Below, in pieces: positions 1 to 64,000 of a DNA stretch of 64,000 nucleotides. A program made the translations under genes and the position numbers. How positions within the stretch are numbered: the stretch's first letter is position 1; every line of letters begins with the position of its first letter. Below the pieces are notes generated by a model. The model saw nothing but the letters and a program-made list of their open reading frames with translations, did no database searches and was not told the origin of the DNA. Origin of the DNA: Dactylellina haptotyla (taxonomy: Eukaryota; Ascomycota; Orbiliomycetes; Orbiliales; Orbiliaceae); contig CM062384.1 in NCBI GenBank assembly GCA_031310005.1, forward strand, positions 2,046,001 through 2,110,000. Reading direction: 5' to 3'.

Positions 1-1836
1 TGCATACGGTGCCGTAATTGATAGAGTGGTCCAGGTGGTCTGTGGAGCCTGCTAGACCAACTGACGTCTTGATTCTCAAGCTCACGACGACGGGCTGGGG
101 TTTGGGCTTGTGCCATGCATCAAGGCCAGTGATCGCGGGCCTATAATTTTATTATTGTTTTTTATAAATATATGAATGCAACAAATATGTGATATATCTT
201 GCGATCGACTTACAGGGTCAACTCATTGACGGCGATAAAGTCGGAGACATTCTCAAGCTGGAACGACATGGTCTTCAAGTCTATATAGCTGCGGCGCTGG
301 AGTTCTCTCGACACCAGTGGCAACGAAAGGCGAGGGTAGTAGAACCTTTGAGGATGAAATTGTCTTGGGAATATATTTCTTCGGCAAAGACGAGCTGCAA
401 GGGACACACACGACCTAGCGGCCGACATATGTATACACCGTTATTCGAAGCTTACACACAGAGGATAAGTAGTGCAGTTCAGGGTCGGTTATCGCCTGCT
501 GCCAATTGGGTGGGCTAGTTGCAGTGCAGTCGTGGTGCGGACTGGGAGAGACGGGAAAATGCAGTGCAATGGCATTTCGCACGGCAGTACAACCAGCAGC
601 TGTTAATTCGGTAGGTTACTCCCAATCCTGTGGGAAACGTTCGACAGGATTAATTTTCACGCGGTCCTGCAAACATCGGCGACCGGCAGGCGGCAGCAAC
701 ACAAAACGTTCGGATTGGGCTGCTAACAAAGGGCTGGTTCGATGCGGACATTGCCTGGACATGGTGGACATGGTGGACGAAAGTTTTCACATGGCGGGAT
801 CCCGATGCGGACCTGCAGAAGAATCCTCGCTAGACGGGGAGTGGAAATGAATGGAATGTCAACTGCGGAGTGATTGAGGCGAGGGTGCTATTTGGAGGCC
901 GGAAGCATATATACACGTCTGGCTAGCTATAAGTGTGTATACACGCGGTTTTTATAACCATATCCTTCGTTCAGTTAAAGATCGATCGATTAGATTAGAT
1001 AGCAGGGCAGCATCATCGTGAAGATTTATCTAAAACTTGTCGGAGGTTGTGGAGACCGACCCCGCATGTTCGGCATCGGGTAGACTGAAGAGGAGGAGAG
1101 GCTGATGGATTAATAATGATAATATCGGTGCGGGATTCGCAAAAGCGCATCACGCCTCTGTTTCTTTATACCAGCCAGTCGACGACGGCTTGAGTACGAT
1201 AGCGATACGGATGGATTGGGGGTCAGCACGGATATTCAACCTCGGTAATTAAACGGGCCCAAATGGAAGCTGGTTCGGTCAAACCAGCCAGCAGCCAGCC
1301 CCATGCAAGGTCCACATGGACTCGTGCAGGCCATGGCCCGCCGCCCATAAGGCCCATCCATCATCCATGGCAAGCAGAAGGCGAGAAATGCGGAGAGACA
1401 ACGGGGTAGCAGCACAGCAAAGAGCCCGACGCTAAACGAGCATCTGGCAGCTGGCAGCAGAATCGACCGGGGCCGAACATGTGAGAGCGGTGCCTCGGCT
1501 TGACCGTCCCCTCCGCCCAAACAAACCCTCCGCGCCAACCACACCCACACCAGCCAACAGCACCACCGCGTAGCAGCTGGCTGGGTCGCAGCAGGTAAGC
1601 CGAAGTGGACAGGCGTCACCGAATCCCGCTTTCGTCCTTTCTTGCTTCCTTTCCCCGGCTACCGCCCTCCTCCAGGCGAAATAAATATCTTGCAGCCACC
1701 GTCCCGGCTTCACCTCTTCCTCTCTTCCCATCCACCCATCCATCACTCCCATCCCATATATACACACACACACACACCCGTATATATACCCAGACCACCC
1801 GTTTGTAGTATATAGAATATACGTAGTACCTGCAAA
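1..1836. other. Gene-free left edge and 5' flank of the nitronate monooxygenase gene
   Basis: I recognise no gene here. The short open frames have no motif I know and overlap on both strands. The last 300 bases are pyrimidine-rich and carry a CA/TA dinucleotide tract at about 1757-1796, just upstream of the first coding exon. This looks like a promoter and 5' UTR. Confidence 0.5.
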
Positions 1837-3191
1837 ATGTCTCCTAGTAAGTAGCAACAAGAGTGCTCTCTCTCGCACGTGTCTCCCGTCCCCAACCCGG
1901 GTATGGGGGCTGGAACGGAAAAACTCTGCGAGCATTCGCGCTGATGATCGTGTGCCCTCTGAACAGCCATCACAACCCCAATCACAAAGCTCTTCGGCGT
2001 CAAGCATCCAGGTAAGCAATCTCTCCCTCTCCCTCTCCCTCTCCCTCTCCCTCTCGTTCATTCGGTGATTCCAGCTAACGTCATGGCCATTCAGTCCTCT
2101 TGGCTGGTATGAACGTCGCGGCCGGCCCCAAGCTCGCTGCTGCCGTCTCCAATGCCGGCGGTCTCGGTGTCATCGGTGGCGTCGGCTACTCCCCAGAGAT
2201 GCTCCGCGAGCAGATCCAGGAACTCAAGAGCTTCCTCGCCAAGCCAGACCTCCCATTCGGTGTCGACCTCTTGCTCCCACAGGTTGGCGGTAGCGCCCGA
2301 AAGACCAACTACGACTACACCAAGGGAAAGCTTGGCGATCTCGTCGACATTGTCATCGCCGAGAAGGCCAGCGTCTTTGTCTCCGCCGTTGGTATCCCCC
2401 CAAGATGGGTTGTTGACAAGCTCCATGCCGCTGGCATCCCATACATGAAGTAAGAAATACTACTCCTACCGCCTAAGAACGTTCAAAAATGTCAGCTTTG
2501 TGCTAACATCTCCCCCTTTTTTTTGTTTTCTAGCATGATCGGCCACCCAAAGCACGTTCAGAAGTGCATTGACGCGGGCTGTGACATCATCTGCGCCCAG
2601 GGTGGTGAGGGTGGTGGCCACACCGGAGACGTCCCAACCTCTATCCTTATCCCCACCGTCGTCGACCTCTGCAAGGGCAAGAAGTCCCCTCTCACCGGTG
2701 AGGACGTTCTCGTCGTTGCCGCTGGCGGTATCTTCAACGGAAAGGGCCTCGCTGCCGTCCTCGCCATGGGTGCCTCCGCCGCTTGGGTAGGAACCCGCTT
2801 CATCCTCGCCGAGGAGGCTGGTGCGCCAAAGGCTCACCAGGAGGCCGTCATCACATCCGGATACGAAGATAACGTCAGGACAATCATCTTTACCGGTCGT
2901 CCCATGCGTGTCAAGAAGAACGCCTATATCTCGAACTGGGAAGAGAACCGAAAGGACGAGATCACCAAGCTCACAAAGTCCGGTGTTATCCCAGTCGAGC
3001 ACGATATCGAGCAGCTGGACAAGGATGACAAGTTGGACGATGACACCATGGACGCTGCCCGACCTTTCCTGATGGGCAAGGTCGCCGCCGTCTGCAACGA
3101 GATCAAGCCTGCCAAGGCTATCGTCGAGGAGATGGTTTCCGAGGCCGTCCAGCAGATACAGAAATCCAACTCGATGGTTGCCAAGTTGTAG
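1837..3191 (+). CDS. Nitronate monooxygenase (2-nitropropane dioxygenase family)
   Basis: FMN-dependent oxidation of nitronates (detoxification of nitroalkanes such as propionate-3-nitronate) is the known role of this TIM-barrel family. Exons are 1837-1846, 1967-2011, 2095-2449 and 2534-3191, giving 355 residues, a usual length. The N-terminus reads MSPTITTPITKLFGVKHP, followed by AGMNVAAGPKLAAAVSNAGG and GVIGGVGY, the family's flavin-barrel start. QGGEGGGHTGD holds the active-site His region and AAGGIFNGKGLAAVLAMGA with WVGTRF is the phosphate-binding end of the barrel. The start was chosen because only this ATG gives a splice-consistent join into the conserved N-terminus. The first coding exon is only 10 nt. 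Intron 2 carries a CTCCCT repeat just before its acceptor. The protein looks intact and catalytically competent; the exact nitronate substrate cannot be read from sequence. Confidence 0.9.
2021..2055 (+). repeat. CT/CCCT pyrimidine microsatellite inside intron 2
   Basis: About six CTCCCT-like units follow the donor of the second nitronate monooxygenase intron and form an uninterrupted pyrimidine tract. On the opposite strand this reads as an Arg-Glu repeat frame, which is an artefact. Confidence 0.85.
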
Positions 3192-3537
3192 ATTTCTTGT
3201 CTTTGCTGTTTTTGCCTTTTCGCTTTCTTATCACATACTTTTTTTTTTCTTTTTTTCTCTTTTTCTTCAATATTAGCATAGTCCGGAGCTTTGTGCCTTA
3301 TAAATCTTTCCCAAGATTTTCCATGCTCCTTGGGAGCACGATCTGTATTATAAAAGTAGCCATGGAATAATGGAATACCAACTGGATTCTGAAGAATATC
3401 TACTCTCGTGATTTCCACGTAAAAAAATTAAACTTGGTCTAAGAAACAACTCAGCACTACAAAGCACAACCCGCGGATAACAGTTCGGCTCAAAAGGCTT
3501 TTTTGTGCAAGATCGCCAAATGGTTGAACGCACTATT
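3192..3537. other. Convergent 3' spacer
   Basis: Spacer between the stop codons of the nitronate monooxygenase (+) and the small membrane protein (-). It is T-rich for the first 100 bases (3' UTR-like). No gene is seen. Confidence 0.5.
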
Positions 3538-3792
3538 TTACCGAGACTTTCGCAGCTCTGCTAGCTGGCTCTCTATATCCCGATCCTGGGCGCTCTGAGT
3601 CTGATTCTTCTCTACCACCGAGATCTTAGGGATCATTTCTTTGAGCTTTTGCTTGTCTTCCTCCGTTGGGGTGAGACCAAAGGCATCCGCCGCGCGGTCC
3701 GTAACGTATTCACCGACGAGGCCGTAGGCTATCAGACCGCCACCCAGTGCGAGACGTGAGGTCTGAGATAACGAAGTGAACCAGCTAAACAT
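3538..3792 (-). CDS. Small single-pass membrane protein, 84 aa, unknown function
   Basis: The frame encodes 84 residues starting MFSWFTSLSQTSRLALGGG, followed by a short hydrophobic, Gly-rich stretch (about residues 14-29, LALGGGLIAYGLVGEY). A hydrophilic, charged tail follows, with likely helix or coiled-coil character towards the end (DIESQLAELRKSR). A short uncharged-to-basic N-terminus before one membrane segment would fit an organellar membrane protein, but this is inference. I do not recognise the family. It lies convergent to the nitronate monooxygenase gene and divergent from GLO3, 692 bp apart. An upstream non-coding exon cannot be excluded. Confidence 0.6.
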   Translation of the reverse strand: MFSWFTSLSQTSRLALGGGLIAYGLVGEYVTDRAADAFGLTPTEEDKQKLKEMIPKISVVEKNQTQSAQDRDIESQLAELRKSR

Positions 3793-3973
3793 TGGTTAAT
3801 AGTAATAACAACAATATATATATAATTAGCATTTCCTCATTATGTGTACAATATGACCAAACGACTAGCACCTACCGCCAGATTGCAGACATTTTAGTTG
3901 AATATTAATTATTGCGAACGGGAAGGCCAGATGTGGAAAATGTCGAGACCAACAGGCTTATATGCGGACACAA

Positions 3974-4021
<48 letters not shown>

Positions 4022-4484
4022 TAAAAAAGAGAGCGAGAGAGGGAGGGCCTACATGACGAAACTCGAAGGAGAGTTCCATGCTGTCAGAAGAAATGCTCTA
4101 CGGATTATGCGGATCCCAGGGGCGATGCCCTGCTTATATAAATACATACTCGGTCTATTCCACCAGCACTTGCCTGTGGAGAGCAGCTTTGCAGATTTGC
4201 ATTCCAGCGCCCGAATCAGCCTGAAATTTTCTTTCGCCAGGCTTGGTGTCGTTGCTATGAATGTGAATTGGGTTGGATTTGATGGTCGGAGTTAACTGTG
4301 CTGACCGCAATAGCGCCGACCACGCCCAACAACGCTAACCTGTCCTCCTTGCCCGTCCGCTCCTGATGATAATAATAACCACCACGAGCACACCTTCAAC
4401 CTCAGGCGACACCTCTCCCTCCCTCCCTCCCTTCCCTGCCCCAGTACCACTGCTACCACCCGTCCGTCCAATCGCATCTACACA
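3793..4484. other. Divergent promoter region with AAT microsatellite
   Basis: This 692-bp region separates the divergent small-membrane-protein and GLO3 genes. It contains an AAT trinucleotide repeat at 3974-4020. The GLO3-proximal half is C/T-rich. No other gene is seen. Confidence 0.55.
3974..4020 (+). repeat. (AAT)n microsatellite, about 15 units
   Basis: An uninterrupted AAT run, read directly. It lies between the two divergent start codons. Confidence 0.95.
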
Positions 4485-6229
4485 ATGTCCGAGAAGGCCC
4501 TCGCAGAGAAGTCCGAGTCGCAGAAGATCTTTGACAGGCTCAAGTCCAAGCCTGCCAACAAGGTGCGTTTGCCTCTGATACCATTCACATTCACAAACCT
4601 CAGCTCCCCGAAGCTAACACGTTGCTCTTTCCCCCCAAAGATATGCTTCGACTGTGGCGGTAAAGCTCCCACCTGGGCTTCCGTTCCCTTTGGCATCTAC
4701 CTCTGCCTCGATTGCTCTGCCGTCCACAGAAACCTCGGTGTCCACATCTCCTTCGTCCGCTCCACCGTCCTCGACCGTACGTCCCTTCTTTATCCTATCT
4801 CCCATCCCATCCCATCCCATCCCATTCTATCCGTATCTGGAAACCTAACTCTTGGACGCGATATAAACCTACAGAATGGACCTGGGACCAGCTCCGTCTT
4901 ATGAAAGTCGGCGGCAACAAGGCGATACAAGAATTCTTCATCGATAACGGCGGTTCCGCTGCGCTGTCCTCCAAGGACGCCAAAGTCAAGTACACCTCAA
5001 ATGCTGCCAACAAGTACAAGGAAGAAATCAAGAGGCGAGCCGCGGAGGATGCCAAACTGTAATATCCATCATCTTAAAAGCAACAATACTTCCGTCCAGA
5101 CCTGCTAACCATATGCATAGCCACCCGGAGTTCGATCTTGACGAAAGTGACAAGGTCGTTGTGACCGCCGAAGAAGAGGAGGAGGACTTCTTCTCATCCT
5201 GGGACAAGCCAGCCATCAAGCGCCCATCGCCACTCCCCTCGCGAACCGGTACCCCCGTCAGCAGAAGTGCCTCACCGTTCCTTAATGCCAACGTAGCCGG
5301 AAACGGTACCGCTAGACCAAAATCACCCCTTGTCGCCGGTGGAGCGAAATCGAGCACCCCAGCTGGCACCCCTCCCGCCGCAGCCGTCTCTAAAGCTGTC
5401 CCCGCTGCTGCCGCTGCCGCCCGTGCGAAACCAGCCGGTGCTGCAGGTTCGAAGGCCCGCACAGGCGTGTTATCAGGCAAGAAGGCGCAGAAGATCGGTG
5501 CTAAGAAGGTCGTCACCTCTGATATCGACTTCGAAGCTGCTGAGAAAAAAGCTAAGGAGGAAGCGGAGCGGGTCGCTAAGTTGGGATATGATCCTGATGC
5601 TGAGGCTGCCGAAGAAGAGCAGGCCCGCAAGAGCATTGCCAGCCCCGCACCGATGACTACTTCCAGAGGCGGAAATACTACCAAGGCAGATACTGAAAAG
5701 GCGACAGCGCAAATGGCGAGACTGGGTTTCGGACAGGTTGCCAGTGCGAAGCCTGCTGCATCTGCTGCACCTAAGAAGATGGGTGGCTTTGGATCCACAG
5801 GAGCTACTCGACCTGTTGATGGTAATACGCCTGCCTTTTTAGATAGATATATACTTTGCAAGCTGACATTGCTCATTCTTAGACGACTCGGAACGCTACG
5901 CCCGCGAGAAATTCGGCACGCAGAAGTCCATTTCCTCTGATGAGTTCTTTGGCAGGAACAACTACGACCCCTCTGCGCAAGCCGAGGCACGTACCCGTCT
6001 GCAGAATTTCGACGGTGCCACGGCCATCTCCTCGAATGCGTACTTTGGCCGAGAAGAGGAAGAAGAAGGTCGGCCGCAAAGCGGTGACTTTTCTAGTCTC
6101 GAGGGCGCCGCTCGCGATATGGCTCGACGGTTCACTAATACTGCTGGAGATGATTTGGAGAATATTTCAGCATTGGTCGGACAGGGTGTTGAAAAGGCAC
6201 AGGATATGTTGAGGGCTTACATGCGGTGA
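4485..6229 (+). CDS. GLO3: ADP-ribosylation factor GTPase-activating protein (ArfGAP2/3, Glo3 type)
   Basis: Stimulates GTP hydrolysis by Arf1 on COPI vesicles (Golgi-to-ER and intra-Golgi traffic). Exons are 4485-4562, 4641-4776, 4875-5058, 5121-5821 and 5883-6229, giving 481 residues. The ArfGAP zinc finger is complete: [20 protein letters not shown], then CLDC, then [14 protein letters not shown] with the arginine finger, and [14 protein letters not shown] middle Ala/Ser/Pro-rich linker with KKA-rich basic patches is typical of the coatomer-binding part. The last exon has the Glo3 motif ([19 protein letters not shown] and [15 protein letters not shown]), which separates Glo3 from the Gcs1 and Age families. 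The C-terminus is an amphipathic segment. Intron 2 contains a CCCAT repeat (about 4800-4830). There are no signs of damage. Confidence 0.93.
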
Positions 6230-6834
6230 TCGTTCTTCTTCAGTTCGGACAGATTGAATACCTCTTTTTTTCATTTTCTCCTGCTTGTGATTTTTGTTTG
6301 GCTTTTTTCTTCTTTAGTTTGCTTTTTGGTTGCGTGAGGCTTCCGGTTTATGTATTCGATGTGAAAACGAGATTGACGATTTCTTTTCTAAAACAAAAGT
6401 ATACGTTCTCTGCTTCGCTTCGATATGTAAAATTTTCCCCTTTACCTCTTTTATTCCTCCTTCCCTTGTCTTTACGGTGGCGGGTCATGTACAGCGCGAT
6501 TGTTGAGTCTGTCTTCTTTGCGTATGAGCTCCGAAGCTTTTTGTATTTGTTTAGAGGAATTAAAATATAGTTTACTCTTTATAATATGTTGTTAAGAGCA
6601 GTTGCAGTCGGCACAAATATCAATATGCTAAGATACAACAGCGAAAATTTTAAAAGAAGGAAACCTGAAGTATACTAGTAGGAGCAGGTGGCTTGAAAAA
6701 ATTATCAGTAGTAATATAACTAACTGTATATCGCGAAGAACCGATGAGATAAAGGATAATAGAAAAACGAAATATATTAATATTCAATGATATCTTGTGC
6801 CGCATTAATTAAATCCACCATCTCATACGCCTCA
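6230..6834. other. Convergent spacer between GLO3 and the PHD-finger gene
   Basis: AT-rich 3' flanks of two convergent genes. T-rich stretches after the GLO3 stop look like 3' UTR. No gene is seen. Confidence 0.5.
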
Positions 6835-8269
6835 CTAATCGGTTCCAGTTGGTGTATCATTGTCTTGATTTCGAAGTTCACGGAAACTGATCCATCCTTT
6901 CGGATTATCAACTTTAACACCACTAATAGAATATATCCTATGGCTGATAGCAGGATTGTCGGAGTCGTCTATCCACAGTAAATCGTCTTCATTTGACTTG
7001 ACTTGAATTCGGGAATTCGGTTCCTTTTCACCGGGAATATTCGTATTCTCTAAGGCTCCTGTTTTGAGAGTGGCATGCGATTCGAGCTGTTGGATATTTT
7101 TGTAGATGTCGGTAGGGTAGATTGAGATGTTTGGAGAATTTTGATCGATATTGAGGATGATCGAGATTAGTTTCTCACGGGAGAGACTGTTCAGGTAGAG
7201 TAGTTTCTGAAGAGGCTCCACATTAACTTTGCAATTCTCAATTAAAGTGGGAGGCGCATATCAAGGAACTGGAACGAACCTCATCCTGGGAGAGCGAAAG
7301 CCCACCAGCTCTCGTAATCGGTATACTGGTGTGATTCAGATCGGCTTGGGATCCTTTACTAGGTTCGCAATTTTTACAATACCAATTCTTTTCTGCCATT
7401 TGCACGAACGAATTATCGATAATAGGGACGTGGCAGTGCTGGTGATATGCCTGATCGCAGCCGTCGCAGAAAACAATTTGGTCTTCTGGACTATCCGGGG
7501 TGCGGGTACAGACCATGCAGCTTGCTTCTGGTTCGTCCGACACTGATGCTTCGCTGAATTGCGGGTTGGTATCGTGGGATTCTAGCATAGCTGTTTCTTT
7601 GTGGGCGTTGGGGTTTACGACGGTGCGGCCGGAGAGGGTTTTGAAGCCGGATTGAATATAGTTCTCATCTGATGAGGAGTCCTACATAAATGTGGAATGA
7701 GTCTACTTTTACGTAACGGCGTCATTGCAGGACTGAAATCTTGTACGGGTGCGTCTTAATATGTGCATTAACAACAGCAGGACTCACATTGTAGCCTCTC
7801 TTGTTGGGTTTGGCAACTTTTGATCTTCGACGCTGTCGTTTTCTCGTAGGCGGCGGCTCAGAAACTTGCAAAATGTTAGCCTGTGGAATTGGTTTTTTGA
7901 AGAGTATTTTAATAAGGGCGGTTCACTATTTTCTTCTTCAATCTCTAGCGCTCGCCGTTTCTTTGGTTTTAATATCAGTCGTATGCTTTTAAGTCCCGTC
8001 TGGTGCTCAGGCTCAGGCTGTGGTATTTCCGCCGGCATTTCGAACGAAGCTGGCGAGCTCGAGGTGCCTGAGGCGGACTCACGCATAGAGGGCAAACTCT
8101 GGCAAGTCGTATAAATAAATTACCAAGGCCGTTTCTCTATCCGATGGCGAATTGCTATAGTATGCATCGGTATACATACCTCTTCGTACTCTACTTCCTC
8201 CATCTTCCCTTGACCCGCCGGGAAAGCTGAGAAGCGCAGCATGAGCCTCGGGGCGGCGGCCGCGCTCAT
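6835..8269 (-). CDS. PHD-finger protein, putative chromatin reader
   Basis: Built from five exons on the minus strand: 8269-8180, 8098-7927, 7864-7788, 7681-7280 and 7215-6835, giving 373 residues. The only recognisable domain is one PHD finger of C4HC3 type at about residues 140-190: CMVC, then IVFCDGCDQAYHQHCHVP, then NWYCKNC. Such fingers bind histone H3 tails. Upstream lies a very basic patch (PTRKRQRRRSKVAKPNKR), a plausible nuclear signal. The C-terminal part (SREKLISIILNIDQNSPNIS and LLWIDDSDNPAISHRIYS) resembles the conserved tail of an uncharacterised fungal PHD family; this is recalled, not searched. The last two splice sites are the least certain. The gene is divergent from UFE1 (593 bp). 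Confidence 0.8.
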
Positions 8270-8862
8270 ATTTGATGATGAAATTACAAATGAGTTGCTA
8301 GTTCGCCTTCCCGCTTACCGATACTAAGAGACCCAACGGGAGAGGTAATCTAGGGATTTTCCTGGCCGTGTCCGGTGCTCAAACCATATTCCTTACAGTT
8401 GAGGGCATTCGCAGACGGGCACTAAAATTCTGAGCTGCACCTGCTGTTGGAATTTGGGCCGGCGTGTGTTGCCGTGAGGTCCGGGACAGCAGCTGGAGCC
8501 CAAAGCTGCGTATCGCATGCCGGGGAGCTCTCTTCCGTCAATTCATATCTGATATAAAACACCAATCGTCGCTCCGTCCGCCACAGAGAAGGATGCAGAA
8601 CGGTATCACGAAGCACCGGCCCAGGCGGTTCGAGTCGGTGCACGAAGCGGCGGGCTGCGGCTGCAGGGCGGTGGCGCAACACCTCGCCCGCCGAACTTAA
8701 CAACGTCACCCGTTTGGAAGGAACCATACCCTGGCCTCCTCCTCCCGCCCTCTCCAGCTACCACCACGAAGGACAGAGCAGGATAGATATAAGATATACC
8801 ACCAGGCCCCTCCCTCCTCTCAGATGGTTCTGCGGTAGCGCGCCGGACCGCTCGCAGCCTAA
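8270..8862. other. Divergent promoter between PHD-finger gene and UFE1
   Basis: GC-richer than the neighbouring spacers. Small overlapping frames on both strands show no motif. No further gene is supported. Confidence 0.5.
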
Positions 8863-10094
8863 ATGGCCAACATCTCCGACGCTTTCAATAAGCTCCTCGA
8901 AAGCCGTGACTCGGCACCCATCAGAGGCCGCAGGTGGCATATACCTGAAAATGGCTTCATCAAGGAAGCATACACCATTGTATGCCGCCCTCCCCAAGAG
9001 AAAGATTTCATCTTATGCTTTGTGCTTCCGAAGGGAATTACGAATCTCAGTTCTTTTGGTGCTAATTTACTGCGTACTAGAACGCTTCGATAACAAAACT
9101 CACCCGCTTCCTCCTCTCCATCCGACAAGCCTACCTATCCACCGCCCGCGCACCCCGTCATGCTTCCTCTCTCACCACCCGCAAACCGGACCGTCGCTAC
9201 TTCACCGACAAGGAGCGCGATGAAATCGACTTCGAAGCCAAGACTATGATCCGGCAATACATGCAGGTCATCGCCAACCTCGAGGATGCCGAAAAGACCC
9301 GCATCTTGATCGAGAAAAAGACTAGGGAGAAGAACTTAAGCCTGGGCAAATGGATTCGTGACCTACGCCGCGGCGGGGACGAGGTAGACGAGGAGGTGGA
9401 AAAGAGCAAATGGATGGCCCTGCACAGAGAAGGCGTCCTGTGGCTATTAAAGAACCGACTGGAGAAACTCAGCGAGATACAGCGTGAACAGCAAGAAACG
9501 CGGCTCATGAGGGAAGTGGAGAAGAATAAAAGTATCCTAGAGAACATGGCGTTTGATAAATCACAAGGACTGGCGATAGGGAACGCTGCCGTCCAGGCGT
9601 CAAAAGCTGCTCAGGTGGAGGCACAGACGAAAGCTTACAAACGGTCACAAGCCGCTGCTGCTATAGAGGATGAAGAAGCCAGAGATATTGAACAGATGTT
9701 GTCGAAAGATCAACTACAGATATTCGCAAAGGAGAACCAGGATATGGTGAAATATTACGAAGACACGCTCGATCAGATTAGGTATGGACCTTATCCCCAA
9801 CAAGACTGTGATATAGTCCGTCTAAGGTTATTTTCTAACCCGAATTCTGTCAGATCGGCGGAGAAATCTCTAATTGAGATATCAGAGATGCAAAACAGAA
9901 TTGTGATGGATATCGCAGCCCAGTCAGACCATATAGACCAGCTTATGGCAGACTCGGTAACCACATCGCAAAATGTGGAACAGGGAAACAAACAGCTAAA
10001 GCAAGCCGCTCAGAGAGCATCACCTGCGAGATATGTCTTTCAAGCATCTGTTGGGTTCTGCGCATTTCTTATTCTAGCAGACTTGTTAACATAG
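8863..10094 (+). CDS. UFE1: ER t-SNARE, syntaxin-18/Ufe1 family
   Basis: Qa-SNARE for Golgi-to-ER retrograde vesicle fusion and homotypic ER fusion. Exons are 8863-8979, 9081-9781 and 9854-10094, giving 352 residues. The N-terminal domain matches the Ufe1/syntaxin-18 pattern: FIKEAYTI continuing into ITKLTRFLLSIRQAYLSTA, then YFTDKERDEIDFEAKTMIR. The SNARE motif near the end includes EISEMQNRIV and IAAQSDHIDQL, where the Gln is the expected zero-layer residue. A C-terminal anchor follows (VFQASVGFCAFLILADLLT), with almost no lumenal residues. The second intron (9782-9853) is 72 nt, a multiple of three without stop codons, so it also reads through; GTATGG, a TTCTAAC branch and a TCAG acceptor argue that it is spliced. 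The gene shares the secretory pathway with GLO3 next door. Confidence 0.9.
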
Positions 10095-10542
10095 TTCTGT
10101 AAATTTTTGAGGGAGGTTATTTCTGGGTTCTATTACCATGATTTTTTGACGCCTTTTTCGTGTGAATATATATATAATATTGGATACCCCGAACCTTTTT
10201 GTGATAGTTGCACGTGCTATAGGTTCGCTAGGACATAAGCTACCATGTCCAGTCCAGGCCGCCAAGACAGGTAGCGACAAGGATCGGATGCACCCGAATC
10301 TGCGATGTTGGACGCGCTAAAATGCAACTTGCATTCGATAAAGAGTTATCAGCCCCCAGTGTCTCTATCACGTTCCCCCTTGCTCCCCCAAGATAATGCA
10401 TCCGACAATATGAGAGGTCATACGACATCTTAGCATTCGGCTTCTGTTGGCCTCTGTCTGCGACCACACCCTGTTCCCGAGTCCGACGATACACCGCTTT
10501 GCTACGACAGAACTAGTCTGGTTCAGAACAACCGCGGACAAG
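10095..10542. other. Spacer between UFE1 and the mannosidase gene
   Basis: Contains the UFE1 3' flank and the mannosidase 5' flank. The mannosidase frame stays open upstream to an ATG at 10447, but the 32 extra residues look unlike an N-terminus of this family, so I treat that part as 5' UTR. Confidence 0.5.
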
Positions 10543-12661
<2,119 letters not shown>

Positions 12662-13778
12662 GTTTCGGATTTCCTTCTATTTGTTCCCGAGGGAGTTCAT
12701 GGTCTGACTGTTTTTCTGTTACTGTTATCAATCTTTCAAAAGGAGATTCTTGTCCGTATCCAATAAATTCCAACAAGGAAGTTGATCAAAATAGCGCTAA
12801 TTGAGAGAAAGAATCCCGGCAGAGCAAACTCTGCAGGGAGAATAAAAATGGAAGGAAGATTTGTGGGATAAGAATCACACATACTGGAAATTGGAGATAT
12901 ATGGAAAGAGGTCATTTAGAGAAATATAAGCTTAAAAATTAATGGAAAGACATTAACACGGCGGCACAACATAGCACCACATCGCAGTTCATTGTTCGTC
13001 CAAAAATCAGAAAGAGAAAGAACCCTTTGCGTGGCGCCGTAAGACAATATCAAACATCAAAAAACCAAAAGTCAAAAAATAAAAAGAGTACAACAGAATC
13101 GTACAGGCGGTGGGAAAAAATAGACCGTAGGTGGAGGAGAGCGCGGGGGATGAGAAAAGGGGTCTGTGAAGGTGAATTCGGTTAAATTACATAAACAACC
13201 ACGACGTCACCGTGCTTGTGCGGAAAAGGTTGAGGAGAATGAGGAACAGGGGAAAACATTACGCGGAGCTTCGCATCAGTAGCATTAAGCATGAGAAACA
13301 AGACATAAAAGCGTGAAAAAGAGACACCACTGAGACGCCAGGAATGTGTAGGCCATGGTATATGGAATGAGAGAGGGAAGGGAGAGCAGCGCAACTTTCG
13401 AGCGACATTTTTTTCTTTTCGTTCCCAGTTGCCCATGAAATAGCGTTTCGAGAAGGCGGTGATAGCCCTTAAACTGGTCCAGCAATAGAAGAAGAAGAAG
13501 AAGAAGAAGAAGAAGAAGAAACGATATATAGGTATAAAAAGGATGACAGCAAAAAATAAACTTTTAAGAATCCCCACTATGAATATGAAATCGGATAACC
13601 GGAATGCATGGTTCCCACTGAAACTGAAGAAACCGGAAGAAAACAGAAAGAAGTTTGGACCAGAAACTAGGAAGATACACCGCGAATGAGGTATCAAGGA
13701 TACGACCGGGAAAAAAAAGCTGGAGGCAAAAACTTGGGAAATAACGATAAAAATCTGAAAATCGCGAAGAGGGTATAG
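12662..13778. other. Convergent spacer with AAG microsatellite
   Basis: 3' flanks of the mannosidase (+) and BEM1 (-). A purine-rich, low-complexity region, with an AAG run at 13487-13521. No gene is seen. Confidence 0.55.
13487..13521 (+). repeat. (AAG)n microsatellite, about 11 units
   Basis: Uninterrupted trinucleotide run. It lies downstream of the BEM1 stop codon, where the transcript strand would read TTC repeats, probably 3' UTR. Confidence 0.9.
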
Positions 13779-15678
13779 TTACTGAGAGACGGAGAGTACT
13801 AGTTTAGGATTTCGTTGTATTGCGGTATTTAGATCATGGTCGCTGATAATGTCATAGTATTCCTCGGTTTGCTCATCTCTGTACTGGATGCAGCTGAGCT
13901 TGGTTTGTAGTCGCTGTTCTAATCTTTCCTGTAACTGGGCTAGTGGGATATCCTGCGGCAGTCGAAGCGCGATCAAGTCATCCTGATAGTGCACCTTGAC
14001 CTTCATGAAAGCCCCGCTCGCGCTATTCCCTGATATAGCAGTAATCGCGCTAAGATTACTGTCAGCACGGGACATCTGTGGCGGCCGCATGTCGGAGTTG
14101 GAACGAATGTGAAGTCCATTACCGGCAGGGCTTCGCATTTGGTCCGCTCTCTGAGCGGGAGGCGGCGATAGGATTGAAGGGTATGAGCCGTTGCCTCGCA
14201 TGTTTCCACCCAAGTCTGCCCTCGAACCTTGTCGCGAAGGAGCGGGCGACGAGTCAGATGAGACGTTGGACATGTGAGAATCTCGGTTCTGCGATACCGC
14301 TAGAGATTGGTGTTGTTGAGCCACATATGTGGATCCGGAGTAGGTCGAATCACGGATACTATCGGTGACGTCCACATCACCTTGACGCGGAGCGAATAGC
14401 TGTCGGACTAGCTCACACCTGGGGATCTCGTTGCTCATGCCTAACAACTTTTTGATATAATCATCGAGACTCTGCCTTCGCTGCGCGGATAGACTGTCTG
14501 TGACGTAATGAACGGGCCCGGGCATGTAAGGCAGAATTCGAGCTTCTCCAGTTGTTCCAGCTTCTCGAGGAAATGCCTTCAATAGGGCAATCTGAAAGTC
14601 GTAAAAATCTTCGTAGTAACGGCACAGGTGCCATACACGGCCGTCTTCCATCTGGCACCTAACCAGATACCAGTACCTGCCATTGTCAAATGCATAACTT
14701 TCCACCGATGCAGCGATAGGGGCCTGCATGGCCGCGGGCTGTGGTGCTTCGCCGAATTCAAATTTACCGAGGGAGATGCTGCTGTTCTTATAGTTCGCGG
14801 CCTGGCGCTTCCACTCTTCCACTCTGGGAACTTGCGCTTTTGAGATGGCTTCGTCCTGGTTCTCGACCGGCAGGCCGGTAGCCATGTCTCTAATTTCGAT
14901 GAAAGAAACGGGAATCAAGCCCGGGCCACCCAGGCGGCCAATCGGTTTGGCCAGGAACCACTCGGCGTTCGACTGTGCTATAACTATGATGGCTTCACCG
15001 GCGGTAGCCTGCAATTCGTCAGGTCGTTCGGCGTGGAAGTCGTAGACGACGATGCCGTAGAGAGGGCCACCGGGCTTTGTCGAGATGCTCTTGCGGGTCT
15101 TGTGCGTGCGCTCTCTCATTGAGTCGCTGAGGGTGCTACTTCCCGAATAGCCCGAGTCGTCGGTTTTGCGGTTGTCGCTCCCTGTGGAGCCTTGGCTCTC
15201 CCTTCCGGTTTTACCTACGATTTGGAAGTGGCTGACGGGGACCATGCCCTGGGCGTGGGTGATGGGGTTGCAAGCCTCGTAGTAGTCCGGGTCGTCTTCG
15301 TGGGAGACAACGTGGAAGAAGTCGCCCTTGGAGAATGCTAGTTCGCCGGCGTTGAGGGGTTTGTAGTCTCGGATGGCTTTGATGACCTGGAGCGTTCGAG
15401 AGAAATCAGACGGGATTAGTGAGCTCTGTCGATCCTCTCCCGAGTGCGGGCGGGAAGGGGGGCGGGGGAAAGAAGGTCAAATACATTTCGAGGCTCATTT
15501 ACATTTACTTTCTTGAGCGGCATAGCCTGGGGCGACTTGGGCCCGATGTGCTGCACATTTGTCCCTTTGTCGCTCTTGAGCGACCTTCGTAGTCCCTGGT
15601 TGAGAGCTCGGGTCAGCGCCGTGGGGGGTGCGAGGGAGAGCGTTTGCTGAGGATGTTCGGGAGACGTACCTTGATCAT
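13779..15678 (-). CDS. BEM1: Polarity scaffold protein Bem1 (SH3-SH3-PX-PB1)
   Basis: Scaffold that links Cdc42, its exchange factor Cdc24 and PAK kinases at growth sites; in filamentous fungi it also touches the NADPH oxidase complex. Exons are 15678-15670, 15595-15509 and 15386-13779, giving 567 residues. The first exon codes only M-I-K; exon 2 gives GLRRSLKSDKG, matching the basic N-terminus of Bem1. SH3 domain 1 (about 33-90) starts VIKAIRDYKPLNAGELAFSK. SH3 domain 2 (about 140-195) has YGIVVYDFHAERPDELQ and ends in GLIPVSFIEI. PX (about 260-370) includes RYYEDFYDFQIALLKAFPRE and LPYMPGP. PB1 (about 491-567) ends in ISDHDLNTAIQRNPKLVLS. All four domains are complete, so the protein should bind phosphoinositide and Cdc24. 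Confidence 0.93.
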
Positions 15679-18600
15679 GTCGGAGAGATGCGAGTGCCTT
15701 CTCTGATGGGCGGCCAGGCTGGATGTGAAGCGGTGGAGCGGAGGAGAGGCTGTCGATGTGATGATAGTGGTGGTGGTGGTGGTGGTGGATGCGGTGGGCG
15801 GGTTGAGGTTGATGTGGTTGCGGTTGTGGTTGTGAGTGAGAGCGGAGTGTTGGGCAAAAGCAGGGCAGCCAAACGAGTTTTAAGAAAGAGGAAGGCGAAG
15901 GAGCACAAGATGGCACAGACGAAGGACACGCAAACCCGCAAGCGCCGTGCGAATCGCCCGCCGTATTTACGACAGAGGACAGTGTGCGATGCGATGCCGA
16001 TATTTGTCCGCCGGAGTGTAGATGGCGAGGCCTATCTGCCTCGGTTCAGCCTGGCGTGAGTGCGATGAGTGCTTTGATCCTGCCCGCTGCGAGAATGACT
16101 GGCCGAATGACTTTGTTTCCGGCCCAGCAGAGACAGACAGACAGAGAGCGGACGGACAAACTAAACGGATGAAGCCAGGGCCCGGGCTGGTCGTGCGTAC
16201 GATGTTCAAACAAATTTTGTGTATTTTTGTCGGCCCTCGAGTCTGCGATTGATTGCAGGAATTCAGAATTCAGGTTCGGACTCCTTTTTTTCTTTCTTTT
16301 CAGGTTTTATTTTCCCCTTCGTCGTCTAGCGGACAGTTTGTTATACAATTAACAGGAAAGATGTCTACCAGTGAACCCGTTTGTCCCGCCTGATCCTAGC
16401 CTGTGGCCCTGTCGGATGGATTCTCGTCGCCCAGGCTCGGTAGGCGTTTCAGGTGTCGGCGCAAGAGACTCCTTTCGGTCAGCAAAGTTTGAAACAGGGA
16501 CCGCCTGTGCGAGTAAAGCGTCGCCCGGACGAGAGAGGTCTTCCGTAGACGTTGGAACTTGTAGACGTCGACAGTAAGAGGGAAAAAAAAAAAAAACCAG
16601 AACGGGCGGAGCGAGTGAGCAAACAGGATTGAGCGCCCGTGGAGACACTTAATTCAATTGATTATATTATTATTATTATTATCCTTAGCGGGGGGGCTGA
16701 GGAGGACGAGGGCGGAGAGGCGAGGAAAGGAGGGATGAGAGGAGAATGGTGCAATGTAGCGAGATCCGACTTCGAATTCAACAATCGATTGCCAATAACA
16801 AATAACGGCAATAACAACCGGCGTGAACAGTATGTGACTGATGCTAAATAAACAATAGTAATGATGGTAACAATGATAATAAATATGATAAGAGATGACA
16901 GATCTGGTGTCCGTCGCCGTCGTTATCGTCCTCGTCGTCACAGTGAGGCCGCAGCGAGAGTGAGAAAGGTAAGGCGCTCGTTCCGTCAGGTGTCGTCAAA
17001 ATAACATGAAATGGAATAAAATAAAAAAATAAAAATACAGAAGGGAAAACGGGGTGAGCGACTTTATTATCAGAGCATACTCACCCTCAGAAAGAAGGCA
17101 TGCCAATCTGCGGCAAGTCTAATCTTATTTCATTTTATTTCATTTTTTCTGCCTGTCAAACCAAATCAATATCACAATCCACCACTATAATGATATTAAT
17201 GCTGGGCAGGCACTAATAAGAACAGCAAATAAGCATTCCCCCAGCGAACGATGGACTCGACGCACGTTTCTCCCCTCCTCGATCTTAATTTATATTAGTT
17301 TCTGTCAGTGTGGTTGTGGTGGTGGTGTCGTCGCTCGGGCTCTGCAGGCCTTTTTAATTAAACCTCGTCACAGTACCGACGATGCTGCATGCACACCATC
17401 AATTCACCCGCAGACGCACATACATGTCTACATAAAACAAAAAGATTTCTGAAATGCACACGCGATGAATTTAAAAAACGTGCATATGTTCAGATTAGTG
17501 TCCGTGTGTGCGAAGGGTGCGAACCGATGCCAAACGAATGACGGGACCGGTAAACTGTTCTGTTGAGCGGTCATTTCGCGACGGGCTCGGTGGCCCTCCA
17601 ATCACAGTCGTTCTCGCCGCTGTGCTTCGATTGGGAAGGTGGGGAACAGCACCCTCCTCACATTCCTCGAATCCAGTATTATCATTATTATTGTGATTAT
17701 GCTTATTCACAGGAGGCACAATTGAGCAAAAGGTTCGTCTACGGTATTTGCATTGTGCCATCGCACACACGATCTCTGCTTCTCGCTCGCTTGGAAGCGT
17801 GGAACGACATGCTACACGGAAAGGAGCACGATCCCTTCTGCCTGATCTCAAATAATACCCTCAAACCTAACCGGCCAACAAAATGCATGCCGGGATCGAA
17901 TTTGTTATTATCGACCAGGAATAAAAATGTTCAATCTGCCCGTCGCGCACCCGTCCCTGTGCGATCTTGTCAGACCGCAAACCTCTCACATTTCGCAGCA
18001 AACCCCTTCGACGTCTTTGGCCAGCTGAAAGTACCCTTTTTCACTAGCTCGGGCGGCTGGGAACGAATCCCTCCCAGTCCTGCCCGTGGAAAGACATCAT
18101 TCCTGTCATTCTAGAAGGCTCTCTCAAATGCATGCGGCATGGGATGGGCTGGCCGAGATTATATATATTTTTTTTATTTTCGAAAAAAAAAGGAAGCTGA
18201 CGGCGGCGGAAAAAGCCAGACGACCCCCCAGTTCGCCCAGTCACCTTGCCCTGTCTATCGATAGACGGCTGGCTGCTCGAGCTCGCCCAATTAAATCTCA
18301 TCTGCAAGGATCCCACGTTTTTTGGCCTTTTTACTCGCCAGCTTAAACTGAAAAACCCGCCCAAATGTCTTTCAAAGGCGAGCTAACCTCCTCGATTCGA
18401 CATTCGATTCTCGGATCCAGAGAAATCGACGGACGCAAGAGAGAGCGAGAGATAAATAGGCGCCCGCAAGACACCGCTATTAATAGCAAGAATTCTGTTG
18501 CAAAAATTTAGAAATACCATATTCACACTACGCCATTTCCCCAAACCGCTGGAGCTCTCTAAAACCCCGGAATTTTTTAGCATTTTTTAGTTGATAAACA

Positions 18601-19096
18601 GCTGAGTGGGCGGGATCCGCCCAGCGATGAGACTCCACGCTTCCACTTAATGACAGAAGTGGTATATACCCCGCCATACATGTGCCCCATGTTGCACCAG
18701 GTTTCACCAGCAACCAGTACCACTACTGCCGTCAACGTCTGTAAAACCAGTACGGACTAGTAAACCCTAGAGTTCGGCACTCCGGACCTATATTAGGAGT
18801 CTCCCTCATCTAAGTCTGGTTCACAAAAATACTCGCCATGCGTACGCGGATCCGCTGATGTCACTATTAATAATTCACCATAGTCAACATTGGCATTCTC
18901 AGAAACGCCATGAACTCATAGACACTTGGCTGAATACTGTAGCTACTATTCTTGGCTCTTTCCGACAACCGCTATCCGTACACAAGTATACTTATCTCCA
19001 TTTGAAAAACACATAGCTCTCAAATAGATGTTTTACACCCACGTGCGTATATCGAACGAAACATGCATACAAGACTGTATAGCACCACGAAAAAAT
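15679..19096. other. 3.4 kb gene-free region upstream of BEM1
   Basis: I find no coding gene. The part next to BEM1 holds a GTG repeat (15766-15789) and would be its long 5' UTR or promoter. An ATT run (16660-16682), a poly-A run (about 16580-16595) and several AT-rich tracts follow. Open frames on both strands overlap each other and have no recognisable motif. Confidence 0.55.
16660..16682 (+). repeat. ATT microsatellite
   Basis: A short ATT trinucleotide run in the BEM1-upstream desert, read directly. Confidence 0.8.
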
Positions 19097-20829
19097 TCAC
19101 CCGGACGCCAAAGGCACTCGGGTCTTTGACTCGCCCATCTTGAGTTTCCATACCCCTTCTGCCGCCTTTCTGCTCCGGATCTGGACGTCAACTTCTCTGC
19201 CGGTGATCACGGCGATGGCACCAGTCATGTCACCTGGCGAGTTCCACTGTCCATTTACACCAACAGGCTCCATGTCGACCCTTAGCACCATCATTGCCGC
19301 AAATATCAACATCTGCGTGGAAGCAAACTGTCTTGCGGGCCACAAATTTGGTGCGGTCCCCCATGCCAAAAAGGCGTACGAGGTAGGCAATGCAGACCTC
19401 CCCAGCGTCGCCCCTCTCTTCTCCATAAACCGCCTGGGGTGTTACTCCGTCGCATTATTACCCCATATTTCTGGATGCGTGTGTATGGTCTTATTCGGAA
19501 TCTGCAGGAAACTACCCTTTTTCAATCAGTACCGCCCATCGAGCATCGTGTCCTCCATAACCTGGCGGATATTCGCATGGATCATTCTCGTCTGTTGAGT
19601 TTCCTCGTGTGCGTAGAGCAGCAACGGACAGCGAGCTTTTAACGCTCCAATGTCTAGTTCGAAGATTGGTCCGTTCTTCCCGCCGTCATATCTAGTGACG
19701 GCGACCCGTTCCAGTTCATCGCGGATATCAAACAGCAGCTGCGGTCTAGAGAAGAAATCCCAGACTGTCCAGAAAACTGTTGGAGTTATATTCCCAATGA
19801 GCCCAAACGTGAATAACGCTTGTGATCGTGCCATGTCTTCCACGGAGACCTGATCGCGAGTGTACAGCTTTTCTCGTGCGTGTATTACCTCCCCAGCATC
19901 CGTGTGGTCGTTTTGGAAGAATTGTAAATGTGCAACAATGAATTTATCCCGTGCTTTGATAGGTTCCTTAAGAAGCCAGTGAGGGATAATGACAATCTGG
20001 CGGCCGAGATTCTTATACCATGTTGTAACACAATCAATCATTAGCGAACAATCTCCCATACAACTCCTTGAATGGCCGAATTACTATAGAAGGAGCAGTA
20101 CGCACTCAAAGGCAGCCTCAACATCTGGGTCCGCCAAAGGATTCCTAGATCCATATATCCCATTCGTAGCCGCAATGGCGTTCACATGCCTAATCCATAC
20201 CCACAGATCCATCTGAACGCTTTCGCCATACGCCTGTAAATGCAACCCATATAACAGCTTCTCAAACTCTATCACTAACGTATCGCCCGCACGCACATTC
20301 TGGTCGTCTAGACCTTTCCTCGGCGTGAAACTGACTAACTGCACCCGGGAAAGATCGGTAATATGCGCGGTATCGAAGAGGTTGAGCATATGCTGCGACG
20401 GCCGGGCGAGGGCATCTTGGAATCGTTTCTGGAACGGGTAGAAAGAAAGCTGCTTGTTTCTTTGGACGGCGGATACGAGGTGCCGTGTGTTTATCACGTA
20501 GAGAAAAAAGTTGAAAAAGTTAATCGCGAAGACTTCCTCAGGGCGACCGACGCTGTAATATATACATATATATTTAAATTGTTAATTACGTTTCTTTTGC
20601 TATGTTACCATTTTACCATTCTAGAGCTAACTATACGGGTGAGATTGCAAGGAGAGGAATACTTCAATCGTACGATATAACCGGCACCGTGTCTGAGGAA
20701 GCCGATAAGATGGCCAATAATTGGTACGTACGGTGGGATAACTGGTGGCTGTTGAGGGTTGCACGCTCGTCAGAAGTATAAATACAATCCGGAGAGGGCG
20801 ACTAAAATACCTGCAATGGCGTAGAACAT
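19097..20829 (-). pseudogene. Decayed cytochrome P450 (CYP7/CYP8-like fungal clan)
   Basis: P450 landmarks run in order on the minus strand. A membrane anchor begins at 20829 (MFYAIAGILVALSGLYLYF). A proline-rich hinge follows (PPVIPPYVPIIGHLIGF), then LYVINTRHLVSAVQRN, a segment ending RNPLADPDVEAAF, the I-helix (FTFGLIGNITPTVFW), the K-helix region (CPLLLYAHEETQQ) and VMEDTMLDGRY. The end is the haem loop AFLAWGTAPNLWPARQFAS. Damage: an in-frame TGA at 20770-20772 right after the anchor, TGA at 19526-19528, and TAA at 19442-19444; coding similarity continues in the same frame across each. TAG-TAA at about 20081-20086 could lie in a 90-nt intron. The K-helix ExxR motif reads ETQQ and the haem-ligand Cys position is Trp (TGG), so even a read-through protein could not bind haem normally. 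At least one real intron lies around 20565-20640. Confidence 0.85.
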
Positions 20830-21437
20830 TGTTGTGTATTTTTGAAGTTAGTGTTACAGAACCCCAGCTTCCAAAATATCCAGTAGATTTGTTAGAATTT
20901 CAGTCTATTCTTAACGGCATGCGTGAATGGAAATAAGCCATGTAGCCTTAGCTGAATATGGTGAGGGGAAGCTATTATATGTGCCCCAGAATGTCGCCGT
21001 GGGCGGATGCCCAGTGGAGCTTTGCTTTTAAACCCAGAGCTTGGAGCTATTGCCCCAAACCTGCAGATCCATCTTGGCCTTCAATCTTGTATTGTACTCG
21101 AAATATGCATGCAAGATGGATTGAGTTGATGCGAACATGTTGGTTACTCTGGAGCCGGCATTTAAGTTTTGCGACAGGAAATGCATATTGCATTGATGAT
21201 CCTGAGCATTGCTTGATAGCACCAAATCTAATACTATTTCATTGGCTTTCCCGAATAAATTGCAAGTCATGTAGCTTAGTAAGATACCCCAAAAGTAATT
21301 CTCCAACGACAACATCAAACACCATCACTTAAAAAATCATATAGAAAGCTCAAGACGGATATTTTTACACCTGCATACCACCAGTGGAATGTCATACAAG
21401 TAATCCCATTAATTGAATAAATCCTCCGCCCCCACCA
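20830..21437. other. Spacer between P450 pseudogene and HIR3 3' end
   Basis: Former promoter side of the P450 relic and the 3' flank of HIR3. Open frames here show no motif. No gene is seen. Confidence 0.5.
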
Positions 21438-24400
21438 TCACATGGTGATATTGGCATCGGAATTATCTGCCCCTTCATCATCAGCATCTTCACTGCTTGG
21501 ACTACCTTTATCCTCAGGAAATTTGTCTCCAATAGGGCTCTTATTATCCTTCGAATCACCGCCTTTCCCAACATCCTTCATCATTGCGTCCTTCGAATCC
21601 TTTCCGGCCATGATTAACTTTGCCGCATTCTGGCTGTTCTGGACATTCTAGGAATCGCAATAGAGGTTAGCGGATAATATAATCTTATCATTTCTTGAAA
21701 AAAAAGGCGTAACACGTACCCAAATAATTCTAAACATCGAATTGACTTTCTGTAGCACATCCTTCCTGCCAACTTTTGTCATCTTCCGCCCCAAATAGTC
21801 GTCAATCTTGCCGTGCGCCGCTGCTAGCGCGACAGAAGTATTAACTTGCTGCCCGGCGCCTTCACCGGCACTATCTACTAGATTATGTAGCGACATCGGA
21901 TTGCTACTACTGGGCTTCGGGCTTGACCCTGCTAGTTTCGCAATCAGGTCCGGCACGACCTCTTGATACAACAACGAGTAGGTATCCGTCAACATATCGT
22001 CGATAATAACCGTCTTGGTTTGGCCCGTATTTAGCTTCTTCAGATCGTAGGTATCTTTCAGCAGCTCGAAGGTATTGCCCTTCTGGTTCTCTGGCTTTTC
22101 GAAGCGTTCTTCCATTTTCTGTGAGTATGTGTTGAATTCATCGTAGGTCACATTCTCGTACACTGTAACTTCCATATTTTCTCCGACATTGTTGACTTTG
22201 CGAAGAACCTTGGCGTACGTGATGACCACTTTATCCCAGACTTCGGGTTGCTTCCAACATCCGCCTGCGGGTCCTTGTTTCTTTAGTTTCTTCACGAGGG
22301 CTTCCAACGTAGGCTTGTCATTGGTCTCGCCCAGCATTTGGATCCAGAACATCAGGTATTGGTGAACGTATACGTAGTGGCGTCCCGGTCGCTCATTTTC
22401 TGGCTTCCAGATAGTGTAAAGTTGGTTTTTATGAGAGAAGAACGTAGATAATTCCTTGTGGGCTTTATCTTGGTCCTCCATGTCGTCATACATTATTCTA
22501 GCCATTCTGTACGTCATTCGGTGATGCCACTTCTGTTTATCCAAGGCTCGGATTTTGTTAAGTAGCTCGTAGATACCCTTTGCAAATGTAGTGAACGAGG
22601 CAGGGTCCTGCGGGACATCTTTAAGGTTCTTTTGCAGCCACGGGTTGCCATTTAGTTGTTCATATCCTTCTTGGATCTGGGTTTCTATTAGAATACGACA
22701 TCGACTTCTTTTTATATGGGAATGTCTTACCGCAATCTCGCCCGATTTCGCGTATTTGTAGATAGCCGCGACAAATTTATAGTAAGGTTCTAACACCTGC
22801 TCTCCTCTGTCGCGGAGGGGAATCTGAGCCACAGAATCAGACAAGTAGGACAGGACGACGTAGGCTTCAGCCTCGAGTTTCCCATGGCACTTGGCGATCA
22901 TGTAGTAATTCTTCCAATCGGTAGACCCCTCTTTAATAGCCCGTTTGAAAAGAAGAATCGCGAACCTCAAAGCACTCTCGAGTGACACATCTCCATGTAT
23001 CCGCTGCGTAAAGACACCCTCAGCACCACTACAGTATCTTTCATACCCGTCAACCAGGAAAGCCTCCCGCTCAAGTGGCGGTCGGACAGCGGAGTATATT
23101 TGCATGGCAAAGTCAATGTACAGCTGGCATCGGTTAGCATTCTCCTCTTCTGTCACTTCCTCCTCGCCAGTTAACAATCCCAGTGCCATAGCGTAACATT
23201 GAAGAATCTTTCGTTCCAGTGTTGCTAATTCCTCCCGCTTTGCATTGATTTTTTCAGCCCCGTACGTGACATCATCTTCAAACTGAAATTCGTAAGACTG
23301 TCCTAGTCGATACCATGGTTCCCATTTCTGGAAATTGCCACAGACGAGATTATACCGTAGGTATTTAACCACGTCATCGACATCATCGACATCCTGATTC
23401 TGTGCCTTTTTCGCAAACTTATACCGCAGGAACAGCGACATTCCGTACTCGAAGAAAAAGCCCTTCTCAGCAACTTTAGCGTAGTCAGAGCGTATTGAGA
23501 CAAAGTTCGGAGTACTTCCTCCGCGAAATGAAGCATAAAATGGTAGAGGGTTTATCGGAGAGTTGATGGTTTCATCTAGCATTTTCGTGTTATAAGCGAC
23601 GTCCTTGTCCTTATCAGACGGTATTCCGATGACATCGACAAGGGTCTGCATTGCTTCCTTCATTGCACCCTTCAGTCCCACCTGCGCTGATTTTTTCTTC
23701 TCAGCAAGAATCATGACGAAAGGGAAGATTTTTAGAGCGGTGTCACGGTCTAGTTTGACAGGGTCGCATTTGTGGTCAGCAGTCTCATAGAGATCTAGCG
23801 CGACATCAAAGTTGTAGAGACATTTAAGGCACTGGACAAGATCGGGCTCCGAGCCTTGGATCTCGAAATCAAGTATGTCTTTGAGAGCGAGCTTGAGGAA
23901 GCTACGATGGTGCAATTTGCAAAGATTGCGGATGCCGATTTCAGAATGTATCGCTGATGCGAGTTTGATACATTTTTCTTGCCAGACGGGTACAACGTCC
24001 TCCTCCAAAGGTTCTTCAACTTTAGACCGGTACATCAGATACATCATCGACCAGCAGTTAACAAGCAGTTTGTTCATAGTTGTTGTCAGAAGTCGATAAG
24101 AATGCAGTGTTGACTTAGTGATCTCACCCGCTACTACTGCGTCCTCGAAGAACACGTAGATGTGCAGTAGTCGTAGAACCCTGGGGATACATGTTAACGC
24201 GGTGTTTTGGAGCTCTGGTGTGACGTTTGCTAGTTTTTTAGGGTCGCTGATAATCTCTTCGGCCATTCCAGGTAAGGTCTCATTTAGCCAGAAGATTGCC
24301 CGAAGTAGGATAAAGGACCGGTTCTCGATTGACTTCTCCGAATAAGCAGCATTTGTTAACTCGTCGATGATAATGTCCATGCAAGTAATACGGCATCTTA

Positions 24401-27023
24401 GAACGTTGACAGAGTCTCCGAGGCGGTGGTAAGCATCTCTTAGTTTTTGCCATAATGAAACCTTTACCTGAACACTCGATGTTTCTAAAACTTTCGTCAT
24501 TTCGTGGATATTCCTTATTCCGTCTTCATCAATGTCGTAATCCTCGATCCTAGGCTCCAGGATGATCTCTAGATCTTCGATAACCTCAAATGGATCGGTG
24601 CTCTGAACTGCGGATGAAAATATATTGGCGAAGAAATCCATCGTTTTCGCTTTTGATATTTCTCGATCTGCGCGAGCAACAGATATCTCAGGCATAGATG
24701 CACTGTTTGGCAGTTCTATGATCGGACTGTCGAGTTTAGCAAGAGTATCCTTTAAATCATCGTAGCATTCCAACAGGAAATCTCGAGAAGGATTCGTAAA
24801 GGGAACAAGAACGGCGTTGGCCCATAAATAGCGTAGAGTCAAGGCATCCAATGGGATATTTTGGGCGTCATCTCTGGCCCGAAGCCTCATGAGATCCCCA
24901 ACAAGTGTACCCCAGCGAACTGCCTTCAGCTTTAGTGGGGAGGCATCATTCACCGATAACTCCGTTGAATTTCTGTCTCTTTCGCTAGAGGAGAGGTTAT
25001 CCAAGGAGAGCTCGAAGAGTGACTGCGCTACTTCCACTTCCCGGTCGATAGATGTATCCACCATGCTTCCTTCGTTGAAATCATCTCGCATCTTCTGAGA
25101 ATACCGTACGAGACTTTCATTACAGTGGTCTGCTATCGTACGGACTACGTCTTTTAAAGCGTCAGACCACGAGTACGCAGCGTATTTTGCAGTCCGGTTC
25201 GTGCCAGATGCCAATAGTACTCTGACAAAGGCAACACAGAGTTCCGGAATTTGCATTCTTTGGCTATTGGATCTCTGAATCCATCGTCGCAAGCCATCGT
25301 CAGAGGGCAAGGCTGGCTTCCCGGACTGCGTGGCACTCGGAGCCGCTTGTGTGAAACTCTGAAGACTCAGAATTTCTTCATCCGGTCTATTTCGCGATCA
25401 GGATCACTAGTTTCATACCTAGGTAGGGGACACATACTTTTTGATGCCTTCGCCATACAATGCTACATTCCCTTTCTCGTCATCCCAGTCGACAAGAATG
25501 CTCTTAAAATCCTTAATATAAGCGTCGCTAGTAGGAAATCCACTATCATCATCTTCCTCCTTCTTAGTATCAGGTTTTAGGAATGATGATGGTCCTAATG
25601 AGAGCCCAATTTCTGCGAAAAGTTCGTTCGCAGTTTTGAACAACTTGTCTTCCAAAGCTACGGCCTCTCTTGGTGTGATTTCTGGAGTCGCGGCCGCTGC
25701 AGCTGCTGCAGCGTTTGACTCACGGTTTCGGACCCGTTTGCTCGCTCTAGTGCTGCCTTCAGCATCGACGGGGACTGCCGAGCCTTTCCTTTTAGCGTTG
25801 GTAGAAGTACTTCTTCTACGAGCGGCTGCGGGGCGCTCCATGTCCTGGTCGTCTGCCATGGGGATATCACCGTCTGTGGGCAATTTGCTTCCCGTTTCTG
25901 TAATAGGCGTGGGGTCAGGAATCTCGAGTTCCAGAGGTTCCCCTTCGAGCTGTATGACGACAGCGCGGTCTGATGCCGCGTCATCGTCCTGGAGGTTTAG
26001 GAGAAGACGATCAAGCAGCCCGATACCAACAGCCGTCCAGCTCTTCTTTGTCACAGTTATGATGTCGTATTGCCCATCTAAGTCCGTGCGAATTGTCATT
26101 TTGGAAGAGGGTTTTAACCAGGGGTATACGTCGAGGAAGACCTGGTACTTGGGATTTAAAGACTTGTTTCCAACCTTTTCGACCGTCTTAGATCGCATGC
26201 CGATGTCATCCGAAGTTTCTCTGAGTGTCTGTACCAATATCCATTAGCCCGGAACATCTCAAACAGAGTTTAGGATACCAACATCTCTGAGCAAAAAGGA
26301 GGCGTATAACTCTTCCGGGTTCATCGGTGTTGATTGGTTCAAGAGCGATTCGAACCCTCGAGAAACAACAGCTTCTAGTGCGAACCGAGACAGTCGCGAC
26401 GAGTTTAATCGCTTAGCTAGTTTGGCGGCCTTTCGCCAGAGCGACTCATCTTCTGCATCCCGAGCGAGGGCTTCGCCGAACCACTCGAGCGCTTGTGCGA
26501 CAGTCTTGTTTGCCTCTTCTTCCGAGTAGTCGTTGATGTTTGCTCTCATGAGATCGAGTTTGAACTCCGCATACCCCCTGTACGCGAGGTATAAGATATT
26601 CCGTAGACGTAACGCCTATCATTTTGGAGGTGTTAGCAGCTGCCTGGGGAGTGCTCGTTGAGCTGAAACTGAACTTTAACCCACATCTTCGGTCTGGTCT
26701 TGCTGGAAGATTTCTGATCGGAATAGCTCCTCGAAGGTATCGGCTGCGCTTTTCCATTCTTTCTCGCTGTGCAGTTTCAACGCCCTTTGGTGGAGTTTGA
26801 GCGCTTCTTCGATCTAGCCAATCGCCCAACAAAGGCATGTGAGTATATGGTGCAGAATTTCGTTGATAGTTGGGTACGGAGGCGTATCGAACCTGGATTT
26901 CTTGCGTGTTATCGGCGATTTCTTCGTCCTCCAAGTCCTCCAGGATGTTCAAAGCGACCCAGGATGCCTGTTACAAGTCTCAATCAGCACATATCGTTTG
27001 TTCGTTGCAGTGGTTCATACCAT
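21438..27023 (-). CDS. HIR3: Histone transcription regulator 3 (HIR complex, Cabin1-like)
   Basis: Large TPR-like subunit of the HIR complex, which deposits H3-H4 independently of replication and represses histone genes. My exons: 27023-27021 (ATG only), 26967-26893, 26813-26685, 26615 to about 26265, 26228-25438, 25386-22731, 22676-21720 and 21647-21438, about 1720 residues. The N-terminus reads ASWVALNILEDLEDEEIADN, then IEEALKLHQRALKLHSEKEW, the first TPR. A low-complexity linker with a basic patch and poly-Ala lies around residues 250-300. Helical repeats fill the rest, and the tail is acidic (SSEDADDEGADNSDANITM). The 22677-22730 intron is 54 nt, in frame and stop-free. The intron near 26229-26264 is uncertain: the visible donor gives only 36 nt, and an alternative GTTGGT donor gives 54. 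Identification rests on architecture and N-terminal similarity recalled from fungal HIR3. Confidence 0.82.
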
Positions 27024-27577
27024 CGTGTTGGTGTGTATATCGCGGGAGGGTTGGTGAAGATGGTGGAGGTGATGGCGGACAGCCTCGAACTTAACTCGTC
27101 AATGGCGAATATATATAGACCGTGGAGTGGCGCACGCCCTGAGTAGCAATAGCGTGTCCTGCGCTATGGGAAGGGAAGTATGTCGGCATATGCTCGGTCT
27201 GGTGGGAGGATGGCGGCGGCCGTGGTCCTGGCGGTGGAGCTAGCTTTGAGGATGCGCTTGGATGTGGTTGGAAGACGCGTTCCGGACGGCCTCCGTGGGA
27301 GGTTCCCCGATGCCATGATAGCTCGCTTGGGTGGGCGCCCGGGATCCCCGCGGGCCCCGGGGCCACGCCTCAGCACTTCCAGCTCTCTCCAACAGTCAAT
27401 CAGCCAAGTCCCACCATCATTACCACATCGTCTATTCCTCCATCGTCCGACTCCCACTTCCATCCTATCCTCCTTAGACTCGCCATCTGCTCCCTCTGAG
27501 ACGGGACTTGCCAAATTCCTCCGACGTCTTTGTGGTTCTTTCCCACTTTCCTAAACTAAGTTTCTCGCAACAAAACC
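27024..27577. other. Divergent promoter between HIR3 and the ChAP gene
   Basis: 554 bp between the two start codons; GC-rich in the middle. The frames open on both strands lack motifs. No extra gene is seen. Confidence 0.5.
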
Positions 27578-30042
27578 ATGGTTCAGCCCGCGGTACCTGA
27601 GTAAGACTGCCATGTGGTGATATTCGACCTGGTTGCGGCCCGTACTGATATGAGATCATTCGCAGGCTGGTCGAAGTCGACTTACACGAATCGCTGGACG
27701 CAAGAACGGAGTCCCTGCTCACCTTGCGTCAATTGGGACCTCCGGATTTGGTACATTTGGTCAAGGTTCAGCCAAAGGGCACCCACAAAGAGGTACGAAG
27801 ACCACCGCCCGCAACTACTTCGATACTCGGTATCGCAAGAACCCATCCACTTACTCGCCTATTTCTGCGGTTTATTAGATCGGGACATACCATCATGTCA
27901 CCGGCATAGACGCATCCTCCTCCGCTTCCCTCGCTGCATACATCAACACTCTTACCTACACAATCGGCGAAAACCAGATATGGTTTGGAAAGCCACAAAC
28001 ATGGAAGATTCAGGCGGGGACATATTGGTACACTGCATTCCCATCGCTCACCCGAAATTGTAGTACGAGGAATGGAGTCTGACTCGTTTGATAACGTCCC
28101 AGCTGCTATAACGCCTTCTCGCGTGTCGACATGCGCGTAGATGTCAGCTTCCCCGGTAGCGTAGACGCCTACGCCGTTGACGAGCGTGGCGAGAGACGAG
28201 TAGCAACGGAACCCCTATGGCTTGAAACCTACCTGTGCTCTGTCTTACGAGCTTTTGCTTACGCAGAAGACAACGTTCAGACGAGGATTGTGGGATGTCG
28301 CCGATTCAACCCTATCGTATCAACTGAGGCAGAACACAGGTTCCTTGACGCGGCAGAGAGGCTCTTCGCGAAGGGTTGGCAACTCGGCTCAGACCCGGAA
28401 GTCCAGGTCCCAAATATCGTCGCGAATCATCTTACTACCGGTATTCTTAAATACATTCATACTACAGGCAGATACACAAGCGGCGTCAACTTATTCGAGA
28501 AGCTAAGGACGAGGTTCCCGGAAGTCGCTTCGCTACTTGCTAGAGTTCTAGTGGACGCTGATGAGGAAGTGAAGGCTGTGCAACTTCTATACGAAACCAT
28601 CAAAGTATTGCCGATGGACCACTCGTTGCTTGATGTGCAGGCAGATTTCTGTCAGGGTAAGGGACGAAGCGATCTAGCTCTAGAATGCGCCAAGCGGGCT
28701 GTTAATTCCGCTCCGAGCGAGTTTACAACATGGGCAAAGCTAGCAGAGATATATATTGCCCTTGAGCAGTACGAAATGGTGAGTGATAGATCTCCAAGTC
28801 TCAGGGCATTAAATGGCTAACCAAAGAAACAGGCGCTATTGACGTTGAACTCTTGTCCCATGTTCACATATCAAGAACGAGACTTCCCTAGAATGCCACA
28901 GCCCGCAAAAATGCACCTCCCGATTCTTCCCGAATCCATGATTGACGAATCACTGGACGAATACGACATCAAACAAGATCCCGTCAGTTAAATATCAGTA
29001 CCTCGTTTACAATTTAAGCTAATTGATTCAATACAGCTGCCTGCCGCCTCTCTCAAAGGCACGTTTTCGAAAGCTTACAGCCTCTTAACGGAAATTGTTG
29101 CTCAAGTGGGCTGGGACACACTGCTCAAATGCAGATCCAATGTCTTTGTCATGGAAGAAGAATACCGGCACGAGAAGAATGCCAGTACGACTACAAATGC
29201 AAGTACGACGGCGCTTCGGGGAAATAGTGTGGACGGCGGCGAACGACAAGGAGAAGATGGTGAAAAATCAAACGGTTCAGCAGATAAGCCTGCTGGAGAG
29301 GACGCGGTCACAAACGGTGTTGCTAGGCTGTCGGTTGCGGAATCTAATGCCGATACGATAGTTGAAAAACCAGAACCTACGGAACCAGCCCCAGAGGAGA
29401 AGGAGGGTAAAGAGAGCAAGGAAGGAGATGACTCTGAAGATGAAGAGAGCAAAACCTATACCCAGTTCCAAAACAAGCGGCTGTGTGAGCGTTGGTTGGA
29501 CAACCTGTTCATGGTTTTGTATGAGGACCTCCGCGTGTACACGATATGGCGTGGGGAGATCCAAAAGCAGAAGATGAAGAACCTCCCTGTCGAAAAGAGC
29601 GCGAGTGACTGGGAGATTCACGGAGAACTTGCCGAACGTCTGCACCATACCGACGAAGCGGTGGAAGCGTACCGGAACTGCCTCAACATCAGGTTCTCGA
29701 GCAAGGCTTTCAGGGGATTGTTGGCGGCCCAGGAGAGAGCGAGGGACGTTCGAGGGGCGCTGAATAGCATCATCAGACTGACAGCCTGGAATTACAGATG
29801 GTACTCGGAGGTAGGTCTTTGATGTCTTCGATGCGGCAATTTTATACAGAAATAGTATGCTAACTAGTGAATAGTTCTCTCCCAATCTCCTCAACTCTGT
29901 TAGGAAACTTATCGCAGAAGAAGGAGCGATCAAGTTCCGAAGCGTGGTGCAATCCACAAATCTTCCGCAGCAGGCCCTGGATTTGACACATCACTATTCC
30001 GAAATCTGCGTTGCTTTCAGAAGCAGCGGGAGTGAGATGTAA
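27578..30042 (+). CDS. Exomer cargo adaptor, ChAPs family (Bch1/Bud7/Chs6-like)
   Basis: ChAPs bind Arf1 and Chs5 to form exomer, which exports chitin synthase and other cargo from the trans-Golgi. Exons are 27578-27600, 27666-27792, 27879-28027, 28103-28778, 28833-28982, 29037-29810 and 29875-30042, giving 688 residues. Early signature: ELVEVDLHESLDARTESLL, GPPDLVHLVK, then IGTYHHVTGIDASSSASLAA and the join WKIQAGTY/CYNAFSRVDMRVDV. The middle is TPR-like (SDLALECAKRAVNSAPSEF, TWAKLAEIYIALEQYEM). LNSCPMFTYQERDFPRMPQP and LKGTFSKAYSLLTEIVAQVG are typical of the family's second half. An acidic Glu-rich insert (about residues 430-500) precedes KRLCERWLDNLFMVLYEDLR. There is apparently one copy here; which yeast paralogue it matches best cannot be said. 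Intact. Confidence 0.88.
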
Positions 30043-30856
30043 ATTATCCTTTCCGTGGTTCGATTCTCCGTGAGTTTTGGGGGCGCCGGTGCCATTTTAA
30101 AATCCTGTTATTTTTTTACAATTATTTCTTTGTTCGGGGGAGAACATGTGAAGAAGAAGGAGAAAAGCTGGCATAATGATGTATGGATACCGCATACATA
30201 CCTCTATTGTCTTTCCGTTGTAGTTTCTATTTTTCCAGTCTATTGCCCGTTATATTTAGCAGGCAGGTGGCCCTGCGCCGCAACATTGTCCAGTGTTTCT
30301 CCAAAATATACTGCATTGTCTCCCCATCCCTAGAGGATAAGATACACAACTACGTGATGGTATAACGACGGCGGTCGAGTGTTGTAGCTCCCTGGTTTCA
30401 GCATCGAACCGGCCCCGAGCTCTTTCTGGAGGATTCCATCGCCTTCAGCAGGAGCGCTTCGGTTGGGCGGTGGGCATGCTCCGCTTTGCCTGTTTCGGTG
30501 CTAGTTTGCTCGGGCAGACTTGTGTGGGCGTGGTGGGTTTGTTCGGTAATCGATAGCAGCGACAACCCATATAAAATTTTCGGTGAGGATTTTTTTCACC
30601 ACTTTTTTTTCTTCCTCTTCCTCTTCCCCATCGTCCCACCCCATCCTCCAATTCTCATCACTCTCCGCGTTCTCCCTCCGTAGGAAAGAAATCTGGTTTT
30701 CTTCACGGAGAATAGATCGAACTCTTCCTTCTTCTGCTTCTTATCATCGACGGTTTTTTTCCATCTTGAAAGGGCCCTTTTCCTATTTGTAGAGAAAAGG
30801 CATATTATCACACACTCTCTTTGACTCTCCTCTCCACCCACATCCGCACATACAAA
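30043..30856. other. Spacer and SSC1 promoter
   Basis: Contains the ChAP 3' UTR and the Hsp70 promoter. C/T-rich tracts at about 30590-30660 precede the Hsp70 start. A heat-shock-element-like site is listed separately. Confidence 0.5.
30424..30436 (+). promoter_or_regulatory. Candidate heat shock element upstream of SSC1
   Basis: TTCTGGAGGATTC gives three alternating 5-bp HSF units (TTC nn GAG nn TTC) with one mismatch to GAA in the middle. It lies about 420 bp before the SSC1 start codon. One near-consensus site is weak evidence on its own. Confidence 0.3.
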
Positions 30857-33061
30857 ATGCTTGCCGCCAGAGCAGCAAGATGCGTAGGTTTCCCATCGTG
30901 ATCGCTTCAATGATCCTCTTTGCTTGATGCTAATGTCCGTCCTTGCTTGTCTTTAGCTCCCTCGAGGTGGCGCCGCCCGCATGTGGTCCCAAACCCCAAT
31001 GAGATCGTCGTTGAGTTCCATATATGCTAGACACCAATCGACAGACCAGAAGGTCACTGGTGCCGTCGTCGGTATCGATCTTGGTAAGTAGAATGATTTT
31101 TTTTATAGCTGGGTTGGGTCTATGTGCCTGTTGCCTTGCCATCCGGCTGTGGATGCTAATACGTCACCCCAGGTACCACCAACTCTGCTGTCTGCATTAT
31201 GGAAGGAAAAGTCCCAAGGATAATAGAAAACGCCGAGGGTTCGAGAACAACACCATCCGTCGTCGGGTTCACTCCCGATGGCGAGCGATTGGTCGGTATC
31301 TCTGCCAAGCGTCAGAGCATTGTCAACTCCGATGCTACCGTCTTTGCCACAAAGCGTCTTATCGGAAGAAAATTCACCGACGCCGAGGTTCAGAAGGACA
31401 TCAAGGAAGTTCCATTCAAGATTGTCCAGCACACCAACGGAGACGCCTGGGTCGAGGCTCGTGGCCAGAAGTACAGCCCTTCGCAGATTGGTGGTTTCGT
31501 TCTCGGTAAGATGAAGGAGACAGCTGAGGGATACCTCAGCAAGCCAGTCAAGAACGCTGTCGTCACCGTCCCAGCCTACTTCAACGACTCCCAGCGTCAA
31601 GCCACCAAGGATGCCGGTCAAATCGCTGGTTTGAACGTTCTCCGTGTTGTCAACGAGCCAACCGCTGCCGCTTTGGCTTATGGACTTGATAAGGACGCTG
31701 ACAAGATCATTGCCGTCTACGATCTTGGTGGTGGTACCTTCGATGTCTCCGTTCTTGAGATCCAAAAGGGTGTCTTCGAAGTCAAGTCTACCAACGGTGA
31801 TACCCATCTCGGTGGTGAGGATTTCGATATCACCCTTGTTCGCCACCTCGTTGAGCAATTCAAGAAGGAGCAGAACATCGATCTCTCTAAGGATCGTATG
31901 GCCATCCAGAGAATCCGTGAGGCCGCCGAAAAGGCTAAGATCGAGCTGTCTTCCAGCCCTCAGACTGACATCAACCTCCCATTCATCACTGCCGATGCCT
32001 CTGGACCTAAACACATCAACACCAAGCTCACCCGATCCCAATTTGAGTCCCTCGTCGGCCCATTGGTCACCAAGACCATCGAACCAGTGCGCAAGGCCCT
32101 CAAGGATGCCGGTCTCCAGGCTAAGGAGATCCAGGAAGTCCTCCTCGTCGGTGGTATGACTCGTATGCCAAAGGTTATCGAGACAGTCAAGTCCCTCTTT
32201 GGACGAGACCCAGCCAAATCTGTCAACCCTGATGAGGCTGTCGCCATTGGTGCCGCTATTCAGGGTGCCGTCCTCGCCGGTGAAGTCACCGACCTCTTGT
32301 TGCTCGATGTTACCCCACTGTCCCTCGGTATTGAGACCCTTGGAGGTGTCTTCACCCGTTTGATCAACCGAAACACTACTATCCCAACCAAGAAGTCTCA
32401 GGTCTTCTCGACCGCTGCTGATTTCCAGACCGCTGTCGAGATCAAGGTCTACCAGGGCGAGCGTGAGCTCGTACGTGATAACAAGCTCTTGGGTAACTTC
32501 CAGTTGGTTGGTATCCCACCAGCCCACCGTGGTGTTCCTCAGATCGAGGTCACCTTCGACATCGATGCCGACTCCATCGTCCACGTCCACGCCAAGGACA
32601 AGTCCACCAACAAGGACCAGTCCATCACCATTGCTTCTGGCTCTGGTTTGAGCGACAGCGAGATCCAGTCCATGGTTGACGATGCCGAGAGATACGCCGA
32701 GACCGACAAGGCTCGCAAGCATCTCATCGAGACCGCCAACCGAGCTGACAGCGTCATCAACGATACCGAGAAGGCTCTCAAGGACTTTGAGGACAGAATC
32801 GACAAGACGGAGGCCGAGCAGATTAAGGAAAAGATCACTGCTCTCCGTGAGCTCGTCTCTCAATCCCAGGCTGGCGAGGGTACTATCACTGGCGATGAGC
32901 TCAAGGCTAAAATGGACGAGCTCCAGATGGCCAGCTTGACCCTCTTCGACAAGATGCACCAAGCTGCCCGTGAGAAGGATAACTCTGGTCCATCCGATGG
33001 CAGCTCCGCCGGCCCAACTGACGGTCAGCAGCAGCCAGGATCCGGCGAGCAGAAGCAGTAA
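30857..33061 (+). CDS. SSC1: Mitochondrial Hsp70 chaperone (Ssc1)
   Basis: Matrix Hsp70 that drives protein import with Tim44 and folds imported proteins. Exons are 30857-30883, 30957-31083 and 31173-33061, giving 680 residues. The N-terminal 45 residues are Arg/Ser-rich without acids until the mature start ([29 protein letters not shown]), a clear presequence. The ATPase begins [18 protein letters not shown]; signature 2 is [15 protein letters not shown] and signature 3 is [28 protein letters not shown] is intact. The substrate domain starts at [20 protein letters not shown], with the fungal/bacterial DnaK-type motif. The C-terminus ends in a Ser/Gly/Gln-rich tail (GEQKQ), not EEVD, as expected for the mitochondrial form. 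The last intron splits the DLG codon next to the phosphate-binding loop. A candidate heat shock element lies upstream. Confidence 0.96.
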
Positions 33062-34828
33062 ATGTAGCATTTACTGATTACTGATCTCTTTTGCTACCTT
33101 CTAATGTCTTCTCGCTTTATACCCACTGCATCATCATGCAATCCTAAATTTACGTTTCTTTCATTGTATTTCTAGTTATCACCTATTGGTCATAATTGTT
33201 GAGAGAGGATCCGGCATCTCCTTCCACTGGTGTTCATACGGCATATCTGACCTCCCCTCAAAAACTCTACTACACCCATGGTAATGGGATATATATTATT
33301 TCTTCTGTATATAGAATCCAAAAAGTCTTCCTCTTTTTCTTTTTTGCACTTTAAGGCCCTCTCTTTTTCCTCTTTTTTTTTTATACAATATTCCGTCTAT
33401 GGGAAGGAGTTCGAGAGACTGTTTATAATGAAATGTGTATATGGCTGCTAGCTCTCTCTGGTTTTCTTTCTTTTGTCGCCGCAAGGGGGATGAAACATTC
33501 TCTCGTCCACTGATTTCCCTCCCTACCTCCCTCTTCACACTTTTTTTCATGTATAGATGAAGTTTGCCCTTTCTCTCTCTGGCTTTGTCTCTCTACCTCT
33601 GCATGCATGAAAAAAAAAAAAAAAAAACTGTAAAAAGGCTGGATGGTGGGCGGAGTGTGGATCTCCTTGGGTTTATAGTGTTATATAATAAATTCAGATA
33701 TCTCCGCTCTGAAACACGAATAAATATGATGAGTTCAAGAATATATCAATCTTGATTACATTTTTGGTACTTCCAAGGCAGAAGAATGGTCTGGGATCTT
33801 GCGATATCATGATGTCGGGTTTCGTACCCTGGCGAAAATTTAAAAAAGCTGGCGCCGCCAACGGGAACATCACGCAAAAGGGCCCAGGGTGCCCTGGCGA
33901 AAGCTAGCGCAACGCCCTGACCCAAGCCGTGCTCCACTTCGGCGCTATGGATTTCTTGCATTGACAGAGGACGGGGTTTACGTCTGGGCAGTAAGGAAGG
34001 AATAGAAAAAAGCAGGGAACGGAAGCGGTTTGTGCATATAAGACGTCCTGGTACTTACTTGAGAATATGCACCCGGATCAAGGTCGCAAGACGTGTCGAG
34101 CTCACGTTGAATCGTTCGTTCGACTTGCCGTGGGATGGCAAATGGCAGGTGGAGCATGGCCCTCTGTGCGTGTGTTTTTTCTTCACCTCCCAGCAGGGTC
34201 TTCTGTCTCGCAAGACGGGGACGGGTCTAAGTTCTTTGTACGTAAAGCTATCATGCACTTACCCAGGACTCGGATCTAGTTTTGATATCGGCCTTCTCCA
34301 TTCCTCCTTCCCTCGCCCCCCCTCCCCTTCCTCCGCAAAATTTCAAATTTTGAGACGGCGCTGGTGGCTCGCTGATGTTATGTCATGGTGCTAGTGGGAG
34401 GAGGGTGGCAAGAGACAGCCAGACAGACCGAGACCGAGCCCGCCCAGCATCAGCCGGGTAGTTGCTTACTTGAGCCTTCCCCGTTGAAGATGAGGTTGTG
34501 GTTGTAGTTATAGTAGCAGTTGCATTTGCATCGTCTGCGGTGAAAGCGGTGTTGGGCATGTGCAAGTGGGTGTTAGCACACACTCACACTCACACGCACG
34601 CACGCACACCCTTTCGAACCAACCAACGACAACCTCCTCCGTCCGTCCTTCCTTCCAACTACCCGCCTTTCTCCTCGACAATTGTATATACCCCTTCTGT
34701 CTCTCGCTCTCTCTCCATCACCACCCCTCTGCCTCCTCCGCCTCCGCTTCCTTGTCGTCGTGGATGGATTGTCCGGCACCGCTGCTGCCCTGTCGCGATC
34801 CCGTATAGCCCTCCTTCCACCCGCAGCC
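33062..34828. other. 1.8 kb spacer between SSC1 and the WD-type gene
   Basis: SSC1 3' UTR, poly-A run at about 33608-33628, then a C/T-rich promoter of the next gene with short CA and ACGC repeats near 34575-34610. Open frames on both strands have no motif. No gene is seen. Confidence 0.5.
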
Positions 34829-37205
34829 ATGACTGTTACCGACCCGTACGTGCTCCCCATCCCCCGCCGCTCCTGGCTTGCATTTCCCCTACCAGTGGAG
34901 ATTTTCATCTCGCTAACCGTCGGCTGATGGCCCACGAAATAGGACCAGGCAGACGACCACCTCGTTCGTCTCACAGAACTCGCCTCCGGTGTTTTACAAT
35001 GCTCCCGTCCCGTACAAGTACGTTCCCTTGCTTGGCTTCCTCCGTCGAACATTGATTGACATGTGTGTAGACACTGGCAACTCCGGTCACTCCTATGCTC
35101 TCCTTGCCCGAACGTCCTGTACTACCCGGTCGATGCTCGAATATACTCTCTCAACACCGCCACGAAAGAACGGAAACTCATCACCTTCCTACCCTTCGAG
35201 CCGAGATGTATCAGTGCCAAGTACGGCTGGATATGTACGGGTGGTGTGGACAACGGTCAGATTGCCGTGATAAAAGTGACGGACAAGCCGAGTCCCAGTC
35301 CGACTCCCGCCGCCGCCGACGAAGGACGGTCAACCTTGATCCCAGATGGACCCGTCGATACCTTTACCGACTCGCCCATAGCAGACGACAAACATGATTC
35401 GGAAGGTGGAGAAACGGAACAGAGTGGGTCTCGGACAGAGTACCTTCGGTTGGCCGAGTTGGGTGGGACAATAGTCAATTCGATCACAATGTACAGGCCT
35501 GGAGATTCGAAGTCTGATGGCGATGTCATTGCTATTATTACGTATGTTGCAAAAACCCATCTACACACTCCCCCCACTTTCCCTTCGACAACAACCCCTG
35601 TTAGATATGCCCACTAAACCCTTCTCTAGTAACAACGACAAGACTGTTCGCCTATTCTCGTTATCGAAATTCCGGGTCCTGACCACCCTTACCCTGCCCT
35701 TCCACACGAATCACGCCTCTGTCTCGCCGGACGGCAAATTCCTCGTGGTCGTCGGTGATTCGTCCAAGGTCTACTTCTACAACCTCGCAACCCTCACATC
35801 CGAATCCCTACCCAATTATTCGTGGAAACTCGCCTCTAGCCCGTCTTATAGTGGGGGCGATGCCCTAATATCGACGGATTTCTCACCTTGTTCAAAATTA
35901 TGTGCGATCGCTTCTCAAGACGGCTCCATCACCGTATTTGATACCAGGCTCTTCTCAAAAAATTCAAACTCCTCACCGATCATTCGCTCAATACAATCTT
36001 CGCGCCCTCAAACCCAGGCTGGGGCTGTCCGCTGTGTCGTCTTCAGTCCCTGTCCTTGGGATCTCCTGGTATGGGCGGAGCACACCGGTAGAATCACCAT
36101 CACCGATGCTCGCGTAGAATTCGGTTCCTCTCAGACGATCCGAGTCAATGTAGGCGGAGACAACGTACAGCAAACAGAGTTATGTGGTGATCCGCTCTAC
36201 CACGGGAGACCTGCGACATTTGGCAGCACCGATGAAGCAGAGCTCGCCTTCGCGGCGGAAGAACAAGAGATACACGATGAGATGTACGCCGCCGCCGCTC
36301 TGGATGAAGACGAAACGGCGCTACCTACGCAGCCGTTGACTCGACCCCGTGAAGGGACATCCGCTTCTAGTGTTGGTAGAAATATCTACCTTCCTCCACT
36401 GATCTTGTTCCATGAAGGACAACAGACGCACAATACGGGTTCCACCACACACCCTCCAAGGAGATATTCTGGTGCGGATACCACTACTCCAAACTCCAAC
36501 ACCGCAAACTCTACTACCACCATCACTACTACGGCTACAGCCGCTAGCACCACTACCACAAATGATGCCGCAACGTCTCCCACGACATCCCGCAGCGGAA
36601 ATAATGCATCGAGCTCCATCACGCTATCGCGCCTCCAAGCCTCTTCCAACGCCCTCGCTCAGCTGGAAGCCCAGTACCAACGACTGATCGCCCAACTGAC
36701 CACGCCTCCTCCGAGACCACCTACATCTGCCCCTTCGAACGCCAACAATGACACTAACGAGCCAATTCCGAGCCTGGCGCCCCCAACCGCCCGAAGACGC
36801 TATTTGATCCCCTCGGCCAATGCCAACACAGATACCAACGCCGATAATATCCTACAATTCGAGAGTCGGTGGTATCGCGCTCGACAGAGGCAATGGCGGT
36901 TAGAGTATCTACGTCGGAGAGCTAGAGAAGGCGGAGCAGCGTCGGGAGACGGGGTAGATAGTGCGATCAGTTCAATTGTCAGAAGCAGGAGAGGCGACGG
37001 TGAACTGGATATCACGGGGTTAACCTGGAGCTGTGATGGGAAGAAGTTGTAAGTGTTCTACAGAATTCCTCAACGGACAGAACCCTCCTTTCCTTTAAAG
37101 GATTTAGCTGACAAGCTCAATGGTAGATATGTTGCGACGACGAGCGGCATTATTGAGTACGATGTGGCTCCGAGGAACGTGTTTCCAAAATTCGACTTTC
37201 GTTGA
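34829..37205 (+). CDS. WD40-type beta-propeller protein with DLL (DUF2415-like) motif
   Basis: Exons are 34829-34845, 34943-35017, 35071-35541, 35630-37048 and 37127-37205, giving 686 residues. Propeller-like blades are visible: VLYYPVDARIYSLNTATKE, then PRCISAKYGWICTGGVDNGQ, NNDKTVRLFSLSKFRVLTTL, HASVSPDGKFLVVVGDSSKV and CAIASQDGSITVFDTRLFS. CPWDLLVWAEHTGRITITDA carries the DLL motif I recall as the mark of the fungal DUF2415 family. A long Thr/Asn/Ser-rich insert (about residues 430-530) follows. The protein then closes with LDITGLTWSCDGKKLYVATT and GIIEYDV, a last blade made across the final intron. Function is unknown to me; related proteins are sometimes annotated as transcriptional or degradation adaptors, without support here. 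The first coding exon is 17 nt. Confidence 0.75.
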
Positions 37206-38058
37206 ACCAACCAACACTACACTTATCTAGCTATCTTTCTCGCTTGCTTTATCACCTTGTCCTGGTTGCCCTGTTCTGCATCTCGAGGCAGGAGAGAAGA
37301 ATATTTTCCGTCGATTTTAGCGCTCAAAATCCTCCTGCTTTTGTCTTTATATTTGTGTGTGTGTTTTTTTTTGTGGTGTTTTCAGCACGTGGTATTGTTT
37401 TCTACTTCTAATCCTTCGCATTGCCTGTCTGTCTGTTTGTTTGTCTATCTGTCTGTCTGTCCTATTAGCTACGGTCTTTGAGAGTGGAAATCATGTCCGG
37501 TGTATGATCTTTTGACGGGTTGTTTTCTTTTATACTTGCTCGGAGGACGGCGAAGGTTTCTTTTGAAAACAAAATTTATGGCGATGGTATGGCGAAAAGG
37601 AAGCGCTGTTTAAAACAATGGAAATGCAAAAACGCTGGCGAGGGCCTGGGGATTTGATATCCAAATCGATGTGTGCTCGTGTCGCCGCGAACGGCGTCCA
37701 TGGCGTAGTAGCATTCCCTTGGGAGTGGCATCGTCGTAGTATAAATACGTACAGTGGTAGTCTGGTAGTGTGCGGTGGTTAACGTATCGTGGGGGGAGAT
37801 GTGTTGTGTGTTGTGCGTTGTGCGTTGTGTTGGCTGGTTTGTGGCCTGAAAGACAGTCCGCCCTGATTTCCCTGCCTTTCCCTTTCTTCCCTCCCACTCT
37901 CCCTCCCTCCATCCATCATCCATCATCAACCGTCCATCGTCCATCGTCCAACATCCCCCGACGACCAGCTTTTACCGACAGACTCCTGTCGTCTGTCTTC
38001 GCCCCCAGAACTCCCTTCTTTCGCCTCACCAACCGTCGCTATACTCTCATCATCCATA
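37206..38058. other. Spacer with CTGT/TTGT and CCATC repeats
   Basis: 3' UTR of the WD-type gene (T-rich) with a CTGT/TTGT repeat at about 37423-37462, then the THP3 promoter with GTTGTG repeats (about 37800-37830) and CCATC repeats (about 37908-37952). No gene is seen. Confidence 0.55.
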
Positions 38059-39867
38059 ATGACGACACCGCCCTGGAGAGCCGCTGGTGGAACCGCCGTT
38101 CAGCGTATGTTTCCCACTAAGGCTGAGACTGACTCTTGTCACACCTTCACTAACCTCCACGCAGGGCCCGGATTCCACCCCGTATCCGTGAGAAAGACTC
38201 TCGGGAAGGCCAACGGCAACATCTATACAGTTCGTACCCCTCATCGTCACCATCCATATCACTCTCCGGCGTATTCGAAAAACTTAAACTCTCGTCCGCA
38301 GACTGCACAACCCCCGACTCCGGCCGCCCGACGAACACAGTTTCCGGACGCTCTGAAAGCTTACGTAGCACGGACATTCGAAGATTGTCCCGCTGAAAGC
38401 AAGGCAGAAGTAGAAATCGCCCTTAAGAAAATAATCACTGAAGCCTTCGAGAACGAGTCCGTATGGTCGATAGATTGGGCTACCTATCCGCTCCCTGCCT
38501 CTGCCCGCAGAGGAAGCGTTGACTCTGACAAAATGGACATATCCTCCGGCGATGAAGCAAGTCCGATTAGCCATGCCCCCACCAACAAATTCCACAAAAT
38601 CGCCAAAGGGGTAAACAATAATAACAATAGCAACAGCAACAGCAATAACAACAAGAGAAAGTTAGGTAGTAGAATCGCAAGTGAAAAGACAGAGGTCTCA
38701 CGACCCGATAAGAGGTCAAAAAAGCAGAATGCTAGTGACTATTCTTACGAAGGCCCTGATGCCTTCAAGCGCCTTGACAGAAAGTACAAACGACACCAAA
38801 CTACAAAGAATGTGTTCAACCAGTATAATGCCATGCAATCCGCACTTGATTCGCCCGCCTTTGCCCCCATCGTGGGTAGATCGACCAAGCTGGAGAAGAG
38901 GTATCTGAGATTGACTTCAGCACCTGATCCGGATACTGTCCGGCCTATGCACGTGCTCGAGAAGACTTTGGAGTTGCTCAAAACCAAATGGAAGGCCGAA
39001 AATAACTACTCGTATATTTGTGATCAGTTCAAGTCTCTACGCCAGGATCTGACCGTTCAACATATTAAGAATGAATTCACTATTAACGTTTACGAAATCC
39101 ACGCTAGGATAGCTTTAGAGAAGGTATGAGATGGTCCTGCATTCCAAATATCTCCAGAGCAAACATCGGCTAACTTCCTTTTTTTTTCCCCTTTCTTTCT
39201 ACTTACAGGGTGATCTGGGTGAGTATAACCAATGTCAGTCGCAGTTAGCGAATCTATATGCCGATAAAATTGTCGGCGGCCATCCACACGAATTCAAAGC
39301 GTATCGAATTCTCTATTTGCTTCACACATGCAACCGATCAGACATGAATGATATACTAGCGAGCTTAACTCCTGCAGAGAAACAAGATCGTGCTGTCCTG
39401 CACGCTTTGGCCGTCCGGGGTGCAACAGCTGCTGGCAACTTTCATCGATTCTTCAGATTGTATCTTGATGCACCAAATATGGGAGGATATCTTATGGATT
39501 CTTTCATCGACAGAGAACGACTAGCTTCTCTTTCGGCAATCTGTAAATCGTAAGTTCTTTCCCCATCATCTCCGCTTAGTTCTTTTTCATCTTGCTAACC
39601 TATTCCTCGTATCGTAGATATCGTCCTGATGTCCCATTCCGCCATGTCACCGAAGAACTTGGCTTTGAAAATGACGCTGAATGTGAAGCTTTCCTTGTAA
39701 AACATAATGCTGGAGATTTCGTCAAAACGAAACAGGTCACCAAAGGCGAAGGCGAAAACAAGCAAACCGCCGACAAAATCATACTGGAAACCCAACGAGC
39801 CTTGCCGACTTTTGAAGCTGCAAAGGCTGCTGCTTTCAAGAAGGTTGACATCAAGGGCCAAATATAG
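38059..39867 (+). CDS. THP3: SAC3/GANP family protein, Thp3-like
   Basis: Thp3, with Csn12, works in mRNP biogenesis, transcription elongation and splicing. Exons are 38059-38104, 38165-38229, 38302-39123, 39209-39549 and 39618-39867, giving 507 residues. The first third is disordered, with an Asn/Ser repeat (near residues 140-155) and basic patches ([17 protein letters not shown]). The SAC3/GANP core follows: [80 protein letters not shown] and [35 protein letters not shown] and [20 protein letters not shown] complete it. The PCI-like tail contains [17 protein letters not shown]. The short length and LGEYNQCQ motif fit Thp3 rather than the larger Sac3. All splice joins hold. Confidence 0.88.
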
Positions 39868-42681
39868 ATAAACAATCCCTTCTGGTCAACTTTTTTGCTA
39901 CACGCCCACCTTCTCTTTTTGGATTCATTCAGTGTATCGACTATTCCGCAATATGGTAAGCTAACGAAACAAAACTAACACTACAACGATATAAATACGA
40001 CGGTATTTTCGACCTTTCGGCGCATCACGGAGTTCAGTCTCATAAGTTCTTTTGCATTGTCACAGTCCAGGAGAAATTATCCGAGCTTGTTGAGATATCA
40101 GAAACCATGTTCCCGAGTCCACAGGCCGGATCATGGAATCATCCAGCCCCTTGTGATACAGCAATTTTTCAGTTTTATATCCCTACCCTTTACATGAAAT
40201 ATTATTATTTTTACCCTCATATTCCATCTTTTCGTCCCTCCTACGCTTCAAAATGCCATGCATTCAAGACGTCGATTCATCTCACCAGTTCTTCGAGTTG
40301 CTCTGGCGGCATTCTGAGCCTATCTATTCACATCATCCCATCATCATATCCAAAAGAATCACCCCGCCAACAGAACCGAGAAAAAATATATAAAACCAAA
40401 AGACCACAACGAATTCGACTACAAAAACTATAACATAATACAACATTGTTACGTTTCCTCACGAGTTGGATATCAAGCGGTTTATTAAGTCATTCCCCTT
40501 CTGGCGAATAGGTTTTCTTTTTGCTGTCCCCCCCGCGCACTACCCTCAAGCTCACCTACCTATCCCTTTCCCACGTTACCTTTCGTATCCCCAAAAGCGC
40601 TCTCCTAAGATAGTTAGCAGATGGAAAGCTGTTTAACGGTTCTTAATACCCTTACATTGAATTTTTACTGGATTGCTATTGTATAACTGGCGTTTTATGA
40701 ATAGCTACCATTTTCGCAATTCAGCCCTTCCGTTGTCGTTTTTAGTGTTTCAGTTCCTTCCTTCCTTACTTTCTACACTCCATTATTGTTCCTTATTGTC
40801 TGGAGAACCAAAAAATCTCAATCAGGAGGTCTCCACTTTATAAAGTTTTTTTATGCAAATACGAATACAAATAGAATAAATGATAAAAACCGTAAAACCA
40901 ACTATTCGTTTCCAAGCTCGTAGATCTGTAGTGTTGGATAAAAGTGATTAGGAGCAAGCATGTGAATATGCACGTCTGAGCACGCGCACATATATATACT
41001 GCAAGATCCGGCCATTAACATGTGGATAGAGGTAAGCGCATTTGAAAAATCCTTTTTCTAAAAAAAAAAAAAAAATTCCCCTTCACCTTATATAATAAAC
41101 CGTGTCTCCATTGCTTTTTTTTTTTCAGACTCGGTAGACTAGTAACATGGATGGTTTGGCTGCCGTTCGCCGGCTTCCATTTCCCCTGTTCTCCTCCGTG
41201 GAGTTTCCACTCCTCCTATCCGCTATCCGTCCCACCGCCATTTAGGCCATCCTCCGAGATCGGAGAGAGGTGGAGTAGCAGCTTGTGGGGAGGTATTGTG
41301 GAGTTATGAAAAGGAGGGAGGAGAAATGGGTGAAATGATGTGATATGTATATATAGATATAATAGGTATACACTTTGGTGTGTTCAAGAGCCGAAAACAG
41401 AAGAAGGGTACCAAATGCGTAGAACGAGCATAAAAAGAAAAACTTCCGAAACAGCTAATAAGAAAGCCAGAAAGAAAAAGAGAAATCATAAAGAAATCGG
41501 AAGAGGAAGGGGAAGTAGCGCAAGTTTTTTTGACAGTGGTGGGTCGCTTCTTTTTTCCAGTCTCAAAAACGTACAATTACATATACATCCATATCCAGGG
41601 AAGTGATAACCCTGGTTTAGACCGTTGCGCTATAGGAGGTTAGTCGGCGGGGCGGCGGTGGGTTTAGAATTAGAACGATGAAGGGAAGATAAACCATTGT
41701 GGGGCAAACATTTTGTTCTCTCTCGCAGAGCAGCATTGCAAAAAGGTCAAACAATAAGGAATTCGTAGACGGGGCGTGTGAACATTACAGCGTGAAACCC
41801 GAGTAACAACAAACAGAGCAAAAGGTATAATCCCGTACGAAAAACTCGGTTTGTACAATTTTTTTCGTTTTCTCAATTTCGTTTGAAATAAAGAGTGGGA
41901 AAGGCGCAATTTTTCATAAGCAAAAATGAAAAAGAAGAAAAAAGCTTTAACATATAAATTCGCAATATCCGCCCTCCGTCCCTCCATATTAATGCTCCTT
42001 TGATATCGTAATAAAGGGAACTGAAAAATTTAGAAAATAAGATAAGAGTTGCAACAATTCGTTTCGGTTTCCCGGATCCCCCCATCCCACCTTTCCAGTT
42101 CTAGTGTTATATTCTTTAATTCGTTGAGGAAAAGAAATGAAAACGCGAAATAAAGAGATATTAAGAGGGAGAGAGTAGAAAAAGAAGAAAAAAATCCGCC
42201 CATCACTGGAGAAATGGAGAAGGAACAAAAAAAAGCTTTCCTGTTGGTGGGAGAAACCCGCTCGGAAGGACTTGTATTAGCTCGGGTGGATAGGAGACCG
42301 ACTAACATATAATCGAGCGCCGTGATTGGAGAGAAGGGTGAAAAGAAAGAGAACCAGAGCAGGAAACAAAAGAAGGGACGGCGACGAAAAAAGAGAGCTG
42401 TAGATATCGGAGTATCAAGAGGGAAATGACACGACAGAACACCAGCAACATGAAAAATAGAACAAAGCGCACAGCTTTTGGGTTGTAAACATATTAGTTA
42501 GAATATCCATTTCGCCATTAACTGTCGGATAAATGCGGTAAACAAGGTTGATTGCTGTTCAGGAAGATGTTGTAATCAGGGCTAAAAAAGAGTTGCAGGT
42601 GAAAAGGAATTTGTGTAACAGGAATAGAAGAGGAAAGGGCAAAACATGTTCAAGGGAGTATGCTTCCTCGAAGCAATACTC
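39868..42681. other. 2.8 kb convergent spacer (THP3 / SCH9)
   Basis: 3' flanks of two convergent genes, AT-rich with poly-A/T runs (near 41060 and 41118). Open frames are short, Lys/Ser/Phe-rich and without motif. Nothing else is seen. Confidence 0.5.
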
Positions 42682-45600
42682 TCACATATCGATATTATCG
42701 GTACTGAACATCCCCTCGTCATCGCCGTTCTTACCGGCGACGCCTGTTCGCCCGTTAGCCCCAGCCCTTCCACCATAACTTAACCCCTCATCGGAGTCGT
42801 CATCGTCGTCATCACTGTCCTCTTCCATCCTATCGTCTTGTCCATGAGCAGATTGGTAACTCTTAGCAAATTGCTCTTCAAAGGTACGCTCGTCGACAAA
42901 GGTGAATCCACGGAAGGCGTTTTGCATTCCTGGACTGAGTGGAGTGCTAGCAATGATCTCGTTGCGAACCGATCCAGGGATAGGAGCATTCGTGAATTCA
43001 GTATCAAAGTTTTGTGTATCCGTCTCGGACTTAAGAGTGGGCTTAAATGGGGGAATGGATTTCTTCTGCTTCAAGGCTTCCCAATTGACATCAGCGAAGA
43101 AAGGATGTTCCTTCAATTCGGCTGCATCTCTTTGGGCACCTAGTCGATGTTTCGGATTACGATTGAGCAACTAGATAGGCATTAGTATTTCAATTTGCTA
43201 GACTTTTCAGTCGGTGGAAAGCGAGTACATACCCCCTTGACGAAATTTCTACCCTCAAGGCTGAGTGCATCTTTTGGGAAACGAACTTTGCCAAATGCAA
43301 TGTTCTTGTACATTTGTTGGGTGTCTTCAGCGAAGAATGGACTCCAGCCACAGCACATTTCGAACACAAGAACGCCAAGTGACCAAAAGTCCACCATTTT
43401 GGTGTAGCCGAGCTCATCCAACAAGACCTCGGGAGCGAGGTACTCTGTTGTTCCGCAAAACGTGTTAGTCGTTTCATTCTTGCTCAAGTTAGACTTGGAA
43501 AGTCCGAAATCACATAAGGCGATGTGGCCGTTCGCATCAAGAAGGATATTCTCCGGTTTAAGGTCGCGGTAGACGATGTCATGGTTGTGGAGGTGTTCCA
43601 ACGCGAGGATAAGTTCCGCAATATAAAATTTGGCGCGCTCTTCACTAAATCTGCCCTCCTGTTGCAAATGCCAGAAAAGCTCACCGCCAGACATATAGTC
43701 GGTAACAAGGAATAGGTCGGTTGGGGTTTGGAATGAGAATTTCAGTCCAACAATGAAGGGTGAATCAGTGGTCGCGGTTCGAACCAAGATGTTACGCTCT
43801 CCTATGGTATGCGCAACCTCTTTCTTCTGAACAATGACCTTCTTCGACAAAACTTTCATGGCGTAGATACGATTGGTATCCTTCTTGCGGACTTGGTAGA
43901 CTTGACCAAATGTACCTTGAAAAGAGTCAGTACGGAACGAAAAAGAATCGACAAAGAGTGGTGTAGGTACCTCTGCCAATCAATCTGAGGATCTGGAAAT
44001 CATTAGGTCCAAAGTGCTTCTTAGTGGCCTTTTCGTAGATGACTTGTATCTTGATTTCTCCGGTAACCGCAGCTCGCTCTTCCTCCGATCGAGGCTGTAG
44101 AGGGAACCATTCGTCGATGACGGTGCCTTCTTCTCGAAGAGAAGGTCGGAGGCGAACCATACCAACAAATGTCTCTTGATTTTCACGATCGTAGATTGCA
44201 ACAGCCATCTCTGATTGCTCTTGAACAACGTCACTTGGGGCATGTTAGCACTATAAGTAATTAAAAGCATGGTGAGGGCGTCCACTTACAACATCGCTTC
44301 GTGATCCCAGCTGGCGCTGGCAAATCCACTTTCCTTCTTGCCCAGAGTTTGCAGGTCCGTGCTAGAACTTGTTCTGCTGCGCATGGGAATAGAAATGCCT
44401 CTGATACCGGGAATTCCGATGGGCTTGCCCAAACTATCCTCCTTCTTATTGCTCGGGCCCTTGGATATAAACTCATTGCTCTCGAAAGTACAGACTATGT
44501 AAGGATCTTTTGGTCCATTCGGGCTCGTGGGAGTGGTCCTGAGGTTTCGACCAGCAATGATTCTGACAGTGATACGACCTTTGGGAGGCCTAGTAACAGG
44601 AGAAGTAGATGCATCTGATCCAGTAGTAATAGAGGGCTTCTCGACTTTGGTGTCGATTTGGGCCAAAGCCTTTCCTTCCGAAGTGGTACCTCGCGGGGTT
44701 GCCGGCGGTGTATCCTTCAGGGTGAGTGACTTTGTCAGCTTCTCGATTTCAGAAACTTTACATGTTTGCATTGTAGGACCAATCAAGCTACAGGTCTCAA
44801 CCCCGGCAGTGGATAGAGTCATTGTGGCCGGCTGATTAAGCTCTTGAGTCTTGGTGGTTTCTAGTATAGGTAATGTGGTGCTTTGATCTTGCGCGGGGGC
44901 AGTAGATTGAGATCTTCCAATGTTAGGCAGAACATTTTGCTCAGAGGAGGACGCTTGTGTTGAAAGCGCATCTTGCTCTGGAGGTAAATGAACACTACTG
45001 CTAAGACCGCGACGGAGGCCCGCAGAGATCTTTGGAAGGTGATTGGCACAGACCTGTTGGAAACCATGGAGGATCGCTGGGATACGGCGGTCTTGGAAGT
45101 CCGGGCGAGGTGTTCGCTGACCGGAAACTTCGTCCTCATTTTCCAGCCTTAGCATGCCGCTGTATCCACAAGATTTACGTTAGCAGAATCCTTAGCAAAT
45201 AACCCCCCAAAAAATGCTCAAGACGAAGCAGTGCTCGGTTGAAGGCGATTGCCACCATTTAGGAAGAAGAGCGAAGAGTGGGGAGGGGTGACCTCCTGCA
45301 CTCTCCCATCGTCATAACGCAGCGGAAGGTAGCACGCAAGCTAGCTAGCTTCTAGAACACCAGGGAAGAATCAACAGGTAGAAATATACTGACTTTTGAG
45401 CCATTGCCAATTTTAATAGATCCGTTGCAGAATTGGCTTGAGTGTCGGTTGAGTTGGGGGTCAACCGGGGCTTTTGTGGCGTAACCACAACAGCGGAGAC
45501 TGATGTGGTAGCAGTAATCGACGGCTCTGTGAGACCAGCCGGTGTGCAAGTAGGCGAGGAAGCCAAAGGAGAATTGCTGCTACGGGAGGTAGAGGTTGCG

Positions 45601-46214
45601 GCGGAGGTGGTGTAGGCGGAGGAGGTGTTGATTGTGGGAGAGGACTCGGCTCGAGAGTGTGTCTTTGGCCGCTTGGCAGACGTTGAAGAATTTGAATTCG
45701 ATGCGGACCCGGATCTGGAGAGAGCGAGGTGCAGGAAGGTTGAAGAGAGGGAGGTGAGCAGACGTGAGGGTTTCTCGGCAGGAGGAGGAGGAGGAGGGTT
45801 GTTCGAGATCTCAGACGGCGGCGGGAGAGGAGATGGAGGAAGAGGTGGGGAGGGAGCGGTTTTGGGTTCGAATATGTTTTCGGTGGCGGTTGGGGTCAAA
45901 GGCGGGGAGGAGGTGTTGTTGCTGTTGTTGGTCTTGGAGCTAGCGTCTGTCGTCAATCGGACGGATGAGGACGAATTAATATTATTAACACCTGAACTTC
46001 GATTGGAAGTCTTCTGCGGATTTCTAGCAGCATTAGCAACGGGTGTACCGCCGCCACTGGTATTAGTCGTGGTATTAGTAGGAGTATTAGTCGTATTAAG
46101 AGTGCTGGTTCCGTTGGCAGCGGTGGCACTGGCACTGGCTCCTCCGGCGGCACCCGTTTGCCCAGCTGCCGTGCTCGCGGACGACGAGGCACTTTTGAAA
46201 AAGTGAAGCACCAT
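42682..46214 (-). CDS. SCH9: AGC protein kinase Sch9/SchA (C2 plus kinase)
   Basis: TORC1-dependent S6-kinase-like regulator of growth, ribosome synthesis and stress. Exons are 46214-45394, 45159-44290, 44233-43971, 43915-43233 and 43170-42682, giving 1041 residues. The first about 275 residues are Ser/Thr/Asn/Pro-rich. The C2 domain (about 470-650) starts GRITVRIIAGRNLRTTP and contains GPKDPYIVCTFES and MAVAIYDRENQETFVGMVRL. The kinase domain (about 670-930) has LIGRGTFGQVYQV, YAMKVLSKK, the HRD variant YRDLKPENILLD, CDFGLSK, the PDK1 activation-loop site NTFCGTTEYLAPE and the C-lobe DFWSLGVLVFEM. The tail has STPLSPG (turn-motif-like) and the hydrophobic motif FRGFTFVDE, the TORC1 target, then an acidic stretch. 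All regulatory sites are present. The intron acceptor at 44234 is the second AG after a CTAAC branch. Confidence 0.95.
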
Positions 46215-49200
46215 TTTCGGAACTATCGACCGGGCTGGAGGTCCAAAAGCCTGGCAGGTTTCAAGGTCCTGTTGTTTGGGCGTTCATGCATCCAGCTTGT
46301 CTGTGCATGCAGCTGGCAAAGAAAAGAACGAACAAGCCCGATCAACCTGCAAGTCGTGCCAGCTCGGAAAAGCAAAAGACCCCGATGGGTAATTGATTTT
46401 TGATTTTATTTTTTCTTTTCAAAAAATTAGTTGTGGGGCCTTCCGATAGGACAGGACAGGCCGCAATCTGTCTCTGTTAGTTGGCTGACTAGCTCTCTCG
46501 CCGACAGACAGATGTTTCGAAATCTGACTATCGACGTGCTTTTTGATTTCAAATCCCTCCCCTTTCAGATACAGCGATATTATCTTTGTATTGGAGTCTC
46601 TCTGCCGGGACTGACAGCGGTCAAAAAATAAGAGTGATTAAAATCTGAGTATTTTATCTGTCTTGTCGGCAAACAAACATTCGCAGGGGAAAAAAGACCA
46701 TGTTAGCCTGTAAATCAATGTATTTTAATTTTTGGAAGAGGGACGCCAAAAAAAAAGTTTCGTCTGAATTTCTTTGCAAAAATGACGCGCGTTTTTGCCG
46801 AAGAAAGGAAAAAGGAAAGGGGAATAGATGAAAGATGCAGATGGAGCACGATCCGCTGAATCACAAGTAGCTCGGGTTCACCGCATATGCTCCCCTTGTT
46901 CTGCTTTCCCAAGCTCTGGATTCTGGGATTACCCTCGAGAGGCTCGGACGCAAAAAAAAACGGGTCCTGGCGGGGATGTTTGTTGTAACTTTGACCAATA
47001 TCAAGACCGCGAAAGCAGCAATCAAATTGGTTCAGAAGGATGTTCCGAAAAGAAATTTCGAGGGAAATTTTTTTCTTCTCTTTCTCTTTCCGCGGTTCTC
47101 GCAGTGTCTCGCGATATTGGGAGCTGCAACCTGAGGGAGGAGACCGAAAAGCAAAGCTTATTCTCATTTTGGATGTTTGACTAATCCGCAGGGTCGTCTC
47201 AAACATGAGAAGGCCATAGCTAACGAACAAGCTAGCTTCTTCCATACATATTATTACCTGAGAGCCCGGCACAGCATGGCATGGCATGGCATGCATGGGA
47301 AGCTACTTTCGAAGGATCGAAGAAACGACCGCTCTTCGCAATTGCCCAGGGAACCTTCTCCTCGACTGATTTTTGCAGACGATCCTGCCGGCGTGACCGC
47401 CCCGACTGTCTGTCTCGATCGTCTGTTCCTGCAGGATGATCCGTGCGAGATGCAGCCGGACGTATAGTAAAAAAATTTGCAAAGCGAAGGGAGAGCGGGT
47501 GGTCTGAGCAAGCAAAAGCGCAAACAGGAAAATAGACGAAAAGGCTCCGCTAACAATTGATAAATCAAGCAAAGGAACGACCTAGGAGTTACCCACCTGT
47601 GCAGTACCTCCTGCCACAAATAGAAACCGCTCGATTTCTATGATCTAGACAATCTTCAAAGTTACCGAAATAACAGAAAGCGCCAAGAGGACAATTGCTT
47701 TGAAGTTCCCTCACGCGATAAACGAAGCGAGTGGTCTTGCAAGCTCGTAACGATGAGACTCGCTGGACTTGTCGGAGAGGCCGGTTGGACCGGAGCTGGA
47801 AGGTGCGGTGTATGTTTGCTGCAGTCGCAATTGGCGATGCTGATAAGCTCGGAGCGTACAAAATCAAGGTCGACGGAGTTGTTTACAATGGCGAAGGAGA
47901 CTGGTTAGAGTACGGGCGAGAAAGGAAGATGGTTGGAGAAATGGGGGAGAAGGGTAGTCGTCTTCAATTAAGGAAGAAATTTTCTACGACCTTGCGGTTG
48001 CGCGGGTGTGTTGCTGATGCAGTCGGAAACACTGAGGTGGTGTTGAGGCAGGTTGTTTGCTGGTGATGGCATTTCCATTCGAAACCGACGCCTTTGCCAG
48101 TGTGTCTGGAATTCCGCTGCCCAAACTAAGAAGGGGCTCTCTAGAACGGCTCCTAGTTTCTGATGCTAAGGGGGCGGCGATTACTCTTATTGCGCCATCT
48201 ATCTATCCTCTGGCCACCGAATATCGGAAGGTTGGTGCAACGATGTCTCGTAAACGGCCACCAATTTCACACGGAAATGAAGAAAGGGAAGGAAAAGAAT
48301 GCTGCTTGCTATCTGCGATTCGCTTCACGTATTCATCTCTTCCCCAAAGGCGACCCGATTCACGCAAGTAAATATATAATTCCTTTTCGCGATTTTGGCA
48401 TCGCTGGGTTATTATTACCTACGAATGTGTCATCATGATTCGTTCTCTCGCCGAATACCTCTTGCTTAACCAAAACGTACGCTTTTGCTGCTTCTTTCCC
48501 AGGTCTGCCGGTTCTTCAAGAAGAAAAGAAAATTTAATACCCGCTGTGCAGTGGACGACGTGCTACCGGAGCGACAAGGGTCCATCCTGAACACCTTTTA
48601 TGCTCCTCGCCCAGCCTGAAAGGTTTTTTTGGCCCTATCAGCCAACAACGTTTGGATTCCTTTGGATCCCAGCCCAATCGCTTCTGTTGTGCTTTCCTGG
48701 GTGGTCTGATCCGAATCAAGCAGCGGACAGGAGGAGGAGATGCCCGGAGGCACAGGTTGTTGACGAGAAACATGCAATCAGATTCAAGTCAACGTTAATC
48801 AAAATGGGCATCGATCGATATCTTCGAGATAACGAAAATGGCCTTTCCCATCGGGCTGCATGCAGATGCATCTGCAGCCGCATCAACATGCAGGCTCGCA
48901 ACCTTGGTGCATGATATCAGAGAATCATCTTTTAGCTTAATTTACTCCTCCTCCCTTTCTCTACTTTCTGCTCCAGACAAAGCAGGCACCCTTGGACGGC
49001 ACCTCTCGCTGACCAGCCTATCAATCAATTCAATCCTGTTTTTAATTGGAGGGTGTGCCAGCCAGGAAGGGAGGAATTCACATGTTGCCCATTAATTATC
49101 ACCGCGACCCAACATGCCCGCTACCTTAGTACCAATATCGAATCGAAGCCAACACTACGTAAGGGAGAATGAGGAGGAGGGCGAGGGAAATTGTTGGGCT

Positions 49201-50269
49201 GCTATCACAACAACTTTTTTCCCTCACCAGTTGAAGATCAACAGGACACCTCCGGATTGAACTAGGTTTGGACTTAAAATCTGAAATGGCTAAGATCCCG
49301 CCCAGAAATTCTAGAAGCCCGATACCGTCCATCACTAAGAATAACTCTCGCAGTGGGTCACAATCTTCCAGGGCCGCCATGGCGCCATGGCATCTCAGCC
49401 TTATAATAAGCACTAATTATCTTTTTCCCTTGCCATCTCAAGCCTCTGATAGTTTGTTTAGCACATGTTGTCCTGTTTCCTCGCCACAGGTGTGCGCGCT
49501 CTTAGAAAATAGCGCGGAGCCCCAACAGAGGATGGGCAAATTCTTGATCCTAGCCAAAGGCCGGGCGGCTATTTCTTTTGACTTTGCAATGCACATTTAA
49601 GTATGGCTGACCTGACCTCATAACCAGCAAAAGTTTTTAGAAATTGATCGCATCACAGATATAAGCTAGATCATATAAACATATCGTCCCATTTGATGGC
49701 ATATGAAATTGAATATAAACAACAAAACAGGGCCATGTTAGCTGCAGTAATCATCAAAAAAAAAGAAGAAGAAAACGCTCCTCGTTGGTATCAGCATCGC
49801 GAGACTCGCCATTACACCATCTATGTTGAAGTTACCTAATAGGTTGGTGACTGGGAACTAGTTTTTCATCGGGTAACCCCTTGATTTACATCCAGCTACC
49901 CTTCCGTATTTCGTTCAGCCGGGCAGGAAGATTCATCGGATTTGTATAGTTAACCGTGTCTGACCTCACATTACTCTTAATTCATGCTAGATCTGTGATC
50001 TTTTGCGCAACACTCTCTAGCGACACGGGATCCTCAGGATTTAGAACTTGCAGGAGCAACCGTACCATCATCAAGCCTGTTGTTTTCCAAGCTCCAGGCT
50101 ATCATTTACTAGCTATGTCCATCTGTCAAGCCCTTGGCGAAGAAGGTCGGCGCAGATTTTATCATCGGGTGAGATATTTGTGTGAAATACGAACAACCAA
50201 AAGAAATAGATCTATATTTGCAACATTGCTAGTATGCTTAGCATGTCGTGGGTAGGAATACAAGCAGTC
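46215..50269. other. 4 kb gene-free region upstream of SCH9
   Basis: I find no gene with a motif. SCH9 5' flank, with a GGCAT repeat at about 47272-47296, several poly-A runs, and short frames on both strands that lack conserved patterns. It may hold a long regulatory region or fully eroded sequence next to the HeLo relic. Confidence 0.5.
47272..47296 (+). repeat. GGCAT pentanucleotide repeat
   Basis: Four to five consecutive GGCAT/GCATG units in the SCH9-upstream desert, read directly. Confidence 0.8.
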
Positions 50270-51050
50270 TATGTATATATATATCAAATAAAGGTTTTTA
50301 GCGTCTTTGAGTGACTCGACCTCTGGCATTAAATCTGCTTCTTGGTGGCCTAAATATTAAGTAAATTGGTTAAACGTATGAACCCATCTATCAAATTCTT
50401 TAAATCAGTTACCAGATGTGAGAGCTTCTTCTGATTCGCGATTACCCGTTTTATCATTTGTGTACTCCGCTGCCTTTCTCTATCTTGGATAGGCTACTCT
50501 CATGTCGGCGTATGTTTCCTGAAATGCCTTGGGTCTGGAGATACTGAGTATGGCGGGCGGGGTACCAAGAACCTAATCGAAACCTAGTCAAAGTACCGGT
50601 GAAGATTGAGCTTGCAAGCACTTGATCTACTTTTAATCCCTGCTTTTTGCACAAGCCTTCTATGTCTCTAAATATTATATTCATGCAATTCAATATTGCC
50701 TCAATATTTGGAGGTATCAATAGTGGCTCAAGTCGTTTATCGTAGTTCTTCGGTTTACTTAGCAAATAGCATGTCCGTTGTCAGCGCTCGTGTCGTCTTC
50801 AGTACTAGCCCCCAAATCTACCGATTTGCCCCAGATCGATATCAATGGTCTTGTCCTCTCAAGATCAAGTTTAGTTATTAATATTTTATGATTTCTGGCG
50901 AATAATTGATTGCCGTTACAATTTAACTAAAATGATAGAAGCTTTTAGACTATAGATTGATTTTCTGGATGCTCATTTTCAATTTGGAGAGGGGGACATC
51001 GCGTCGCAATATTCAAAGCCTGTGTCAAAGACTGCCACTACAACGCAAAG
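50270..51050 (-). pseudogene. Frameshifted relic of a HeLo (prion-inhibition/propagation) domain gene
   Basis: Five pieces in the right order on the minus strand resemble the HeLo domain of fungal heterokaryon-incompatibility proteins. They are an N-terminal helix-like piece near 51006-51048 (VAVFDTGFEYCD), a piece at 50759-50872 (KLDLERTRPLISIWGKSVDL), one near 50600-50765 (LLSKPKNYDKRLEPLL and IFRDIEGLCKKQGLKV), one at 50350-50457 (IANQKKLSHLVTDLKNLIDG) and one near 50270-50341 (EADLMPEVESLKDAKNLYLI). Known HeLo traits matched are the W-G after a K-L-D helix, the L-x-D-L-x-x-x-I-D-G-[LF] helix and the following E-S-[IL]-x-D motif. The pieces sit in different frames and stops lie between them, so an intact gene is not possible, although one or two frame changes may be introns. 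I see neither the start nor any downstream prion-like or NACHT part. Confidence 0.55.
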
Positions 51051-51565
51051 TTTTTACAGCAGGTTCGGGCGGGATCCCTCAATTACAACACAAAACACAG
51101 CAGCTAGTGGTCGACTTTCACCTTGTATTGGAGGCTCCTGTGGAATTTCATTCCCAAATGGGACGGCGGTCCGGAGACGGTTCTGTTGTTCTATTTTACT
51201 AAGAGTTCTCTGCCTCATATACGTACTACTGTCAAACTTTCCGCAAACCACAATAAGAACACGCAAACATTAGCACTTACTGGAGATAGCATACATATCT
51301 AACTTCTGTCTATATATCCCGCTAGATTCACTACTCACGTAGGTGTGTCTTGGTTTTGGGCGAGTTCCCCTTTGTTGAAGTTATATATATATATTAAAGG
51401 TATATCAACATAAATTTCTTAATATTAAAATATAATAATGAAAAAAATACCGAAGAAAATCCTTATTTCACATACAAATGTACAAATTCAAGTCGACGTG
51501 TACATATTAAACATATTCCACTATCTCATACCATAGGTTTCCGCACAGGTATTCTTATACCTTGA
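51051..51565. other. AT-rich spacer
   Basis: Between the HeLo relic and the 3' end of the GPI protein gene. The last part (about 51380-51440) is very AT-rich. Nothing is seen. Confidence 0.5.
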
Positions 51566-52390
51566 TTACAAGGTAAAGAACATGACCGAGGCGAAAATGA
51601 CCAATGTGATTTGAAAAAGAGACAGCCATTGAGTATCGCCAGTAGTTCGAACGGCCGCATTGTGAGTCGAGGTGCTTGTACTTCCACTGGTAGTGGTAGA
51701 AGCTGCTTTACTTCCACCATTGGACGTAGGAGATCCGGTACTGGTCTGAGGGGCTTCCGTGCCAGTAGACTCGGACTTATTGCCTTCTGCAGTCGATGAA
51801 GCGGAGCCACCGCTCGTCTTCGAAGCCGACTCTGTTCCAGCAGCCATGGATGCTGATGAGGCGGCGGATGTAGCTGCAGGCATAGTGCCACTTCCACTTG
51901 ATGCTGCTCCAGGGCTAGATGGCTTGCCAAGCTGAGCACTGGGGAGACATCTCGCTTTCTGGATGGCGGGCTGCCCAATGACATCCAAAGCAACGATGCT
52001 ATCCGTTCCAGAACAGCAGCCCTCAGCGCCTCTTACCATATAATCCGACAGGGGAACTGCGGTATCTGGGTTTGGACAATCTTCTCCAACTTTCGTTGGT
52101 CCAGAGAGGGCAGTACCGTCTTTCGTGACGTCGAAATTCCGGAGAACGGATGAAAACTCCGAACAAGAAGCCTCCGCAATGCCCAAGTTTATCGCTTGAC
52201 AACAAGAGTCAGACACACCACCCCAGGTACCGCATTCTGTTCCTTGGGGGCACCCGGTTGTGCCGCATGGGATACAGCCGTTTGCGGCCTTGCACTCAAT
52301 TCCAGAATAGAAAATGAAGGTGTAGAAATCAATGTTGATTGCGAGAGCCTTGGCAGTAAATAGTGCAGATAGGAGGACGGAGTAACGCAT
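51566..52390 (-). CDS. GPI-anchored, Cys-rich secreted protein, unknown function
   Basis: Single exon, 274 residues. A signal peptide is clear (MRYSVLLSALFTAKALA). The mature N-terminal half is Cys-rich, with CKAANGCIPCGTTGCPQGTE, GGVSDSCCQAINLGIAEASC and a second group at EDCPNPD and GAEGCCSGTD. A Ser/Thr/Gly/Ala-rich stalk of about 80 residues follows, a typical O-glycosylated spacer. The C-terminus is a hydrophobic tail (LFQITLVIFASVMFFTL) after THNAAVRTTGD, so a GPI attachment site near Asn-Ala-Ala is likely. I do not recognise the Cys pattern as a named domain; it is not CFEM, which has eight Cys in another spacing. Likely cell-wall or plasma-membrane location. It could serve adhesion or shielding, but this is inference. 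Confidence 0.8.
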   Translation of the reverse strand: MRYSVLLSALFTAKALAINIDFYTFIFYSGIECKAANGCIPCGTTGCPQGTECGTWGGVSDSCCQAINLGIAEASCSEFSSVLRNFDVTKDGTALSGPTKVGEDCPNPDTAVPLSDYMVRGAEGCCSGTDSIVALDVIGQPAIQKARCLPSAQLGKPSSPGAASSGSGTMPAATSAASSASMAAGTESASKTSGGSASSTAEGNKSESTGTEAPQTSTGSPTSNGGSKAASTTTSGSTSTSTHNAAVRTTGDTQWLSLFQITLVIFASVMFFTL

Positions 52391-53735
52391 TTTGATTGAT
52401 TGCTTGGATTGAAGGAAGGCTTGAAAACACTATAGATATTTCAATTCTTGTGATATAGTAGGTCGATGCGTCTGATCAGGGGAGAATGGATGACTTGATA
52501 TCTATAAATTTTGTATATACTTGAATTGTAAGTGAGAGCAATTATGGGGGAAGAACCAAGCTTTGGAAATTCTACAATAATCCTTCTATCAATGAATATT
52601 TATACTATCCGAGTTCCGGACGCCCTAGAAACGAAGAAATCCTTCGGGATATCACATTCAGCCGCACTACACAATATTATCAACCGTTTTGCGCCCTGAA
52701 CCCCGATTTTCATAGGCAGCTAAATTGAACGGGAAATCGCCTTTCCGTATTTGACAAGAAGAACCGTGTGCGGGCGGCGCCCTATTGGCTATTTGAATAA
52801 TTACGGGCTAAAGTTGAAGGGGCGCGACAAACGATGGATTACGTATTCTCAAGGTGCATTCGGTGGTGAAATCATTTTGATCCCACGAACGCTAAGCTTT
52901 TTAGCCAAGAAGCTCAAGCCTTTTTCTTTTTCCCCTGAATATCTATTTTGGACACCTCGCTGTGCCCCTGTAGACAACTCAAAGAGCCTCTGTTCTATCC
53001 TTCAAAATGGTGGTGTGTAGTTGCAACATAGAAGACGTATCTGAGACAAAAGCTGAATGAAATTTCATATCTGGGGTCGGCTTGTTGGTTCTCGCTTTTC
53101 ATGAAATTGCGGGCCTAGTCTGCGAGACCAGCCTAATCTTGAAAATACAGTTTTCGGCCTCCTTTCAATATTCCCATTTTACTAAGCATATGGCGTGGCT
53201 GGTACACATCAATCACATACTAGAAACTACTTACGTGAGTGGTGCCAAACATTGAGTTGATAGATCAATCACGCTCGCACCACCTCAACCTAAGATACCC
53301 ACCCCATCAATATTCCTATCTTATGCAGGTGTGTTGATGTCCCTCGATTGCAACCTTAGACAAATTGCGAAGTATCATGCACCTATTATCATTATTTACG
53401 ACGCATGTACAGAAAAACGAATAATAGCAATGCATATCTGGTCTCGCAGGATTGAAACCTACAATAAGCGTTAGCTAGGTCTCATGACACTCAGACCTGA
53501 AATCGAGGGATATTGGGCAACGCAACCTACCGCTCCAGTTTCCATTTCTTCTGAACTGAACTAAACAGAATATTTTTTAAAAACAAAAGGAAACAAGGAG
53601 AACAGATTTTTGTTGTGTTGTCTGGCCTGCGAGACTAAGGAGAACCATATAAGTTTGAAGGCTGGTCTCGTTTTGAAGGCTATATTTATTGTATTTTCTT
53701 TTTAAGTTACATTCACATTCCGAACAATTCCGAGA
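52391..53735. other. Spacer with repeated GTCTCGCAG words
   Basis: Promoter side of the GPI protein gene and 3' flank of the esterase gene. No coding gene is recognised. The right half holds an inverted-repeat cluster listed separately. Confidence 0.55.
53120..53670. repeat. Cluster of inverted CTGCGAGACCAG / CTGGTCTCGCAG words
   Basis: CTGCGAGACCAG at 53120-53131 has a perfect inverted copy (CTGGTCTCGCAG) at 53438-53449. Partial copies occur at 53626-53635 (CCTGCGAGAC) and 53661-53670 (GCTGGTCTCG). A further copy, TGGTCTCGCAGGA at about 55159-55171, lies inside an intron of the neighbouring esterase gene. Confidence 0.7.
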
Positions 53736-55841
53736 TCAAGCAAAAATTTGAAGATCTGAATCTACTTGATTCAAGAACGCCATGGCCTTCTTTCTGTATG
53801 TATCGTTTTCCACCCAACTTCCGTGAGTAGCGTTGAACACCATATTTTTGGGACGCTTCAAATCATACTGGGGCCAATGGGGCAGCGTGCTCTCACGTCC
53901 ACGACTAGTATTAGGATCATGGTCGTATACGAATGAGATATAGGCTCGGCCCATATTAGTACTTAGAACTTTGTCATTCGCATAAGCAGGGAGCGGGCCT
54001 AACAGTCCAGAGATATTTTGGAACGTGTAGACCACATTTTGGAAATGGCCAACACCGTATTTAGGGTTTTGGCCGTACTATTATGGGATATATTTTTAGA
54101 ATATTGTCGAGATAGTTATGGAGAATAAAGAACCCTGGTACTCACTTGGAGAGCGTCAAATCGATAAGAGAAAACCTTTAGACCCGCTCTGGTGTATTGT
54201 TCAGAGACGCGGCGGCGTGGCGCAATCATAGCTAGATCGCCGGCTATCGCGGCTGCTCGTCGCCAAGCTAGTCCGTACTCTGGGTAGACTACTGGATTAG
54301 GGTTAAGATAGTATGGTGGCTGAGTCGTAACATCATCAGGATACAAATCAAGAATCTTTTTAGCCATAGTAGGGCGAATCGCGTAGTGGCGGTAATTTAG
54401 AAGATTCTGGTAGATCGCCGTCTCATTGTCTAAACCACGCGCAGCAAAAGTACATCCTTCGTCGCTATTGGTTCCCATAAGGATAGGTACTTTTACGAAT
54501 TTTCCTTGAGCCGCTGTAATACTTGGGTATTCTGTCCACATATCCCCATCGACCACTGGGAATTGGTAAAGTTAGGATTGAATGAATAGAACCGATTTTA
54601 ATAGTGAACCGACTTACATGGATTCCAGACTAGCCAATCTGATTTTGAGTTAGCTGCTTGCCACGTAGCAAACGAGACAGACCTCAAGCAGCCAATTTGA
54701 TCTTTGGCGCTACCGCAACCCATATTATCGAGGATTCGCTGGAAATAGGCTGGGTAGAAAGTCATAGGGCTCACAGGAGCGCCAACTGGCCCTCCTGATT
54801 CCATAATTGCCGCCTGATACAATCCTTCATCCTTCCCATCATAAGCGTGTAGGTGAAGCCCTATAGCTTGAGCTCCGGCAGCTATACATATGTGAAACTA
54901 TGGTTAGGTGCTGTTGAGTTGGTCAAATTCTCTGCAGAAGGTGCTAGACTTACATTCTCCCCAGATTGTAACTCGTCTAGGATTTCCTCCAAAGGCGGCA
55001 ATATTCGCCTGAATCCACATAAGTGCCAAACGCTGGTCGTGCATACCAGCGTTAGAGCTTCCTTCCTGTAGCAATTGACTAGATTGTAGAAATCCCAACT
55101 TGTTCAATCGGTAATTGAACGAGACTAGGAAGTATAGATATGAGAAACTTGTACCATATGGTCTCGCAGGAGTGCAGATTATAACATACCACCAACAATC
55201 GGCTTGCCCATATCTTGGCTCAATCGGACAATTCCAGACATATTATATCGCTGATCACCAGAGCCTCCGCCGTCGAAACCGCCTCCATATATCCATACCA
55301 GAATTGGAAGTTTGGCTCCTGGTTTCGTTCCCGCAGGTCGCACCACTAAATTACATTAGATTCCAACTCTCTTAGCGGATTGAGCATCTGATACCCACCG
55401 TTGATAGTTAGGCAGTCCTCCGATTGCATGCCATCCTTGAAGACATTGGTAGAAGGGTTTTGAGGGCACTGCCAGCACCGCAATAAGCAAAGCGTTTTCA
55501 GAGGGAAACTGTTAGGAATTAAAACTTACTGCGGGGCCATACTCTGTTGCATTGCGAACATCTTCCCAGTTTTCAGTGACATAGTGGGGTCGCCTAAATC
55601 GCATCTGCCCACCAGTGTCGAGACCGAAACGCATTCCAAGAAAGGCATCTTGGTCGAATCCTTCGAGATATTTACCTTCATATGTACCATTCACAGTCTT
55701 CGCCTGCGGGCTGGATGTAGATCCACCTCCAATGGCCGCTGCGAGGGCCAGGTACGGTATTGCCAATACCGCGGTTAACTGGGGAAGCAACATGACAGTC
55801 GGTATTCCCAAAAAGACTCGGCTCACTTGTATAGAGAACAA
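53736..55841 (-). CDS. Secreted type B carboxylesterase/lipase
   Basis: Alpha/beta-hydrolase that cleaves carboxyl esters outside the cell. Exons are 55841-55530, 55468-55399, 55345-55190, 55124-54954, 54881-54618, 54555-54146 and 54077-53736, giving 574 residues. The N-terminus is hydrophobic (MLLPQLTAVLAIPYLALAAA), either a signal peptide after a 16-residue extension or the true start at the second Met. Family motifs in order: SEDCLTIN, VWIYGGGFDGGG (oxyanion hole), GNPRRVTIWGES/AGA (nucleophile elbow), TNSDEG (Glu of the triad) and GVGHFQNV (His of the triad). The intron between exons 4 and 5 splits the catalytic Ser codon T|CT. The triad is complete, so the enzyme should be active. Substrate unknown. 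It lies next to the secreted-protein cluster, all on the minus strand. Confidence 0.9.
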
Positions 55842-57562
55842 TGGAGCTGGCTTCTATAATACCATAAACCTTTGCAACCTAAGCAGTCCCATTTATACTT
55901 AACATCAGCGATCAACTTGTCCACATCTCCCACACTATTGGTGCGAACATGGCACTGTTTAGCAAGTATAACCCCGTAGCCCTATTTAAATTTATCCGTT
56001 TTCCGTCTTGCCATCCCTGAGGGTGTAAATCATTATTGAACCATGGTACAGACGCACACACAGCAGGGAGGATTAACTATAAGCTGCCCCGCAATATTAT
56101 GGAGGTCCTCTGTCCGAGCCTCTAATATTAGCCGGTCCTAGCTATTCTTCTTGATCAAAAAGGGGTGTTTGGGCGTAAACAACTATAAGCTTTGTTAGCA
56201 GCTCAAAAGTGTGGTTTACTATTGTTAAGCGTGGATTGTCGCGATAAACCGATGAAAGATTCGTGGAAATTCACAACTCTCTCCACACCAAAAATAAGCC
56301 GTATCGGAAATGCCTTGCAATTGTGGGGAAAGCCCATGTTAGGGCAGAAAGAAGGATTTTAACATAGACCAATTGCGGGGAAATTATTTCCGATGTGATC
56401 GGCATGAGGCTTTCCTGGGTACGAGTAATGCCATCCCCGGTTTTGGTCTTTCACAAATTCACATGGTTTGACTCCACGCTCTATAATAGTTCGGGATCAT
56501 GGAGGAGATCTTCGCTCTTGCCAACCATGAATACCACGAGCCTCTCGGTGTGTCAAGCTTACCAGGGCAATGGTAAATGATATTTAAACAAGAATTCGGG
56601 TAACCGTTTCGACAACTTGATTCTCAATTCCAAGGGGTGTTTTTTGTTGCAGAAACAAGCTATTATGTCGCCGGCGGAGCGCCAGTCTTGATTCACCAAA
56701 CGAAGCCAAAATCTACGGGACGGCAACTTCCACGCCACTACCGTCGCTTGTTAATACAAGATTTCTTCCTTTGTGGGCCATACCCTTGCTTCCACTCCAC
56801 CGTCGTCATCAAGACGGCAGAATTTTACTCAGAATTAGATGGTTCCCTCGGGCTTCTGCAAGATCGCGGTCAAGAGGGAAACGGATTTACCCGGATTGTG
56901 ACCTTTTATCCGAAAATTGGCAGATATTGACCAAACCGAAATCTCACTATTAAAATCGAAAATTTCCTAGCAGGCCCGAGTAATTTCATATCTAATATTC
57001 TACAAATCCAGCATTTATAAAATGATCCAGATATAAAGGGATAGCCTTGTTGCTAAGATCTGGTCATGTAATAGGGACTTCAAGTTCAAGAAAAGCGCGG
57101 AAAATTCATCTTGAATGACCCTAGTAGGGTTGTTCCATGGTACGCGAGAGTCGTTCGGTTATCGGGGTTGCAGGCTAAAAGGGTAAAAAAGATCAAGGTT
57201 ATTAGGCTAATTATACCCACGGAATATCTAACGTCGACAGGCTCCCGGAGGTATGGTAGTCCGACAGAATCAGGCATACAAATATAGGCAGTTATGAAGC
57301 AGATCCGTGGAAAGCTTGGGCACTGTTGGCACAAATAATCTCCCGACCGGAACTAAGTTATTTTTCCAAAAATGGTTGAGCAAAACGACAGAAGCACGCA
57401 AGTCCCAACTAGTATAGATTATCTGAAAACAAAGTCATCGTCATCAAGACGGTCTGTATTTTTACTATACTAAAAATAACAAAGTAAACGCCATAATATG
57501 AATGGTAATCAAAAAAAACCCAAGTTCATATATCATCAAGAGCATTATTACAACAAGGTATT
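55842..57562. other. 1.7 kb spacer, esterase promoter
   Basis: AT-rich region between the esterase start and the 3' end of the first secreted paralogue. Short open frames on both strands have no motif. Nothing is seen. Confidence 0.5.
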
Positions 57563-58376
57563 TTAGTTTTCCTCCACAGATTCCATCACCAAATTGGTAA
57601 TAACCAGAATATCCTTAGCCCCTCTTTTGACGGCACCGTGAACGTGAGCCAATTTTCGCCTCCTTGGTGCGGCCACACCAGTTCGAGCGCGAGCAAAATC
57701 AATTACTAGAGATCGAGCCACAGTTGTAACGCCACTCACCACGAAGCCCGTGATGGGTAAAGTAGTAGAGGTGACAACGCCCGGCGCGGTTCCCACTAGT
57801 ACTTTGGCTGGTGCGGATATGCCAACCCCTTCATTCTGTCTGATTAACCTTGTTCCATTCTTGTGGAAACTAGACGCAATTATTTTACATTTCGTCTGTT
57901 TGCACGGGTTCCCTTCAAGTATGCTCTCTCCTTTGGCATTGGAGCAACAGAAGAACTCAATGGACTTTAAACGCTTGCCGAAGGGCGTTGTAATCTTGGC
58001 TCCTTGTGTAGATTTAGTATCGAGAATAGCAACAGTGCTTTTATCTCGATTAGGGCCAAAGTTCCCACCGATGGCTGCGATTGATGGTATCTCATCTGAT
58101 CCACCGCCGGCGTGATGTGTGATATGGGTTACGTTGATGTTATGAAATGTAACACCGCCAAGTTCGTCGAGTGCGACAGATGACTTTGAATCTGGTAGAA
58201 TGAGGTTTTGGAACTATATGCAGAATAGTAAAAAGTTAGATGGGACAACTCTATAGTTTGTCCTTAATATATCGACTTACGTCTAGTATCGAGCTCGCAA
58301 CCGACACGGCTGAGGCACGGCTATAGAAGGCGGATAAGGTAAGAAAAGCAAGAGGAATAGAACTTGATGATCGCAT
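57563..58376 (-). CDS. Secreted DFxxL/CC-type protein, paralogue A
   Basis: Exons are 58376-58281 and 58213-57563, giving 248 residues. A signal peptide (MRSSSSIPLAFLTLSAFYSR with ASA cleavage context) is followed by SSILD at the exon end. The second exon starts FQNLILPDSKSSVALDELGG. A central core LKSIEFFCCSNAKGE is followed by NPCKQTKCKIIASS. A dibasic stretch (APRRRKLAHVHG) precedes the hydrophobic C-terminal part (KDILVITNLVMESVEEN). The N-terminal motif, the CC...C...C core, the phase-0 intron after ILD and the Arg-rich loop recur in the next gene, so the two are paralogues. The N-terminus resembles the F-x-D-L...Y-G-G pattern of a broad group of fungal extracellular jelly-roll-like proteins (recalled). 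Function unknown; not an enzyme I recognise. Confidence 0.8.
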
Positions 58377-59110
58377 GGTGATATTATGAATGGTTATTCG
58401 ACTAGCGAATCCAAGTTGGTGTATAATTGTGTGAAAAAGAGGGGAAACTCGACTACCAGAGTCTAATAAGTGAATGAGCGAATGCAGTATATCTTAACCA
58501 CCAGAGCGAAACGATCCGACAGATACCTTTATAAATGTTCGAAGGGAGCCTCATCTGCTCATAAAGGTACACAGGCTTTCCTATAACTTAGCCATGCGAT
58601 GGAATGCGATATGCGGCAGGCTACAGATCAGATGCTTCCTACCCCTATATTCGCTAATGACAGCCAAAGTTCCAGATTTTCGCAATTCTTGAAAATGGCA
58701 CAACTCAACCATAGGAAATTTCCGGGCCTTCTAAAGAATGCTACTCCAAATGCCATGAATACTTGGTCCACGTCAATTATATGGAAAGTAGTGGGGGCTG
58801 GGGACTGGACCAAAAATTCCAATCGGGAGCTGGAGCTCCATCTGAGAATGCAACAACGAAACCATGCTATCTAGATCCGGTTGTTTCCTGAAACATATAT
58901 AGTTTCCTGTACAGTTAGCCACCTATTACGCACTTTGGATACTGTATGAAAGGCGTTTTTCAGACTAAACATAAAAGTTGAATACGTTGCCAAGCTAAAA
59001 TTTGCTATCGCGATAAGAAAAGTTACTTGCAAATAGGTAGAAACAAAAAAGGGCAGTGCATCGAAGTTACCGATCAAAATGCTAATTGGCATTCCGATCC
59101 CGTATCCCAC
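58377..59110. other. Spacer between paralogues A and B
   Basis: Promoter of paralogue A and 3' flank of paralogue B. A short plus-strand frame (58599-58874) has no motif. Nothing else is seen. Confidence 0.5.
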
Positions 59111-59855
59111 TTATACCATCTTGTTAAAAACAAGCTTGAAAAATTGAGCCGTAAACTTCACGCCTCTCTCCTCAAGATGCTCTTCCACTTCGCGGCGACC
59201 TAATCCCCCACCGGAAACGATTTCGAAAACTACGGTTGTAATACCTTCAAGGGAAGGAGCACCGTTGAATCCGTCGGCTAAACCTGTAACAATAGTGATA
59301 ACAGTATCCAGGCCTGGTATCCCAAGACCGGCTGCAGGCGCAACATTAAATGACTTTTTTACCAATTCAGCACCTTTGTCATCTTTGCCGGTCACCGTGA
59401 CAGTACATGGTATCTGTTGGTCGCATTTAGTGGGATCGGTGCTCTGGCAACACTTGAGCTGGATTCCTTGTAAAGAGATTGGGCCACTGGTAGAAGTGAT
59501 CACACCAGTCAGAGCCCCTTTGGTAGGATCGACTTTGCTGATGATGGCGAATGGACTCCCGCTACCACCGAGCAGAGAGCCAAGGGAGAGACCGCTAGGT
59601 CGGAAAGCCGTGATACCCTGCCAGAGGAAACCGGCGTAGCTGGTGAGGGGGAGGGCTTGACCGAGTGGGAGTTGAAGGTCTTGGAACTAAATAAAGCATT
59701 GAGATCAGCACATTTTCTTTATCTCTACTAATTTGCGACAATATAAAGATTCCTACATCAACAATATCCGTGATTACGTTGCCTGAGGCTCCACGGAAGG
59801 AGAGTAGTCCAAGGACCGAAACCGCCAATAATACACCGTTCCAGATTCGCACCAT
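59111..59855 (-). CDS. Secreted DFxxL/CC-type protein, paralogue B
   Basis: Exons are 59855-59757 and 59686-59111, giving 224 residues. The signal peptide is MVRIWNGVLLAVSVLGLLSF. Exon 1 ends NVITDIVD and exon 2 begins FQDLQLPLGQALPLTSYAG, then FLWQGITAF; this phase-0 intron sits at the same place as in paralogue A. The Cys core reads LQGIQLKCCQSTDPTKCD, then QQIPCTVTVTGKDDKG. A Gly-rich stretch and a dibasic loop (GGGLGRREVEEHLEERGVKF) precede the C-terminal strand. The core T-V-T-V-T-G-x-D-x-x-G looks like a beta-hairpin. No transmembrane or GPI signal is seen, so the protein should be released. Function unknown. Confidence 0.8.
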
Positions 59856-61134
59856 TGTGAGATATATATATTGGTAAGCGCTGTAGAAGCTTCTTATCTT
59901 TGGTATTAACGAGCTTAAATGATTCCGAGATAGCTAGATGTTGATATCGAATCGTGATTGTAGTTGGTGTTGAGGCACTCGTAGATAATCAATAGTCCAT
60001 GCTAGCCCGTTTTATAGAAACCGCGATAGATCAAGATAGTAGCATTGAATCGCAACCTTGTGTAGGACAGAAAGTGACAACTTCAATCTCAATTTTCTTA
60101 TCACGCTGTCGTCCCACAAGATTTAAACCAAACTGACGATCACACATTCTTTATCCGGCGTCCCTCCGGCGCGATTGGCCACTACAAGACGTGTCAAGAG
60201 TAGAGATACACATACATAACAACTGCAAAACTAAAGAAGGAAAATTTTTCTTTCTCCGCAGCCACCAAGTGTACTGAAAGGTTTTTTTTACCTTTGACAG
60301 ACAGCGCCTCCCTCGTGCAACATCGAGGCTCAGCTGTGTGTTGCACAATAGACGAACAGGGATTCTCCCACAACCTGATTGGCTATCAACTACCCAAACG
60401 GTCCAGAACAACCAATCGAATCGTCGGTCATGTTACACAAGCTACCAAGCTTTCCGAACAGAGGTTGGCAGCTAAGGGAAGTGCCACAAAAGCAGAACGT
60501 ACCTGGCGATCCGGAGAAATTCTTGCTGCCTCATCTCGGCTTCTCCGCTAACTCTTTATGTAAATGCTACCTAGATTGACGTGCTAAGTGTTCAAAGATG
60601 GAACGGTGTGGTTTGTGAGCTCATGATTTTGATTGAATTTCGTAAGAATAAAGTACAAAGACATAAGGATAGATAAATTTCGCCACCAGAAAACAGTCTC
60701 ATTATACAAAGGAAATGGTTCCAATTTGCAACGCCCCCGATAGCATTTTTTTTGTGTAAAAAAGGTAGGGAAAATGGAAAGGAAGGATAGACTAGCTAGC
60801 CGGATCATTTTTTTTAGGGGAAAAAAAAAAAAGACGGACATTTTCAGCAAAAGAAAGCACCCAAAAGCAAGTTTAACTTTTTAATGATAAAAGGAAAAAA
60901 ATCCCAAAATTTGTTGTCCCCAAGGTAAAAGAAAATCCGTTAAGAAAGAAATTGTCGAAATGTGGGATTGGATAGTACACATCCTTACCGTTAGTCACAC
61001 TGAAAGAAAAATGGGAAGACTGGAGCAAACCCTCGGGCCCTGAGAAGATGACCCAGTTCTTTTTTTCTAGTCAGCTGAATATCGAAAACGATGCTACTAC
61101 GCTGGATTCGTTGGTGGATTTTGTAGTTGAGAGT
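59856..61134. other. 1.3 kb spacer between paralogues B and C
   Basis: Promoter of B and 3' flank of C. Poly-A/T runs near 60750 and 60820. Nothing is recognised. Confidence 0.5.
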
Positions 61135-61869
61135 TTACAAATCAGCATCGAGGATGATGTTGATGAGGGACCCGACAGCGACATCGCGGTAGTTGCCAGT
61201 TGGTGGGTAGCTGTATCGGCCACGGCCGGTCTTGACCTTGGCATCGACTGAGAGGGCGTCAAGGAGGTCGACTTCGACGTCGACAGAAAGGAGAGGAAGA
61301 CCTGGGCGACCGAGAGTGACAATTCCGTCAACGTTGACATCGACGTCAATGGCGGCAATGGTGGCATCCTTGTTGTAGGATTTGGGGACATAGAAATCAT
61401 GGCTGTAGATCTTGTTGCCGCCGGTCTGCTTGTCGTAGCCGGTGAGTTTGATGTGACAGTCAAGAATGTTGCACTTTGAGGTTAAGTCGGCAGCGCAGCA
61501 GAGAGCCTTGAGGGAGAGGACGTTGAATGGCTTTCCAGATTGGTGGTAGATGTGGCCGGGGCGCTTGTAGTGGCCGCCAATGCCGCCGACAATGCTAATA
61601 CCGTGTCCGTAGGATGGCTTCTTTCCGCCACCGAGGATGCCGCCGAGGGTAGCAAGAACATCCTCGATGATGTCACCAGCAGCGTTCAAAACACCACCGA
61701 GCAAGTCGAAGCACTCAAAGACATACCCGTGGGAGTAAGTGAGTGGCTTGACTTGACCCGGAGCCACATAGTTGTCAGAGAAATCGACATTGTCGTAGCT
61801 GGTGGCGAGGATGGGCTGGGCAACGGCGGCAACAGCCAAAGCGGTAGAGATAGCTCGGAAGGCAACCAT
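61135..61869 (-). CDS. Secreted DFxxL/CC-type protein, divergent intronless paralogue C
   Basis: Single exon, 244 residues. The signal peptide is MVAFRAISTALAVAAVAQPI with a cleavage near LATS. The mature start SYDNVDFSDNYVAPGQVKPL, then TYSHGYVF, lines up with paralogue B (D-x-V-D-F-x-D...G-Q-x-x-P-L-T...Y-x-G). A Gly/His/Tyr insert follows (GGILGGGKKPSYGHGISIVG, GGHYKRPGH). The Cys core VLSLKALCCAADLTSKCN, then ILDCHIKLTGYDKQTGGN, matches B residue for residue in spacing. The C-terminal half has alternating acidic beta-like strands (VDVDVNVDGIVTLG, LLSVDVEVDLLD). The intron of A and B is absent. Composition is more regular and codon use more GC3-rich than in A and B, which suggests high expression. 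Function unknown. Confidence 0.8.
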   Translation of the reverse strand: MVAFRAISTALAVAAVAQPILATSYDNVDFSDNYVAPGQVKPLTYSHGYVFECFDLLGGVLNAAGDIIEDVLATLGGILGGGKKPSYGHGISIVGGIGGHYKRPGHIYHQSGKPFNVLSLKALCCAADLTSKCNILDCHIKLTGYDKQTGGNKIYSHDFYVPKSYNKDATIAAIDVDVNVDGIVTLGRPGLPLLSVDVEVDLLDALSVDAKVKTGRGRYSYPPTGNYRDVAVGSLINIILDADL

Positions 61870-64000
61870 TTTGAATAGATTAGGATTATTGATTAGAATG
61901 TAAAAGTTCTAAAAGGAATGTAGATTATGCGAGTAGCGTGAGAGTTCGTGTGCTAAAGAGTGACTGATTTGTTGCAATTGCAAGATAATGAATGTGGTGC
62001 CTGAGGCTTCTTTGCTGAGGAATGCTGATTGAATGATCGACTGTGCTGATGATGATGAGAGAGGAATGTATCGATAGGCACCGGAAAGGCCTCTTTAAAT
62101 ATTCAAGACGGTCTACATGGTCGGCAGTATATTTTACATGTATTGCCTTCGAAGCTTCAGCCGTCCGCTGTTTCTGCGGGCTGAAGGGATAGGATACCGC
62201 TATCCGTGGCGGGTGGAGTCACTCTAGCTTGCCTCCTTGCGCAAAGTCATATTGTTACGGTGCAGGAGTAGACACGATGTTTGTGATAGTAAGCGAAGTA
62301 GACTCCTGCCAATACAGGAGCTCCATGTGATATTACAGGTTTACGGGACAAAATAACACTCCTAGAGGAGCCAGTATGTATCGGTTGCATCTACTGCCCA
62401 GGAAAAGGCGCTCCGGTCGAGTCTCATAGCAGCATAGTCTGGTTAGACGAAGTAAGGGAACGTCAAGTTAGTGTGGTGTGTGTGGCTTTTCGTGTGTTGG
62501 CACCCTATTCAGTGTTGCAGCTGTCTCGAGTTAAGCTACTTGCCTCACTGCTGTTTTCGTTGAACTGCACGCCCCCAAAGCCAATGAACACTCCAAGGCG
62601 CCCCACAGAGGTCGTCTGCTTTAGGCATCGCGCTCGGAGTTTTCGGTTCTTATTTGAATGCAAGGAGTTTAGAAATAAAGGTTTGTAAAAGTTTGCAATT
62701 ACTTCTATACTAATCACAGTTAACAGTTCGTTGTTGGCGCCCCCCTGCGTTGAACGCAGGAGACTTCCCACCACGCCTTCATTCTGTTGCATATCCAGGG
62801 CCAGGTAAATTGCCAACCTCCTACTAATCGTCTCGATGTTTACCTTGGTGGAGAAAACTTCCCTTCTAAGAGATTTAGTATTGAACTGTGCAGGTCGAAA
62901 CACGCTACCGCCTGTTATCACCATGCAGGGTCAGTTCATCTTAAGACAGTTATTTCATTGCGACCTGCGTTGCCAATACCGAATCGGTCGTTAATATTAG
63001 AAGGCAACAGCATCAAAGAATTATCCTCCCTTTACAAAGGTACTGAGCCAAGAAAGGAGGGAGTGATATGAACTCTGCGAATCTGTTCGCGACCTACTTC
63101 CCTAGCTCAACTGGGCTGACAGCCCCACCTGAGACCAGATTTGGACAGTCGATTTATAATACCAAACTCCGGAAACAAAACCTCCAAGGTCAGCCTCCGG
63201 CTTGAAAGACCCTGCTCTCTTTGAGAAAGAAATTTAGTTTTGGAAGTTGAATTATTCGAATCGGACCTCTTCAACTTTCTCAACCATAACTTGTTTTTGT
63301 AGTGGGCGATATAGGGAATTTGACGAGGAAAGCTAGAAGAAAGGAGAGTTGGACCGCCCATTGCGATATAATAGAGAAAAAAAGAAGAGCATTGAAGATA
63401 TCCCCGCTGAAGAATGATTCAAGCTCCAAGAAATGTTGAACTCAAGTTTTTCTGTCCCGAACAGCGCGCCCTCAACCTTAAGTATCCCATTCACTTGTCG
63501 CCACGAACCATCCAAAACCTCCAACAACAGCAATCATCACTCTTGCGTTCTCTTTATTGTTTAAAGGCATTCCTGAAACTCTTCCGGATCCAGCAAGAGA
63601 TCCCCCATCCCCACTCTCAACGTCGTAAACTCGAGGAATTCCTCTCTCAAATCCAAGATTCGTATCCTACATCTCATTGGATCAGAAAGTTTTAAGCTCC
63701 AAAATTTGAAAGAGCCGCTGATGAAGCTGCCGAAATAGGAAGCTAGACACAGCTCAAGGATAGAGCTACTCTTCTAGAGCTGTTGTCATAGGTGCTGCCT
63801 GGATTATACTATAGCTTTATTGGACGTGATAATGAATATCGAAGTTGCGTAGGGAATAGTGGAGCTTCATAGCTAGATTGGTCACATGATATTGAGAGGG
63901 TGTCTTCGAGCTCGATATTACGATGGACGCATGAAGCAAGTTTGTAAACTAGATTAAAAGTTCAGAATAGTGCGTATAAGTCCAATAGCATTGAAAACAG
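61870..64000. other. Right-edge region without recognised gene
   Basis: Promoter of paralogue C, then sequence with open frames (minus 62505-62924, plus 63414-63695) that lack known motifs. A perfect 8-bp hairpin CCTGCGTT-g-AACGCAGG lies near 62745-62761. I cannot support a gene here. Confidence 0.45.

Follow-up and report, generated by a model that had tools for sequence, protein, structure and literature searches.

Diverged gene families encoding secreted proteins are common in fungi. The described systems closest to the locus presented here are the clusters of sequence-unrelated structurally similar (SUSS) secreted effectors, for example the Tin2-like cluster of Ustilago maydis, in which secreted paralogs are reported to have lost most of their sequence similarity and some proteins of the Tin2 type are fused to Gly/Pro-rich N-terminal stretches (PMC9816061). 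The same study reports conserved cysteine pairs in RNAse-like and hydrophobin-like groups (PMC9816061). Traits of the SUSS type are present in the genes A, B, C and D described below, namely hydrophobic N-termini and the arrangement as four clustered same-strand paralogs. The likeness consists in clustered, probably secreted and strongly diverged paralogs, and these genes, together with a fifth relative (E), were compared with the published clusters at the level of description. Like the Tin2-type fusions, which carry a Gly/Pro-rich N-terminal stretch, D is N-terminally Gly-rich; its repeats, however, abound in both Leu and Gly, unlike the Gly/Pro stretches of the Tin2 type, and D contains a predicted intron, whereas the genes for the Tin2 fusions are described as consisting of one exon (PMC9816061).

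The window, i.e. the whole 64-kb stretch of DNA analysed here, is part of a 39.8 Mb genome in 11 contigs, which its gene content and short introns suggest to be fungal. A, B and C are consecutive on its minus strand and D follows next, giving four same-strand genes in a row. Re-reading of the DNA returned A, B and C with the coordinates given in the first-pass annotation. Gene A consists of a signal-peptide-like exon 1 of 32 codons (58281..58376, minus strand, ending in ...SILD), a phase-0 GT-AG intron of 67 bp with one branch site of the CTRAY type (58214..58280, minus strand), and exon 2 (57563..58213, minus strand), which encodes the mature chain with 216 codons plus stop and the cysteine arrangement CC-x13-C-x4-C. 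Gene B is built in the same order, with a signal-peptide-like exon 1 of 33 codons (59757..59855, minus strand, ending in ...DIVD), a phase-0 GT-AG intron of 70 bp (59687..59756, minus strand) and exon 2 for the mature chain (59111..59686, minus strand; 191 codons plus stop, CC-x7-C-x5-C). Gene C (61135..61869, minus strand) is a single exon of 244 codons plus stop with a signal-peptide-like start, a DF motif without intron and the arrangement CC-x7-C-x4-C. The phase-0 intron common to A and B, with GT-AG borders in both, immediately precedes the Phe codon of the DF motif, as had been claimed. Gene structures were read from the DNA, and the signal peptides of the family members were judged by N-terminal hydrophobicity: the proposed signal-peptide-like N-termini of A, B and C each contain a hydrophobic stretch, the best 10-residue Kyte-Doolittle means being 1.92 (A), 2.84 (B) and 2.24 (C). 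Judging from these features, A-E are probably secreted. Dibasic Kex2-type sites, which were also looked for in the set of open reading frames (ORFs) introduced below, were too common to be informative.

The proposal of a three-gene family was borne out and exceeded, with D adjoining the array and E located on contig C3. D was found in a 10-kb stretch beyond the window end (L005), which was searched for further members; it occupies positions 349-1372 (minus strand) therein, corresponding to 64349-65372 in window numbering, approximately 0.35 kb past the window end. E (L007:1225-2202, minus strand) is dispersed and closest to D. In whole-genome searches D retrieved E at E=1.6e-8 and E retrieved D at E=2.9e-7, the two proteins carrying intron-read residues at their start (19 in D, 6 in E) in these searches, in those of Pfam, NCBIfam and, with a five-row profile, PDB, and in one of the family alignments; the D and E cores used for the shuffling of ten pairs, the held-out profiles and the five-member profile are free of such residues. 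Both proteins start similarly (MHSKHLIIAALSLTATA and MHLKYFYFTAICLTASA), and in both genes a phase-0 intron interrupts the coding sequence close to where the signal peptide ends. This intron lies further from the core than in A and B: an additional stretch separates intron and core, harbouring GLLGG repeats in D. Read from the DNA, the order of signal-peptide-like exon, phase-0 intron and mature exon is common to four of the five genes (A, B, D and E), C being intronless. A search for more copies beside E, carried out with the five-member profile in two adjoining stretches, yielded none, the best unrelated matches there having E=3.4 and 4.6.

We consider it rather probable that A-D are paralogs arisen from old tandem duplications, that E is a dispersed relative, and that the encoded proteins are extracellular and non-enzymatic, with a binding, surface or effector-like character. 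By their anatomy and by analogy, an effector or surface role may be supposed. The alternative to be weighed first is a structural family of the cell wall or surface, for example adhesin-like or spore-coat proteins, which would have no host-directed role and whose divergence would reflect relaxed constraint. We regard it as possible, though somewhat doubtful: the sequence analyses gave no sign of host association, and the repeats of D between intron and core are in line with such a role, as Gly-rich repeats of the GLLGG kind occur in some structural surface proteins, but the C-termini of A-E, inspected by eye, end without a long hydrophobic tail of the GPI-anchor type, and no wall-binding Pfam domain was found in any of the five.

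As regards the reading as old tandem paralogs, a common origin combined with strong divergence is supported by pair shuffles, held-out profiles and identities of 16-35% over aligned columns among A-E (direct neighbours: A-B 28%, B-C 24%, C-D 24%). The proposed matches of A with B and of B with C both beat shuffling, their local scores being reached by 3 and 1 of 2000 shuffles, respectively, and their end-to-end alignment scores by 0 of 2000 in either case. The A-C pair was no better than shuffled sequences, neither locally (483/2000) nor end-to-end (1023/2000), and A and C are therefore joined only via B and the profiles. When all ten pairs were shuffled, five of them beat chance (A-B 2/1000, A-E 3/1000, B-C 0/1000, B-D 2/1000, D-E 0/1000) and five did not (A-C 271/1000, A-D 727/1000, B-E 483/1000, C-D 121/1000, C-E 529/1000); by these scores, the A-E family is a chain and not a set of mutual matches. 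Single-sequence hhalign probabilities ranged from 0.1 to 4%, and when A, B and C were each used as a query against the genome, where only the top candidates of a preliminary pass were scored, each retrieved itself alone. A tandem array can thus conceal homologs from single-sequence searches, each of the three genes matching only itself in its own genome.

Sixteen profiles (five single, three pairs, three triples and five quadruples) were tested on a set of 1018 ORFs (minimum length 80 aa) drawn from 277,287 bases, namely the window, L005, L007 and 20 additional stretches, of which two lie next to E. With the four-member profiles, the held-out fifth member ranked first among the ORFs outside the profile in five of five cases, and this consistent first rank is a stronger point than the E-values (D 1.4e-7, with its close relative E sitting in that profile; C 0.0013; B 0.0039; E 0.033; A 1.4), which are flattering because the null consists mostly of non-gene frames and is easier than real secreted proteins. 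Held-out A obtained 4.4 bits against 3.9 bits for the next ORF, a negligible margin. Smaller profiles gave a mixed picture. The single B profile placed C first (0.034) and A next (0.27), the single C profile B first (0.021), and the single D profile E (2.1e-7) and then B (0.056) on top; the single E profile had D first (1.4e-7), an unrelated ORF second and A third (1.1), while that of A had B first (0.27) and two unrelated ORFs ranking above E. The pair profile B+C returned A first (0.32); C, D and E were absent from the best eight matches of the A+B profile, as were A, B and C from the best eight of D+E. Among the triples, A+B+C and A+B+E both had D first (0.082 and 1.7e-4, respectively) and B+D+E had C first (0.041), with one unrelated ORF above A.

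It could be argued that only A+B and D+E are true paralogs, and that a mere lookalike, i.e. a short secreted Gly/Ser/Val-rich protein with paired cysteines, is seen in C, or in A when set against C and D. The chance-level scores of A-C, A-D and C-D and the absence of C from the best matches of the A+B profile would agree with this, but in local alignment B-C scores best among the three pairs within the window, C takes the first rank as the held-out member, and the order of motifs is the same across the members, which makes the argument an unlikely one.

This order, as seen in the alignment of A-E, starts with DF or D-x-x-x-Q, followed by G-x-x-[FW]-x-[NGC]-[IVF] and a Ser/Gly turn, and continues with I/L-x-x-x-C(C), two more cysteines in A-C and a hairpin starting at the last cysteine. 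The motif G[FYVIL]x[FW]x[NGC][IVF], which was derived from these very members, occurs in 11 of the 1018 ORFs, all five members among them. The CC-C-C core described in the first-pass annotation is indeed present in A, B and C, except that the gap after CC spans 7-13 rather than 6-13 residues; of the 1018 ORFs, four match CC-x(6-13)-C-x(4-5)-C, three of these being A, B and C, compared with 34 of 20360 after shuffling. Within the family the core CC-x7/13-C-x4/5-C is confined to A, B and C: D retains only its first and last cysteine, and E, in anatomy the most divergent of the five, has a different cysteine set. Two further shared features had been listed, of which the hairpin pattern T/S-G/S-x-D/H-K-x-G is exact in one of three genes only (SSFHKNG in A; TGKDDKG in B and TGYDKQTGG in C deviate), and the Arg-rich loop of A and B carries little meaning, as [KR]R is present in 707 of 1018 ORFs. 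That A is a paralog in decay or under relaxed constraint is very unlikely, for although it has the lowest GC3 of the five (0.44; C has 0.66 and D 0.71), the lowest held-out score, and SSF in place of TGK (B) or TGY (C), its open frame of 216 codons, its splice signals and all four cysteines are intact, GC3 is also low in B and E (0.48 each), and the exact hairpin pattern is found in A alone.

Returning to the tandem-duplication reading, a single secreted-protein gene would have given rise to A, B, C and D, with E as a dispersed relative, and the ancestor would most likely have encoded its signal peptide and its mature chain on one exon each, separated by a short phase-0 intron. The intron would subsequently have disappeared from C, and D and E would have come to bear the extra stretch between intron and core. 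For the intronless C, loss in place seems simpler than retrocopy: the gene is embedded in the array and oriented like its neighbours, and a phase-0 intron close to the signal peptide is found in D and E as well. The core (G-x-x-[FW] strand, Ser/Gly turn, C-C...C...C, hairpin) would probably form a small beta-rich extracellular domain. As D has the outer two cysteines only, nested disulphides can be envisaged, with an outer bridge C1-C4, both cysteines of which occur also in D, and an inner bridge C2-C3 in A-C; the cysteines of D suggest that the C1-C4 pair is ancestral and that C2-C3 was added in A-C. The protein, most likely extracellular and non-enzymatic in a binding, surface or effector-like capacity, would diverge fast at its surface while its cysteine core is kept.

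Searches against Pfam-A gave nothing above the curated cut-off for A-E, the best scores being those of BHD_3 (12.8 bits vs 27, in A) and Tse3_cat (13.1 vs 27, in D), and NCBIfam returned 0 families for the five members. A-E are absent from Pfam-A and NCBIfam, and our claim is limited to these two catalogues. Among the papers listed by literature searches, general works on effectors, secretomes and genomes, no title mentions such a family, which is not proof of absence. A layout of fungal secreted proteins, F-x-D-L ... Y-x-G-[FL]-x-W ... C-x-V-x-V-T-G, resembles bacterial jelly-roll domains of the PEP-CTERM type, and B shows FQDL...YAGFLW...CTVTVTG in that order; this is a lead only, and, as regards PEP-CTERM-type domains, A-E have no NCBIfam or Pfam match above cut-off. 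A three-row profile found 0 matches in PDB; with the five-row profile, blasticidin-S deaminase (3oj6, E=0.049) and the small ribosomal subunit protein uS17c (0.64) came up, both of which were judged to be chance matches. AlphaFold models computed from three-row alignments of the same three sequences were of low confidence, with a mean pLDDT of 35.0 (B first) and 31.7 (C first), and the weak strands which both of them show in the hairpin that follows the last cysteine do not count as independent evidence, since the same sequences were used. Tentatively, A-E could represent an uncatalogued secreted domain family, characterised by a G-x-x-[FW]-x-[NGC]-[IVF] strand, nested C1-C4/C2-C3 disulphides, tandem growth, a separate phase-0 signal-peptide exon, neighbours only 24-28% identical and an outer cysteine pair surviving in A-D. 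If such a family is real and widespread, the phase-0 signal-peptide exon, the G-x-x-[FW] strand and the nested cysteines would provide a handle on orphan secreted proteins.

The genes flanking the cluster hint at no function for it. On the low-coordinate side of A lies a carboxylesterase gene (PF00135), and past D there are an ORF of 373 codons that matches no Pfam model and a Per1-like gene (PF04080). Also on the low-coordinate side of A, window positions 51566-52429 (minus strand) encode a protein that contains cysteines, begins with a signal-peptide-like segment and has a Ser/Thr-rich tail and a hydrophobic C-terminus; by eye it is GPI-anchor-like, and it has no Pfam match above cut-off. 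Rfam gave 0 matches over the whole window. When DNA repeats were sought at a minimum length of 20 nt, the stretch holding A-C, but not D, yielded 10 families (20-27 nt, 70-95% identical). The 95%-identical pair (20 nt) has one copy within B and the other upstream of C, at places that do not match, whereas a 24-nt repeat (79% identical), located at 58203-58226 and 59676-59699 on the minus strand, runs across the 3' splice junction in both A and B and is the sole repeat seen to occupy corresponding positions in two genes.
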